From: an uncultured Gemmiger sp.
GTDB taxonomy: Bacteria; Bacillota; Clostridia; Oscillospirales; Ruminococcaceae
DNA: 38,567 bases
NCBI GenBank assembly: GCA_944388105.1
Contig: CALXHN010000014.1
Location: 1 to 38,567, forward strand
Direction: 5' to 3'
Shown here: one piece after another, positions 1 through 38,567 of the stretch
How positions within the stretch are numbered: the stretch's first letter is position 1
Layout: every line of letters begins with the position of its first letter
Position numbers and translations under genes: made by a program
Notes under the pieces: model-generated
What the model saw: only the letters and a program-made list of their open reading frames with translations
Databases searched by the model: none
What the model was told of the DNA's origin: nothing

Positions 1-618
1 GGATCCAGCATTCCGGACACGGCGCTTCTGATTCCGCTCGCTGAGCAGCTGGGCGTCACCGTAACGGAGTTGCTCTTATGCCACAGAAGCGAAACGGAAA
101 GCCTTTCCCGGGCCGAAGCCGAACAGGCGGTACAGGCGGCCATCGGATACGAAAACAGTCCGGCAGCAAGGATCTGGCAGACCCGCAGCAAAGTGTTGAT
201 CTGGTATTTGGCTGCTCTTGTTGCGGCCGCAGCTGGCAGCATCGTCACCATAAAATGCGGTTATGGAAATTGGGATTACTTCACATATATCGGCCTGTAC
301 ATTTTCTTTGGAGGCTATTTCTGTCTCTTTGCACTTCAGACGCTTCCTGAAATCTATGACAAAGCCAAAATTTCTTTCCTGAGTGATGGTATCCTGCGAA
401 TGAATGTACCCGGCGTTCATTTCAGCAATCGAAACTGGCCCCACATCCTGCGAGCTGGCCAAGCCTGGGGGATTTCTTCTCTGTTTTTGTTTCCTTGGCT
501 GTATCTGACCTTGCGTCTGCTTTCCGTCCCAACAGCGGCCGTAATGTATATCTGCATAGGGCTCACATTGGGTGGTTTGTTTATTCCTATGTATATTGTC
601 GGGAAAAAGTATAAATAA
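1..618 (+). CDS. XRE-family HTH membrane protein, 3' part only
   Basis: The frame is open from the first base of the window, so the true start lies outside it; 205 residues are visible. The first ~28 residues match the last helices of an XRE/Cro-type helix-turn-helix domain (PDTALLIPLAEQLGV followed by TELL). After a short linker come four hydrophobic segments, at about residues 63-83, 90-112, 155-172 and 178-199, with an NRNWP motif between the second and third. The architecture, an N-terminal XRE domain fused to a membrane domain, is common in Clostridia, where it is usually a small regulator of unknown signal. It ends right before a strong terminator. The DNA-binding helix itself is outside the window, so target specificity cannot be judged. 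Confidence 0.75.
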   Translation, partial: GSSIPDTALLIPLAEQLGVTVTELLLCHRSETESLSRAEAEQAVQAAIGYENSPAARIWQTRSKVLIWYLAALVAAAAGSIVTIKCGYGNWDYFTYIGLYIFFGGYFCLFALQTLPEIYDKAKISFLSDGILRMNVPGVHFSNRNWPHILRAGQAWGISSLFLFPWLYLTLRLLSVPTAAVMYICIGLTLGGLFIPMYIVGKKYK

Positions 619-660
619 AAGACGCCGCCGCAGGACACTTTCTCTGCGGCGGCGTCTTCT
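617..660. terminator. Bidirectional rho-independent terminator
   Basis: A perfect 15-bp stem (619-633 with 644-658, core GACGCCGCCGCAG) closes a 10-nt loop. It has A residues on the left flank and TT plus an AT-rich run on the right. It sits between the convergent XRE membrane protein gene and the yitT-type gene and can serve both. Confidence 0.9.
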
Positions 661-679
661 ATATAAAATTGACCGGATC

Positions 680-1585
680 TTAAATGGACCGGAATCCCTT
701 GCCAATGATTTCGCTGCTGTTCACAATGGTAATGAACGCATGGGGGTCAGTAGCGCGCAGGAAGTTGCGCAGCATAGCTGCCTGATGACGGGTGAGCACC
801 GTCATCAGCACATGAATCGGCTCATGGGTATAAGCACCGCTGGCCTCCTGTTCGGTAGCAGAGCGGTTGAGTTCCTTGACGATGAAATCCCGCACCGGTT
901 CCGGATTGTGAGTCACAACCGTACACACCTTGCGCAGGTTCAAACTTTCAATGGCGCTGTCCACGATGGTCGATTTCATAATCATGCCCAAGATACAGTA
1001 CAGACCTGTCTGTGGGCCATACAGATACGCGGCTACCAGCACAATGCCAAGATCGCTGACCAGAAGCGCCCGACCTATTTCCAGGCTTGTGTACTTATTC
1101 AGGATCATGGCCACAATATCGGTACCGCCGGTAGAAGCCCCGATATTAAATACAATGGCGCTTCCCACCGCAGGTAAAATCACTGCAAAGCAAAGTTCCA
1201 GAAATGTATCATTGGTCAAGGCATGCTGCAGCGGAAAAACCGCTTCACACAGACTGACAAAGAAGGAAAGGGCAAAGGAGGAATAGATTGTCCAGCCCAT
1301 GGAACGAACTCCCAGGAAAACGAACCCCAATACAACAAGGACCGCATTTACAATCCACATAAAAGTGCCTACCGGGAAGGTAGGGAACAGTGTGGATAAA
1401 ATGATGGAAAGCCCCGAAGTTCCACCAAAGGCAAAGTGGTTCGGTGTTTTGAAAAAATGAATGCCCGCAGCGGTTGCGAACAAACCGGTATTCAGAAGAA
1501 GAAAAAATGTGACGTTTTGTTTCGCGTTTTGAGGGCCCAGTTGTTTCTGCAGGCCTTTTATCATCGCGTTGGCATTTGCCTCCAT
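680..1585 (-). CDS. YitT family membrane protein (YitT_membrane + DUF2179)
   Basis: The 301-residue protein has five to six hydrophobic segments in the first ~200 residues, including the family-typical GGTSGLS and GASTGGTDI stretches. A soluble C-terminal domain of about 85 residues (VCTVVTHNPEPVRDFIV to the end, with the terminal IGKGF motif) fits DUF2179. YitT proteins are widespread integral membrane proteins of unknown transport function in Firmicutes. The ATG at 1585 is preceded on the minus strand by AGAGAGGATTC, a good ribosome binding site. The gene stands alone, between a shared terminator at its 3' end and a promoter with a palindromic spacer upstream. Family assignment is firm; function is unknown. 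Confidence 0.88.
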   Translation of the reverse strand: MEANANAMIKGLQKQLGPQNAKQNVTFFLLLNTGLFATAAGIHFFKTPNHFAFGGTSGLSIILSTLFPTFPVGTFMWIVNAVLVVLGFVFLGVRSMGWTIYSSFALSFFVSLCEAVFPLQHALTNDTFLELCFAVILPAVGSAIVFNIGASTGGTDIVAMILNKYTSLEIGRALLVSDLGIVLVAAYLYGPQTGLYCILGMIMKSTIVDSAIESLNLRKVCTVVTHNPEPVRDFIVKELNRSATEQEASGAYTHEPIHVLMTVLTRHQAAMLRNFLRATDPHAFITIVNSSEIIGKGFRSI

Positions 1586-1643
1586 AGTGGTAGAATCCTC
1601 TCTTTCTTACATCAAAGCGAAGGCCTGACGGCCAAGTCCTTGT

Positions 1644-1678
1644 AAAGAATATCCCCAGGGGGATAAAAAGTCAAGTTG
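1644..1678 (-). promoter_or_regulatory. Sigma-A-like promoter of the yitT-type gene with palindromic spacer
   Basis: On the minus strand TTGACT is followed after 17 bp by TATTCT. The spacer is almost filled by the palindrome TATCCCCCTGGGGATA (1650-1665), consisting of ATCCCC and GGGGAT arms. A palindrome in this place is a natural repressor or distorting-activator site. No regulator gene is adjacent. Confidence 0.55.
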
Positions 1679-1738
1679 AAAAAGCTTCACTCTTGCGCTT
1701 TTGCATTTTGCAGTCTCAGAAGAGTAACATTTTCATAT

Positions 1739-1767
1739 TTGACAAGATTGTGTGGCTCTGGTATTGT
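1739..1767 (+). promoter_or_regulatory. Sigma-A promoter of the sugar-phosphate kinase gene
   Basis: TTGACA (1739-1744), a 17-bp spacer and TATTGT (1762-1767), about 65 bp upstream of the ATG at 1832. Confidence 0.7.
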
Positions 1768-1831
1768 TGGATTGAATCCACAAAAGTCAAAATCCGTATT
1801 TTCATGTTCAAACAGAAGGGGAATCGGAATC

Positions 1832-2761
1832 ATGATTCACACGCTCACCTTGAATCCGGCACTGGATAAAACTGTTGTTATCCCGAATTTTCAGGTTGAT
1901 ACCGTCAACCGTATTGTTTCTCTGCGTCTGGATCCAGGCGGAAAAGGAATCAATGTCAGCAAAGTGATCAAAAAAATGGGAGGAACCAGCCGCGCCACCG
2001 CGTTGCTGGGCGGCAGCAGCGGGCAGCAAATTATCCAGATGCTGGAACAGCTTGGAATCCAGGTGGATTATGTAGAAATCCCCGGCCAGACGCGTACCAA
2101 TCTGAAAATCATAGACCCTGTCCAGGGGACCAACACCGATATCAACGAACCCGGCCCCGAACTGTCCGCGGAACAGGCCATCTTCGTCTTTTCCCATTTT
2201 GTCCGACAACTGCACCCCAATGACATTGTAGTCCTGGCTGGCAGCGTTCCAAAAGGGGCTCAGCCGGATATCTATGCCCAATATGTCGAAAAATGCCGGG
2301 AGCTTGGCACAAAAGTATTTCTGGATGCTGATGGGGAACTTCTTGCAAAAGGCATCCGCGCCACACCCTATCTGGTAAAGCCTAACCGGGATGAGCTGAG
2401 CCGGCTCGTAAAGCGTCCTCTGCAAACGTTGGAAGAAATCAAAGCGGCTGCCTGCTCTTTGCTGCAGGATGGTATCCAGAAAGTCGTGGTCAGTCTGGGA
2501 GGGAAGGGTGCAATGTATGTCACAAAAGATACATGCCTGTATGCGCCCGCGCTCTCTGTTCCTGTAGGCAGCACTGTGGGCGCTGGCGACAGCGTAGTCG
2601 CTGCATTGGCGCTGGCGGAGGAGCAGGGACTTTCACCTGAGGACACCCTCAAACTTGCCACCGCCACCGGAGCCGCCAACGTAATGTGCAGCGGCACACA
2701 GGCGGCAGACATGGAGCAGATCCAGGTATTACTGCCAAAGGTACGTTGTCAATTGCTGTGA
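1832..2761 (+). CDS. 1-phosphofructokinase / tagatose-6-phosphate kinase family (PfkB)
   Basis: This 309-residue PfkB/ribokinase-fold sugar kinase opens with the family start ITLTLNP-like MIHTLTLNPALDKT. It carries the N-terminal GGKGINVSKV motif and the C-terminal GAGDSVVAAL motif, which holds the catalytic aspartate and the anion hole. This pattern belongs to the LacC/FruK group, which phosphorylates fructose-1-phosphate or tagatose-6-phosphate with ATP to feed glycolysis; substrate cannot be decided here. The ATG at 1832 is chosen because AGAAGGGG lies 11 bp upstream and the family N-terminus begins exactly there, although the frame stays open further upstream. No PTS or fruR-like gene is adjacent, so it is not in a classic fru operon. 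Confidence 0.85.
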   Translation: MIHTLTLNPALDKTVVIPNFQVDTVNRIVSLRLDPGGKGINVSKVIKKMGGTSRATALLGGSSGQQIIQMLEQLGIQVDYVEIPGQTRTNLKIIDPVQGTNTDINEPGPELSAEQAIFVFSHFVRQLHPNDIVVLAGSVPKGAQPDIYAQYVEKCRELGTKVFLDADGELLAKGIRATPYLVKPNRDELSRLVKRPLQTLEEIKAAACSLLQDGIQKVVVSLGGKGAMYVTKDTCLYAPALSVPVGSTVGAGDSVVAALALAEEQGLSPEDTLKLATATGAANVMCSGTQAADMEQIQVLLPKVRCQLL

Positions 2762-2810
2762 TTTTTTATTGTTACAATTAAGTACATTTCTGGTAAAAAG
2801 AGTATCTTAC

Positions 2811-2863
2811 AAAATTCCCGCCTGTATAGGAGAGTCGCACTCCCATCACAGGCGGGAATTTTT
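2811..2863. terminator. Bidirectional rho-independent terminator
   Basis: A 15-bp stem (2811-2825 AAAATTCCCGCCTGT with 2848-2862) has an inner GGAG/CTCC hairpin in its loop. It has A and T runs on the outer sides and serves both the kinase gene and the convergent symporter gene. Confidence 0.88.
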
Positions 2864-2886
2864 ACTTTACTACAGCAAGAAAATTC

Positions 2887-4284
2887 TTATTGCACTTTTT
2901 GCCCTATGACATTCTTTTCGTAATCCTGTAGAGCTGCCAGCGCTTCAGGCGCAAGAGGGAACAGCGCAATCATATTGAATATGGTCATAAGACCGACACC
3001 GATATCGCCCAGATCCCAAACAAATTGATAGGCGGCCAGTCCGCCGACAAACAACATTACCAAGGCCAGAATCTTATACAATGTCTGGGACAGCCAGTTA
3101 TCTCCGAACAGATAGGCTACATTTGATCGCGCATAAAACAGAATTCCCAGGAAGGTGGACAGACTGAACAGAAGCAGAATCACCGCGATAAAGATTACGC
3201 CAAACTCACCCAAATGATATCGCATGGCTGTCTGAAGCAGATCCATGCCTTCCAAACCGCTGGTCAGCGACTCCGGCGTAAGAAGCATGATCATCGCCGA
3301 GCAGCTGCAAATCACAATGGTATCAATAAAAACCCCCAGCGCCTGCAAAAGCCCCACTTTGGCCGGATGGCTTGCCTGCGCCGCAGCGGCCGCACAGGGG
3401 GAAGATCCGGAGCCGGCTTCGTTGGAGAACAGTCCCCGTTTGGCCCCGTTCATAATGACAACTCCGATCCCACCACTTACAACCTGGCGGAATCCAAATG
3501 CTTCGGAGAAAATACGTACAAAAACCGCCGGCAGTTGTCCGGCATTTTTCAGAATGATAAAGATTGTAATAAAGAAATAGCAGGCAGCCATAATCGGCAC
3601 TATGACATCCAGTACCTTTACGGTTGCATTTTTTCGCAGAACGATAACGCCCGCCACGATCACAAGCGCGATTGCCGTATAAAGCGGCGGGATGTGGAAC
3701 ACATTCTGAAAGGAAGAGGTAATAGAATTGCTGGTCACCTGACTGATCCCACACCAGCACATAAGCCCTGACAGAGCAAATAAAGAGGCTATTACAGACC
3801 GCTTCTTTCGGCTTTCCTTTTTTACGAACAGATGGTGCAGATAATAGGCCGGCCCTCCGCGGTATCCACCATACAAAGGATCCTTTTCCTTATAGATTTG
3901 CGCCAGGGTAGATTCCACAAACGCTGTAGACGACCCCAGCAAAGCCAATATCCACATCCAGAACACAGCACCGGCGCCCCCGGCGGAAATAGCTGCAACC
4001 ACACCTACCAGATTGCCCATGCCGACACGACAGGCAGTAGAAACAATCAGTGCCTGCACACCGGAAATTGCATCGCTGCCATCTTTTTTGTTCTTTTCCA
4101 GAGTGACTTTCATCATTTCCGGAAACAGCCTGAAAGGAAGAAAGTGTGTGCGTACCGTAAAATACAGCCCCGCCGGGACCAGGATCAGCACCAGAAGCGA
4201 AAGCCCTAACACACTGCCACCCGGCAACGGTATTTGAATCAGATCTCCCCAAAGAATATTATAGATTGCCTTAAAAAGAGCCAT
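2887..4284 (-). CDS. Sodium:alanine/glycine symporter, AGCS family
   Basis: The product is 465 residues and highly hydrophobic, with about 10-11 membrane segments. It carries AGCS hallmarks: TACRVGMGNLVGVVAAISAGGAGAVFW near the first third, and the NEAGSGSSP signature in the middle. Members import alanine, glycine or related amino acids with Na+. On the minus strand the ATG at 4284 follows TTTGAGGACTGCCGAT, so GAGG is well placed; an in-frame TTG five codons earlier overlaps that same ribosome binding site and is unlikely. A promoter about 185 bp upstream leaves a long leader with paired inverted repeats, described separately. Confidence 0.9.
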   Translation of the reverse strand: MALFKAIYNILWGDLIQIPLPGGSVLGLSLLVLILVPAGLYFTVRTHFLPFRLFPEMMKVTLEKNKKDGSDAISGVQALIVSTACRVGMGNLVGVVAAISAGGAGAVFWMWILALLGSSTAFVESTLAQIYKEKDPLYGGYRGGPAYYLHHLFVKKESRKKRSVIASLFALSGLMCWCGISQVTSNSITSSFQNVFHIPPLYTAIALVIVAGVIVLRKNATVKVLDVIVPIMAACYFFITIFIILKNAGQLPAVFVRIFSEAFGFRQVVSGGIGVVIMNGAKRGLFSNEAGSGSSPCAAAAAQASHPAKVGLLQALGVFIDTIVICSCSAMIMLLTPESLTSGLEGMDLLQTAMRYHLGEFGVIFIAVILLLFSLSTFLGILFYARSNVAYLFGDNWLSQTLYKILALVMLFVGGLAAYQFVWDLGDIGVGLMTIFNMIALFPLAPEALAALQDYEKNVIGQKVQ

Positions 4285-4323
4285 ATCGGCAGTCCTCAAA
4301 CTTTCATCAACATTCTTGTCTGC

Positions 4324-4379
4324 GCCTCGGGATTTTCAAGTAACCGACAAAGCAATCCTGCAAAGCTTCGTTCCGAGGC
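4324..4379 (-). other. Structured 5' leader of the AGCS symporter gene
   Basis: In the transcribed minus-strand leader GCCTCGG (4373-4379) pairs with CCGAGGC (4324-4330). It encloses a nested helix ACGAAGC/GCTTTGT (4365-4371 with 4348-4354, one G-U). A further 5-bp GGGCA/TGCCC hairpin lies closer to the promoter. I do not recognise the conserved core of the glycine, lysine or SAM riboswitches. This is a structure seen by eye only, with no known class assigned. Confidence 0.35.
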
Positions 4380-4467
4380 ATCTTGCAAGGAAACATGCCG
4401 TTCTGTTCTTTTGTCATCGGGCAGACTTTCGGCAGCCATTTGCCCTGTTATCGAGACTTTCCTTTTT

Positions 4468-4495
4468 ATTATACAGTATGTTCAAAAGTATGCAA
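4468..4495 (-). promoter_or_regulatory. Sigma-A promoter of the AGCS symporter gene
   Basis: On the minus strand TTGCAT, a 16-bp spacer and a perfect TATAAT. It implies a leader of roughly 180 nt before the ATG at 4284. Confidence 0.65.
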
Positions 4496-4511
4496 CCCCC
4501 TCAGCCTTTCT

Positions 4512-5264
4512 TTACCACTCTCTTTTGCTTACAGCGCAGTGAAGTACTTCTTTGCTTTCCGGCAAAAATTCTTGTATAAAATTCTGGGCTTGTTGATCAT
4601 CCGAAAGAAGCACGACAAAAATATCAGCAAATACTTCTGTCTGCCGTTTTTCAAGACCGGACATATAGTTTTCGTCATGCCGCCAGTAGGGAACACCGGA
4701 AGCGTTATAACTGGCAATCAGCGTGTTGGTCATGGCTGTGTCCTGATAAAAAACGGAAAAGAGAATATCGCTGATTGCCAGATTGCGGTAAGTCTCGGCT
4801 TCAAACAAATCTTGTGCCTGAAAGGATTCCTGCATGCGTGCACAATCCAGGGCATATGCTTGAGAAAAGGTCTCTCCCCGGGAAAAATACCCTGATTCTT
4901 CACCATTCAAGTATCGATCCAGTGCATGTCCGAATTCATGCACGGCTTCCGCCGAATCCGCCAGCAGCGCTTTCTCTGTCAAATACACAATATTTTCCTG
5001 GGGATTGTAGCGGCTTGAATCTCCATTTTCGATAAAGCACACGCCGGTATTGTTCTTCACAAAAGCGTAAGCCTGCCTGCACAGTGGGTCGCTGTCCGGA
5101 CCTGCATAAGCAACCTTATAGGGGCTTATAGAGGTGAAGCCCGCCAGCAGGGCAGAAGCAACCGCCCCACTGTTGCGATGTGTATAAAGATAGAGATAAA
5201 AGCTTCCGGTGACAGCTGCTGCCAAAAATAGAAGCAGCAAAAATAGTCTGGCAACACGTTTCAT
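4512..5264 (-). CDS. Putative secreted zinc metallopeptidase (HEFGH motif)
   Basis: The 250-residue protein has a signal peptide or N-terminal anchor (KR followed by LFLLLLFLAAAV). A zinc-binding HEXXH motif is at residues 109-113 (HEFGHALDRYL). A second acidic motif, E210 in TEVFADIF, resembles the downstream zinc-ligand helix of gluzincins such as the anthrax lethal factor/Pro-Pro endopeptidase group (M34-like). The spacing between the motifs, about 97 residues, is longer than in those models, so the family is tentative. The ATG at 5264 follows GGGAGTTCCGAA on the minus strand. It stands next to, and divergent from, the spoIIIA operon. A role in the envelope or at the cell surface is inferred; the substrate is unknown. 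Confidence 0.6.
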   Translation of the reverse strand: MKRVARLFLLLLFLAAAVTGSFYLYLYTHRNSGAVASALLAGFTSISPYKVAYAGPDSDPLCRQAYAFVKNNTGVCFIENGDSSRYNPQENIVYLTEKALLADSAEAVHEFGHALDRYLNGEESGYFSRGETFSQAYALDCARMQESFQAQDLFEAETYRNLAISDILFSVFYQDTAMTNTLIASYNASGVPYWRHDENYMSGLEKRQTEVFADIFVVLLSDDQQAQNFIQEFLPESKEVLHCAVSKREW

Positions 5265-5418
5265 TTCGGAACTCCCTGTGGAAAAAGCCGTAAAACAAAC
5301 TCCTGGGTAGTGTGCCGGATTCAGGTTTGTTTATTCTTGTTTGCTATCGCAGTCTATGCCTGCCAGAATCGGGATGTACAGCTCTTTGAGAACCAGGTTC
5401 TATGTGGTCTGCCCCTAT

Positions 5419-5426
5419 CATACAGT
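5419..5426 (+). promoter_or_regulatory. Sigma-E-like -10 element of the spoIIIA operon
   Basis: CATACAGT closely matches the known mother-cell sigma-E -10 consensus (CATACAMT). A TTCTAT about 15 bp upstream is only a partial match to the -35 element. The expected start near 5433 fits directly before the GAGGTGA ribosome binding site at 5435. SpoIIIA operons are sigma-E controlled in Bacillus and Clostridium, which supports the call. Confidence 0.5.
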
Positions 5427-5446
5427 GATGGTGTGAGGTGAAAGGA

Positions 5447-6337
5447 ATGGACGAGTATTATACTGTTATCCAAGGGCTGCCCGCTGAGATAAAGACCGAA
5501 CTGATGCGGCTTCCGTCAGCCAAAGCCAGGACTGTGCAAGAAATACGTCTTCGTCTCAACCAGCCGCTTCAGTTTACCATCGGCGGCCGACTGGTTCCGG
5601 CGTATCTTTTTCTTCCGCAGGCCACTGTACTCCGCCGGCTTACACCGGGCATCTTGCAGCAGTGCTTTCTTGCCTTGTGCGGCCACAGTGCATACGCATA
5701 TGAGAAGGAACTGTCCTGCGGATATTTCACCACCGACACCGGAAGCCGCGTGGGCGTGGCCGGTCTGTGTGCGCAGGACGGATTTGCCGTTGTACGGGCT
5801 CTCAACCTTCGGGTAGCACGATGGGTGACCTGTCCGCTCCCATCCCGTGTCCAACAGGCCGTCCAACGGCTGGAGGGCGGTATCCTGGTAGCCGGTGTCC
5901 CCGGAAGCGGGAAAACCACATTTTTGCGCAGCCTTATCATGGAGCTGACAAGATGGGATCGCATTTTTTGTGTGGTGGACGAGCGGGGAGAGCTGGTTCC
6001 GCAAAGTTTCACCCATGAGGCAGACGCGCCAGACCTGAATTGTGACGTATATACACGGGTGGACCGCGCAGCCGGAATCAACATGGCTCTGCGCTGCATG
6101 AACCCGCAGGCCATTGTATGCGATGAGCTGGGAACAGCGGCTGATGCATCTGCCTTGGAAGCAGGTCTTGCTTCCGGCGTCGTCTTCCTGGCCTCGGTCC
6201 ATTGCGACACGCCGGAACATCTGTACCAAAAACCTCAGCTGGCCCGCCTGCTCAAAACCGGAGCTTTTTCTCTGGCAGTCTTTTTATCTGGCCGGGACAA
6301 GCCGGGTCAGGTAACGCGTATGGTGAATTTGTCATGA
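5447..6337 (+). CDS. spoIIIAA: Stage III sporulation protein AA, ATPase
   Basis: This 296-residue cytoplasmic ATPase is related to type II/IV secretion ATPases. It has the Walker A motif VPGSGKTT with the lysine at residue 156, followed by VVDERGELV and AIVCDELGT as the Walker B region. In the family it sits on the mother-cell side of the SpoIIIA-SpoIIQ channel complex. The ATG at 5447 is preferred over the in-frame GTG at 5438 because GAGGTGA (5435-5441) is correctly spaced only for the ATG. It is the first gene of an eight-gene operon, and its stop overlaps the spoIIIAB start (ATGA). Confidence 0.93.
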   Translation: MDEYYTVIQGLPAEIKTELMRLPSAKARTVQEIRLRLNQPLQFTIGGRLVPAYLFLPQATVLRRLTPGILQQCFLALCGHSAYAYEKELSCGYFTTDTGSRVGVAGLCAQDGFAVVRALNLRVARWVTCPLPSRVQQAVQRLEGGILVAGVPGSGKTTFLRSLIMELTRWDRIFCVVDERGELVPQSFTHEADAPDLNCDVYTRVDRAAGINMALRCMNPQAIVCDELGTAADASALEAGLASGVVFLASVHCDTPEHLYQKPQLARLLKTGAFSLAVFLSGRDKPGQVTRMVNLS

Positions 6338-6810
6338 CAAATCTTTTCTTAAAGTTTCTGGGCGGCGGGTTGCTGATCTTGTGCGGCGGTGGAATAGGCT
6401 GGACCTCCGCCTGCAGAAAAAAGGAAGCCGCGCATGAAATTTCCGCTTTTGAGCGCTTTCTTCAATATGTATTGGAATCTATCCGCTTCCGAAGTCTACC
6501 GGGAGCAGTTGTCCTGCATATGGCGTCACAGCGTACTGATTTTGCCGCCTTTTGTGCCGGCCCTGTCTCCACTTTTTCTCAGGTCAGGCCTCCTGATTGT
6601 CTGGATCAGGACCTTACAAGGGAACTTCGTGACGGGCTGCGGACGTTGGAGACTGCCCCGCACCAAAACGCATGTGATACCCTGGCCCACATGAATGAGA
6701 TGTGCCGTCATGCCGGCCAGCAGGCACAGGACGCCGCCGATCGCGCTCTGCGCCTTTACCCTCGCATGGGTGCTTGTCTGGGGATGCTGGCTGCCATTGT
6801 CCTGGCTTGA
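6334..6810 (+). CDS. spoIIIAB: Stage III sporulation protein AB
   Basis: The 158-residue protein has an N-terminal membrane segment (LFLKFLGGGLLILCGGGIG), a helical cytoplasmic middle and a C-terminal hydrophobic tail (GACLGMLAAIVLA). This matches the usual SpoIIIAB plan, which resembles a GspF-type platform subunit. The ATG at 6334 overlaps the spoIIIAA stop by four bases. Identity rests on position, length and topology together, because SpoIIIAB sequences are poorly conserved. Confidence 0.88.
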   Translation: MTNLFLKFLGGGLLILCGGGIGWTSACRKKEAAHEISAFERFLQYVLESIRFRSLPGAVVLHMASQRTDFAAFCAGPVSTFSQVRPPDCLDQDLTRELRDGLRTLETAPHQNACDTLAHMNEMCRHAGQQAQDAADRALRLYPRMGACLGMLAAIVLA

Positions 6811-6848
6811 CCGCCCAGGCCGTACTTACTATGGAGGAACTCCCCAAA

Positions 6849-7043
6849 ATGGATATTGATCTGGTTTTCAAGATCGCAGCAATCGGCATCATTGTGGCGG
6901 TGCTGAACCAGCTGCTGATCCGTTCCGGACGGGAAGATCAGGCCATGATGACAACTCTGGCCGGTCTGATCGTGGTACTTACCATGTTGGTGCGGCAGAT
7001 CAGTGACTTGTTTGTGCTGATCAAGGCACTGTTCGATTTGTGA
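6849..7043 (+). CDS. spoIIIAC: Stage III sporulation protein AC
   Basis: A 64-residue membrane protein with two hydrophobic segments and the highly conserved SpoIIIAC string IAAIGIIVAVLNQLL followed by GREDQAMMTTLAGL. The ATG at 6849 gives the family-typical MDIDLVFKIA start, and GGAGGAAC lies about 10 bp upstream. Open frame upstream of this ATG overlaps spoIIIAB and is not part of the gene. It belongs to the membrane part of the channel complex. Confidence 0.95.
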   Translation: MDIDLVFKIAAIGIIVAVLNQLLIRSGREDQAMMTTLAGLIVVLTMLVRQISDLFVLIKALFDL

Positions 7044-7051
7044 TATGAGCT

Positions 7052-7441
7052 ATGCTGATCATAAAAATTGCAGCGCTGGTCCTGGCCGGCGGGCTGCTGG
7101 TCCTGACGCTGAAAAAGGAACAGCCGGCCTTCGCTTTTTTGCTCTCCGTCTGCGGTGCCGGCGCCGTTCTTGTCCTTGCCTTCCGCCAGATCGAACCTCT
7201 TCTTGCATTCATCGAGACGCTCACGGCCTATACCGTTTTGTCGGACGGCCAAAATTTCGGATGCGTGCTGCAGGTACTGGGTATTGCTCTTGTAGCTCAA
7301 TTCGCTGCGGATTTATGTCGGGAATCCGGAATGAATGCTGCAGCCAGCGCCGTGGAGTTATCCGGACGCATGCTGGCCATGCTGCAGGCACTCCCGCTGC
7401 TGCAAAGCTTAGTCGGTTCTTTGTCCTCTTTTCTGGGATAA
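7052..7441 (+). CDS. spoIIIAD: Stage III sporulation protein AD
   Basis: A 129-residue, almost wholly hydrophobic protein with three to four membrane segments. LADLCRESGMNAAASAVELSG-like residues (AADLCRESGMNAAA) near position 85 are the family signature. It starts 8 bases after the spoIIIAC stop; the ribosome binding site is weak (GATATGAG), suggesting coupling to the upstream gene. Known role: integral membrane subunit of the SpoIIIA complex. Confidence 0.93.
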   Translation: MLIIKIAALVLAGGLLVLTLKKEQPAFAFLLSVCGAGAVLVLAFRQIEPLLAFIETLTAYTVLSDGQNFGCVLQVLGIALVAQFAADLCRESGMNAAASAVELSGRMLAMLQALPLLQSLVGSLSSFLG

Positions 7442-7443
7442 CG

Positions 7444-8469
7444 TTGGTTGCCCTGCTGATATCTCCGGAAATTTTGGCGGCAGAAGCACCAGGGAATCCC
7501 GTAGATTACGCGGATCAGGCGCGGGACACGCTTTCTCAGGTACTTCAATGGAACCTTTCTTCCCTCTGGGAAATGCTCGCAAATGCCGCGCAGAACGCTT
7601 TTGGCGCCCCTGTAAGGCTGGCGGTCCAGTCCATAACCTTCTTGTTGCTTTCCTGTGCCGCCAGCTTTCTGGTCACCCAAGGGGGCTGGAAAAAATGTAT
7701 AGATGCCGTTTCTGTATTGGGGTTCGGTGCCATCAGTCTGGCAGGCATGATGGATCTTGTCTCCCTTGTGGGGCAAACATCACAGGAATGTCAGACCTAT
7801 CTGATCGGCTTTATCCCTGTCTATAGCGCGGCAGCCATTGCAGGCGGGCAGACCGGAGGCGCTGCCGTGTACAGCACAATGTTTTATGCCATGTCCGGTT
7901 TCCTTTCAGGCGCCATTCGTTCCGTGCTGATGCCGGTGATGCAAATATATTTCTGCTTTGGCATTTCTGCTGCCGTCTGGGGCAACACGGGAATCGCCGA
8001 GGCCGCTTCACTGTTTGCCAAATGCCTTTCCTGGCTGTTGAAATTATGTGCCGCTTTGTTCAGTTTTGTGCTTGGAATGCAGAATATTCTGGCCGGCAGT
8101 GTGGATAATGCTGCCATCCGAATGGGACGCGGCGTTCTGAGCGGGGCTATCCCGGTAGTTGGTGATGCAGCCGCGGCTGCCTTGACAGGCGCGATCAGTG
8201 CCGTACAGATGCTGAAGGGGTCCCTGGCCCTGACCGCCGTTCTGGCTCTGACTGGATTGTTTCTGCCGGTATTTTTGCGCTGCCTTCTCTTTTATCTGAG
8301 CTTTTCTTTGGCCGGAATCGTTGCCGCCGGAAGCGGACAACAGCAATGCTGGCAGATCTGCCGCAGTTTTGCCCAGGGTGCCAGACTCTGCGGTTCTATC
8401 CTGACTCTTTACTTTTTTATGGTGTTTCTGTCCACTGCACTGCTTCTGCTCACGGGAACGGGGGGATAA
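7444..8469 (+). CDS. spoIIIAE: Stage III sporulation protein AE
   Basis: A polytopic protein of about 341 residues with a glycine-rich central GAIPVVGDAAAAALTGAISA motif, typical of SpoIIIAE (usually ~390-400 residues). SpoIIIAE normally starts with a cleavable signal peptide. Here a fine signal-like sequence (KLSRFFVLFSGITLVALLI then AAEA) is encoded in frame, but its first half overlaps the end of spoIIIAD and carries no ATG. The start given is a TTG two bases after the spoIIIAD stop, with only weak GGGATAA upstream. It truncates that signal. An ATG at 7312 would include it but overlaps spoIIIAD by 130 bases and lacks a ribosome binding site. The product is certain, the start is not. Confidence 0.85.
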   Translation: MVALLISPEILAAEAPGNPVDYADQARDTLSQVLQWNLSSLWEMLANAAQNAFGAPVRLAVQSITFLLLSCAASFLVTQGGWKKCIDAVSVLGFGAISLAGMMDLVSLVGQTSQECQTYLIGFIPVYSAAAIAGGQTGGAAVYSTMFYAMSGFLSGAIRSVLMPVMQIYFCFGISAAVWGNTGIAEAASLFAKCLSWLLKLCAALFSFVLGMQNILAGSVDNAAIRMGRGVLSGAIPVVGDAAAAALTGAISAVQMLKGSLALTAVLALTGLFLPVFLRCLLFYLSFSLAGIVAAGSGQQQCWQICRSFAQGARLCGSILTLYFFMVFLSTALLLLTGTGG

Positions 8470-8474
8470 ACGAT

Positions 8475-8912
8475 ATGCAGACGCTCCGTCATATGGCTTT
8501 GGGAATCTGTCTGCTTTGTGCCGCAGCAGGTATGATCCGTATTTTTTGGCCGGACAATCAGTTCAAGCCGGTCATAAATACCGTTTTATTGCTATATATT
8601 CTAACGTCGGTACTGCAAGCCGGAACCGGAACAGATTGGGGGGCTGTTGCAGACGGAATCAGTGATTTTAGCAGTCCGCAAGTCTCACCGGCAGATATCA
8701 CCGCTTATCAGGAGCAACTGGGGCGCGACGTATCTGTTCAGGCATTGAAAGACCTGTTTCTGCAAAAGGGAATCGGCGCCGGCTTTGAATGGGAAAACGA
8801 CACGCTGCATATAAAATTGCGCGAAGAAACAGACCTTTCTGCCGCTCAGGAGCTGCTGAAGGAAAACAGCGGCGCACTGGCATATGTGCTTGAGACGGAA
8901 GGGGGACGCTAA
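8475..8912 (+). CDS. spoIIIAF: Stage III sporulation protein AF
   Basis: The 145-residue protein has two N-terminal membrane segments (MALGICLLCAAAGMIRIF and INTVLLLYILTSVL) followed by a soluble domain of ~90 residues, the SpoIIIAF layout. It is shorter than the Bacillus protein (about 200 residues). The ATG at 8475 lies six bases after the spoIIIAE stop with GGGGGAT before it. The soluble domain shares the ring-building fold type of the SpoIIIAG/AH family in known structures; that is family knowledge, not visible here. Confidence 0.87.
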   Translation: MQTLRHMALGICLLCAAAGMIRIFWPDNQFKPVINTVLLLYILTSVLQAGTGTDWGAVADGISDFSSPQVSPADITAYQEQLGRDVSVQALKDLFLQKGIGAGFEWENDTLHIKLREETDLSAAQELLKENSGALAYVLETEGGR

Positions 8913-8913
8913 A

Positions 8914-9459
8914 ATGCCGGCTTTCTGGAAAGAAACCATTGGACACGGGCTGGACCTTTTGCGGAATCAGCTGCACGGAGAACGTACCCGCCTGAACTTA
9001 CTGGTAGCAGCCGGCCTGATCGGCATGGTTTTGCTGTGTCTGTCGGAATGGATTGCCACCCCTTCCAAGGCGGAGGCTTCTCTGGCACAAGACCAGGCTG
9101 CAGAACAGGAAGATTGGGCCGGATATGCCGCCGAGCTGGAGCAGCGCCTGAAAGGGTTGATTGAAACGGTGGAGGGAGCGGGGGAATGCAACGTCATGGT
9201 AACGCTCGCCGCCAGCGAACAAACCGTTTACGCCACCGATACCGAACAGGGAGAGACCACCAGCCGCAGCGAGCACGTGCTGCTGGGTGAGGAAGCCCTC
9301 ATAGAAAGCATTACCTGTCCCGCCATCCAGGGTGTTGCCATTGTCTGCGAAGGCGGAGACGACATTCACGTCCAAAATACTGTTACTGAACTGGTCCGGG
9401 CATTGACCGGGATCGGGGCAAATCATATCACCGTCACAAAAATGGTCACAGCGCAATAA
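8914..9459 (+). CDS. spoIIIAG: Stage III sporulation protein AG
   Basis: A 181-residue bitopic protein: a basic N-terminus, one membrane segment (LNLLVAAGLIGMVLLCLS), then an extracytoplasmic domain with LKGLIETVEGAGECNVMVTL, the conserved SpoIIIAG start of the ring-building motif. In the family it forms a large ring in the intermembrane space between mother cell and forespore. The ATG at 8914 follows GAAGGGGGACGC. The gene abuts spoIIIAF. Confidence 0.93.
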   Translation: MPAFWKETIGHGLDLLRNQLHGERTRLNLLVAAGLIGMVLLCLSEWIATPSKAEASLAQDQAAEQEDWAGYAAELEQRLKGLIETVEGAGECNVMVTLAASEQTVYATDTEQGETTSRSEHVLLGEEALIESITCPAIQGVAIVCEGGDDIHVQNTVTELVRALTGIGANHITVTKMVTAQ

Positions 9460-9471
9460 AGGAGGCAATGT

Positions 9472-10089
9472 ATGATGAAACTGCAACACAAAGGCCGCGG
9501 CGTGACCCTGGCCACGCTGGTGCTCGCTTTGGGGGCGGCTGTTTATATGAACTGGAATTTTGCCAAAAGCGCGCCTCAGGCTGTGAGCACTGAATCGGAA
9601 GCAGCGGCGGTTTCGGCCCAGGCTGATACCACCGCGGTATATGACCCTTTGACCGATGAACTGCCTGCCGAAGAGACCGCCAACAAAAACTACGGGGAAG
9701 CCCAGCTGGTCAGCGCCAGTCAGGACACCGGCACCGAATTTTTCGACACCGCCCGCATGGCCCGGACCAAAGCCCGTGATGAGGCGCTGGATTCCATTCA
9801 GAAAACGCTGAAGAATACCAGTCTCAGTGAAGAAGAAAAGGAAAAACTCACCGAAGAACTGGAAATGCAGGTCAGCAACATTACTTCCGAAACCAGTCTG
9901 GAGAGCAAAATCAAGGCCAAAGGATTTGCCGACTGCGTTGTGACGCTTGGAGTCGGCCGCGCCGATGTAACCGTCATGACCGAAAACGATGCCCTGACCG
10001 CCGATGAGGTGACGCAGATCCGGGATGTACTGCTGACCAGCTGCAAAGACCTGACAGCGCAGGACATCACCATCACCGAAGTGAAGTAA
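9472..10089 (+). CDS. spoIIIAH: Stage III sporulation protein AH
   Basis: The 205-residue bitopic protein has an N-terminal membrane anchor ending in the conserved MNW (VYMNWNF), an acidic linker and a C-terminal ring-building domain (VVTLGVGRADVTVMT). SpoIIIAH is the mother-cell partner that binds SpoIIQ from the forespore. GGAGG at 9461-9465 precedes the ATG at 9472. It is the last gene of the operon; a separate sigma-A promoter follows. No spoIIQ is visible in the window. Confidence 0.93.
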   Translation: MMKLQHKGRGVTLATLVLALGAAVYMNWNFAKSAPQAVSTESEAAAVSAQADTTAVYDPLTDELPAEETANKNYGEAQLVSASQDTGTEFFDTARMARTKARDEALDSIQKTLKNTSLSEEEKEKLTEELEMQVSNITSETSLESKIKAKGFADCVVTLGVGRADVTVMTENDALTADEVTQIRDVLLTSCKDLTAQDITITEVK

Positions 10090-10103
10090 AAGGCTGCCCG
10101 ATA

Positions 10104-10132
10104 TTTACAAAAAAAGTTTTCTATGGTATAGT
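10104..10132 (+). promoter_or_regulatory. Sigma-A promoter of the asp23-nusB block
   Basis: TTTACA (10104-10109), a 17-bp spacer and TATAGT (10127-10132). It lies just after spoIIIAH and gives the housekeeping genes vegetative transcription independent of the sporulation operon. Confidence 0.75.
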
Positions 10133-10198
10133 ATGTTTAATTAAACAATGAATATCGGAGCATGTTCCAAACGCTCCGCATAACAGGAGGTAAGACCC

Positions 10199-10555
10199 AT
10201 GGATGTGCGCAATACCGTGGCGGGCAGCCTGCAGATATCGACCGATGTAATTGCCAAAATCGCCAGCGTTGCTGCACTGGAAGTGGACGGCGTGGATTCC
10301 GTTTCTTCCGGCAATATGCAGAGTGTGCGCGGGCTTCTGAGCAAGACCAGCCTGCACAAGCCCGTTTCTGTCGAGATGGAAGATGGTGTTGCCATGGTCA
10401 CCCTGCACATCATTGCCAAGTATGGCTGCAAGATCATGTCCGTGAGCAAAAAGGTGCAGGAAAACGTCAAGCAGACCATCCAGAATATGTGCGGCATCAC
10501 GGTGTCCCGCGTGGACGTGATCGTCTGCGGTCTGGCTGAAGAGGCCGAAGCCTGA
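10199..10555 (+). CDS. Asp23/Gls24 family envelope stress protein
   Basis: The 118-residue protein fits the Asp23/YqhY family over its whole length: TVAGSLQISTDVIAKIASVAALEVDGV at the start and IQNMCGITVSRVDVIVCGL at the end. The Bacillus homologue YqhY sits in the same place before nusB and is linked to control of acetyl-CoA carboxylase. Here no accBC genes precede it. AGGAGGTAAG before the ATG at 10199 is a strong ribosome binding site. Confidence 0.9.
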   Translation: MDVRNTVAGSLQISTDVIAKIASVAALEVDGVDSVSSGNMQSVRGLLSKTSLHKPVSVEMEDGVAMVTLHIIAKYGCKIMSVSKKVQENVKQTIQNMCGITVSRVDVIVCGLAEEAEA

Positions 10556-10608
10556 ACTCTGCCCGGGTAACCGATAAAATCAAAACGGAAAGTTAGGAAA
10601 CAGAAAAC

Positions 10609-11049
10609 ATGACCCAACAATCATTGACCCGACGCGAATCCCGCGAAAACGCCTTCCTGGCCGCTTTTGCCGCCACTTTTCACATTGACCTTCTGCAGGA
10701 GACTCTGCAGGCCGGCGGAGAAAGTGGTGAATTGACAATGGACGATTTTTCCAAGCGTCTGTTGAACGATTGGTCTGCTCACAGCGATGAAATCGATGAG
10801 ATGATCGCTTCCCATCTGAAAGGCTGGACCTTGTCTCGTCTGCCGCGTGTCAGCCTGACCGCCATGCGTATTTGTTTGGCCGAGATGCTGTATGGTGAGG
10901 AAAAGAAGCCCGCCGTCGCTATCAATGAAGCCGTGGAACTTGTCAAGAAATATGGTGCCGATAATGACCATCAGTTTGTCAACGGTCTGCTGGGGTCCGT
11001 TGCACGGGAAAAGGGTCTGGCGCCGGAATCCGAAGGCGAAACATGCTGA
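10609..11049 (+). CDS. nusB: Transcription antitermination factor NusB
   Basis: A 146-residue all-helical protein with the NusB opening TRRESRENAFLAAFA and the C-terminal AINEAVELVKKYGADNDHQFVNGLLG block. NusB binds boxA RNA with NusE (ribosomal protein S10) in rRNA antitermination. The ATG at 10609 is preceded by AGGAAA. The stop overlaps the next ATG, so translation of the TsaD-like gene is probably coupled. Confidence 0.94.
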   Translation: MTQQSLTRRESRENAFLAAFAATFHIDLLQETLQAGGESGELTMDDFSKRLLNDWSAHSDEIDEMIASHLKGWTLSRLPRVSLTAMRICLAEMLYGEEKKPAVAINEAVELVKKYGADNDHQFVNGLLGSVAREKGLAPESEGETC

Positions 11050-11990
11050 TTCTCGGGTTTGATACAAGCAACTATGCAACCTCTCTGGCAGTTTTCAATG
11101 CAACAGCCGGAGAGGTTGTTTGTGATTGCAAGCGCTTTTTGCCGGTAAAAAGCGGGCAATTGGGTCTGCGTCAAAGCGATGCAGTGTTTCATCACACCGC
11201 CGCCCTGCCCCAGCTGATGCAGACGATAGCCGACAAGGTAGATCTGACACAGATCGGCGCGGTAGGTGTCTCTGCCCGTCCCCGTGATGCGGAAGGCTCC
11301 TATATGCCTTGTTTTCTGGCAGGTGTCAGTGCAGCCACGTCTTTTGCCTTGGCCCGCGGTATCCCGCTGGTACAAACCACCCATCAGCAAGGCCATGCGG
11401 CAGCGGCTATGTTTGCGGCTGCCGGCCCGGAACTGTTTGGGCAGGAGTTGCTGATCTTTCACGTCTCCGGTGGGACCACTGACCTCCTGCACTGCGATGC
11501 GGCAGGCCATTTGGAATGTCTTGGCACATCCAACGATCTGTACGCGGGGCAGGCGGTAGACCGCCTGGGTGTGCGGCTGGGATATGGATTTCCAGCTGGC
11601 GCGCAGGTCAGTGAATTGGCTGCGCAGTGTTCCGAGAATATCCGCCCGAAATTCAGTGTACAGGGAATGAACTGCAGTCTGTCCGGTCTGCAAAATCAAT
11701 GTGAACGTTTGCTGGCCGAGGGCCGTCCCGCTGAATACGTCTGCAAGTACTGCCTGTTGTGCATTGCCGAGACCCTTCGCCGTATGTGCATGGCAGCCAG
11801 GGCGCAGTATCCAGATCTGCCGGTGGTATTTGCCGGAGGTGTGATGAGCAGCGACCTTGTCCGCCAGTATATAACCCATCGGATTCCGCATGCGTATTTC
11901 GTCCCGGGCAAGTTTGCCTCCGACAATGCCATCGGCGTATCGATTTTGGCTGCCAGGGAGGTGGGGGCATGGCCGAATACATCCGTGTAA
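11043..11990 (+). CDS. TsaD paralogue (peptidase M22 family / ASKHA fold)
   Basis: This 315-residue protein of the Kae1/TsaD family begins MLILGFDTSNYATSLAV and carries HQQGH at residues 114-118. It keeps the nucleotide loop SGGTTDLL near residue 142 and a late SDNAIG with D295. The two histidines and the aspartate correspond to the TsaD metal ligands, so the site looks intact. TsaD makes the t6A modification of tRNA with TsaB/E/C. Clostridia often carry a second, divergent copy between nusB and xseA, usually named peptidase M22, of unknown role. It overlaps nusB by seven bases and xseA by 22 bases. The true tsaD is expected elsewhere. Confidence 0.82.
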   Translation: MLILGFDTSNYATSLAVFNATAGEVVCDCKRFLPVKSGQLGLRQSDAVFHHTAALPQLMQTIADKVDLTQIGAVGVSARPRDAEGSYMPCFLAGVSAATSFALARGIPLVQTTHQQGHAAAAMFAAAGPELFGQELLIFHVSGGTTDLLHCDAAGHLECLGTSNDLYAGQAVDRLGVRLGYGFPAGAQVSELAAQCSENIRPKFSVQGMNCSLSGLQNQCERLLAEGRPAEYVCKYCLLCIAETLRRMCMAARAQYPDLPVVFAGGVMSSDLVRQYITHRIPHAYFVPGKFASDNAIGVSILAAREVGAWPNTSV

Positions 11991-13189
11991 GTGCCCTGAA
12001 TGCTCTGGCCCGCCGGGTGCTGGAAACCTGCGATCCGCTGAACAATCTGATTGTCTGCGGCGAAATCTCCAATTTCACCCGGCACAGCAAAAGCGGCCAT
12101 CTTTATTTTACTTTGAAGGATGAGCAGTCCAGTGTAAAGACTGTTATGTTCCGGGACAAGGCCCGCCTTTTGGGATTTGCTCCACAGAATGGAATGCTGG
12201 TTCTGGTATATGGTCGTGCCACTTTGTATGAGCGGGACGGTGCCTTTCAGGTTTATGCCGAGTATATGCGCCCCTTCGGAGCGGGGGCGGCACAAATGGC
12301 TTTCGATGCATTGCGCAAGAAGCTGGAAGCGGAAGGTCTGTTTGATCCTGCGCGGAAGCGTCCGTTGCCGCCCATGCCTCGCTGCATCGGAGTGGTCACC
12401 TCCAAGACCGGCGCTGCCTTGCAGGATGTCTGTCACGTGATCGGTCGGCGCTGGCCGCTGACAAAGCTGTTGCTGGCCCCCGTCAATGTTCAGGGGCTGG
12501 AGGCCGAACAGAGCATTCTGGACGGTATTCATGCTTTGGATGCCGACACACGTCCCGACCTGATTCTGGTAACCCGGGGCGGCGGGAGCAAGGAGGACCT
12601 GTGGGTATTTAACAGCGAACGAATCGCCCGTGCTGTCAGCCAATGCCGCAAGCCCGTTGTTTCTGCCGTGGGACACGAAATTGACTACACCATCCTGGAC
12701 TATGTGGCTGATCTTCGGGCCCCAACCCCGTCGGCCGCGGCGGAAGTCTGTGTGCCGGATATCCGCCAGGTTCGACAGAATTTATTCATTCTTAGACAAA
12801 ATATTCAAAAAAATATGCAGTCACGCCTCCAAATGTGTTATAATAATCTTAATGTCTTGGCCCCTCAGCGTGCGCTGGCGGCGCAAAAGGCAGCGTTGGA
12901 GGGACGCGCAAAGGCTCTGCAAGATGTGGCAGAGGCCGTAAAAAGCGCAAATATCACCCAGATGCGTCAAAAAGATCTCGCCTTGCGCACAGCCGCAGCA
13001 ATGGCGGAGTCCCTGAGTCCATATGGTGTTTTGGCCCGTGGTTATACGATTGTCCGCGACAAAAGCGGTCACTGCCGTTCTGTAGGGCAATTGAAATCTG
13101 GCCAGTGCATCACCATACAAGGCGCAGATGCCGCAGCCAGCTGTACCGTCAATCAAGTTGATTCCTTTTCCCCGGAGGAGACCTCATGA
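11969..13189 (+). CDS. xseA: Exodeoxyribonuclease VII large subunit
   Basis: 406 residues. The N-terminal OB-fold (IRVSALNALARRVLE, VCGEISNFTRHSKSGHLYFTLKD) is followed by the catalytic domain (CIGVVTSKTGAALQDV, LVTRGGGSKEDLWVFN, SAVGHEIDYTILD) and a coiled-coil region. With XseB it degrades single-stranded DNA to oligonucleotides. The ATG at 11969 follows GGGAGGTGGGGGC and gives the family N-terminus. It overlaps the TsaD-like gene by 22 bases and xseB by four. Confidence 0.95.
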   Translation: MAEYIRVSALNALARRVLETCDPLNNLIVCGEISNFTRHSKSGHLYFTLKDEQSSVKTVMFRDKARLLGFAPQNGMLVLVYGRATLYERDGAFQVYAEYMRPFGAGAAQMAFDALRKKLEAEGLFDPARKRPLPPMPRCIGVVTSKTGAALQDVCHVIGRRWPLTKLLLAPVNVQGLEAEQSILDGIHALDADTRPDLILVTRGGGSKEDLWVFNSERIARAVSQCRKPVVSAVGHEIDYTILDYVADLRAPTPSAAAEVCVPDIRQVRQNLFILRQNIQKNMQSRLQMCYNNLNVLAPQRALAAQKAALEGRAKALQDVAEAVKSANITQMRQKDLALRTAAAMAESLSPYGVLARGYTIVRDKSGHCRSVGQLKSGQCITIQGADAAASCTVNQVDSFSPEETS

Positions 13190-13398
13190 GAACACCCAAA
13201 AATTTTGAGGATGGGCTTGCCCGCCTTCAGGAGATTCTGCGCCAGATGCAGGATGAAACAACTACCCTGGATAAATCCGTCAAACTGTACGCCGAAGCTG
13301 CTCAGCTGATTGCGTACTGCAACAACACATTGGATCAGGCAAAGCTGCAGATTGAAGAGATTGATGCAGCGTCTGCCAAAGAAACCGCAGGAGAGTGA
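13186..13398 (+). CDS. xseB: Exodeoxyribonuclease VII small subunit
   Basis: A 70-residue helical protein with the family pattern NFEDGLARLQEILRQM, LDKSVKLYAEA and LDQAKLQIEEI. It binds along the XseA coiled coil. The ATG overlaps the xseA stop (ATGA), and GGAGGAGAC upstream is a good ribosome binding site. Confidence 0.93.
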   Translation: MRTPKNFEDGLARLQEILRQMQDETTTLDKSVKLYAEAAQLIAYCNNTLDQAKLQIEEIDAASAKETAGE

Positions 13399-13403
13399 GC
13401 AAT

Positions 13404-14291
13404 ATGCAGAGTACCGACTATCAGGCACAGTATCAGGCATATACCACTGCGGTGGAGCAGCGCCTGCACGTGCTGTGTGACCAGTATCTACCGGAGAAGG
13501 CCCGTATTGGTCAGGCTGCCCGCTACAGCTTGCTGGGGGGCGGCAAACGTGTGCGCGCGGTCCTTACGCTGGCGTCCTGTGCTGTTGCCGGCAAGGATCC
13601 GATGCTCGCCTTGGACTACGCCTGCGCACTGGAAATGCTGCACTGTTATTCTCTCATCCATGACGACCTGCCTTGCATGGACAATGATGACACCCGCCGG
13701 GGGCGTCCGAGCTGCCATTGCCAGTTCGATGAAGCCACCGCGTTGTTGGCTGCTGACGCTCTTGTGACCGCCGCTTTTGAGGTCATTGCCAACGCGGATC
13801 TCTGTGCTGAGAGTCGTGTCCGGGCGGCAGCTTGCCTTGCTGCAGGCGGCGGCGCACGCGGCATGCTGTACGGTCAGGAACTGGACAAGAAGTATGAGCA
13901 TGAGCGGGCCGGAGAAGAGGAGCTTCTGGCTTTGCATCGCCATAAAACCGGTGCCTTGATTGTGGCCGCAGCCGAGCTGGGATGCATTGCGGCGGATGCT
14001 GGACCGGAGGTGTGCCATGCCTTGACCCGGTATGCGGCCAGTGTGGGCCTTGTGTTCCAGATTGTAGATGATATTCTGGATGTAACATCCACCACAGAAG
14101 AGCTGGGCAAGCCCGTCGGCAGTGATGAAGCCAACGACAAAACCACTTTTGTCACGCTGTACGGCTTGGGCGGCGCACAGGAACTGGCAAGACAAAACAA
14201 CGAAGAATCGCTGCAGGCGTTGGACACACTGGGGGCTGATGCCTGGTTTCTGCGTGAACTGGCGCAGCAGCTTTTGCAGCGTAGAAAATAA
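13404..14291 (+). CDS. ispA: Polyprenyl (farnesyl/geranyl) diphosphate synthase
   Basis: A 295-residue trans-isoprenyl diphosphate synthase. GGGKRVR at 45-51, the first aspartate-rich motif DDLPCMD at 87-93 with DDTRRG right after, and the second DDILD at 222-226 are all present. It condenses IPP with allylic diphosphates. Its pairing with dxs further down supports MEP-pathway isoprenoid supply. The ATG at 13404 is preferred over an in-frame GTG at 13395 because GGAGAG lies about 8 bp before the ATG. Confidence 0.92.
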   Translation: MQSTDYQAQYQAYTTAVEQRLHVLCDQYLPEKARIGQAARYSLLGGGKRVRAVLTLASCAVAGKDPMLALDYACALEMLHCYSLIHDDLPCMDNDDTRRGRPSCHCQFDEATALLAADALVTAAFEVIANADLCAESRVRAAACLAAGGGARGMLYGQELDKKYEHERAGEEELLALHRHKTGALIVAAAELGCIAADAGPEVCHALTRYAASVGLVFQIVDDILDVTSTTEELGKPVGSDEANDKTTFVTLYGLGGAQELARQNNEESLQALDTLGADAWFLRELAQQLLQRRK

Positions 14292-14336
14292 GGCGGCCTG
14301 ACCGGGCCCGCCGACGCCGTAAGGAGTTGGAACCGT

Positions 14337-14804
14337 ATGACTTTATTGAGAGAGGCTCTGAGCTGGAACTACGTACTTGTAACCGCATTGCTCAGTTCCT
14401 TTTCCGCCCAGATGATCAAGGTGATTCTGAACCTGATCATTGTGGGCAAGTTTATACCGGAACGCATGTGGGGTGCCGGCGGCATGCCCAGCGCCCATTC
14501 CGCTACCGTTTGTGCCATGGTTGTGGCTACCGGCCGGTACTGTGGCATTCACTCGACCCTTTTTGCCATCGCGTTGATCGTATCCATCATCGTCATGTAC
14601 GACGCCATGGGGGTGCGGCGCGAAACAGGGGAGCAGGCCAAGGTCCTGAACCATCTTCTCAGTGAATGGATGGACCAGGAATCCGAAATCTGGCCGATTC
14701 TGGGTCATAAAAAGCTCAAGGAAATGGTGGGCCACACCCCCATCCAGGTCGTGACAGGGGCTGTTTTTGGTTGCCTGATCGGTTTTGTCATGCCCATGGT
14801 GTAA
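14337..14804 (+). CDS. Divergent PAP2 family protein (DUF212, YuiD-like)
   Basis: The 155-residue membrane protein has four hydrophobic segments and the family motifs GGMPSAHSATVCA and VMYDAMGVRRETGEQA. The divergent PAP2 family resembles lipid phosphatases with the PSAH motif kept. Between ispA and dxs an undecaprenyl or isoprenyl phosphate substrate is plausible but only inferred from context. AAGGAGTTGG precedes the ATG. Confidence 0.9.
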   Translation: MTLLREALSWNYVLVTALLSSFSAQMIKVILNLIIVGKFIPERMWGAGGMPSAHSATVCAMVVATGRYCGIHSTLFAIALIVSIIVMYDAMGVRRETGEQAKVLNHLLSEWMDQESEIWPILGHKKLKEMVGHTPIQVVTGAVFGCLIGFVMPMV

Positions 14805-14815
14805 CGAGGTGTACG

Positions 14816-16693
14816 ATGATGAAATATCCTTTGCTGGATCAAATCAAGCAAACAGGGGATGTCAAAAAACTGGCAGCGCAGGATTTGCCTGCACTGTGCA
14901 CCGATATCCGCAACTTTTTGATTGAGAGCGTATCCGCCACCGGCGGTCATCTTTCGTCCAACCTGGGTGTGGTGGAATTGACGGTGGCATTGCATCGCGT
15001 TCTCACCTTGCCCCGGGACAAGATTCTCTTTGACGTAGGGCACCAATGCTACACTCATAAACTTCTTACCGGTCGCCGCGCCGGCTTTGCCGAACTGCGC
15101 CAGAAGGATGGACTTTCCGGCTTTCCCAGTCCAAAAGAAAGCATTTGCGATACCTTTGTTGCCGGACATGGCAGTACGGCGCTTTCCACGGCCATCGGTG
15201 TGGCGCGCGCCAAAAAGATCAAAGGAGAGCCCGGAAAAGTCATTGCCATTATCGGCGACGGTGCTTTTACCGGCGGTATGGTCTATGAGGGCATGAACAA
15301 TGTAAGCATGCTCAACAACCTGATCGTGGTACTCAACGATAACAAGATGTCCATCTCCAAGAATGTCGGACAAATGGCCAATTATCTGACCAAACTGCGC
15401 ACCGACCCCAAATATTTTCATGCCAAAGCCCAGATGGAAAACATGCTGGAAGGAATCCCTGTGGTGGGCAGCGGTGTGGTCAAGGCTTTGCAAGGCGGCA
15501 AACAGCTGATTCGCCGCGGCATCTACCATTCTACAATGTTTGAGGAAATGGGCTTTCAGTATGTCGGTCCGGTGGACGGACATGACGTGCTGGAACTGAC
15601 CCGCCTGTTCGGCAACCTGCAGGAGCAGTATGCCCCGGTCTTTCTGCATGTGGTGACCCAGAAAGGGAAAGGCCTGAAACCGGCGGAGGATAATCCCGGC
15701 GAGTTTCACAGTGTTTCTGCTTTTGATCTGAATCATCTGACCAACCCGGAAATGTCGCCCAGCGACTCTTTTTCCACCTGTTTCGGTACTGAATTGAGCC
15801 GGCTTGCCAATGAGGAAACCCGGCTGTGCGCCATTACAGCAGCCATGAAGTACGGCACCGGTCTGAACTTTTTCAAAAAGGCCCATCCGGACCGTTTCTT
15901 TGACGTGGGTATGGCAGAGGAGCATGCCGTGACTTTTGCGGCAGGACTTGCCAGCCAGGGCTTGCTGCCGGTTGTGGCCATCTATTCCACCTTCTTCCAG
16001 CGCGCTTACGACCAGATGATCCATGATGTGAGTCTGATGCGTCTGAATGTGCTGTTTGCTGTGGACCGCGCCGGATTGGTTCCTGGCGACGGCGAGACCC
16101 ATCAGGGCATCTACGACCCCGGTTACTTCAGCCAGATCGGTATCCCCACTTACTCGCCTGCGAACTATGCAGAGCTGCGTTTCTGGCTGGATAAACTGGT
16201 GCATGAACCTCGCGGCCCGCGGGCCATACGTTATGCCCGCGGCAAGGAAAGCCCTGCTTTGGCATCCCTTGCCTGCAGTGGCCATCCCTTTGATTTCATT
16301 CACACATCTCCCGATGCGCATATCGTTCTGGTAAGCTACGGCTCCGAGAGCGAGGAGATCCTGGCAGCCGCTGACCTGCTGGCACAGCAGGGAATCTCCG
16401 CAGACTGCTGCAAGTTGGTCCAGATCCATCCGCTGCCTCAGGGACTTTGCGAAGCGCTGCAAAAGTATGATACCATCCTGTTTGCCGAGGAAGCCGTACT
16501 GACCGGCGGCATCGGCCAGCAGCTCTCTTTCGCCATGCAGCAGCTCAGCTGGACAGGCCGGTTCCTGGTCCATGCAGTCGATAATACCCATCTGCTGCAC
16601 GCCAATGTGCCACAGCTTCGCCGTGACCAGGCGTTGGATGCGGCATCGCTGGTATATGCGATCCAACAGGCAGGAAAGGCGGTACAAGATTGA
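14816..16693 (+). CDS. dxs: 1-deoxy-D-xylulose-5-phosphate synthase
   Basis: The 625-residue thiamine-diphosphate enzyme condenses pyruvate and glyceraldehyde-3-phosphate, the first step of the MEP isoprenoid pathway. The TPP-binding GDGAFTGG starts at residue 147. HLSSNLGVVELTVALH and DVGHQCYTHKLLTGR lie near the N-terminus, and MAEEHAVTFAAGLA with DRAGLVPGDGETHQG lies in the pyrimidine-binding domain. There are two adjacent ATGs (14816, 14819) after GAGGTG. The stop overlaps the tlyA TTG start. Confidence 0.96.
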   Translation: MMKYPLLDQIKQTGDVKKLAAQDLPALCTDIRNFLIESVSATGGHLSSNLGVVELTVALHRVLTLPRDKILFDVGHQCYTHKLLTGRRAGFAELRQKDGLSGFPSPKESICDTFVAGHGSTALSTAIGVARAKKIKGEPGKVIAIIGDGAFTGGMVYEGMNNVSMLNNLIVVLNDNKMSISKNVGQMANYLTKLRTDPKYFHAKAQMENMLEGIPVVGSGVVKALQGGKQLIRRGIYHSTMFEEMGFQYVGPVDGHDVLELTRLFGNLQEQYAPVFLHVVTQKGKGLKPAEDNPGEFHSVSAFDLNHLTNPEMSPSDSFSTCFGTELSRLANEETRLCAITAAMKYGTGLNFFKKAHPDRFFDVGMAEEHAVTFAAGLASQGLLPVVAIYSTFFQRAYDQMIHDVSLMRLNVLFAVDRAGLVPGDGETHQGIYDPGYFSQIGIPTYSPANYAELRFWLDKLVHEPRGPRAIRYARGKESPALASLACSGHPFDFIHTSPDAHIVLVSYGSESEEILAAADLLAQQGISADCCKLVQIHPLPQGLCEALQKYDTILFAEEAVLTGGIGQQLSFAMQQLSWTGRFLVHAVDNTHLLHANVPQLRRDQALDAASLVYAIQQAGKAVQD

Positions 16694-17508
16694 AAATTCG
16701 TCTCGATCAATATCTTTGCCAAAATGGCTACGCCCAAAGTCGTGAACGGGCCAAGGCGCTCATCATGTCCGGCATCGTTTTTGTGAATGAACAAAAGGTC
16801 GATAAAGCCGGAGAAATGATCAAGGAAGATGCCAAGGTAGAAGTCCGTGGCCACGATATCGGCTATGTCAGCCGCGGCGGTCTCAAGCTGGAAAAGGCCA
16901 TGCAGGTTTTTCCCATGCATCCGGACAACAAGGTCTGCATGGACATCGGTGCCTCTACCGGCGGCTTTACTGACTGTATGCTGAAAAACGGTGCTGTCAA
17001 AGTCTATGCCGTGGATGTCGGATATGGTCAGCTGGCCTGGAGCCTGCGCACAGATGACCGCGTAGTCAATATGGAACGCACCAACATCCGCAACGTGACT
17101 CCTGAAGATCTGGCAGACCCCATTGCTTTTTTCAGCGTGGATGTCTCGTTTATTTCTTTGAAGCATATTTTCCCGGTGGCAGATGCCATCTGCACGCCGG
17201 ACGCCTGTGGCGTTTGTCTGGTCAAGCCCCAGTTCGAGGCAGGACGGGAAAAGGTCGGCAAAAAAGGGGTTGTCCGGGAATCGGAAACGCACCGGGAAGT
17301 ACTGTACATGGCCCAGGAATACGCATTGCAGAATCACTTCACTGCGGCAGGGCTGGATTTTTCGCCGATCAAGGGTCCGGAAGGCAACATTGAATTTTTG
17401 CTGTTTGTGCGTCATGATCCCGCCCCCAAGCCCTTGCCTGATGGGCTGATCGAGCAAACTGTGGCGGCCGCTCATGCGGCACTGGACAAGGCTCCCAACC
17501 TTCACTGA
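16690..17508 (+). CDS. tlyA: TlyA family rRNA methyltransferase / S4-domain protein
   Basis: 272 residues. An N-terminal S4 RNA-binding domain (IRLDQYLCQNGYAQSRERAKALIMSG) precedes an FtsJ-like SAM methyltransferase domain with DIGASTGGFTDCML as the SAM loop. TlyA proteins methylate 2'-O positions in 16S/23S rRNA; the Bacillus homologue YqxC has the same neighbours. The start is TTG at 16690, overlapping the dxs stop, with GGAAAGG upstream. No ATG lies in the first part of the domain. Confidence 0.92.
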   Translation: MKIRLDQYLCQNGYAQSRERAKALIMSGIVFVNEQKVDKAGEMIKEDAKVEVRGHDIGYVSRGGLKLEKAMQVFPMHPDNKVCMDIGASTGGFTDCMLKNGAVKVYAVDVGYGQLAWSLRTDDRVVNMERTNIRNVTPEDLADPIAFFSVDVSFISLKHIFPVADAICTPDACGVCLVKPQFEAGREKVGKKGVVRESETHREVLYMAQEYALQNHFTAAGLDFSPIKGPEGNIEFLLFVRHDPAPKPLPDGLIEQTVAAAHAALDKAPNLH

Positions 17509-17523
17509 TCTGAGGATATGAAC

Positions 17524-18369
17524 ATGGCAGTTCTGCTGTACTCCAACCGAACCAAAGATGCCAAGTTGACCGTGACCAAGCGTGTAGCTCGCCTGCTGCA
17601 CGACATGGGTGTCGATCTTTTGGCCTTGCCCGACCTGAAGCCGGAGCTGGAAAAAAACAGGATCACGTTTCTGCCGCAGGAAGAAGCTTTTGCCCAGGCA
17701 GATCAGGTCCTCACTGTAGGCGGGGATGGCACCCTTCTGCAGGCGGCACCTTTTTGCCTGCAGGCCGGCAAGCCGGTACTGGGAGTCAATCTGGGCCGGA
17801 CCGGCTTCCTGGCAACTTGCGAAGTAAGCGAGCTGCCGGAAAAGCTGGCACGTCTGGCCGCTGGAAACTTTTCGGTGGTATCGCGCTCATTTCTGAGTTC
17901 CAAAACAGCAGATGGGCAGTGGCAGAAAATTGCCATGAATGACATCGTGGTATTTGGTACATCCCGTTTGCATCCTTCCGATTTTACGGTGTACTGCGAC
18001 GGAGTCGCTGTCAGCCGATTCCGTGGGGATGGCTTGATCGTAGCCACGCCAACAGGTTCCACCGCATATTCATTTTCTGCCGGCGGCCCGATTCTTGATG
18101 CGGAAGCCCCGGTCATGGTCCTTACCCCTATCTGTGCTCATGGTGTCCGCAATGCTCCCATCGTTTTTTCCTCCGGGCGCGTCTTGCGCATACTTGTGGA
18201 AGCACAAAATCGTTCAACCGCCACTGTATGTGCCGATAGTCAGGCACCATGCCTGCTTCCGCCGGGTTCCTCGGTGGAAATCCGTACGGCACCGCAAAAA
18301 CTCGGTTTAATAGAATTCAACCGGGAAGAACAGTTCCGCGCCATAGAAACCAAGCTGATGAGGAGATGA
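17524..18369 (+). CDS. nadK: NAD kinase
   Basis: 281 residues. The GGDG motif of diacylglycerol-kinase-like NAD kinases is at 66-69 (VGGDGTLLQA). LGVNLGRTGFLA follows, and GDGLIVATPTGSTAYSFSAGGP is the conserved catalytic/binding block. The enzyme makes NADP from NAD and ATP. The ATG at 17524 is preferred over the ATG at 17518 because TGAGGA (17511-17516) nearly touches the latter. Confidence 0.94.
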   Translation: MAVLLYSNRTKDAKLTVTKRVARLLHDMGVDLLALPDLKPELEKNRITFLPQEEAFAQADQVLTVGGDGTLLQAAPFCLQAGKPVLGVNLGRTGFLATCEVSELPEKLARLAAGNFSVVSRSFLSSKTADGQWQKIAMNDIVVFGTSRLHPSDFTVYCDGVAVSRFRGDGLIVATPTGSTAYSFSAGGPILDAEAPVMVLTPICAHGVRNAPIVFSSGRVLRILVEAQNRSTATVCADSQAPCLLPPGSSVEIRTAPQKLGLIEFNREEQFRAIETKLMRR

Positions 18370-18379
18370 GCCAACTATT

Positions 18380-18844
18380 ATGAAAAGTGCACGCCATCAG
18401 GCTATTTTGCATCTGATTGAAAAATATCCCATTGACCGGCAGGAAGATCTCCTGGCACATTTGCGCCAAGAAGGTTTCGATGTGACACAAGCCACTGTGT
18501 CGCGGGATATCCGGGAGTTGAGGCTCATCAAGACCGCTTCCGGCGATGGTACCTATCGCTACATGGCCGCCACCGGGAACGGCAAAACAGCCCATTCTGC
18601 CAGCCGGTTTGAAACCATCTTCCGGGAATCGGTCATCGGTGTGGACTATGCCGGCCATATGGTTCTGGTCAAGTGCTTTTCCGGCATGGCCAACGCCGCC
18701 TGTGAAGTCTTTGATTCCCGCACCTGGGATAAGGTGGTGGGAACCCTTTCCGGGGATGATACCTTCTTTATTCTGATGCGTTCGGAAGAAGCCGCTGCCG
18801 ATATCTGCCGTCAGCTTCAGCAGTACACCGCACACCGTACTTGA
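18380..18844 (+). CDS. argR: Arginine repressor
   Basis: A 154-residue ArgR/AhrC protein with an N-terminal winged helix (QEDLLAHLRQEGFDVTQATVSRDIRELRLIK). Its C-terminal oligomerisation/arginine-binding domain contains GTLSGDDTFFILM. It is the usual neighbour of recN in Firmicutes. GAGGAGATGAG lies about 14 bp before the ATG at 18380. No ARG box or arginine gene is evident in the window. Confidence 0.94.
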   Translation: MKSARHQAILHLIEKYPIDRQEDLLAHLRQEGFDVTQATVSRDIRELRLIKTASGDGTYRYMAATGNGKTAHSASRFETIFRESVIGVDYAGHMVLVKCFSGMANAACEVFDSRTWDKVVGTLSGDDTFFILMRSEEAAADICRQLQQYTAHRT

Positions 18845-18865
18845 GCAAAAGGGGAGTGTCCACAT

Positions 18866-20533
18866 ATGCTGGCACAACTGAAAATCGAAAATGTGGCGGT
18901 CATTGAAAAAGCCGAAGTTCGCTTTACTCCCGGCCTCAATGTGCTGACAGGCGAGACTGGCGCCGGCAAATCCATCCTGATCGATTCCATTAACGCCATC
19001 CTGGGCAATCGTACTTCCCGGGAACTGGTGCGCAGCGGTGCTCAGAAAGCGGCCATCTGGGCAACCTTTGAACAGATTCCGGATTCGGTCCATAAACAGC
19101 TGGAAAAGTTCGGATACGAGGATGCGGACGATTTGCTTTTGTATCGTGAGATCAGTGCCGATGGCAAAGGCTCCTGCCGGGTCAACGGCATGCCGGCTAC
19201 CGCCGCAGTGGTGCGCGATATTTCTGCGGGGCTTTTAAGCATCCATGGTCAGCATGACAGCCAGAGCCTGACCAACCCGGCCACTCATCTGGGATTACTG
19301 GATCAGTATGCCCACAACCAGGACCTGTTTGAGTCTTACTATACCCTGTACCGCAAACTGGTAGAAGTCAAGCGTCAGCTGGATTCCCTGCAGGCCGGGG
19401 AGGCCAGCAAGCAGCAGCGCATGGAACAGCTCAGCGCAGAAATTAAAGAGATCCGGGCCGCCAGCCTTTCCGTGGGAGAGGAAAAGTCTTTGGAGGAGCG
19501 CCGCACCATCATCACCCACTCTCAAAGCATTCTGGAAGGCCTGAGCGGTGCCCATGCGGCGCTCTCCGGAGATGATTCCGATGAGAGCGTGGGCGCGGCC
19601 GATCTTTTGGGGGAGGCCGTGGGAGGCCTGCAGCAAAGCGCCCGTCTGGATGAAAGTCTGGCGCCTTTGGCGGAGCGACTCAGTGAGTTGTATTATGGTG
19701 CTCGGGAGCTGGCCACCGACCTGGCAGACAAGCTGGATGCCTATGACTTTGATGCCGGGGAGCTGGACCAGATTGAAAGCCGTCTGGATACCATCTACCG
19801 GCTGAAAAAGCGCTACGGTCTGGAAGTGGAAGACCTGCTGGCACGGTGCGAGGCCGACGAGCAGGAGCTGGAGACCATCCAGACCTCCGACGAAAAAATT
19901 GCAGAGTATAAGGCTCAGACCCAAACTTTATATCGTCAGGCCAGGGAAGCCGCGGAAGCCCTGACCCAAAGCCGCCTGAAGGGGTTCACAGCCATGAATC
20001 GCCAGATGAAGCAGGCTTTGGAATTTTTGAATATGCCCGGTATCCGTTTTGCCCTACGCCATGCCAAGGGTCCGCTTTCTTCCCATGGGCAGGATCAGGT
20101 GGAATTTCTGATCTCCACCAACCCGGGGGAAGAGCCCAAACCCATGGCCAAGATTGCCTCGGGCGGCGAACTTTCCCGCATTATGCTTGCCTTTAAGAGT
20201 GCACTGGCGGACCGGGATGCACTGCCCACTGTCATCTACGATGAAATTGACACTGGTGTTTCCGGGCTGGCAGCGGGACGTATCGGTCAGCTTCTTCATC
20301 AGACCGCGGCCGGACATCAGGTATTGTGTATCACCCATACACCACAAGTTGCCGCTTTTGCGGATAACCAGCTGCTGATTCAGAAAAACGTGCGGGATGG
20401 CCGTACGTTTACCGAAATTCATACGCTGGATATGGATGGCCGAGTCCGTGTGCTGGCCAATATGATTTCCGGGGATAAGGTTTCGGAGCTGAGTCTGGCC
20501 AGTGCGCGGGAGTTGATTGAGCGCTCTCATTGA
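18866..20533 (+). CDS. recN: DNA repair protein RecN
   Basis: A 555-residue SMC-like ATPase. Walker A TGETGAGKS is at residues 28-36, SIHGQHDSQ follows, long coiled-coil regions occupy about 150-380, and the ABC signature ASGGELSRIMLA starts at 431 with Walker B VIYDEIDTGVSG after it. RecN acts early in double-strand break repair. It is the last gene of the asp23-recN block. In Bacillus spoIVB and spo0A follow, but here a T-box leader does. Confidence 0.95.
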   Translation: MLAQLKIENVAVIEKAEVRFTPGLNVLTGETGAGKSILIDSINAILGNRTSRELVRSGAQKAAIWATFEQIPDSVHKQLEKFGYEDADDLLLYREISADGKGSCRVNGMPATAAVVRDISAGLLSIHGQHDSQSLTNPATHLGLLDQYAHNQDLFESYYTLYRKLVEVKRQLDSLQAGEASKQQRMEQLSAEIKEIRAASLSVGEEKSLEERRTIITHSQSILEGLSGAHAALSGDDSDESVGAADLLGEAVGGLQQSARLDESLAPLAERLSELYYGARELATDLADKLDAYDFDAGELDQIESRLDTIYRLKKRYGLEVEDLLARCEADEQELETIQTSDEKIAEYKAQTQTLYRQAREAAEALTQSRLKGFTAMNRQMKQALEFLNMPGIRFALRHAKGPLSSHGQDQVEFLISTNPGEEPKPMAKIASGGELSRIMLAFKSALADRDALPTVIYDEIDTGVSGLAAGRIGQLLHQTAAGHQVLCITHTPQVAAFADNQLLIQKNVRDGRTFTEIHTLDMDGRVRVLANMISGDKVSELSLASARELIERSH

Positions 20534-20541
20534 ACACAGAC

Positions 20542-20570
20542 TTGACTTTTGCTCCCGCTTGTGGTAGGGT
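20542..20570 (+). promoter_or_regulatory. Sigma-A promoter of the tyrS T-box leader
   Basis: TTGACT (20542-20547), a 17-bp spacer and TAGGGT (20565-20570), starting eight bases after the recN stop. Confidence 0.65.
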
Positions 20571-20576
20571 AAATCT

Positions 20577-20872
20577 TGTTCAAATGTGTTGATGGGAACC
20601 AGTACCCGCCATGTACTGTGCCAGAGAAGCTTCGGTTGGTGCAAGAAGCTGACAGGACCGGCGGGGAATACATCCCGGAGCAGCAGGCTGAACCCACCAC
20701 CAGTGGCAGTAGGCTGTGCCGTGTGCGCACGTTACAGCGTTTGGGGTGTCGTTCGGTCACACTTTGCCGTTCCGCACCCGCGAAGGCCCGCCGCCGTGAG
20801 GAGCGGGTGAACAGAGGTGGTACCGCGTATTTATCGCCCTCTGCCAAATTCACATTTGGCAGGGGCGTTTTT
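20577..20872 (+). ncRNA. Tyrosine T-box riboswitch (tyrS leader)
   Basis: The distal stem I segment CCAGAGAAGC then TTGGTGCAAGAAGC resembles the AG bulge and apical loop. The specifier loop GAA-TAC-A places the Tyr codon UAC at 20669-20671. The T-box AGAGGTGGTACCGCG is at 20813-20827. An intrinsic terminator follows (stem CGCCC-CTGCCAAAT with ATTTGGCAGGGGCG, 20835-20866, then a T run). The CCTCT in its left arm can instead pair with AGAGG of the T-box as antiterminator. Uncharged tRNA-Tyr should therefore induce tyrS. Confidence 0.92.
20835..20872 (+). terminator. T-box-controlled attenuator terminator
   Basis: A 14-bp stem with one bulged T, loop TCAC-like, followed by six T residues, upstream of tyrS and mutually exclusive with the antiterminator. 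Confidence 0.88.
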
Positions 20873-20914
20873 TATTTTGCGCTCTTGCCGCACAAAACAG
20901 GAGGTTTTTGATTC

Positions 20915-22135
20915 ATGACCATCTATGAGGAACTGAAAGCTCGTGGCTTGATTGCGCAGGTCACGGATGAGGACGAGATCCGCGACCTCATCAACAACGG
21001 CAAGGCCACATTCTACATCGGCTTTGACTGCACTGCCGACAGTTTGACTGCCGGCCACTTCATGGCTCTGACCCTGATGAAGCGCCTGCAGATGGCGGGC
21101 AACAAGCCCATTGCCCTGATCGGCGGCGGCACCACCATGATCGGAGACCCCTCCGGCCGTACCGATATGCGGAAGATGCTGACCATGGAAGACATTGCCC
21201 ACAACGCTGACTGCTTCAAGCGGCAGATGGAGCGCTTTATCGAATTCGGCGAAGGCAAGGCCCTGATGCTGAACAACGCCGAATGGCTGCTGAACCTGAA
21301 TTACGTGGAACTGCTGCGTGAGGTTGGCGCCTGCTTCAGCGTGAACAACATGCTCCGTGCCGAGTGCTACAAGCAGCGCATGGAAAAGGGTCTGTCCTTC
21401 CTGGAATTCAACTACATGATCATGCAGAGCTACGACTTCTATCATCTGTTCCAGCACTACGGCTGCAACATGCAGTTCGGCGGTGATGATCAGTGGTCCA
21501 ACATGCTGGGAGGCACCGAGCTCATCCGCCGCAAGCTGGGCAAGGACGCCTACGCCATGACTATTACGCTGCTGACTGACTCCCAGGGCAAGAAGATGGG
21601 TAAGACCGCCGGCAATGCCGTCTGGCTTGACCCGAACAAAACCAGCCCCTTCGAGTTCTACCAGTACTGGCGCAACGTGGGCGATGCCGACGTTCTCAAG
21701 TGCATCCGTATGCTTACCTTCCTGCCTTTGGAGCAGATCGACGAGATGGACCACTGGCAGGGTGAGCAGCTGAACAAAGCCAAGGAGATTCTGGCCTTTG
21801 AGCTGACCAAGATGGTGCATGGCGAAGAAGAGGCCACGAAGGCGCAGGAGACTGCCCGTGGTCTGTTCAGCGGTGCTGCAGACCAGGAGCACATGCCTTC
21901 CACCGTTCTGGACGCTGCCCTTGTCAAGGATGGAAAAGTGGGCCTGCTGGCTGCCATGGTGGCCGCCGGACTGTGCTCTTCCAACCGGGAGGCCCGTCAG
22001 CTGGTCCAGCAGGGAGGTGTCCTGCTGGATGGCGAGAAGGTCACTGACCCTGCCACAGCGCTGACAGCCGAGTCCCTGAAAAGCGGTGTTGTGATTAAGA
22101 AGGGTAAAAAAGTATATCATAAAGTGATGCTGTGA
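20915..22135 (+). CDS. tyrS: Tyrosyl-tRNA synthetase
   Basis: A 406-residue class I synthetase. YIGFDCTADSLTAGHF contains the HIGH-equivalent (TAGHF), QFGGDDQWSNM is in the tyrosine site, and KKMGKT is the KMSKS-equivalent. A C-terminal S4 domain begins around residue 340 (AAGLCSSNREARQLVQQGGVLL). It charges tRNA-Tyr. Its expression is controlled by the T-box leader directly upstream; GGAGG precedes the ATG. It is monocistronic with its own terminator. Confidence 0.96.
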   Translation: MTIYEELKARGLIAQVTDEDEIRDLINNGKATFYIGFDCTADSLTAGHFMALTLMKRLQMAGNKPIALIGGGTTMIGDPSGRTDMRKMLTMEDIAHNADCFKRQMERFIEFGEGKALMLNNAEWLLNLNYVELLREVGACFSVNNMLRAECYKQRMEKGLSFLEFNYMIMQSYDFYHLFQHYGCNMQFGGDDQWSNMLGGTELIRRKLGKDAYAMTITLLTDSQGKKMGKTAGNAVWLDPNKTSPFEFYQYWRNVGDADVLKCIRMLTFLPLEQIDEMDHWQGEQLNKAKEILAFELTKMVHGEEEATKAQETARGLFSGAADQEHMPSTVLDAALVKDGKVGLLAAMVAAGLCSSNREARQLVQQGGVLLDGEKVTDPATALTAESLKSGVVIKKGKKVYHKVML

Positions 22136-22168
22136 CCAACCTGCGACGTACAGTCTATGCATGAGACC

Positions 22169-22204
22169 AAAGCCGTTCCGTAAATTTGCGGAACGGCTTT
22201 TTAT
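22169..22204 (+). terminator. Rho-independent terminator after tyrS
   Basis: Stem AAAGCCGTTCCG (22169-22180) with CGGAACGGCTTT (22189-22200), 8-nt loop, T run after. Confidence 0.92.
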
Positions 22205-22231
22205 CTAAAACAAGAAAAGGAGACGGTCACC

Positions 22232-22612
22232 GTGCCAAATGCCGACACTTTGTTCTTCTTCGATCAAAATCCTGCAGCTTTATCCCTGTTTGAAGCTTTT
22301 GAGAGCCGCTTGTTGCAGTCTGTAGGCCCATTCACCGTGCGGGTACAAAAGACACAGATCACTTATTCCAACCGCCATGTGTTCGCCTGCATTTCGTTTC
22401 TCAAAGTCCGCAAGGCCAGTCAGCGCCCACCTGTCTATATTGTTGTGACCTTTGGGCTGGCTCATAAGTTGGATTCGTCCCGCATTGAGGCTGCTGTTGA
22501 AGCCTATCCGGGACGCTGGACACATCACCTTATGATTACCCGACCGGAAGACATTGATGAAGAGCTGATGTCCTGGATAAAGGAAGCGTATCATTTTGCT
22601 GCGCAGAAATAG
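22232..22612 (+). CDS. DUF5655 domain-containing protein
   Basis: The 126-residue protein begins with LFEAFESRLLQSVGPFTVRVQKTQITY and NRHVFACISFLKVRK, continuing with VTFGLAHKLDSSRIEAAVEAYPGRWTHH. This order fits DUF5655, a small domain of unknown function also found at the end of some DNA-binding or transport proteins. The start is GTG at 22232 with AAAAGGAG nine bases upstream. It stands alone between the tyrS terminator and the radA promoter. No function can be given. Confidence 0.72.
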   Translation: MPNADTLFFFDQNPAALSLFEAFESRLLQSVGPFTVRVQKTQITYSNRHVFACISFLKVRKASQRPPVYIVVTFGLAHKLDSSRIEAAVEAYPGRWTHHLMITRPEDIDEELMSWIKEAYHFAAQK

Positions 22613-22649
22613 CAGAGCCCGCTTTATGGTACCGCACATCCCGTGCCCC

Positions 22650-22678
22650 TTGCTCCCTTTCTCATTTTGGGCTATAAT
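22650..22678 (+). promoter_or_regulatory. Sigma-A promoter of radA
   Basis: TTGCTC (22650-22655), a 17-bp spacer and a perfect TATAAT (22673-22678), 30 bp before the ATG. Confidence 0.75.
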
Positions 22679-22707
22679 AAACGGGATATAATAGGGGAGG
22701 GCAAAGC

Positions 22708-24108
22708 ATGCCGAAAGACAAACTGAAAACCATTTATGTCTGCACCCAATGCGGAGAAACCAGTCCGCGATGGTTAGGACGCTGCCCTTCCTGCGGGGCC
22801 TGGAATACCATGACCGAGGATGTGGTGGCCGAGCCGGCCAAAACCGCTTCCGGAAAAACTGCCGCAGTGCGTACACCCGGTCAGACGAGCCTGACGCCTC
22901 TTAAACTGAGCGGCGTCAGCACCACCGAGGAAAAAAGCCGCATCGTCACCGGCATCGGTGAACTGGACCGGGTGCTCGGCGGCGGTATTGTCATCGGCAG
23001 TGTAACCCTCATTGGCGGCGAACCAGGGATCGGCAAATCCACCATTCTCCTGCAGCTCTGCGGAGAGGTATCCCGTACCCGTTCTGTACTGTATGTGACC
23101 GGCGAAGAATCGGTCCGTCAGATCAAACTGCGCGCGGTGCGGCTGAATGTTCCTCAGGACAATATTTCTCTGGTTGCAGAAAGCGATGTGGATGAAATCT
23201 GTGGGCTGATCGAACAGATGAAACCAGACCTGGTCGTTATCGACTCCATTCAGACCATGAGATGCACCGACATCGCTTCGTCCTCCGGCACTGTTTCTCA
23301 GGTGAAGGAGAGCACCGCCCGGTTTCTGAACGTAGCCAAGACGTATGAGATTCCCACCTTTATTGTGGGCCATGTGAACAAGGACGGTGCGATTGCCGGC
23401 CCCAAGGTCATGGAACATATTGTGGACACCGTCCTGTATTTTGAGGGGGACAAAACCCTGCCATACCGCGTTCTGCGTGCCGTCAAGAATCGCTACGGTT
23501 CCACCAACGAGATCGGCATGTTTGACATGACCGGCCGTGGACTGGAACAAATTGAAAACCCGTCTCAGGTCATGCTGGAAGGGCGTCCGTTGGGAATCAG
23601 TGGCACCTGCGTTGCCTGTGTCATGGAAGGGACCCGCCCTGTATTGGGCGAACTGCAGGCTCTTGTAACCAAGACATCTTTTCCCAGTCCTCGGCGTACC
23701 GCCAGTGGTTTTGACTACAATCGCATGTATCTTTTGCTGGCTGTGCTGGAAAAGCGCACCGGCCATTTCTTCGGGAATCAGGATGTATATCTCAATGTGG
23801 TAGGCGGCCTTCGGTTGGATGAAACAGCCTGTGATCTGCCGGCCTGTTTGGCGATGGTGTCTAGCTTGCTGGATTTGCCCATTGCGGAAAAGACCCTTGC
23901 CATCGGGGAAGTTGGCCTGGGTGGGGAAGTCCGCAGCGTGCCACATCTGGAAACTCGCTTGCGGGAAGCGCAGCGGGTTGGATTTGATACCGCCATCATT
24001 CCCAAACACAACCTGAAAATGCTGGACCAGCGTGAATTCCCCGGGCTTCATCTGATTGGAGTTTCATACCTGCGAGAGGCCGTAAATGCCATCAAACTGA
24101 AAGACTGA
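22708..24108 (+). CDS. radA: DNA repair protein RadA
   Basis: 466 residues. An N-terminal C4 zinc finger (C12, C15, C26, C29) is followed by a RecA-like ATPase with Walker A GGEPGIGKST ending at 112, the RadA-specific KNRYG at 260-264, and a C-terminal Lon-protease-like domain (YLNVVGGLRLDETACDLP). RadA/Sms is a branch-migration helicase in recombination. GGGGAGGGC precedes the ATG. The next gene starts after a 41-bp gap, so co-transcription is likely. Confidence 0.95.
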   Translation: MPKDKLKTIYVCTQCGETSPRWLGRCPSCGAWNTMTEDVVAEPAKTASGKTAAVRTPGQTSLTPLKLSGVSTTEEKSRIVTGIGELDRVLGGGIVIGSVTLIGGEPGIGKSTILLQLCGEVSRTRSVLYVTGEESVRQIKLRAVRLNVPQDNISLVAESDVDEICGLIEQMKPDLVVIDSIQTMRCTDIASSSGTVSQVKESTARFLNVAKTYEIPTFIVGHVNKDGAIAGPKVMEHIVDTVLYFEGDKTLPYRVLRAVKNRYGSTNEIGMFDMTGRGLEQIENPSQVMLEGRPLGISGTCVACVMEGTRPVLGELQALVTKTSFPSPRRTASGFDYNRMYLLLAVLEKRTGHFFGNQDVYLNVVGGLRLDETACDLPACLAMVSSLLDLPIAEKTLAIGEVGLGGEVRSVPHLETRLREAQRVGFDTAIIPKHNLKMLDQREFPGLHLIGVSYLREAVNAIKLKD

Positions 24109-24149
24109 AAATGACGGACCGTATTTATATAAATAAAAAGGAGACTAGC

Positions 24150-25058
24150 ATGAAAAAAAGCAATCAGCCCGCCGCGCCCAAGCAGCCCGCCGGACATATC
24201 CTGAACCCGGTGACCAAACAGCCGGTATCCAATCCTGAACTGAATGCTGCGGCCAAAAAGCTGCGTCAGGAAAACAATCCCCAGAATCTCAATGCCGTCA
24301 TCAACCAGCTGACCCGGGCTATCTTTCTTGCTCCGGCCAAAGTGGAGATTAATGGAGATATTCCCAAACCTGACGCCAATGGCCGTGTTCAGCTGCCGAA
24401 GGATACCCGTGTTACGTTTTCTCTCCTGAAGGCAACGGATGGCCGCTCTTTCTTTCCTGCTTTTACCAACGAGGAAGAACTGCGCAAATGGCATCAGAAT
24501 GGAGCCACCCAGGTCATGGCACTGCGCTTTGATGACTATGCCCGGATGCTGCAGCAGAACGATAAGGTAGCCGGATTTGTTGTGGATCCTTTTGGGGATA
24601 ATCTGCGGTTCGAGTCCAAGATGGTTGCCTCCATCAAGCAGCAGCATGACGCGGCTGTGGAACGCGTCAAAGCCGGTCTGCGTCCTGCACAGGTAAAGCC
24701 GGGAGACAAGATCACCATCGTCGAGCCTACTGTCTACCCGGATGCATTGCTGGATCCTTTGTGTGAACTGTTTGCACAGCAACCCGGCGTTGCGGCAGCC
24801 TATCTGCAGATGATGCTTGTCAACGATACAGACCGGTATTATCTGCTTGTTCTTGATGCCGGAAAGGATGACAAGCTTTTTGCCGCTATCGCCAATACGG
24901 CACGTCCCTTTATGTCTTCTCCCGAAAACATCGCCAAAAAGATCAATCTGAATATCACCACCTCCGAAACCCCGCTTGGCCAGCAGGGAATGCGTGACAG
25001 TGAGCCTTTCTATGTTCGCGGCAAGGGACGGATCAATCTGGACGAGGAGGACGACTGA
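24150..25058 (+). CDS. SseB-like protein (SseB N- and C-terminal domains)
   Basis: 302 residues. A basic, proline-rich head is followed by an SseB N-terminal-type domain (NPELNAAAKKLRQ..., LTRAIFLAPAKVE, FSLLKATDGRSFFPAFTNEEELRKW). After a linker comes a second domain (KITIVEPTVYPDALLDPLCELFAQQPGVAAAYLQM...) that fits the SseB C-terminal domain. SseB-type proteins are small soluble proteins of unclear role, named for serine sensitivity in E. coli. The ATG at 24150 follows AAAAGGAGAC. The stop lies one base before the next ATG, so the two are translationally coupled. Confidence 0.72.
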   Translation: MKKSNQPAAPKQPAGHILNPVTKQPVSNPELNAAAKKLRQENNPQNLNAVINQLTRAIFLAPAKVEINGDIPKPDANGRVQLPKDTRVTFSLLKATDGRSFFPAFTNEEELRKWHQNGATQVMALRFDDYARMLQQNDKVAGFVVDPFGDNLRFESKMVASIKQQHDAAVERVKAGLRPAQVKPGDKITIVEPTVYPDALLDPLCELFAQQPGVAAAYLQMMLVNDTDRYYLLVLDAGKDDKLFAAIANTARPFMSSPENIAKKINLNITTSETPLGQQGMRDSEPFYVRGKGRINLDEEDD

Positions 25059-25059
25059 G

Positions 25060-25986
25060 ATGGCCAAACGTCTGCTGGACTGTACAGCCAGTGATCTGGT
25101 TTCTTTTGGAAAAAAAGAGCTGCTGGAATCCATGGCCGGATGTGAAGGACGTGTTATGGTCAGCGAGACAATCGGGATCACGCAGCCGTTGCTGAATGAC
25201 GTAACCAACGCCGAATACGCTGCCGCTTTGGGAGCCGATGTGCTGTTGCTGAACATGTTTGATGTTCAAAAACCAGTGATCCAGGCGCTGCCAAAAGTTT
25301 TGCCGGAAAACACCATTCGAGAATTGAAACGCCTGACAGGCCGCGTCATCGGCATCAATTTGGAGCCGGTAGATCCGCGGTTGGCCGCTTCCAACGACGG
25401 GACACTATGGCAAATGTCAGACGGACGGCTTGCTACAGCTGAAAACGCCGTCAGAGCCGCTGACATGGGTGTGGATATGATTTTGTTGACCGGCAATCCC
25501 GGCAATGGCGTTGCCAATGCGGCCATTGTGGATGCCCTGCGCAAAATAAAAGCTGCAGCAGGGGATAGAGTGATTCTGGCCGCAGGGAAAATGCATGGTG
25601 CAGGCGTTCTTTCTCAAAGCGGCGCATCTGTCATGACCCAGGACGATGCCAAGGAATTTATTGATGCCGGAGCTGATATTGTGTTGGTTCCCGCTCCCGG
25701 CACCGTACCGGGAATCACCGTGGAAGCCGTCCATGATCTGGCCGGATATGTGCACAAAAGGGGTGCACTGTTGATGACAGCTATCGGAACCTCCCAGGAG
25801 GGAGCCGATCCCGGTACCATACGGCAGATTGCTCTTTGGTGCAAAATGGCCGGTGCCGACCTGCACCATATTGGTGACACCGGTGTACCCGGGATGGCAT
25901 TACCACAAAATATCCTGGCGTATTCCATCGCCATCCGTGGAGAACGCCATACGTATCACCGCATGGCTTTATCCATCAACCGATAA
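25060..25986 (+). CDS. TIM-barrel-like protein, DUF7916-type
   Basis: The 308-residue soluble protein has repeating beta/alpha units: GADVLLLNMFDVQKP, RVIGINLEP, GVDMILLTGNPG, RVILAAGKMHGAG, GADIVLVPAPGTVPG, ALLMTAIGTSQEGADP and GADLHHIGDTG. This reads like an (beta/alpha)8 barrel with phosphate-binding glycine loops. It resembles a conserved Clostridia family annotated as DUF7916 or, probably wrongly, as haloacid-dehalogenase-like. The ATG at 25060 begins MAKRLLDCTASDL, and GGAGGACGACTGAG precedes it. A sugar- or amino-acid-phosphate lyase activity is possible from the fold but not shown. Confidence 0.6.
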   Translation: MAKRLLDCTASDLVSFGKKELLESMAGCEGRVMVSETIGITQPLLNDVTNAEYAAALGADVLLLNMFDVQKPVIQALPKVLPENTIRELKRLTGRVIGINLEPVDPRLAASNDGTLWQMSDGRLATAENAVRAADMGVDMILLTGNPGNGVANAAIVDALRKIKAAAGDRVILAAGKMHGAGVLSQSGASVMTQDDAKEFIDAGADIVLVPAPGTVPGITVEAVHDLAGYVHKRGALLMTAIGTSQEGADPGTIRQIALWCKMAGADLHHIGDTGVPGMALPQNILAYSIAIRGERHTYHRMALSINR

Positions 25987-25998
25987 ACTAAACAAAAA

Positions 25999-26046
25999 GT
26001 GCCCGGACCACCTTGGCTTTGATCGTCGTGGTCCGGGCACAACATG
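25999..26046 (+). terminator. Rho-independent terminator after the radA-SseB-TIM barrel genes
   Basis: A perfect 13-bp stem GTGCCCGGACCAC (25999-26011) with its complement at 26028-26040; 16-nt loop. The T run is displaced by AACATG, so termination may be incomplete. Confidence 0.78.
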
Positions 26047-26086
26047 TTTTTGGATGTGTTTTTGGTATCCTTGGTACAACTTACTT

Positions 26087-26115
26087 TTGACAGGCGGGGA
26101 AAAGTGTGGTATAGT
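26087..26115 (+). promoter_or_regulatory. Sigma-A promoter of the Xer recombinase gene
   Basis: A perfect TTGACA (26087-26092), a 17-bp spacer and TATAGT (26110-26115). Transcription should start near 26122, about 146 nt before the chosen ATG. Confidence 0.85.
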
Positions 26116-26131
26116 AAAAGCGCAACCTAGC

Positions 26132-26159
26132 ATTTCGCTAAATGTAAGTTTAGCGAAAT
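26132..26159. repeat. 28-bp perfect 11-6-11 palindrome, candidate Xer core site or operator
   Basis: Arms ATTTCGCTAAA (26132-26142) and TTTAGCGAAAT (26149-26159) are exact inverse complements around the asymmetric 6-bp spacer TGTAAG. It begins about 10 bp after the predicted transcription start of a Xer-type recombinase gene. Length and layout equal those of dif-like sites. It could also act as an operator or a 5' mRNA stem-loop. Confidence 0.6.
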
Positions 26160-26237
26160 ATGGGGGAGTGGTTTTTATCTTTTCCGCCTTTGCAGCTGCC
26201 GGTCTGTAAGTCATTTTCCTTGCATCCGGCTTTAACC

Positions 26238-26260
26238 ATACCTATACGTAAGAGAGGTAT
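26238..26260 (+). promoter_or_regulatory. Hairpin covering the ribosome binding site of the recombinase gene
   Basis: ATACCT (26238-26243) can pair with AGGTAT (26255-26260). The second arm contains the end of the AGAGAGG ribosome binding site, so folding would hide it. Confidence 0.4.
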
Positions 26261-26267
26261 TTTTCCC

Positions 26268-27326
26268 ATGAGCACTTACATTGATGTCGCACATCCTGAA
26301 CGCCATGCACCTTATCTGGATATCCCTGATACTGTGATCGAATATCTTCATTATCTCGACTTCGTCAAGCTGCGTTCACCGCGTACAGTCAACGGCTATT
26401 ATCTCGATCTGCGAGGATTCTTTCGGTATATGATGGTCATATGGTCCCTGTGCAGCCAGCAAACGCTGGAAACGGATCCCACCAAGATTGATCTGACCCA
26501 CATCACCATCGAACAAATCAGAAAAGTTCAGAAACGGGACATTCTGAACTATCTGGATTATACGCGCACCAATGAAAATGGTCCCAAGGCCCGTGCCCGC
26601 AAGCTTTCGGCTCTGCGCGGATTCTTTGGATATTTGTGTAATCAGGTGAATCTCATCCATGATGATCCTACTGCCAACATCAGTCTTGGTACGCCCAAAA
26701 AAGCTTTGCCCAAGTATCTTTCTGCAGAAGAAAGCATCGAATTGTTAAATAATATACAAAGCGACTTTTATGAGCGAGACTTCTGCATCCTTACTTTGTT
26801 CCTCAACTGCGGTATGCGTCTGGCAGAATTGATCACCATCAATCTGAGCGATTTCAAGGATGGAACCATCCGGATCACCGGCAAAGGCGGTAAAGAGCGA
26901 TTGGTATATCTGAACACTGCTTGCCAGGATGCTCTGGCTCACTATCTTCCAGCACGGGCAGCTTTACCCCATCTGACAGATTCCAACGCTCTTTTTGTAT
27001 CCAAGCGAACCGGCAAACGCCTGACTGCACGCCGGGTACAGCAGATTGTGGAACGGTGCCTGCAAAGTGCCGGTTTGTCCGGCCGCGGATATTCTCCGCA
27101 TAAGCTGCGGCATACCGCCGCCACACTCATGTATCAGGGCGGCGTTGACATGCTGGCATTGAAAGAAATCCTGGGGCACGAAAATGTCTCTACCACACAG
27201 ATCTATACGCATATCAATCAGCAGCAGCTTAGGGATGCCGTCGCGGCTTCTCCCCTCTCCTCTCACAAATTCAAACCTCAGCAGGAAAATGTATCAGATA
27301 AGGACGCCGGCGAAGAGAACTCCTGA
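26268..27326 (+). CDS. Xer-type tyrosine recombinase
   Basis: A 352-residue tyrosine recombinase. The N-terminal SAM-like core-binding domain (LRSPRTVNGYYLDLRGFFRYM) precedes a catalytic domain with all expected residues: R184 (GMRLAEL), K206 (GKGGKER), H278 and R281 (PHKLRH), H304 (LGHEN) and the nucleophile Y313 (IYTHI). It is about 50 residues longer than E. coli XerC/D, as in the conserved chromosomal Clostridia type. The chromosome dimer resolution role is inferred from family and from the adjacent spoIIM-like gene, which neighbours xerD in Bacillus. The ATG at 26268 follows AGAGAGG; an upstream in-frame ATG at 26160 lacks a ribosome binding site. The 3' end overlaps the convergent spoIIM-like gene by 33 bp. 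Confidence 0.9.
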   Translation: MSTYIDVAHPERHAPYLDIPDTVIEYLHYLDFVKLRSPRTVNGYYLDLRGFFRYMMVIWSLCSQQTLETDPTKIDLTHITIEQIRKVQKRDILNYLDYTRTNENGPKARARKLSALRGFFGYLCNQVNLIHDDPTANISLGTPKKALPKYLSAEESIELLNNIQSDFYERDFCILTLFLNCGMRLAELITINLSDFKDGTIRITGKGGKERLVYLNTACQDALAHYLPARAALPHLTDSNALFVSKRTGKRLTARRVQQIVERCLQSAGLSGRGYSPHKLRHTAATLMYQGGVDMLALKEILGHENVSTTQIYTHINQQQLRDAVAASPLSSHKFKPQQENVSDKDAGEENS

Positions 27327-27980
27327 TGCCGCACCCAGCATGCAGAATCCGGCACACAACGCAACTGCCGTAAAAAATCTGATCAGGAGTTTACGCAGCT
27401 GTGCTGTTAGCCGCAGCTGAGAACTTCCTGTCAGTCCGCGCAGTATTCCAGATGCGCATAGGTGCGCCTGCATTGCCAGCCACAGCATGACCAAAAAAAC
27501 ACTCAAATCCGGCAGACAGGTTAACAGCCAGTGGATTACCAGGGCCCTTGTGCCTCCTTGCATAAAAACGCTGGATGCACAGAGCCCCCACACCGCGCCA
27601 CGGGCAGCAAAGTACAGGCAGAGAAATCCGCTCCCCAATGCACTGAATCCACAAGCCAGAACAAGAACAGCCTGCAAAAAGGCGCTGCCGAATTCATTCC
27701 AAAACAGCGGCGTGAAAAGAGAGAAATTTTTTGCCTCCATATAATACGCAGCCAGCAGTTTTCCAAAATTCGATTCTTCCGACCTGCCTTTCAGGATTCC
27801 TACCATGTATCCGGCAAAAAACAAAAGACCAAAGAGCGCAGTTATTTTCCAGGTGGAATTCCCATCCCGCGGTCGGGTATGATCCGCTTTTCCATGACCC
27901 GCAATCGGACGTCCTTTTTTCCAAATATCCGCAACGGGAATCTGGGATATCCCCGGTACGGTTGTTCTGGCGGTGCGCAT
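27294..27980 (-). CDS. spoIIM: Stage II sporulation protein M-like membrane protein
   Basis: 228 residues. A basic head of about 45 residues is followed by five hydrophobic segments in the SpoIIM/DUF95 arrangement: LFGLLFFAGYMVGIL, then a conserved-looking FLQAVLVLACGFSALGSGFL and WLLTCLPDLSVFLVMLWLA. SpoIIM works with SpoIID and SpoIIP in peptidoglycan remodelling for engulfment. Sequence similarity is moderate, but spoIIM neighbours xerD in Bacillus, which supports the call. The ATG at 27980 overlaps the upstream stop (TGATG). It is the last gene of a tgt-yajC-TIGR04086-spoIIM series, an unusual place for it. Confidence 0.65.
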   Translation of the reverse strand: MRTARTTVPGISQIPVADIWKKGRPIAGHGKADHTRPRDGNSTWKITALFGLLFFAGYMVGILKGRSEESNFGKLLAAYYMEAKNFSLFTPLFWNEFGSAFLQAVLVLACGFSALGSGFLCLYFAARGAVWGLCASSVFMQGGTRALVIHWLLTCLPDLSVFLVMLWLAMQAHLCASGILRGLTGSSQLRLTAQLRKLLIRFFTAVALCAGFCMLGAASGVLFAGVLI

Positions 27981-28447
27981 CAGCGTGCCCTCTCCGTATG
28001 ACTGCCGCCCTTACGCAAGGCCCCCGCCGCACTGCCGGCCACAGCCCCCAGCATCAATACCGCCATCAGCGAAAGATTTCTGCCATCTGCTGTCGGCATC
28101 CGCGCCGACAGCAGTCCGGCGCCGATTGCACAAAGACAATAGAACACACCACAAGCCAGACCGGAAAGCAACCGAAAACGCTCCACACCGTGACTGAGGA
28201 CCAGCCCCGAAACAAAGCTGCCGCACGCGGCTGCCACACATGCCGCGGGACCAATCCAGCTCAGCGGAAGATTTGTGTTGGCAAACGCCACAGACAATGC
28301 ACAGAGCATCAGCGTCACCGTGCCGGCTCCGGCTAAAAAGCCGCGAATGACCGCCAGACACAACTCTCGCTGCGGGCTGCTGCCCCGCACAGTGGGACGA
28401 ATTCGCCTGCGGCCGGGAGATCCTTTTTTGAGTTTGCTTTTATACAT
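27980..28447 (-). CDS. TIGR04086 family membrane protein (YrzE-like)
   Basis: The 155-residue protein has a basic N-terminus and four hydrophobic segments: VIRGFLAGAGTVTLMLCALSVAFA, AACVAAACGSFVSGLVLS, LLSGLACGVFYCLCAIGAGLL and a C-terminal LSLMAVLMLGAVAGSAAGAL. This fits TIGR04086, found downstream of yajC in Firmicutes; function unknown. The ATG at 28447 has AGGAGG upstream, but that motif is inside a terminator-like hairpin listed separately. Confidence 0.8.
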   Translation of the reverse strand: MYKSKLKKGSPGRRRIRPTVRGSSPQRELCLAVIRGFLAGAGTVTLMLCALSVAFANTNLPLSWIGPAACVAAACGSFVSGLVLSHGVERFRLLSGLACGVFYCLCAIGAGLLSARMPTADGRNLSLMAVLMLGAVAGSAAGALRKGGSHTERAR

Positions 28448-28449
28448 AG

Positions 28450-28490
28450 AAAAACGCCTCCTTGCACTAAACGGTATGCAAAGAGGCGTT
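28450..28490 (-). terminator. Terminator-like hairpin containing the ribosome binding site of the TIGR04086 gene
   Basis: On the minus strand AACGCCTC-t-TTGCA pairs with TGCAA-g-GAGGCGTT (28477-28490 with 28453-28466, 13 pairs, ~10-nt loop). A run of five T follows and ends just before the ATG. The AGGAGG of the downstream gene lies in the 3' arm. It can act as terminator after yajC and as translational lock at the same time. Confidence 0.7.
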
Positions 28491-28517
28491 CGCTTATGTG
28501 ATCTTGTTTAGGTCGGA

Positions 28518-28865
28518 TTACTTCTTGGCCGCATCCTTTTTGGGTTCGTCCTTGGTAGTACCCATATCCAGCTTCTCCACAGAAGAGATCGCAGAACGGC
28601 GGAACCGAATCTTAACACGGTCGCTGGTGGTCTCCAGAACAAAGGTGTCATCCTTAATGGCTGCCACACGGCCCACAACACCGCCGATGGTGGTCACTTC
28701 GTCACCGATTTCAATGGAGTTGCGCATGGCAGCATCCTTCTTGTCCTGACGCTTCTGGGGAACGTAAATGATCAGATACATGAACCCGATCACCAGAACC
28801 ATGGGCAGGACCATGGTCAGAAGAATATTGCCGGTGCCGGCAGTCTGCTCCAAAAACTGAATCAT
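28518..28865 (-). CDS. yajC: Preprotein translocase accessory subunit YajC
   Basis: 115 residues: a single N-terminal membrane segment (ILLTMVLPMVLVIGFMYLIIYV) followed by the YajC core PQKRQDKKDAAMRNSIEIGDEV with TTIGGVVGRVAAI. YajC binds SecDF at the translocon. The usual partner in gene order, tgt, is directly upstream. The ATG at 28865 is preferred over an in-frame TTG at 28871 because AAGGAG is nine bases from the ATG and only three from the TTG. Confidence 0.94.
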   Translation of the reverse strand: MIQFLEQTAGTGNILLTMVLPMVLVIGFMYLIIYVPQKRQDKKDAAMRNSIEIGDEVTTIGGVVGRVAAIKDDTFVLETTSDRVKIRFRRSAISSVEKLDMGTTKDEPKKDAAKK

Positions 28866-28946
28866 ATGCAATGGCTCCTTATACTGCTGAATTATTAAGA
28901 CATAAGAAGATTATACCGAATTTAACACGGTTACGCAAGTGTTTTA

Positions 28947-30198
<1,252 letters not shown>

Positions 30199-30218
30199 CC
30201 ATAGATAGCGCATCATGC

Positions 30219-30256
30219 AAAAGCCCCGGAAGAGCGCATAACTCTCCCGGGGCTTC
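30219..30256 (-). terminator. Rho-independent terminator of the rubrerythrin gene
   Basis: A long stem AAGCCCCGG-GAGAG / CTCT-CCGGGGCTT (30251-30256 region with 30220-30230) with a short loop and TTTT on the minus-strand 3' side. Confidence 0.88.
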
Positions 30257-30285
30257 TATGTGATTATATCAGGATCTGCGCCGGA

Positions 30286-30822
30286 TTACTTGAAGTAACG
30301 ATCCAGCAGGCCCTGCATGCCGCGGCCGTGACGGGCCTCGTCCTTGGCCATTTCATGAACGGTATCATGGATGGCATCCAGGTTCAGCTCCTTAGCCTTC
30401 TTGGCCAGGTCCATCTTGCCGGCGCAGGCACCGCACTCAGCGTCAACACGCATCTGCAGGTTCTTCTGGGTGCTGTCGGTCAGCACTTCGCCCAGCAGTT
30501 CGGCAAACTTGGAAGCGTGCTCAGCCTCTTCGAAAGCATAACGCTTCCAGGCTTCGGCGATCTCGGGATAGCCTTCACGGTCAGCCACGCGGCTCATAGC
30601 CAGGTACATGCCGACTTCGCTGCACTCGCCATTGAAGTTTTCGCGCAGGCCCTGGATGATCTCTTCCGGAGCGTCCTTGGCGATACCGACAACATGCTCG
30701 GTAACGTAGGTGTTATCCTTCTTCTCGATGAACTTGGAAGCGGGAGCCTTGCAGACCGGGCAGAATTCCGGGATGGAGCCTTCCGCGATATAGCCGCACA
30801 CAGTGCAAACATACTTAGCCAT
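30286..30822 (-). CDS. Reverse rubrerythrin (N-terminal rubredoxin domain)
   Basis: The 178-residue protein starts with a rubredoxin-like iron site (C6, C9, C21, C24 in CTVCGY and CPVCKA). A four-helix ferritin-like diiron domain follows, with ligands in [21 protein letters not shown] and [10 protein letters not shown]. This order, rubredoxin first, defines reverse rubrerythrins, which reduce hydrogen peroxide and oxygen with NAD(P)H-derived electrons in strict anaerobes. The ATG at 30822 follows GGAGGTAATAAAC. Monocistronic, with its own promoter, terminator and two palindromes around the promoter. Confidence 0.93.
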
Positions 30823-30858
30823 GTTTATTACCTCCGAATCATTGCTCGAATCATTTTT

Positions 30859-30871
30859 AAGACACAGTCTT
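30859..30871. promoter_or_regulatory. Small palindrome in the rubrerythrin 5' UTR
   Basis: AAGAC-ACA-GTCTT, preceded by TTTTT, lies just downstream of the predicted start site. It shares the string TTTTAAGACA with the palindrome upstream of the -35 element. Confidence 0.4.
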
Positions 30872-30884
30872 GCGTCTTGCCTAT

Positions 30885-30913
30885 ATGATAGCATACAAAA
30901 AAATCAATGTCAA
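30885..30913 (-). promoter_or_regulatory. Sigma-A promoter of the rubrerythrin gene
   Basis: On the minus strand a perfect TTGACA, a 17-bp spacer and TATCAT, about 60 bp before the ATG. Confidence 0.82.
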
Positions 30914-30926
30914 TAGATACTCGTAA

Positions 30927-30949
30927 ATTTTAAGACAAAATCTTAAAAT
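30927..30949. promoter_or_regulatory. 23-bp palindrome upstream of the rubrerythrin promoter
   Basis: Perfect 9-bp arms ATTTTAAGA and TCTTAAAAT around CAAAA, 14 bp upstream of the -35 box and overlapping the stop of the next gene. It has no GC-rich stem, so it is a poor terminator and a better operator candidate. Confidence 0.5.
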
Positions 30950-31482
30950 ATTATTTTATCTATACCTTTCCCTTCCTTGGGGTACAAACGCTTGAGTGCG
31001 GGAAACACTCCGCGTGCCACCCACCAGGTCAAACTTCCAACCGCCAACCCGACTGCCAGCAAAATCGGCGCATACCCCAACGCCATTGCGCTGCCGAGCA
31101 CCGTCGCCGCCCCCAGCAATTGCCCTATATTATGCGCCAAGGCCCCGCAAACAGAAAAAATATATCCCGTCACCGGTGTGGGCAGGCTGAGCAGCAGGCA
31201 CATAACAGCCCAGGAAAGCATTCCTCCGCACAGAGATAAAAGGCCCGCCGTTGCTCCCCTTACAAACAGAGAAAATCCTGCTTTCAGCAGCACCAGTGCC
31301 AGCGCCTGCCGTCGCTTCATAAATACCAGTGCATACATGACCACAATATTGGCCAAGCCCAGTTTCATGGCTGGCATTAACCCAAGAAGCGGCGTAATCA
31401 CAGATTCAAAAAACGAAAGTGCCATGGCCAGGGCAAAGAGCATGCCCAGCCGCGCGATGGTCTTGACTTTTTGGCTTTGCAT
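30943..31482 (-). CDS. Gx transporter family / heptaprenyl diphosphate synthase component I-like protein
   Basis: A 179-residue membrane protein with five to six hydrophobic segments and typical family residues: LALAMALSFFESVI, PAMKLGLANIVVMYAL, and a C-terminal MALGYAPILLAVGLAVGSLTWWVARG. This fits Hpre_diP_synt_I/Gx transporter proteins, which resemble S-components of ECF transporters and often sit next to FMN-binding proteins. The substrate is unknown. The ATG at 31482 follows AAGGATTG on the minus strand. Confidence 0.8.
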   Translation of the reverse strand: MQSQKVKTIARLGMLFALAMALSFFESVITPLLGLMPAMKLGLANIVVMYALVFMKRRQALALVLLKAGFSLFVRGATAGLLSLCGGMLSWAVMCLLLSLPTPVTGYIFSVCGALAHNIGQLLGAATVLGSAMALGYAPILLAVGLAVGSLTWWVARGVFPALKRLYPKEGKGIDKIIF

Positions 31483-31512
31483 CGTAACAATCCTTATCTT
31501 CGATTCAAGGTT

Positions 31513-31542
31513 AGTGTACGGCGAAAGGGGGGCATTTGTCAA
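31513..31542 (-). promoter_or_regulatory. Sigma-A promoter of the Gx transporter gene
   Basis: On the minus strand TTGACA, an 18-bp spacer and TACACT, about 30 bp before the ATG. Confidence 0.65.
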
Positions 31543-31611
31543 CCCTGTTTGTAAGCCGTGCGATACAGCAAAATTTTACAAAGAGCAACGTTGTTTGTTC
31601 TTTTGCGCCCC

Positions 31612-31640
31612 TTGAAAAAACCCCGTGGATGGTGTATCCT
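31612..31640 (+). promoter_or_regulatory. Sigma-A-like promoter of the lipoprotein gene
   Basis: TTGAAA (31612-31617), a 17-bp spacer and TATCCT (31635-31640). The leader up to the ATG at 31752 is about 105 nt and contains a small CCCT/AGGG hairpin. Confidence 0.55.
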
Positions 31641-31751
31641 ATTAACGTATAACCGCGCCAAAGCGATATACTGTGCATGCGGGAATAAAACCGCGCTATC
31701 ATGTGCCATACTACCCTTATAAATAGGGAGCATTACAAAAGGAGAACTACC

Positions 31752-32318
31752 ATGAAAAAACTGATTGCTGTTCTGTGTGCCGCTGTGCTGATGACCAGTC
31801 TGCTGGCTGCCTGCACCGGCTCTTCTTCCAGCACCGCAGATACCACTTCTTCCTCTTCCGAGGCTGCAACGACCGAAACCGATTCTGCGGCACAGGAAAG
31901 CGGCGAAACTGCGGAAGCTGACACCGCCAAACTGGATTCCATCGTTTCCACCATTGAGGCTGTCAATGCGGTCCCCAATGCCCGCGCATTGGATGATTTT
32001 TCTCTGGAAAACGAGATTGGCCTGACCATGGACAATATTCTTGGCTTCAAGGGTGACGTTACCAATGATCAGGCTGACTGTGCTTTGGTTCTGGCCGTCC
32101 AGGCAAAGAGCGGCTGTGCCGATGCGGTTAAGGCCGAACTGGAAGCCTACAAGGAATCTGCCAGCAGCAACCTGTACGCAGAATTTGCTGACAAGGTAGC
32201 CAAGGCCCAGGACGCCCGTATTGTCGTGAACGGTGATTTTGTTGTCATTGTGATCGCCGCCATCAATGGTCCGGATTATGCCGACATCGACGCTGCCATT
32301 GACAGCGCGCTTGCCTGA
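31752..32318 (+). CDS. DUF4358 domain-containing lipoprotein
   Basis: The 188-residue protein has a lipoprotein signal peptide with the lipobox LLAAC (Cys21) and a serine/threonine/glutamate-rich linker of ~35 residues. Its C-terminal domain (IGLTMDNILGFKGDV, ADCALVLAVQAKSG, IVVNGDFVVIVIAA) fits DUF4358. The function of that domain is unknown. It is one step upstream of the MBOAT and DHHW genes, a combination I recall seeing repeatedly in Clostridia. The ATG at 31752 follows AAAAGGAGAAC. A large hairpin follows the gene. Confidence 0.78.
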   Translation: MKKLIAVLCAAVLMTSLLAACTGSSSSTADTTSSSSEAATTETDSAAQESGETAEADTAKLDSIVSTIEAVNAVPNARALDDFSLENEIGLTMDNILGFKGDVTNDQADCALVLAVQAKSGCADAVKAELEAYKESASSNLYAEFADKVAKAQDARIVVNGDFVVIVIAAINGPDYADIDAAIDSALA

Positions 32319-32340
32319 TCCGGGTGATCTGAAGCAATGA

Positions 32341-32435
32341 AAAACGGCAGGCCGCTGTTCCGTGCATGCCCGCTGTCTCTGCTCACGGCAGACAGCCTGT
32401 ATGCATCCGGGGCTATGGCCTGCCGTACTTTTTTG
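32341..32435 (+). terminator. Long branched terminator hairpin between the lipoprotein and MBOAT genes
   Basis: The outer stem ACGGCAGGCC (32344-32353) with GGCCTGCCGT (32417-32426) is followed by ACTTTTTTGG. Inside, GCAT/ATGC and GCTGTCT/AGACAGC helices stack between internal loops, giving an extended structure of over 80 nt. It is far longer than a normal terminator and lies 36 bases before the MBOAT ribosome binding site, so it may limit read-through or be a regulated leader. Confidence 0.75.
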
Positions 32436-32470
32436 GTTTTGGTTAAGGAAGAAGGAAGGAGGAAGCCCTC

Positions 32471-33871
32471 TTGTCATTCAACAGTGTGGTGTTCCTGTTT
32501 TGTTTTATGCCGTTGGCCCTGGGTCTGTATTACCTGGTGCCCGGACGCGCCAAAAATGCCGTCCTGCTTTTGGAAAGTATTCTCTTTTATTGCTGGACCG
32601 GCATTACCTGGTTACCTCTGATTGCAGTCCTTATCATTGTCAACTACATAGCCGGTCTTTTGATGCAGAATGCCAGCAAAGCGTCTGTACGTCGTGCCGT
32701 GCTGCTGCTTGCGGTGGTAATCAGTGCAGCCTCCATGGTATTTTTCAAGTACACCAATTTTTTGATTGACACGATCAACCAGATTTCCGGTGCCGGCCTG
32801 TCTTCTCTGACGTTTCTGGATGTGCTTCCCCTGGGAATCAGCTATTACTCCTTCAAGCTCATCAGCTATGTGGCGGATGTTTACACCCGTCAGGTCGAAG
32901 CCGAGCGAAACCCAATCACCTTTGCCACTTATGTGATCCTGTATCCGCAGCTGATTGTTGGTCCTATTGTTCGTTACCGTGATATGGCGCCGGCCTTACA
33001 TAAGGTAAAAGGACGTTGCACAATCCGACAGGCAGAGGCCGGGGCTGTGATGTTCGTGTTCGGTCTGGCCAAAAAAGTGATTTTAGCCGATTCCATCGCC
33101 GCACTGTGGCAGGATATCATCTCTACCTCCGAGGGCATCGGCCTTGCCAATGCCTCTACCCCTCTGGTCTGGCTGGGGATCCTTGCCTACTCATTGCAGC
33201 TGTATTTTGACTTTGCCGGTTTCTCTGAGATGAGCAACGGTCTGAGCCTGATGATGGGATTCGAGTGCCCTGCCAACTTCAATCTGCCCTATATTTCCGC
33301 CAGCATTACCGAGTTCTGGCGCCGCTGGCACATTACCCTTTCCCAGTTTTTCCGGGATTATATTTACATTCCTCTGGGTGGGAATCGCCGCGGTCCCGGC
33401 CGTCAGATTCTGAACATGCTGGTTGTCTGGGCCTTGACCGGTCTTTGGCACGGCGCCAACTGGAACTTCATCTGCTGGGGTCTGTACTATTTCGTGCTCC
33501 TGGTCATTGAGAAGAACTTCCTGCTCAAATATCTCAAAAAAGGCCGCATCTGGCCACACATTTATACCCTGTTCTTTGTGGTACTTGGTTGGGGTATCTT
33601 TACAGCCAATGCCGCCGGCGCGCCGCTGGGTCTGCTTTTGAACAGGCTGTTTGTCCCTCAGGGCGGCATTTCGGCACTGTATTACCTTCGTAATTATGGC
33701 GTGCTGCTGGTGGTGTGCTGCTTGTGTTCCACACCGTTGCCTTCTTGGATTTGGGACAAGACCAAAAAGGTCCTGCCTCTTCGTCTTTTGATTTTTGCCG
33801 CTGTCGCCATTCTGTGCACCGCTTATGTGGTCGCCGCCACTGGCTCGACGGCCCTCTACGCTGATTTCTAA
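32471..33871 (+). CDS. MBOAT family O-acyltransferase (AlgI/DltB-like)
   Basis: A 466-residue polytopic membrane protein with about 11 hydrophobic segments. It has the MBOAT hallmarks YPQLIVGPIVRY, EFWRRWHITLSQFFRDYIYIPLGGNR (H287) and TGLWHGANWNF (catalytic H327). The family moves acyl groups across the membrane onto extracellular polysaccharide or teichoic acid. The start is TTG at 32471, with AAGGAGG close upstream and the family N-terminus MSFNSVVFLFCF. The next gene encodes the DHHW partner, which is the usual pairing. Confidence 0.93.
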   Translation: MSFNSVVFLFCFMPLALGLYYLVPGRAKNAVLLLESILFYCWTGITWLPLIAVLIIVNYIAGLLMQNASKASVRRAVLLLAVVISAASMVFFKYTNFLIDTINQISGAGLSSLTFLDVLPLGISYYSFKLISYVADVYTRQVEAERNPITFATYVILYPQLIVGPIVRYRDMAPALHKVKGRCTIRQAEAGAVMFVFGLAKKVILADSIAALWQDIISTSEGIGLANASTPLVWLGILAYSLQLYFDFAGFSEMSNGLSLMMGFECPANFNLPYISASITEFWRRWHITLSQFFRDYIYIPLGGNRRGPGRQILNMLVVWALTGLWHGANWNFICWGLYYFVLLVIEKNFLLKYLKKGRIWPHIYTLFFVVLGWGIFTANAAGAPLGLLLNRLFVPQGGISALYYLRNYGVLLVVCCLCSTPLPSWIWDKTKKVLPLRLLIFAAVAILCTAYVVAATGSTALYADF

Positions 33872-33888
33872 AGGAGGTGTGACCTGCT

Positions 33889-35085
33889 ATGGCCCGCTAT
33901 ATTCATCGAAAAGCCGGACGTGAAACAGGTGCACGCCCCGGCGCTGTTCTGGCATTGTTTCTTTTCTTGCTTGTCGGTTTTTCAGTTCTGAACTTCTTCT
34001 GGCCAAAACGGGACATGTCTGATCTGGAAAATCGAAAGCTGGCACAGTTGCCGTCCTTCAGTATCAAAACCCTGCTGAATGGAGATTTTCTTCAGGATTT
34101 TTCCACCTACATGCAGGATCAGGTCGCCTTCCGCGATACATGGATTGATCTGGAAAGCGCCTTTAACAATCTTGCTTTCGGCAAAGTGGAAGAGAGCAAC
34201 ATCCTGTTGGGAAAAGACGGCTGGATGTTCACAAAGTTGTTTGACGTATCACCGGATACGCAGAAGCAGCTGAGCAAAAATCTGGATGCCGTAACCAATT
34301 TTGCTTCCCGCCATCCCGGTAAAGTTACGTTTCTTCTGGCCCCTTCGGCCAGCGTCATCTATCCAGAAAAGCTGCCTGTGGGTGCGCCCATGGTGGACGA
34401 AAATGCCATGCTGGATGATATTTTTTCCCAAGTATCCTCCAGCGCTGATGTGCTCGATCTGCGGGATGTGTTCACCCGGGAAAAGGATGAATACCTTTAC
34501 TATAAAACCGATCACCACTGGACAACGCAAGGCGCCTATCTGGCATATCAGCAGTTCTGTCAACTGAAGGGATTGACTCCTTTTGATACTGCCGCCCGTG
34601 AATCTGTCAGTATCCCGGATTTCTACGGGACCCACTATTCCGCAGCCCGTCGATGGGATGTACAGCCGGATGTGATCACCTATTATCCGCTGGACAATCC
34701 TATGACTATCTATGATATCACCGGCGAAACCCAATACAGTGCGCGAAAGACCGAAACCATGGTCAATACCGAAAAATTCCAGACCCGGGATAAGTACGCC
34801 GCCTTCCTGGACGGCAACAATGGTTACTCTGTTATTGAAGGCAACGGAGAAGGCAGTATCCTGGTGGTCAAAGACAGCTACGCCAACTGCTTTGTGCCAT
34901 TTTTAACAGAAAACTACGCCAAAATCGGCGTGGTCGATCTTCGCAATTTCTCCTATGGTCTGGACTCCACCATCGAGTCTGAAGGATACGACCAGGTTCT
35001 GATTCTCTATAACTTTCAGACTTTCATTGCAGACAACCGCGTGGTATATCTGGATCGTCCCACCACCCTGACTTCTGCTGAATGA
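33889..35085 (+). CDS. DHHW family protein (AlgX/SGNH-like, acetylation partner)
   Basis: The 398-residue protein has one N-terminal membrane anchor (VLALFLFLLVGFSVLNFFW) and a large outside domain. YYKTDHHWTTQGAY, with D208-H209-H210-W211, is the DHHW motif shared with AlgJ/AlgX-like proteins, and ILVVKDSYANCF provides a serine/aspartate-bearing block typical of the SGNH-like fold. It probably receives acyl groups from the MBOAT protein and puts them on a surface polymer. AAAGGAGGTGTG precedes the ATG. It ends three bases before the convergent gerAC stop, with no terminator between. Confidence 0.88.
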   Translation: MARYIHRKAGRETGARPGAVLALFLFLLVGFSVLNFFWPKRDMSDLENRKLAQLPSFSIKTLLNGDFLQDFSTYMQDQVAFRDTWIDLESAFNNLAFGKVEESNILLGKDGWMFTKLFDVSPDTQKQLSKNLDAVTNFASRHPGKVTFLLAPSASVIYPEKLPVGAPMVDENAMLDDIFSQVSSSADVLDLRDVFTREKDEYLYYKTDHHWTTQGAYLAYQQFCQLKGLTPFDTAARESVSIPDFYGTHYSAARRWDVQPDVITYYPLDNPMTIYDITGETQYSARKTETMVNTEKFQTRDKYAAFLDGNNGYSVIEGNGEGSILVVKDSYANCFVPFLTENYAKIGVVDLRNFSYGLDSTIESEGYDQVLILYNFQTFIADNRVVYLDRPTTLTSAE

Positions 35086-35088
35086 AAA

Positions 35089-36066
35089 TCACGGTTCCAA
35101 ATGGATCATCAGGCTGGGCTGCGGAACCGGTTTCTGGCTTCCGCTTTGCGCCGCGACCCATATGCCGGTCCGAAACGGATCAAATTGGTCAGTATACAGG
35201 TTCCTTGTAAAATCAGCAAAAACTTGCTGCAGTTCATTACAGAGCAGCTGCTGCAGCTGGACCGGTTCCCGGCCTTCCCCGCTTATATCCCTTATTTCCG
35301 GATCAATAAGGGTCAGGCGCAATTCATTTTGGCCTACTTGATCAGCACAATGCTGAACATAAGTCTGCGTTTGCAGAGCAGCACTTTCCTGATCAAACAG
35401 GCATTCCAGTCTGTCGGACTGTTCGGACAGAACGGCTGCCAGCTGCGCTGCTATTGCTTCCTTGACCATTAAGGGTTCTTTATCTTTCTGCAGAAACGAA
35501 AAGCCATATTCCGTGCCCTTCCATACCGGCAGGGCACATTCATTTTTCTCGGAGAACACTGTCTGAAGGCCATTTTTCAGATCATAGCGCACTTGCGCCT
35601 TCTCCATTTCTTCATACAAATCACCGGCGTTCTTCACAAGTTGCTGTTCCGGCATCTCGTCCATCAGGAACAGGATCATCTGGGGGGCCGGCTTGGTTTT
35701 GTCATACAAAAGTCTGGCTGTGTCAACCACATTCTGCCAGTTATACTGGGTCGGGAAAGTCGCCAGATCCAGCAATCCATAAAATACCTGTCCTTCCAGA
35801 CTGTTTTCGGCCTTTTCCAAAGCCTGTTCCGGGTTGTCTCCGTGGCCAGTTACCACCTTGTATGCCGGCTGCTGCCCTTCCGCATTTTGTGCGCTGTCAG
35901 CCAACAGCAGAAAAACCGCGCTCCGGGCTCCCTGCTGCTGAAAAAACGCAGCACGCACGATTTCTCTCTGTGAAAGCAGCGGAGCCGCCGTGCAGCCGCT
36001 CAAAAGCAAGCCTCCCGCAAGCATACCTGCTGTTAGGCAGGCTCTGATTTTTTTGCCAAAAGCCAC
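35089..36066 (-). CDS. gerAC: Spore germination protein GerAC (Ger(x)C lipoprotein)
   Basis: 325 residues. The lipoprotein signal ends in LLLSGC (Cys25), and the rest follows the Ger(x)C pattern of three domains with few strict motifs. It is the C subunit of a germinant receptor, anchored on the outer face of the spore inner membrane. The GTG at 36066 is chosen because AGGAGGTGGCTTGCA stands directly before it on the minus strand. This start overlaps the gerAB end by 34 bases. The assignment rests mainly on the operon, the lipobox and the length. Confidence 0.82.
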   Translation of the reverse strand: MAFGKKIRACLTAGMLAGGLLLSGCTAAPLLSQREIVRAAFFQQQGARSAVFLLLADSAQNAEGQQPAYKVVTGHGDNPEQALEKAENSLEGQVFYGLLDLATFPTQYNWQNVVDTARLLYDKTKPAPQMILFLMDEMPEQQLVKNAGDLYEEMEKAQVRYDLKNGLQTVFSEKNECALPVWKGTEYGFSFLQKDKEPLMVKEAIAAQLAAVLSEQSDRLECLFDQESAALQTQTYVQHCADQVGQNELRLTLIDPEIRDISGEGREPVQLQQLLCNELQQVFADFTRNLYTDQFDPFRTGIWVAAQSGSQKPVPQPSLMIHLEP

Positions 36067-37040
36067 TGCAAGCCACCTCCTGCCACAATCAGCACGACAT
36101 ATAACACCAATAAAATATTGCGTATATCCATCAGCACTTCCAAATCGGCTGACCGCCAAAGTGCACAAAGAAAAAGCATGAGAGCGAAGTAGACCGGAAA
36201 GCGATCCAGGCCCACAGCATTGTTTTCGCTTTTACAGGCATAGCCTCCCATCAGATGCACACCCGCATATAAATACAATGCCAGTTTGATGGTCACCACC
36301 ATCATCCAAAGAATCAGCTGCAGCCATTCCAGACGATTGAAGATAGAAAACGAACCGCTTTGTGCAGCGGTATGCAGCGGATTTTCCTGAAAAGGGACAT
36401 CGGCGCCAAAAAACAGTTCCAGCAAGAGATGTACTCCCACCGAAAACGCCACTCCCCCTCCCGCCAAGCGCAGCAAAGTATTTCTGCCAAACCTTGCGGA
36501 ATCCGGCCAAAGAGCCGGAAGCAGAAACTCCGGATACAAAATAATCTGTGCTCTCAAGGTAATATTGGCCTGTTCCATAGATAACGGAACAAACTGTAAA
36601 TTGGACAGGCGAAGCTGGGAAGCAATAGATGCCACCATAAAGACGCTGGCGACCAACAGTACAGCCAGCACCACATTGGCTGTCTGTGCGATGGAAGATA
36701 CCCTGCGAAGATAGATAACCGGTACAACAATCATCAGACAAATCCCGAACATACTCATTCCATCCGGGTAAATCGATTCAAATAGGCGCCACAGACGCAG
36801 TATTTCAATGGCAGAGCTCAATGCCAGCAAACCAAGCAGCGTCCATCGGATCAGTGGGTTTTCCCCCACTCTGCGCCATCCCCAGGCAAATGCCATTGAG
36901 ACTGCCGCCAACGCGGCAACACTGACAGGCAGGAGCAATATTCCGGGCCGTACCCAGTATCCTACCTGCGAAGACAACAATATATTGCCGAATAACCCCA
37001 GCAGCAATGCTGAAAACAGGTTGGGAGCCTCTCTTTTCAT
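36033..37040 (-). CDS. gerAB: Spore germination protein GerAB (Ger(x)B, APC-type permease)
   Basis: The 335-residue polytopic protein has about ten membrane segments, as in the Ger(x)B/spore permease family within the APC superfamily. It is the likely germinant-sensing subunit. GIRNILL-like DIRNILLVLYVVLIVAGGG forms the last segment. It is somewhat shorter than the Bacillus protein (~365). AGGGGAGATT precedes the ATG at 37040, which overlaps the gerAA stop by four bases. Confidence 0.85.
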   Translation of the reverse strand: MKREAPNLFSALLLGLFGNILLSSQVGYWVRPGILLLPVSVAALAAVSMAFAWGWRRVGENPLIRWTLLGLLALSSAIEILRLWRLFESIYPDGMSMFGICLMIVVPVIYLRRVSSIAQTANVVLAVLLVASVFMVASIASQLRLSNLQFVPLSMEQANITLRAQIILYPEFLLPALWPDSARFGRNTLLRLAGGGVAFSVGVHLLLELFFGADVPFQENPLHTAAQSGSFSIFNRLEWLQLILWMMVVTIKLALYLYAGVHLMGGYACKSENNAVGLDRFPVYFALMLFLCALWRSADLEVLMDIRNILLVLYVVLIVAGGGLQWLLAKKSEPA

Positions 37041-38482
37041 AATCTCCCCTCCCCTTTGGAACGGGCCAACGATGTCCAGATTGTGCGCACAAATCCATCC
37101 CGGACGGTAGCCTTGCACGGCGGCATCAGCGGATAGAGATAGTCATAGCCAAACGGATCGCTTCCGCAGGCCATGGCCAAAATCAGCAACGCGCTGCAGG
37201 CAAATCCGGGAACCCCAAAAATTCCCGTGAGCAGGATCACCGCAAAACGAAACAAAATACTTTGCTCATACAGAGACGGCACCGCCAATGTGGCCACCGT
37301 AGCAGCAGCCGCCATCGTCAGGACCGGAATGCTGACAATGCCTGCGCTGACCGCCGTTTCACCAATGATCAGCGCCCCCACCAGGCTGACTGTATGGGAT
37401 ATCGCTTTGGGCGCGCGCAGTCCGGCTTCCCTCACAATTTCCAGCAACAGCGTTACGGCCAGCATTTCCAGCATAGGAGATAAGGGCGTTTGTGCTTCTG
37501 CCTGTGCCAATGTGGCCAACAGCCTGACGGGAATGATCTCGGGCGCATAGGTAAGTGCCATTACATACAAGCCCGGACCAAACACCGACAGCAAAAACGC
37601 AATATACTTCAACAACCGGATCATGCCGGCAAAAACAGCACCGGAAGAATAATCATCCAGAGATTCAAAGTGTTCACTGAAAAAACTTGGAACAATCATG
37701 GCAAACGGGCTGCCGGAAACCAGAACCGCCACTTTTCCTTCGCAGATCCGGGCACAGGCGGTTGCAGGACGTTCGGTATATGCCGCGGCGGGAAACAAAT
37801 TCAGTTTATCCTGTTTAATGAATGAGGCAAAATAAGAAGAATCCAGAAGAACCGGCAGTTCCACTTGCTCCAATCGGCGGCGCAGCGCCCGCACAGTGTC
37901 TGCCGGAGCGCGTTGTTTATCATAGCACAAACAATATTCCGTTTTTGCATGCGTGTGGGCAATATGAAGTTCCGCCACAAAGGTGTCGGTTCTAAATTGC
38001 CGCCGCAGCAGGGATACATTATTGCGCAGAAGTTCTGTAAATGCTTCCTGAGGGCCGTGCATATTCCCCTCGCCCCCCGGATTCGATACCGACCGCTGCG
38101 GCATCTCCTGGGTGGAGAGGGCGACAGCACAGGGGCACCCATCAATCAGAAGCACCGCCAGTCCATTGGCCAACCGTTCCACCAACGCGGTTTTTGTGGT
38201 GACGGGTGTACTTTCAGTTGGAATTCGACTCTGTGTCAGAAGATATCGGCATAATTGGGCACCATGACGGAAAGTCTTTTTCTCCTGCTCCAAAATAGAC
38301 AATGCCATGACCGTCAGTTTTTCCGGGGAGGATAGCCCGGTAAAAAGCGTGATGCAGCAAGATACGCATCCCATCTTCAGATCCTTGCTGTAATAATCCA
38401 GAGAGTTTCCAAAGCGGGTCTGCAGAAACGCTTTGTTGCTCTGCAGGTCCCAGGCCAGTTTATCTTCCCCTTGTTGCGGCAT
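37037..38482 (-). CDS. gerAA: Spore germination protein GerAA (Ger(x)A)
   Basis: 481 residues. A large N-terminal soluble part (two subdomains, about residues 1-270) contains VAVLVSGSPFAMIVPSFFSEHFESLDDY, a clear Ger(x)A signature. The C-terminal part has about five to six membrane segments including LLEIVREAGLRAPKAISHTVSLVGALIIGETAV. Recent structures describe GerAA as the pore-forming subunit of the receptor. The ATG at 38482 follows GGGGGAG; an in-frame ATG 12 codons upstream has no ribosome binding site. The promoter lies outside or at the window edge; I see no clear sigma-G site in the last 49 bases. Confidence 0.9.
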   Translation of the reverse strand: MPQQGEDKLAWDLQSNKAFLQTRFGNSLDYYSKDLKMGCVSCCITLFTGLSSPEKLTVMALSILEQEKKTFRHGAQLCRYLLTQSRIPTESTPVTTKTALVERLANGLAVLLIDGCPCAVALSTQEMPQRSVSNPGGEGNMHGPQEAFTELLRNNVSLLRRQFRTDTFVAELHIAHTHAKTEYCLCYDKQRAPADTVRALRRRLEQVELPVLLDSSYFASFIKQDKLNLFPAAAYTERPATACARICEGKVAVLVSGSPFAMIVPSFFSEHFESLDDYSSGAVFAGMIRLLKYIAFLLSVFGPGLYVMALTYAPEIIPVRLLATLAQAEAQTPLSPMLEMLAVTLLLEIVREAGLRAPKAISHTVSLVGALIIGETAVSAGIVSIPVLTMAAAATVATLAVPSLYEQSILFRFAVILLTGIFGVPGFACSALLILAMACGSDPFGYDYLYPLMPPCKATVRDGFVRTIWTSLARSKGEGRL

Positions 38483-38567
38483 TATGATACTCCCCCTTCC
38501 TGTTTTCAGTCTGCCCATCGAAAGAGAAAATATCAGTCTACCACAAAAGGAAAAGGCCCACCTTCAA

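Follow-up and report, generated by a model that had tools for sequence, protein, structure and literature searches.

Xer systems that work with a single recombinase, of which the available portions of PMC5357621 and PMC9765430 name XerS/difSL, XerH/difH, XerA and XerL, are known from streptococci and lactococci, epsilon-proteobacteria, archaea and Legionellales. According to the accessible part of PMC9765430, the XerL/dif site of Legionellales lies at the terminus, has 10- and 12-bp arms with perfect dyad symmetry, carries an integrated mobile element (LME-1), and is >400 kb away from xerL in L. pneumophila. In XerS/difSL of streptococci and lactococci, the single recombinase gene (356 aa) lies directly beside a 31-bp site with an 11-bp centre and unequal arms, and in XerH/difH of Campylobacter and Helicobacter, a single recombinase of 354–362 aa is encoded near its site (both from the accessible part of PMC5357621). 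The string "clostridi" is absent from the texts of PMC5357621 and PMC9765430. In the portion of PMC3025954 available, dif is predicted in 97 of 100 single-chromosome Firmicutes, with failures in two Clostridium and one Lactobacillus; the site described here may therefore already have been published for Clostridium among those predictions, and "Ruminococc" is absent from the text of that paper. None of the literature matches listed, judged by title, describes a palindromic dif worked by a single Xer in Clostridia or Gemmiger. The XerCD/dif system of E. coli combines a 28-bp site of 11-6-11 layout at the terminus with polar motifs and the FtsK gamma domain, and the two arms of its dif, symmetric at only 6 of 11 positions, are specific for XerC and XerD.

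Here we describe a site and an adjacent recombinase gene, xer, in a window of 38,567 nucleotides, the whole stretch of Gemmiger sp. DNA that was analysed. The features of the locus are as follows:

26087..26115, + strand: sigma-70-type xer promoter, TTGACA-17-TATAGT, similar in 11 of 20 Gemmiger loci
26132..26142, + strand: left 11-bp arm, ATTTCGCTAAA; arms kept in 21 of 25 Gemmiger genomes
26143..26148, + strand: 6-bp centre, TGTAAG; consensus TNNAAR if oriented with the G-rich flank on the right
26149..26159, + strand: right 11-bp arm, TTTAGCGAAAT
26160..26168, + strand: one-sided G-rich flank, here ATG-GGGGAG
26251..26257, + strand: Shine-Dalgarno-like AGAGAGG of xer, identified by eye
26268..27326, + strand: xer, a 352-aa tyrosine recombinase with PF02899 and PF00589 domains

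The sequence ATTTCGCTAAA-TGTAAG-TTTAGCGAAAT is a perfect 28-bp palindrome at 26132-26159, with the dif layout of two 11-bp arms and a 6-bp centre, exactly as the original prediction had claimed. The promoter boxes (TTGACA at 26087-26092 and TATAGT at 26110-26115, with a 17 nt spacer) precede the site, and xer starts 108 bp downstream of it. We found no second match to the 28-mer in the window with up to three mismatches, and none in 100 shuffles. With the centre left free, the arms had a single match in the whole 2.37-Mb, 170-contig genome at the same tolerance; this check of copy number favours dif. The window contains two perfect 11-6-11 palindromes, versus 0.009 expected for random sequence. 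The second, at 28087-28114, is GC-rich and lies within an ORF (27980-28447) with a DUF3792 match. Further upstream on the + strand are a T-box leader (20580-20844; Rfam RF00230, 105 bits) and an ORF at 22708-24108, which we take to be RadA-like from its Zn ribbon, KaiC/AAA, ChlI and Lon_C matches.

The locus shares a single recombinase, perfect arm symmetry, a terminus location and inserted elements with XerL/dif, a likeness drawn from described features rather than protein sequences, but has equal arms beside the gene and belongs to another phylum. It resembles XerS/difSL in the adjacent gene for a protein of similar length, but differs in the layout of the site. XerH/difH is likewise similar, by description, in its single recombinase and in a site near the gene, but the Gemmiger Xer scored only 75 bits to the solved XerH (5jjv), and XerH also comes from another phylum. 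The site matches E. coli dif (from NC_000913.3) at 17 of 28 positions, 6 in the left arm and 7 in the right; the predicted 7 of 11 agreement between the right arm and the E. coli XerD arm is thus correct. In contrast to E. coli dif, its arms are symmetric at 11 of 11 positions.

We searched 41 genomes (25 of Gemmiger and 16 of other families) with the arms fixed, the centre free and up to three mismatches allowed. The arms were matched in 21 of the 25 Gemmiger genomes, intact in 20 and with one change in the other, while the reversed control pattern had no matches in the 41 genomes. Conservation of the arms, which had been proposed as a check, therefore holds within the genus, with a variable centre: read with the flank to the right, seven centres occur (TGTAAG, TGTAAA, TGCAAA, GGCAAG, GATAAG, TTGAAG and TGCGAG). 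There was one match at this tolerance in 19 of the 21 genomes, with two in G010 and three in G006. Among 22 Gemmiger loci with a close xer homolog, the site lies 45 to 548 bp upstream of the xer start in 20, and a contig end intervenes in the remaining two; in one of these, from G020, the site is on another contig, beside the first 42 residues of xer. Three genomes that are 71–86% complete (G016, G021 and G024) yielded no site and no close homolog of xer. Additional dif-like sites, for which no neighbouring xer was seen, are present in G. formicilis ATCC 27749 (L149:2749 and L181:512, both with centre TCAAAG, versus TGCAAA at the main site) and in strain DFI.6.10 (L159:6024 and L191:3661).

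All five single-contig genomes for which both positions are known have the site close to the point opposite dnaA, where a dif would be expected; the window's own genome is in 170 contigs. The distance from the dnaA antipode is 26.7 kb (0.82%) in the Gemmiger genome G004, 13.7 kb (0.38%) in Anaerotruncus colihominis (CP102255.1), 107 kb (1.82%) in Clostridium sp. OS1-26 (NZ_CP133264.1), 84 kb (1.32%) in C. manihotivorum (NZ_CP025746.1), and 33.9 kb (1.13%) for a site with ACAAAA-type arms, described below, in G032. The product of 2d/L over the five chromosomes is 2.8e-9, a value that ignores relatedness. GC skew in G004 is predominantly negative between 0 and 1.3 Mb and predominantly positive between 1.8 and 3.14 Mb, and the cumulative GC-skew maximum lies 10-35 kb to the right of the site. 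Polar motifs also converge on the site in this one genome. Over 760 kb, AGGGGAG favours the leading strand by 57 copies to 6; closer to the site there are 16 plus-strand and 3 minus-strand copies on the left and 1 plus-strand and 21 minus-strand copies on the right, with the flip falling between -1984 and +1262 bp. Near the terminus, 33 of 37 leading-strand copies are in long ORFs, and GGGGAG ranks 11th among hexamers by skew, such that the polarity of AGGGGAG could stem from gene direction and codon use. As to a Shine-Dalgarno role of these chromosomal copies, ATG follows 5 of the 37. In G032, an FtsK gamma match (G032:C1 1526975) lies ~12 kb from the palindromic site near the terminus.

The xer product belongs to the tyrosine recombinase superfamily, with the catalytic residues R, K, HxxR, H and Y present in PF00589. 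It falls below the NCBIfam cut-offs for XerC (220 of 335 bits), XerD (195 of 330), archaeal XerA (188 of 220) and XerS (143 of 267), and the 6-bp centre of its site also departs from difSL. In a midpoint-rooted tree of 47 proteins, 37 xer products formed one group (100/100) apart from the other ten, which were E. coli XerC and XerD plus eight XerD proteins from relatives; the program warned of long branches, including that of E. coli XerC. Ten aligned xer products keep the catalytic set and have an insertion in the N-terminal domain relative to XerC/XerD. No gene in the 25 Gemmiger genomes passed the XerD cut-off, and in the window's own genome the sole match both to the XerD model and to the xer protein is xer itself. 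For Gemmiger, these data support the earlier proposal that the site is used by one recombinase rather than by a XerC/D pair. XerD was above cut-off in 4 of the 41 genomes (G025, G026, G031 and G035), just under it in G030 and G032 (295 and 320 of 330 bits), and above it in two of five named genomes, those of Clostridium sp. OS1-26 and C. hydrogeniformans, both of which have the palindrome. We rejected the idea that arm symmetry generally arises through loss of XerD, since XerD coexists with a symmetric site in OS1-26, C. hydrogeniformans and G031. The FtsK gamma domain is present in 38 of the 41 genomes, including 24 of the 25 from Gemmiger. A different dif elsewhere would have spoken against the prediction; none was evident with the exact canonical pattern AKAA-N6-TTATGTNAANT, which a divergent form would escape, and its 7 matches in 6 of 41 genomes (one of the 25 from Gemmiger) do not stand out from chance, versus 5 in 3 genomes for the reversed control.

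Sites with these arms, next to an orthologous xer, extend beyond Gemmiger to other Oscillospirales and to Clostridium. A scan of the genome_contigs collection (257 billion bases) with TTCGCTAAA-N6-TTTAGCGAA returned at least 116 stretches. For 80 of the 116 matches listed, an xer ortholog lies within 2.5 kb, with the site upstream of it in 78 of the 80; of the rest, 19 sites fall close to an end of the retrieved sequence, and 17 are well inside with no xer near. The titles of four of the 116 matches listed name other phyla (Planctomycetaceae, Kangiella, Bacteroidia and Ignavibacteriales), about the chance number (4 estimated for 18 fixed bases in 257 billion), and the other titles listed are of Clostridia or Bacillota. 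The outermost two arm positions, absent from the search pattern, are complementary between arms in 72 of the 80 xer-linked sites listed, a count inflated by relatedness (2000 shuffles: mean 37.8, maximum 50), and in 24 of the 36 other sites listed (shuffle mean 11.0, maximum 18). Among viral contigs, the pattern occurs in 34 stretches, with xer nearby in two; the IMG/VR contigs L216, L227/L230 and L201/L209 each have two or three arm palindromes with differing centres.

Six other families of the order (represented by G031, G033, G034, G037, G038 and G039) have a perfect 11-6-11 palindrome beside xer with different arms, of the ACAAAA type (ATTNNACAAAA-N6-TTTTGTNNAAT) or, in G037, beginning ACT. 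Both arms have changed together, as predicted for one protein acting on both. GGGGAG adjoins three of the six sites, and a different G-rich flank the other three. The palindrome beside xer in G030 is near-perfect, whereas the ACAAAA-type site is ~6.5 kb from xer in G032 and on another contig than xer in G027. Two perfect ACAAAA-type palindromes are present in G034, one of them at xer; the second (G034:C49 5109) has a G-rich flank and lies on a 6.7-kb contig, perhaps a plasmid or phage. In total, 9 of the 16 other-family genomes have a clear palindrome, and G036 has a doubtful one; none was seen in G026, G028, G035 or G040, and none near xer in G025 or G029, where the xer locus was covered. Unrelated, terminator-like perfect 11-6-11 palindromes were also present in 8 of 17 loci scanned; hence, the ACAAAA-type sites were judged by their shared arms, recognised post hoc, and not by symmetry alone.

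Because the arms are identical, any direction of the site must have another source. In the 20 Gemmiger sites, one arm is always followed by a GGG flank (GGGGAG in 14 and a near form in 6), which is on the gene side in 18 of the 20 loci; in the other two, from G006 and G017, flank and centre are inverted as one unit relative to xer. Of the 80 xer-linked sites among the matches listed, 46 have a G-rich flank on one side, four on both and 30 on neither, and all 16 Clostridium-titled sites listed are among the 30. When the 46 are oriented by the flank, the centre has T at its first position (45 sites), any base at the second and third, A at the fourth (45) and fifth (44), and A or G at the sixth (46). 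Selection by flank makes the flank counts circular, but the centre played no part in it. We rejected the flank as a Shine-Dalgarno sequence, since in G006 and G017 it is turned round along with the site, and it remains next to the site even where the gene is hundreds of bases off. We suggest that the asymmetric centre (TNNAAR) supplies direction and that, in Gemmiger and relatives, the one-sided G-rich motif keeps a constant side relative to it. The site is thus a symmetric one to which a centre-coupled G-rich flank would give direction in Gemmiger and relatives, and not in Clostridium, a role for the flank that we infer from these patterns.

How the flank might act is suggested by its resemblance to the polar word. 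In E. coli, one surface of FtsK gamma binds both KOPS and XerD (PMC5052618, in the part available), which makes a polar motif adjacent to dif worth testing. The G-rich motif, close to AGGGGAG, could mark one of two identical half-sites for docking or activation by FtsK gamma, replacing the asymmetry of XerC and XerD arms in a one-recombinase dif of Gemmiger and relatives, with ssDNA phages exploiting the site by means of a recombinase reduced to its catalytic domain. We consider this doubtful. The flank in G004 is AGGGAGG, and on its own side of the site a flank copy faces away from it, whereas chromosomal AGGGGAG copies face toward it; together with the location of these copies in ORFs and the rank of the hexamer, this weakens the link between flank and polar word and lowers the odds that the flank is a marker.

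Filamentous prophages of the CTXphi/RS1 type sit at dif in Vibrio. At three loci (in G010, L125 and L187), small Rep-encoding elements resembling ssDNA phages lie at the site described here, and all three encode tyrosine recombinases consisting of the catalytic domain only, 178–202 aa long:

L054 6648-7199: recombinase of the G010 element
L125 5165-5773: recombinase of the L125 element
L187 2061-2597: recombinase of the L187 element

The host promoter side and the intact site at xer are 3.85 kb apart in G010. At the outer junction, a left arm is followed by an 8-bp centre (TGTTTTAA), in which TGT is all that is left of the host centre, then by a right arm and a second dif-like copy. The Rep of this element shares 28% identity, across 58% of its length, with the replication protein of Dulem virus 72, a virus filed under Inoviridae, and has no Pfam match even at E 10 and none in PHROGs, plasmids or viral_contigs; Dulem virus 72 itself has no clear copy of the 28-mer, the best match being 16 of 22 arm positions. 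The G010 recombinase domain is 183 aa long, and those of L125 and L187 are 42 and 37% identical to it. The L125 and L187 inserts, two of the 116 matches listed and read without an empty-site comparison, encode a PF23343 replication protein and have two dif-like copies at the far end. Next to the L187 element, in an uncultured Clostridia MAG, is an inovirus-like gene set (3904-7975; Rep_trans, a Zot-like ATPase and small ORFs). The likeness to CTXphi/RS1 lies in small Rep-encoding elements at the site, extra att-like copies and, in one case, inovirus-like genes following, but the elements here differ in encoding the small recombinase. These insertions point to natural use of the site for integration, whichever enzyme is responsible. 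Since the elements carry their own recombinase domain with catalytic residues, the insertions are no proof of Xer action; the small recombinases could be an integrase or a partner of Xer.

The single copy, the conserved arms and the position opposite dnaA in five single-contig relatives all favour the dif reading put forward in the original prediction, and we conclude that the palindrome is very probably the dif of the chromosome, worked by the single Xer encoded beside it. We infer binding, cleavage, dimer resolution and FtsK control from sequence: each of the two identical arms would be bound by one Xer protomer, the two sites of a chromosome dimer would synapse, each protomer would cut at the edge of the 6-bp centre, and strand exchange would convert the dimer to two monomers at division, with FtsK probably switching recombination on. 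Alternatively, a second tyrosine recombinase that accepts the same arm could act on the dif alongside this Xer. XerD above cut-off in OS1-26, C. hydrogeniformans, G025, G026, G031 and G035 fits such an arrangement, as does the polarity of flank and centre, which makes the half-sites inequivalent; however, none of the 25 Gemmiger genomes has XerD above cut-off, and xer is the only gene of its own genome to match the XerD model or the xer protein, making a second recombinase unlikely. In the two Clostridium genomes, 46 kb and ~1.5 Mb separate the XerD gene from the site, distances that on their own carry no weight.

Two explanations tie the palindrome to expression of xer instead of recombination. 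It could be no more than an operator by which Xer, or some other regulator, acts on the xer promoter, consistent with its start 16 bp after the -10 box, and with the 13–17 bp between the end of an upstream promoter (at least 9 of 12 matches) and the site in 11 of 20 Gemmiger loci. It could also fold into a stem-loop in the 5' part of the xer mRNA, with a stabilising or regulatory effect on the transcript: the palindrome is a perfect hairpin, and the leader folds better than 200 of 200 shuffles (-45.3 kcal/mol, z -3.7). However, we found no such promoter in 9 of the 20 loci, which argues against both, and the distance between site and gene ranges from 45 to 548 bp. The separation of site and gene in G032 and G027 also fits neither explanation, and the terminus position and the inserted elements are no features of an operator. 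A stem requires pairing only, yet the arm sequence itself is conserved; moreover, the terminus position is not accounted for by a stem-loop, and no Rfam family reaches its gathering score at the site. Given the inverted units in two Gemmiger genomes, the sites away from the gene in two genomes of other families and the three insertions, neither an operator nor a leader hairpin alone is sufficient. We regard the operator as very improbable, and give the stem-loop almost no credence. The earlier suggestion that binding at the site controls the gene is therefore not supported as a sole explanation and is plausible as a second role: with the palindrome as dif, autoregulation of xer by site-bound Xer is a plausible side effect where the promoter adjoins.

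What is new here is the combination of perfect symmetry with a one-sided G-rich flank, in Gemmiger and relatives, in a probable single-recombinase Xer module. Chromosome dimer resolution is basic biology, and our analysis adds a likely single-recombinase version of it in Gemmiger and, in many other Clostridia, at least a symmetric site beside an orthologous recombinase. The symmetry raises a testable question, namely how one enzyme on a symmetric site picks the first strand. In fragmented gut genomes, the site can also serve to locate the replication terminus, and it marks where some small phages of these genomes insert.
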